From: an uncultured beta proteobacterium
GTDB lineage: Bacteria > Pseudomonadota > Gammaproteobacteria > Burkholderiales > Burkholderiaceae_C
Reading direction: 5' to 3'
NCBI GenBank assembly: GCA_903870955.1
Contig: CAIQEX010000200.1
Coordinates: forward strand, 1-7,047
Length of the DNA stretch: 7,047 bases
The notes beneath the pieces were generated by a model that was given only the letters and a program-made list of their open reading frames with translations, was not told the DNA's origin and did no database searches. The translations under genes were made by a program, and so were the position numbers. Shown here piece by piece: positions 1-7,047 of the stretch (position 1 is the first letter of the stretch; every line of letters begins with the position of its first letter).

Positions 1-948
1 GTACGACTCGAGAGATTTCGGCAGAAAAGCCGTATCCAGGCCGGATCGCTGATTACTACGGTGTTTGGTGATGCCATTTTGCCCCGCGGCGGACGCGTGT
101 CGTTGGGCAGCATGATCCAGCTGCTGGAGCCCTTGGGTGTCAAAGAGCGTCTGGTGCGTACCGCCGTTTACCGTCTGGTCAAGGAGGAGTGGCTGCAGTC
201 CGAGGCCATGGGGCGCAAGACGGATTACATGCTCACACCTTCAGGACGCAGTCGGTTCGATGAGGCCTCCCGGCAAATTTATGCGGCCGACATTCCCGGT
301 TGGGACCGCCGCTGGCGACTGATCCTGATTCTTGGCGACATGGATCTTCCCCTGCGCGAGCCGTTGCGCCGGGCCCTGTTCTGGCATGGATTTGGCGAAA
401 CTTCGACGGGCAGCTTCGTCCACCCCACCGCCGATATGGAAAGGGTCATGGAAAGCCTGGCCTCGGAAGGGCTGCAAGCCGTGCTCCCGCATTTGATGCC
501 CATGGTGGCCGTCAATTCCCGCGCGGCGAACTGCGCAACAGACATTGACATGGTGCAAAAAGCCTGGGATCTGAGCAACCTGGCTTTGTCCTATGAGGGC
601 TTTCTGCAAAAGTACGAACCCATTCGCGAGGCCCTGCTGGCTGAAGGGCAGGAAGATGTATCGGAAGAAGATGCCTTCCTGGTGCGCACTTTGCTGATTC
701 ATGATGTACGCAGACTGTTGCTGCGCGATCCGCAGTTGCCGGAAAGCCTGTTGCCCGCCACCTGGCCAGGAAACCGCGCGCGCCTGCTGTGCCGGGATTT
801 GTATCGCAAACTATTGGCGCTGTCAGAGCGCCATCTGGACGCCAATGTGCGGCTTTCCAGTGGCATAGTGCCGAATGCCTCGCGTGCGCTGGACAACCGT
901 TTTAAATTTGGCATGGACCTGGAAGTGGATAACCTGCGTTCTGCCTGA
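1..948 (+). CDS. paaX: PaaX-family phenylacetyl-CoA-responsive transcriptional repressor, 5'-partial
   Basis: Probable repressor of phenylacetate degradation genes; family members bind operator DNA and are released by phenylacetyl-CoA. The frame is open from base 1 (315 codons, stop TGA 946-948). The first codons (RIQAGSLITTVFGD, codons 11-24) already match the conserved start of the PaaX N-terminal winged-helix domain, so the true start lies just upstream of the window. A GTG at 61 would remove that conserved part. The DNA-binding region spans about codons 32-80 (LVRTAVYRLVKEEWL at 51-65). The C-terminal PaaX signature is clear: LLIHDVRRLLLRDPQLPESL (codons 231-250), then LPATWPGNRARLLC (251-264). 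The length is close to E. coli PaaX (about 316 residues). The gene is followed after 11 bases by an IclR-family gene and probably cotranscribed with it. The ligand is inferred from the family and from paaG/paaH downstream. Confidence 0.9.
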   Translation, partial: VRLERFRQKSRIQAGSLITTVFGDAILPRGGRVSLGSMIQLLEPLGVKERLVRTAVYRLVKEEWLQSEAMGRKTDYMLTPSGRSRFDEASRQIYAADIPGWDRRWRLILILGDMDLPLREPLRRALFWHGFGETSTGSFVHPTADMERVMESLASEGLQAVLPHLMPMVAVNSRAANCATDIDMVQKAWDLSNLALSYEGFLQKYEPIREALLAEGQEDVSEEDAFLVRTLLIHDVRRLLLRDPQLPESLLPATWPGNRARLLCRDLYRKLLALSERHLDANVRLSSGIVPNASRALDNRFKFGMDLEVDNLRSA

Positions 949-959
949 AAGGGGAGTCA

Positions 960-1739
960 ATGGATGATGAAGTGAAGACCAGCCACGGCGTGCAGTCGCT
1001 GGAGATCGGCATTGCCGTGCTGAAAGTACTGGTGGAGTCCGGCTCAGCCATGATGCTCAAGGAAATTGCCGCCGCGGCGGACATGCCGGCGTCCAAGGCA
1101 CACCGCTACCTGGTGAGCCTGGTGCGCTCCGGGCTGGTGCAGCAGGACAGCGAGAACTCAAAATACGACCTCGGGCCTTTGGCTATTCCATTGGGCCTGG
1201 CCGCAGTCGACCGGCTGGACCGCGTCAAGTTGGGTCTCAACAGCATTTCTGCGTTGCGTGATCTGACCAATGAAACCACCGCCTTGTCGGTGTGGGGGGA
1301 GTTTGGTCCGGTGATGGTGCGCTGGGAGCGGCCACACCGTCCCATTACCGTCAATGTGGTGACCGGCAACACGGTGAGTCTGTTGGCTACCTCGACCGGA
1401 CGCCTGTTTGCGGCCTGGATGCCGGCAGAAATTGTCCGGCCCTTGCTGGAGCGGGAGTTGTCACTGGGCCGCTCTGCGGAATTCAAAACGCTGGAGCAGG
1501 TGGAGCGCGTGTTACAGGACGTGCGTGCCAATGGCTACTCCTTCGTGCGGGACAGCGACTATTCCAGCCGCGTTCTGGGTCTGGCGGCCCCCGTATTCAA
1601 CTTCAAGAACCATATTTCCATGGCGGTCTCGATTGTGGGTGTCGAAGGCATTTCCGATTTGGGGCCGCAGAGTCTGGCCTTGACAGAGCTCAAGCGTGCA
1701 ACCGGTGCATTGTCCAAACGCTTGGGATCTACACGTTAA
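960..1739 (+). CDS. IclR-family transcriptional regulator
   Basis: A complete 259-residue regulator of normal IclR length. The ATG at 960 is preceded by a strong ribosome binding site (GGGGAG at 951-956), which settles the start. Residues about 11-75 form the N-terminal winged helix-turn-helix (MLKEIAAAADMPASKAHRYL at 32-51, then LVSLVRSGLVQQ). Residues about 85-255 form the C-terminal effector-binding domain, with typical pieces such as LLATSTGRLFAAWMP (141-155), a variable region, and SSRVLGLAAPVFNF (202-215). IclR proteins often control aromatic-acid catabolism or uptake as activators or repressors. The gene sits 11 bases after paaX and is followed by a terminator, so both are likely one transcript. 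A natural target is the promoter at 1979-2007, but the effector and the direction of control cannot be read from sequence. The family is certain; the specific role is inference. Confidence 0.9.
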   Translation: MDDEVKTSHGVQSLEIGIAVLKVLVESGSAMMLKEIAAAADMPASKAHRYLVSLVRSGLVQQDSENSKYDLGPLAIPLGLAAVDRLDRVKLGLNSISALRDLTNETTALSVWGEFGPVMVRWERPHRPITVNVVTGNTVSLLATSTGRLFAAWMPAEIVRPLLERELSLGRSAEFKTLEQVERVLQDVRANGYSFVRDSDYSSRVLGLAAPVFNFKNHISMAVSIVGVEGISDLGPQSLALTELKRATGALSKRLGSTR

Positions 1740-1783
1740 GTGATTCAAAAAATTAGATATTTTTGATAATTTTGTATCTCTTT

Positions 1784-1805
1784 AAAGCTGACTTTGTCGG
1801 CTTTT
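1784..1805 (+). terminator. Intrinsic (Rho-independent) terminator after the IclR gene
   Basis: A 9-pair stem (AAAGCTGAC, 1784-1792, with GTCGGCTTT, 1796-1804) contains one U-G wobble, closes on a 3-base TTT loop and runs into a T-rich tail (TTTTCTTGTTTT, 1802-1813). It begins 44 bases after the IclR stop codon. It should end the paaX-iclR transcript and insulate it from the transport operon. Confidence 0.75.
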
Positions 1806-1865
1806 CTTGTTTTGGGCTGAATCAAGGCATTCCTTGGTCCATGAACGAAGAGGAAGTCGAGAAAC

Positions 1866-1933
1866 AAAAACCTTAATGGAGGGCGAATGGCATTGGTGAA
1901 AACCCTGATTGAGTCTAAGTAAAAACCCTAATG
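1866..1933 (+). repeat. Three imperfect direct repeats, AAAAACCYTAATG type
   Basis: Copies lie at 1866-1878 (AAAAACCTTAATG), 1898-1910 (GAAAACCCTGATT, the most divergent) and 1921-1933 (AAAAACCCTAATG). Copy starts are 32 and 23 bases apart, roughly three and two helical turns. They lie about 45-115 bases upstream of the predicted -35 box, where an activator could bind. The region is A-rich, so chance similarity is possible. Confidence 0.35.
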
Positions 1934-1978
1934 CGATACATAAACTAGACATAAATAGTCTTTCGTGTATCTTTTTAA

Positions 1979-2007
1979 TTGACGTAATCGATTCTGAATG
2001 TCAGAAT
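1979..2007 (+). promoter_or_regulatory. Predicted sigma70 promoter of the livHMGF-paaGH operon
   Basis: The -35 box TTGACG (1979-1984) matches the consensus at 5 of 6 bases. An optimal 17-base spacer leads to the -10 box CAGAAT (2002-2007), which matches TATAAT at 4 of 6. Transcription would start at about 2013-2015, giving a leader of roughly 115 bases before livH. No better promoter was found by eye between the terminator and livH. The weak -10 and the embedded palindrome suggest a regulated promoter. Confidence 0.5.
1991..2007 (+). promoter_or_regulatory. Operator-like perfect palindrome overlapping the promoter
   Basis: ATTCTGA (1991-1997), ATG (1998-2000), TCAGAAT (2001-2007) form a perfect 7+3+7 inverted repeat of 17 bases. 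It covers the downstream part of the spacer and the entire -10 box of the predicted promoter. A dimeric protein bound here would block RNA polymerase. PaaX and the IclR protein encoded upstream are the obvious candidates; the sequence alone cannot choose between them. Confidence 0.5.
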
Positions 2008-2011
2008 TTAG

Positions 2012-2038
2012 GCCAAGCGAATGACATAAGGCCTTGGC
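2012..2038 (+). promoter_or_regulatory. Potential 5'-leader hairpin
   Basis: GCCAAG (2012-2017) pairs perfectly with CTTGGC (2033-2038) across a 15-base loop, starting at about the predicted transcript start. The loop side also contains the self-complementary AAGGCCTT (2028-2035), which allows alternative pairing. It could stabilise the mRNA 5' end or, at DNA level, be a further operator. No T-tract follows, so it is not a terminator. Confidence 0.3.
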
Positions 2039-2040
2039 AC

Positions 2041-2105
2041 TTTGAATGCCGGGCTAAACATGAGGAGACTTCTGTGCACCACGGTCGAAAGACATTTGAA
2101 TGCCG
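2041..2105 (+). repeat. 11-base perfect direct repeat in the livH leader
   Basis: TTTGAATGCCG occurs at 2041-2051 and 2095-2105, starting 54 bases apart. The second copy contains an ATG (2100) in frame with livH, 30 bases ahead of the preferred livH start. It may be the trace of a small duplication or a binding site; its role is unknown. Confidence 0.4.
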
Positions 2106-2130
2106 CCATGGCCATCGGGTGAGCGCCTGA
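2074..2130 (+). CDS. Possible 18-codon His-rich leader ORF translationally coupled to livH
   Basis: A GTG at 2074 follows an excellent ribosome binding site (GAGGAG, 2062-2067, 6-base gap) and opens a short frame, VHHGRKTFECRHGHRVSA, with the stop TGA at 2128-2130. The stop overlaps the livH ATG in a TGATG junction, the classic layout for translational coupling. Four of 18 residues are His and one is Cys. It may be a leader peptide, the shortened remnant of a former first gene of the operon, or a fortuitous ORF whose ribosome binding site only loads ribosomes for livH. No family is recognised and no attenuator-like terminator is visible. Confidence 0.35.
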   Translation: MHHGRKTFECRHGHRVSA

Positions 2131-3005
2131 TGCTGGCCGAGTTCCTGCAGTTCCTGTTCTCGGGCATCACGGTCGGCTCGACCTATGCGTTGGCCGCGCT
2201 GGGCTTCACGCTGATCTACAACTCCAGCCATGTGATCAACTTCGCGCAGGGCGAATTCATCATGCTCGGTGGCATGCTGGCCGTGTACTTCACGAACTCC
2301 GGTCTGGGCCTGCCGCTGTCCCTGGTTCTGGCCATCGTGTTGCCAGCCGTGGTCGGCCTGGTGATGGAAAAAGTGGCCATCGAACCGGTCAAGGGCGCCG
2401 AGCCGGTCACGCTGATCATCATCACCATCGGCGCCTCGCTGGTGCTGCGCGGTCTGGTGCAAATCTGGCTCGGCAAGGGCACCTTCAGCCTGCCGGCTTT
2501 CTCTGGCGATCAACCCATCAACGTGCTGGGTGCCACCCTGATGCCACAAAGCCTGTGGGTGCTGGGCGTCACAGCGGTGGTGGTCTGTTGCCTGTGGTAC
2601 TTCTTTGCCCGCACCCTGATGGGCAAGGCCATGCTGGCCACCTCCTACAACCGCGTGGCCGCCGAACTGGTGGGCATCAACACCGACGGCGTGCTGTTTT
2701 TGAGCTTTGCCATGTCGGCCGCGCTGGGCGCTTTGGGCGGAATTCTGGTTACGCCCATTACGCTGACCTCGTATGACGCCGGCATCATGCTCGGGCTCAA
2801 GGGTTTTGTCGGTGCCGTACTGGGCGGCTTGGGCAATGGCCTGGGTGCGGTGGTGGGCGGTCTGCTGGTCGGCGTACTGGAGGCCATGGGCGCCGGCTAC
2901 ATCTCGTCGTCGTACAAGGACGCCATGCCCTTCGTTCTGATCCTGCTGATTTTGTTTTTCCGGCCCAGCGGCCTCTTCGGTGGCAAAGCCACAGACCGGG
3001 TCTAG
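2130..3005 (+). CDS. livH: Branched-chain amino acid/aromatic acid ABC transporter permease LivH
   Basis: One of two inner-membrane permeases of a Liv (HAAT) type importer. It has 291 residues, nearly all hydrophobic helices, starting MLAEFLQFLFSGITVGSTYA like other LivH proteins. Family landmarks are INFAQGEFIMLGG (residues 36-48) and a cytoplasmic coupling loop, GKAMLATSYNRVAAELVGIN (165-184), that contacts the ATPase subunits. The C-terminus ends with the usual FFRPSGLFGG (276-285). ATG 2130 is preferred: it agrees with family N-termini, has GGGTGAG 6 bases upstream, and overlaps the stop of the small upstream ORF. An in-frame ATG at 2100 would add ten non-conserved residues. The livM gene follows after 2 bases. 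The substrate is not readable from the permease; paaG/paaH in the same run of genes suggest phenylacetate or a related aromatic acid. Confidence 0.92.
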   Translation: MLAEFLQFLFSGITVGSTYALAALGFTLIYNSSHVINFAQGEFIMLGGMLAVYFTNSGLGLPLSLVLAIVLPAVVGLVMEKVAIEPVKGAEPVTLIIITIGASLVLRGLVQIWLGKGTFSLPAFSGDQPINVLGATLMPQSLWVLGVTAVVVCCLWYFFARTLMGKAMLATSYNRVAAELVGINTDGVLFLSFAMSAALGALGGILVTPITLTSYDAGIMLGLKGFVGAVLGGLGNGLGAVVGGLLVGVLEAMGAGYISSSYKDAMPFVLILLILFFRPSGLFGGKATDRV

Positions 3006-3007
3006 CC

Positions 3008-3940
3008 ATGAACCAGCATCCTTACCGTGGTCTGTACCTGATCGCCGCCGTGCTGCTGTTGCTGCCGCTGGTGTTGCCCAACAGTTTCTACGTGGACCTT
3101 GCCATCCGCATGGCCATCAACGCCGTGATTGTGCTGGGGCTGAACTTGCTGATCGGCTTTGCCGGGCAGATCAGCCTGGGGCACGCCGGCTTCATCGGCA
3201 TTGGCGCCTATGCGTCCGCAGCCTTGCCCACGCATTTCGGCTGGCACCCGCTGCTGGCGGTAGTCGCTGGTGCGGTGGCAGCTGGTGCGCTGGCCGCCGT
3301 GCTGGCGCGGCCGATCTTCCGCCTCAAGGGCCATTACCTGGCCATGGCGACCTTGGGCCTGGGCATCATCATCAATATCGTGGTGCGCAACGAAGCCGCC
3401 TGGACCGGTGGCCCGGACGGTATGGCCGTGCCGCCGATGGCCTTTGGCAGTTTTGAAATCTCCGGTGACAAACCCTGGTACGGCATCGTCGCCAGCCTGC
3501 TGTGCTTCAGCATCTGGGCCTCCATCAACATCATTGATTCACCATTTGGACGCGCTCTGCGCGCCCTGCATGGCTCTGAAGTGGCCTCCAAGGTGGTGGG
3601 CGTGCACGTGGTGCGCTACAAGGTCAGCGTGTTTGTCATGTCGGCCATGTTTGCCAGCATCATGGGCAGCGTTACGGCGCTGTATGTGGGCTTCGTGACG
3701 CCCAATCTGGCGGACTTTTTCCACTCCATCGAACTGGTCACCATGGTCGTGATCGGCGGCATGGGTTCCATCTATGGCTCGGTGCTGGGTGCTGTGCTGC
3801 TCACCGCCCTGCCGCAGGCTCTGGCCACGTTTGAGGGTTGGGAGACGGTGGTGTTTGGTGCCATCCTGATGCTCTGCATGATCTTCCTGCCCAAGGGCCT
3901 GGTGCCCACGCTGGCCGCCCGTTTCGGCAAGGGGGAATGA
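3008..3940 (+). CDS. livM: Branched-chain amino acid/aromatic acid ABC transporter permease LivM
   Basis: The second inner-membrane permease, 310 residues, partner of LivH. It has multiple transmembrane helices (the first at about residues 8-24), the LivM hallmark GFAGQISLGHAGFIGIGAYA (50-69), the motif FRLKGHYLAMATLG (104-117), TGGPDGM (133-139) and a coupling loop GRALRALHGSEVASKVVGVH (181-200). The C-terminal part (IGGMGSIYGSVLGA, 249-262; MIFLPKGLVP, 291-300) is also typical. Length and order are normal for the family. It begins 2 bases after the livH stop with only a weak ribosome binding site, which suggests coupled translation, and ends 2 bases before the preferred livG start. Substrate assignment rests on gene context only. 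Confidence 0.92.
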   Translation: MNQHPYRGLYLIAAVLLLLPLVLPNSFYVDLAIRMAINAVIVLGLNLLIGFAGQISLGHAGFIGIGAYASAALPTHFGWHPLLAVVAGAVAAGALAAVLARPIFRLKGHYLAMATLGLGIIINIVVRNEAAWTGGPDGMAVPPMAFGSFEISGDKPWYGIVASLLCFSIWASINIIDSPFGRALRALHGSEVASKVVGVHVVRYKVSVFVMSAMFASIMGSVTALYVGFVTPNLADFFHSIELVTMVVIGGMGSIYGSVLGAVLLTALPQALATFEGWETVVFGAILMLCMIFLPKGLVPTLAARFGKGE

Positions 3941-3942
3941 AC

Positions 3943-4704
3943 ATGGCTTTGCTTGAAGTTCAAGACCTCTCGATCCAGTTTGGCGGCGTCAAGGCGGTGC
4001 AAAACGTGTCGTTCAGCATCGACGCAGGCATCGTCTATGCCGTCATTGGCCCCAATGGCGCCGGCAAGACCACGCTGTTCAACCTGATCACCGGTATCTA
4101 CACGCCCACCTCCGGCAACATCCTGCTCGACGGTCAACCGATACAGGGCAAATCGCCCGATGTACTGGCCCAGCGCGGTGTGGCCCGGACTTTTCAGAAC
4201 CTGCAAATCTGCATGAACATGAGTGCGGTGGAGAACGTGATGGTCGGCGCCCATCTGCGGCTGGACCGCAATCTGTTCAAGGCCGCTTTGCGTTGGCCGG
4301 CCCTCAAGGCGCGTGACCGCGACCTGCATGTCGAAGCCCAGGAACTGATGCGTTTTGTCGGTCTGGAGGCCTACGCAACGGCGCGCGCCGACAGCATGTC
4401 TTATGGCGCCCTGAAGCGTCTGGAAATTGCACGCGCCCTGGCCATGAAACCGCGCCTGCTGTTTCTGGACGAACCGGCTGCGGGCCTCAACCCGAAGGAA
4501 ACCATCGAGGTGGATGCACTTATCCGCAAAGTGGCGGATAGCGGCGTGACCGTGGTGCTGGTAGAGCACGACATGAAGATGGTGATGAACCTGTCTGACC
4601 GCATTCTGGTGCTGGACTACGGACGCAAACTGGCCGAAGGCACGGCCGCTGAGGTGCGGCGCAACCCCGATGTGATTGCCGCTTATCTGGGCGCTCACGC
4701 CTGA
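3943..4704 (+). CDS. livG: ABC transporter ATP-binding protein LivG
   Basis: A cytoplasmic ATPase of the importer, 253 residues, full length for LivG. Walker A is GPNGAGKTT (36-44), the Q-loop region is RTFQNLQ, Walker B is LLFLDEP with Asp176 and Glu177, and the H-loop is LVEHDMK with His209. AAGLNPKE after Walker B is typical of LivG. The ABC signature reads MSYGALKR (152-159) where most LivG proteins have a form like LSYGQQRR; Ser153 and Gly155 are kept but the usual Gln is replaced by Leu157. ATG 3943 is chosen because GGGGG at 3931-3935 lies 7 bases upstream. An in-frame ATG at 3937 overlaps the livM stop but leaves no room for ribosome spacing. Its partner ATPase is the fused LivF downstream. 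Confidence 0.92.
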   Translation: MALLEVQDLSIQFGGVKAVQNVSFSIDAGIVYAVIGPNGAGKTTLFNLITGIYTPTSGNILLDGQPIQGKSPDVLAQRGVARTFQNLQICMNMSAVENVMVGAHLRLDRNLFKAALRWPALKARDRDLHVEAQELMRFVGLEAYATARADSMSYGALKRLEIARALAMKPRLLFLDEPAAGLNPKETIEVDALIRKVADSGVTVVLVEHDMKMVMNLSDRILVLDYGRKLAEGTAAEVRRNPDVIAAYLGAHA

Positions 4705-4718
4705 CAGGACCCGACCCC

Positions 4719-6035
4719 ATGGACGCACTCACCATCATCAGCCAGGAGCACAGCAATATGTGGCGCCTGGCTACCACCCTGGACCAGGTGGCCTCTGACA
4801 TGCAAGCCGGTGCACCGCTTGAGCATGCCTTTTTTGACGCCGCGCTGGACTACATCACCCAGTTTGTCGACCGCATGCACCACCCCAAGGAGGACGATTA
4901 CCTGTTCCGCCTGCTGCGCCTTCGCAGCACTGAAGCGGCCGACGTGCTGGATGCCCTGGAAGCCGACCATGCCCAAGGCCCGGAGAACCTGGCGCAATTG
5001 CGCGCCAAACTGGCCGCTGCGGCGCAGGGAAGTCTGCCTGGCGCTGATCTGGCAAGCGCCATCAAGCAGTACACGGATGGCCTTAAACGCCACATCAAGA
5101 CCGAAGAAAAGCATGTGCTGCCGCTGGCGCGCAAGGTACTGCAGCCGCAGGACTGGGCCGAGATTGACCAGGCCTTTCGCACCCACAGCGACCCGGTGTT
5201 TGGCGACCAGGCCAAGGCGGAGTTTCGTGAACTGTTTCACCGCATCGTCAGTCTGGCGCCCGACTCGGTGGGTCTGGGTGGCAGCACGGTGGGCAGCTTG
5301 CAAGCTACGGCTACACCGTCACAGCAACCGGTGCTGCTGAAGGTGCAGGGGCTGGAGAGTTGCTACGGCCGTATCAAGGCGCTCAAGGGCATCACCCTGG
5401 AAGTGCGGCGCGGCGAAACCGTGGCCCTGGTGGGTGCCAATGGCGCCGGCAAGACGACCTTTTTGCGCGCCGTGTCGGGTGTGCAGTCCATCAGCGCCGG
5501 TAGCATTCATTTTGATGGCGAAGACATCAGCAAACTGCGCTCCGACAAGCGCATGCGGCGCGGCATCTGCCAAAGCCCGGAAGGTCGGCAAGTGTTCGGA
5601 CCGCTGTCGATTGAAGACAACCTGCGTCTGGGTGCCTACACCCAGCCCAAGCACCAGGTGGCCGGCGACATGGAAAAGATCTTCACCATGTTCCCCATCC
5701 TGAAAGAAAAACGCGCCCTGCCAGCCGGCACCTTGTCGGGCGGGCAACAACAAATGCTGGCCATTGGTCGGGCACTCATGGGGCGCCCCAGCCTGTTGCT
5801 GCTTGACGAGCCGTCGATGGGGCTGGCACCGTTGCTGGTGGAAGAAGTTTTCAACGTCATCAAGACACTCAAGTCCCAGGGCATGACGATTCTGCTGGTG
5901 GAACAAAACGCCTTTGCGGCCCTGGCCATTGCCGACCGTGGCTATGTTCTGGAAACCGGCACGGTGACGCTGACCGGCACCGGAGAAGACCTGATTCACA
6001 ACGAGCAAGTGCGCGCTGCCTACCTGGGTATGTGA
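4719..6035 (+). CDS. livF: Hemerythrin (HHE) domain-LivF ABC ATPase fusion protein
   Basis: A single open frame of 438 codons joins two complete domains. Residues 1 to about 180 form a hemerythrin-like four-helix di-iron domain. Candidate metal ligands are all present: His11 (ISQEH), His54/His55 and Glu58 (MHHPKED), His84 (EADH), His125 and Glu129 (HIKTEEKHVLP). Residues about 181-204 are a Ser/Thr/Gly/Gln-rich linker. Residues 205-438 form a full LivF ATPase with Walker A GANGAGKTT (239-247), CQSPEGRQVF, signature LSGGQ (339-343), Walker B LLLLDEP with Asp363 and Glu364, and LLVEQN. Normal LivF proteins are about 235 residues and lack the front domain. The start ATG has AGGA 9 bases upstream and lies 14 bases after livG. 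It is the only LivF in the window, so it probably serves this importer. Sensing of oxygen, NO or redox by the front domain is a hypothesis. Confidence 0.9.
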   Translation: MDALTIISQEHSNMWRLATTLDQVASDMQAGAPLEHAFFDAALDYITQFVDRMHHPKEDDYLFRLLRLRSTEAADVLDALEADHAQGPENLAQLRAKLAAAAQGSLPGADLASAIKQYTDGLKRHIKTEEKHVLPLARKVLQPQDWAEIDQAFRTHSDPVFGDQAKAEFRELFHRIVSLAPDSVGLGGSTVGSLQATATPSQQPVLLKVQGLESCYGRIKALKGITLEVRRGETVALVGANGAGKTTFLRAVSGVQSISAGSIHFDGEDISKLRSDKRMRRGICQSPEGRQVFGPLSIEDNLRLGAYTQPKHQVAGDMEKIFTMFPILKEKRALPAGTLSGGQQQMLAIGRALMGRPSLLLLDEPSMGLAPLLVEEVFNVIKTLKSQGMTILLVEQNAFAALAIADRGYVLETGTVTLTGTGEDLIHNEQVRAAYLGM

Positions 6036-6088
6036 GCCCGCCCGCACACGCTTTCCACACAACGCAAAAACACAAACATACACAGACC
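6036..6088 (+). promoter_or_regulatory. C/A-rich translation leader of paaG without Shine-Dalgarno
   Basis: The 53 bases between livF and paaG lack any purine-rich ribosome binding site. They end in a run of A and C (about 6059-6085, including CAAAAACACAAACATACACA) directly before the ATG. Such unstructured CA-rich leaders may recruit ribosomes without Shine-Dalgarno pairing or bind Hfq-type proteins; that role is inferred, not shown. Confidence 0.3.
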
Positions 6089-6880
6089 ATGGACTACCAA
6101 AATATCCGCTTTGAAGTCGCCGCTGGCGTGGCCCGACTGACCTTGAATCGCCCGGACAAGCTCAACAGTTTTACCGGCGCCATGCATGTCGAATTGCGCG
6201 ATGCACTCGACAGCATCCAAGCTGACAAAAGCATGCGCGTGCTGGTGATTACCGGCGCAGGGCGTGCCTTCTGTGCCGGCCAGGATCTGGCCGACCCGGA
6301 CATGGTCATGGGTGACACGGCGCCCGATATCGGCAACGTGGTGGAGCAGAACTACAAGCCGCTGATCCTGCGTTTGCAAAACCTGCGCGTACCCACGGTG
6401 GCCATGGTCAACGGCGTGGCGGCCGGTGCGGGTGCCAGCCTGGCCCTGGCATGTGATCTGGTGATTGCCGGCAAGTCGGCTTCGTTTTTGCAGGCCTTCA
6501 GCAAGATCGGTCTGATTCCCGATACCGGCGGCACCTGGTTTCTGCCACAGCGTGTGGGCATGGCCCGCGCCATGGGCCTTGCGATGCTGGCCGACAAACT
6601 GCCAGCGGAAAAAGCGGCCGAGTGGGGTCTGATCTGGCAAGTGGTGGACGATGCTGAACTCGGCGCCACGGTCGACAAACTGGCTACCCAATTGGCCGGC
6701 ATGCCCACCAAGGCATTGGTGCGCACGCGCCAGGCCCTGCACGCCGCACCTACGCACACGCTGGAGCAGCAACTCTCCATGGAAGGTGGCTTTATGCGCG
6801 AACTGGGTTGGAGCCCGGACTTCGCCGAGGGCGTCGCCGCCTTCATGGAAAAACGCGCGCCCCGCTTCACCGGTAACTGA
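6089..6880 (+). CDS. paaG: 2-(1,2-epoxy-1,2-dihydrophenyl)acetyl-CoA isomerase PaaG
   Basis: A crotonase-fold enzyme of 263 residues, acting in the cytoplasm in the aerobic phenylacetyl-CoA pathway. It isomerises the ring epoxide made by PaaABCDE to the seven-membered oxepin-CoA, and family members also shift double bonds later in the pathway. Evidence includes TLNRPDKLNSF (18-28), the oxyanion-hole segment GAGRAFCAGQDL (56-67), NGVAAGAGASLAL (108-120), and FSKIGLIPDTGGTWFLP (137-153), whose Asp145 is the likely catalytic acid. The match to E. coli PaaG as recalled is close over the whole length, including EWGLIWQVVDD and the C-terminal KRAPRFTGN. ATG 6089 (MDYQNIRFEV) fits the family start; a GTG at 6032 would add 19 unrelated residues. 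The gene follows livF after 53 bases, has no clear ribosome binding site, and is 4 bases from paaH. Confidence 0.92.
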   Translation: MDYQNIRFEVAAGVARLTLNRPDKLNSFTGAMHVELRDALDSIQADKSMRVLVITGAGRAFCAGQDLADPDMVMGDTAPDIGNVVEQNYKPLILRLQNLRVPTVAMVNGVAAGAGASLALACDLVIAGKSASFLQAFSKIGLIPDTGGTWFLPQRVGMARAMGLAMLADKLPAEKAAEWGLIWQVVDDAELGATVDKLATQLAGMPTKALVRTRQALHAAPTHTLEQQLSMEGGFMRELGWSPDFAEGVAAFMEKRAPRFTGN

Positions 6881-6884
6881 TGGC

Positions 6885-7047
6885 ATGACGAACGCTCTTC
6901 CCCAAGACGCCCTGGTGGCGGTGGTTGGTGCCGGTGCCATGGGCGCCGGCATTGCCCAGGTGGCCGCCGTGGCCGGTCACCGCGTGCTGCTGCTGGACAA
7001 CCGTCCCCAGGCCGCTGAGGCGGCGATTGAAGGCCTGCGTGCCCAAC
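6885..7047 (+). CDS. paaH: 3-hydroxyacyl-CoA dehydrogenase PaaH, 3'-partial
   Basis: The first 54 codons of a gene that runs off the window. The product starts with an NAD-binding Rossmann fold: LVAVVGAGAMGAGIAQVAA (10-28) contains the GxGxxG motif at Gly15-Gly20, and the strand VLLLD ends in Asp38, the acidic residue that favours NAD over NADP. This pattern fits the 3-hydroxyacyl-CoA dehydrogenase family. In phenylacetate catabolism PaaH oxidises 3-hydroxyadipyl-CoA to 3-oxoadipyl-CoA. Starting 4 bases after paaG supports the paaH assignment over a general fatty-acid enzyme, although the visible part alone cannot separate them. ATG 6885 is chosen because the ATG at 6880, which overlaps the paaG stop, is followed at once by a stop codon. 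Confidence 0.8.
   Translation, partial: MTNALPQDALVAVVGAGAMGAGIAQVAAVAGHRVLLLDNRPQAAEAAIEGLRAQ

Follow-up and report, generated by a model that had tools for sequence, protein, structure and literature searches.

Gene content of the importer locus

The window, meaning the whole 7,047-nucleotide stretch of DNA analysed here, is contig C200 of a draft genome (G000) of 4.39 Mb that is 87% complete. All of its genes lie on the forward strand, in the order paaX, an iclR-family regulator, livH, livM, livG, HHE-livF, paaG and the beginning of another gene (Table 1). A 390-base intergenic stretch ahead of livH (1740-2129) is the likely promoter/operator region. Both PaaX and PaaG scored over their model cut-offs, and a paa marker was present within the stretch at 83 of 109 loci carrying the fusion, the 26 loci with none including several short contigs (some genomes contribute twice to the 109 loci, which yield 98 distinct LivF sequences). 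The phenylacetate, or aromatic-acid, importer context named in the original prediction was thus upheld, and gene content makes phenylacetate the predicted substrate. LivG lies no more than 200 nt upstream on the same strand at 106 of the 109 loci, the exceptions being L031, L209 and L213.

Judged by its genes, the aerobic phenylacetate route does apply in G000 itself; PaaA is present on a contig other than that of the window, and a PadB-type enzyme was not found at E 1e-100 in the 87% of the genome that is represented. A livK homologue, absent from the window, adjoins paaA on contig C618 of the same genome (L120), which means that the operon is either divided or runs across adjoining contigs.

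Table 1. Features of the window, with the evidence for each assignment
Feature	Positions	Strand	Evidence
PaaX-type repressor, phenylacetate pathway, 5' end cut by contig	1..948	+	TIGR02277 265.5 bits, cut-off 264.55; PaaX Pfam domains
IclR-family regulator	960..1739	+	Pfam HTH_IclR, IclR_C
LivH-type permease	2130..3005	+	Pfam BPD_transp_2 131.8 bits; NCBIfam LivH best, below equivalog cut-off
LivM-type permease	3008..3940	+	Pfam BPD_transp_2 145.9 bits; NCBIfam LivM best, below cut-off
LivG-type ATPase	3943..4704	+	ABC_tran, BCA_ABC_TP_C; NCBIfam LivG best, below cut-off
Ribosome-binding-like word AGGA	4706..4709	+	sequence reading; precedes fusion gene
HHE-LivF fusion gene, 438 codons plus stop	4719..6035	+	ORF and domains
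HHE (hemerythrin-family) domain, residues 1-180	4719..5258	+	Pfam PF01814; AlphaFold2
His11, predicted iron ligand	4749..4751	+	110/110 fused, 41/41 other HHE; YtfE H84 by spacing only
His54, predicted iron ligand	4878..4880	+	aligns with YtfE His129
Glu58, predicted bridging ligand	4890..4892	+	aligns with YtfE Glu133
His84, predicted iron ligand	4968..4970	+	aligns with YtfE His160
His125, predicted iron ligand	5091..5093	+	aligns with YtfE His204
Glu129, predicted bridging ligand	5103..5105	+	aligns with YtfE Glu208
Linker, residues 181-204, predicted disordered	5259..5330	+	pLDDT; length variable in relatives by locus comparison
LivF-type ATPase domain, residues 206-438	5334..6032	+	NF008626 aligned 205-437; best PDB fold 1ji0
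Walker A GANGAGKTT	5433..5459	+	identical in 86/88 loci, GSNGAGKTT in 2
ABC signature LSGGQQ	5733..5750	+	identical in 86/88 loci; two rows incomplete there
Walker B LLLLDE	5793..5810	+	translation and locus comparison
PaaG, epoxyphenylacetyl-CoA isomerase	6089..6880	+	TIGR02280 371.5 bits, cut-off 345.15

A hemerythrin-family domain in frame with LivF

The fusion gene is a single open frame that begins with ATG 14 nt past the livG stop, the AGGA word being separated from this start by a 9 nt spacer. Its product matches Pfam Hemerythrin at residues 4-137 (66.3 bits against a cut-off of 25.3) and ABC_tran at residues 222-366 (104.3 bits against 25), and carries Walker A (239-247), the ABC signature (339-344) and Walker B (359-364), so that the uninterrupted frame with HHE, linker and complete LivF originally described is borne out by open reading frame, domains and motifs alike. 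The LivF equivalog model NF008626 was not reached (263.6 bits, cut-off 441).

Both Pfam domains were found in all 120 homologues listed, out of 7997 matched. At the level of loci, HHE and LivF occur together in 88 of 90 HHE-matching loci (some genomes twice; 85 distinct fused sequences), the other two, L059 and L100, ending at a contig edge, and the frame is open throughout in 88/88. A sequencing error hiding a stop or frameshift near 5250-5335, which had been named as a possible objection, therefore found no support. Sequence comparison indicates that the fusion is real and no artefact, since the frame is uninterrupted at all 88 loci and six predicted metal ligands are invariant in 110/110 fused proteins.

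Internal restart at the HHE/LivF junction was considered as a source of two proteins and rejected, there being no conserved start with a Shine-Dalgarno-like word across the 88 loci. No such word lies ahead of GTG 5331 in the window, the codon at which restart had been envisaged; some in-frame ATG, GTG or TTG falls within residues 185-215 in 81/88 loci, and one accompanied by a 4-base Shine-Dalgarno-like word in 30/88, at no fixed position.

When the window gene was compared with nine relatives, dN/dS was 0.10-0.31 for HHE and 0.014-0.07 for LivF, values which indicate that the HHE part is under purifying selection, weaker than that on LivF.

Predicted di-iron site

His11, His54, Glu58, His84, His125 and Glu129 are all kept in the alignment of 110 fused proteins, and all six also occur in 40 of 41 other HHE domains. 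The intact predicted di-iron site is supported by this invariance; where the original ligand list gave His54/His55, only His54 is invariant, His55 being present in 101/110. In the HHE domain of L271 one ligand position is aligned as Leu.

The ligands follow the pattern H-HxxxE-H-HxxxE, the last being spaced HxxxE. The O2-carrier motif H-HxxxE-HxxxH-HxxxxD does not fit, the position of the fifth His being Pro in 103 of the 110 fused proteins, and the term hemerythrin is consequently inapplicable in its O2-carrier sense. By alignment the ligand set is of the four-His/two-Glu type seen in YtfE and FBXL5, and the domain is predicted to bind two irons. At eight further positions, including W15, R16, D44, P88 and R95, fused proteins show a conservation that other HHE proteins lack. 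These five are candidate LivF-contact residues, and the fused-only positions as a set point to a specialised role of HHE.

Predicted structure and linker

An AlphaFold2 model of the whole HHE-LivF protein had a mean pLDDT of 81.5 and a pTM of 0.59, with residues 156-168 and 180-200 below 50, and a model of the HHE part alone gave 88.2 and 0.84, respectively. Helices in the HHE part were predicted at 2-29, 36-69, 71-102, 108-140, 143-154 and 163-179, that is, four long and two shorter C-terminal ones. The best PDB fold for the LivF part was 1ji0 (54% identity), and the fold search with the whole model returned only ABC proteins among the best 50 shown. The linker is predicted to be flexible or disordered, and its length, from the position of residue 187 to that of 205, ranges over 13-19 residues in 88 loci. 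Linker disorder, variable linker length and a pTM of 0.59 with no docking predicted do not indicate a rigid allosteric path.

Distribution, gain and loss of the fusion

Genomes were sampled at three levels. Matches at E 1e-90 or better were obtained in 15 of 399 genomes of the same order, 10 of them fused; in the family of G363, LivF was found in 31/249 genomes (24 fused), and class-wide in 10/321 (4 fused). Without overlaps, the three samples comprise 33 fused and 17 unfused genomes. Among the carriers are Rhodoferax, Polaromonas, Dechloromonas, Azonexus, Zoogloea, Malikia, Castellaniella, Glaciimonas and Candidatus Accumulibacter, and an N-terminal HHE-LivF fusion is also present in the alphaproteobacterium Azospirillum lipoferum.

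Trees of both parts were built after removal of fused LivF rows more than 95% identical (98 reduced to 64). In the LivF tree, the sister of unfused L032 is a fused protein, L027 (100/98). L202 and L204, both unfused, fall together with fused L111 (98/98), and the group of fused L209 and L213 also contains unfused L216 (100/89); at the apparent-loss loci LivG and LivF stand side by side with gaps of 34, 117 and 52 nt. HHE thus appears to have been cleanly lost at least three times, with LivF kept intact in the same operon, and since these relatives retain LivF the domain is probably modulatory. HHE is absent from four relatives in aerobic contexts (L032, L033, L202 and L204). In the HHE tree a single branch separates the 64 fused domains from the 35 others (SH-aLRT 89, not starred), so that one change of fusion state suffices there, against six on the LivF tree, the root of which is unsure because its outgroup rows are long-branched and fail to cluster together. 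These topologies make one gain of the N-terminal fusion, with losses, likely.

Aerobic and anaerobic contexts

Among the 33 fused genomes, PaaA exceeded its cut-off in 11, and a PadB-type anaerobic molybdoenzyme was found in seven, on the fusion's own contig in five (G478, G506, G568, G592 and G629). At L210 (G506), PadG, PadH and PadI passed their model cut-offs and lie immediately upstream of PaaK and the fused importer. Fifteen of the 33 genomes encode an AurF-like protein with 81-97% identity to the one at L088; 13 have AurF-like without PaaA, nine PaaA without AurF-like, two both and nine neither. The names PadB, PadD and AurF-like are our own labels for these proteins; Pfam matches to PadB are to molybdopterin domains only, and its neighbours are a DmsC-like anchor and a PaaK homologue. 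Scores over model cut-off were obtained for PaaA, PaaX, PaaG, PadG, PadH, PadI, LigK and 3-hydroxyanthranilate dioxygenase, as well as for acetaldehyde dehydrogenase, hydroxyoxovalerate aldolase and 2-keto-4-pentenoate hydratase.

The PaaA, AurF-like and PadB/PadG/PadH/PadI contexts place the fused importer in aerobic as well as anaerobic operons. It had been proposed that uptake is matched to the O2-dependent PaaABCDE step; as a general reason this fails, PaaA being found in 11 of the 33 fused genomes instead of in every one, PadB-type enzymes in seven and AurF-like without PaaA in 13. Occurrence in both O2-dependent and anaerobic operons means that import when O2 is present is not a universal logic.

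An apparent avoidance of anaerobic operons by the fusion (PadB/PadD in the stretches of 0/109 fused and 7/17 unfused loci) was rejected as an effect of limited stretch length, as seen from the whole-genome search and from L210. At genome level PadB was found in 7/33 fused and 10/17 unfused genomes (Fisher p 0.012), a comparison from which kinship was not removed and which is not used as evidence. NarG, taken as the marker of nitrate respiration, showed no association with the fusion, exceeding its cut-off in 9/33 fused and 3/17 unfused genomes.

Other gene groups were noted around the fused importer. At L088 an AurF-like protein (5081-6106; ExxH motifs E115xxH118 and E216xxH219) and a BenC-like ferredoxin-NAD reductase (6246-7292) lie in the paa cluster, and the pair recurs in L023-L025, L071-L075, L079-L081, L086-L089, L101-L104 and others. 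AurF-like plus reductase may be a pair of genes that stands in for the PaaABCDE epoxidase; sequence search at E 1 found no solved relative of the AurF-like protein. A metallo-hydrolase (SoxH-related/beta-lactamase fold) and/or a flavin monooxygenase lies near the fused importer in 30/109 loci (for example L043:11339-12301 and 12351-14021; also L044-L046, L049, L052, L053, L057, L062, L063, L066 and L105). In some Azonexus/Dechloromonas relatives (L096:12068-17894, L058 and L193) a phenol/toluene-hydroxylase-type operon, with two Phenol_Hydrox proteins, a reductase and an HpaA-type regulator, is found 3' of the fused importer.

HHE domains at other Liv-type importers

Surroundings were read for 33 of the 54 non-paa HHE matches listed: a set of 20, nine short loci, and four out of five further stretches picked for their long open frames, the fifth being an enlargement of one of the short loci. 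An HHE gene touches a Liv-type importer in 6/33 loci. At L228, L241 and L272 it is a separate gene beside the Liv genes, and at L244:95-1462 (-) and L270:9241-10647 (-) HHE is fused C-terminally to LivF, the opposite order, in products of 456 and 469 residues. At L271:9213-10706 (+) HHE is in frame with a BphD-like hydrolase (BphD model below cut-off) next to livF. Aromatic-catabolism genes are present in four of the six: a class III extradiol (protocatechuate-type) dioxygenase at L228, for which the protocatechuate 4,5-dioxygenase model scored below cut-off; LigK at L244; 3-hydroxyanthranilate dioxygenase near L270; and the meta-cleavage neighbours acetaldehyde dehydrogenase, hydroxyoxovalerate aldolase and hydratase at L271. 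In Azospirillum oryzae a separate gene after LivF is annotated as a hemerythrin domain-containing protein, in a cluster with 3-hydroxybenzoate 6-monooxygenase and maleylacetoacetate isomerase. Gene neighbourhoods thus indicate that HHE is joined to aromatic-acid importers in several ways (before LivF, after LivF, on a hydrolase or as a separate gene), which is new; no description of an HHE-ABC importer fusion was found among the open-licence PMC papers listed.

Elsewhere, the HHE gene has a universal stress protein (Usp) gene no more than 0.9 kb away in 13/33 loci read and the low-oxygen genes FixH/CcoG no more than 0.6 kb away in 6/33, the latter supporting a link of the HHE subfamily to low-oxygen genes. 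At L229-L232, L237 and L238 standalone HHE genes are flanked by a Usp gene on one side and by fixH/ccoG on the other, and protein P0165 is a fusion of Usp to HHE.

Discussion

Catabolism is ordinarily put under redox or O2 control at the level of transcription. We place at about 0.42 the probability that HHE acts as a redox or O2 sensor that modulates the ATPase of the predicted phenylacetate importer post-translationally. On this reading the domain would hold two irons whose diferrous or diferric state is set by O2 or cellular redox, the signal being that redox state and not O2 carriage, and tethered HHE would contact LivF and raise or lower importer ATPase activity after translation, with a sign that need not be the same in aerobic paa and anaerobic pad operons. 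From sequence and model we infer that HHE binds iron, what it would sense, that it contacts LivF and that it would affect transport. The domain is best read as a modulator because it is tethered, occurs at either end of LivF or separately, is dispensable for the motor and is repeatedly beside aromatic-acid import; redox or O2 is favoured as the signal because other HHE genes have low-oxygen and stress genes as neighbours and because redox control has been measured in two N-terminal hemerythrin sensors (excerpts of PMC9388753). Weighing against the sensor reading are the disordered linker of variable length with the low pTM of the whole model, the presence of the fusion in both kinds of operon, the missing NarG association and the four HHE-less relatives in aerobic contexts.

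That the fusion also occurs in anaerobic operons speaks for a redox signal over O2 supply to one enzyme, and it leaves alive a sensor of iron availability as in FBXL5, which would throttle aromatic-acid uptake when iron runs low for the iron-rich enzymes of catabolism; we consider this rather unlikely. Much the same standing is given to local di-iron chemistry at the importer, acting on O2, peroxide, nitrite or NO, or donating iron for repair as proposed for YtfE, with ATP hydrolysis unaffected. Five of six ligands align with YtfE, a flexible tether in either order suits mere co-localisation and several carrier genera are known for denitrification, but the HHE part has neither an ScdA_N domain nor a cysteine, NarG is without association and such chemistry offers no evident reason for a tie to aromatic-acid importers.

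That HHE is a docking or scaffold module bringing catabolic enzymes such as a CoA ligase to the importer, its metal being structural, seems improbable: a fully conserved six-residue metal site exceeds a scaffold's need and no partner was identified, although the flexible linker, the residues conserved in fused proteins only and the fusion of HHE to a meta-cleavage-type hydrolase beside LivF (L271) would suit it. Purifying selection, 88/88 open frames, invariant ligands and repeated association leave very little room for a functionless passenger, for which the faster evolution of HHE than of LivF and its apparent losses, at least three in number, might otherwise speak.

If HHE does modulate the ATPase in response to redox state or O2, a di-iron module in the importer would start or stop uptake at once on a change in O2, and uptake would be halted before costly or reactive intermediates accumulate, a control beyond gene expression. 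A wider and more tentative proposal is that the ABC importers for aromatic acids in Proteobacteria constitute a class equipped with its own di-iron redox-sensing module, repeatedly gained, that switches import directly at the ATPase; because attachment recurs at several Liv-type importers irrespective of domain order, such a general rule is testable.

Comparison with known systems

Standalone HHE proteins of about 190 residues, such as P0154 (Aromatoleum petrolei) and P0158 (Azoarcus sp. CIB), share the ligands and 41-42% identity over domain and tail but, unlike HHE-LivF, are unfused, and we know of no function for them. With LivF of the HAAT family, HHE-LivF shares ABC_tran, all motifs and the livHMG order, and differs in the extra N-terminal HHE, a score below the equivalog cut-off and the paa locus. 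The FBXL5 hemerythrin domain (3v5z) belongs to a eukaryotic ubiquitin-ligase subunit and has 15% identity to HHE in the fold alignment. For the di-iron domain of YtfE (RIC; 5fnn, 7bha; PMC9052748, seen in excerpt), five of the HHE ligands have aligned counterparts and the sixth fits by spacing; the ScdA_N domain of YtfE, with its Cys pair, had no Pfam match in HHE-LivF (P0001), residues 1-200 of which contain no Cys.

HHE-LivF has the sensor-type architecture of a hemerythrin-family domain fused to a functional domain. According to excerpts of PMC9388753, a hemerythrin sensor with c-di-GMP output likewise combines an N-terminal hemerythrin-family domain with a C-terminal nucleotide-acting domain, but has the canonical motif and a measured redox-dependent activity. 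In the same excerpts, a hemerythrin-like domain is described on the transport ATPases of the P1B-5 type, and those of Acidothermus cellulolyticus and Sinorhizobium meliloti resemble HHE-LivF in joining a transport ATPase to a cytoplasmic hemerythrin-family domain, the ligand motifs of both departing from the canonical one (PMC9388753). The P1B-5 proteins are one-chain P-type metal transporters with the domain C-terminal (PMC9388753), whereas HHE-LivF is an ABC motor subunit of a predicted aromatic-acid importer, with HHE N-terminal and the pattern H-HxxxE-H-HxxxE. Were HHE to act on the importer as proposed, HHE-LivF may help to settle the role of the hemerythrin-like domain on P1B-5 transport ATPases.
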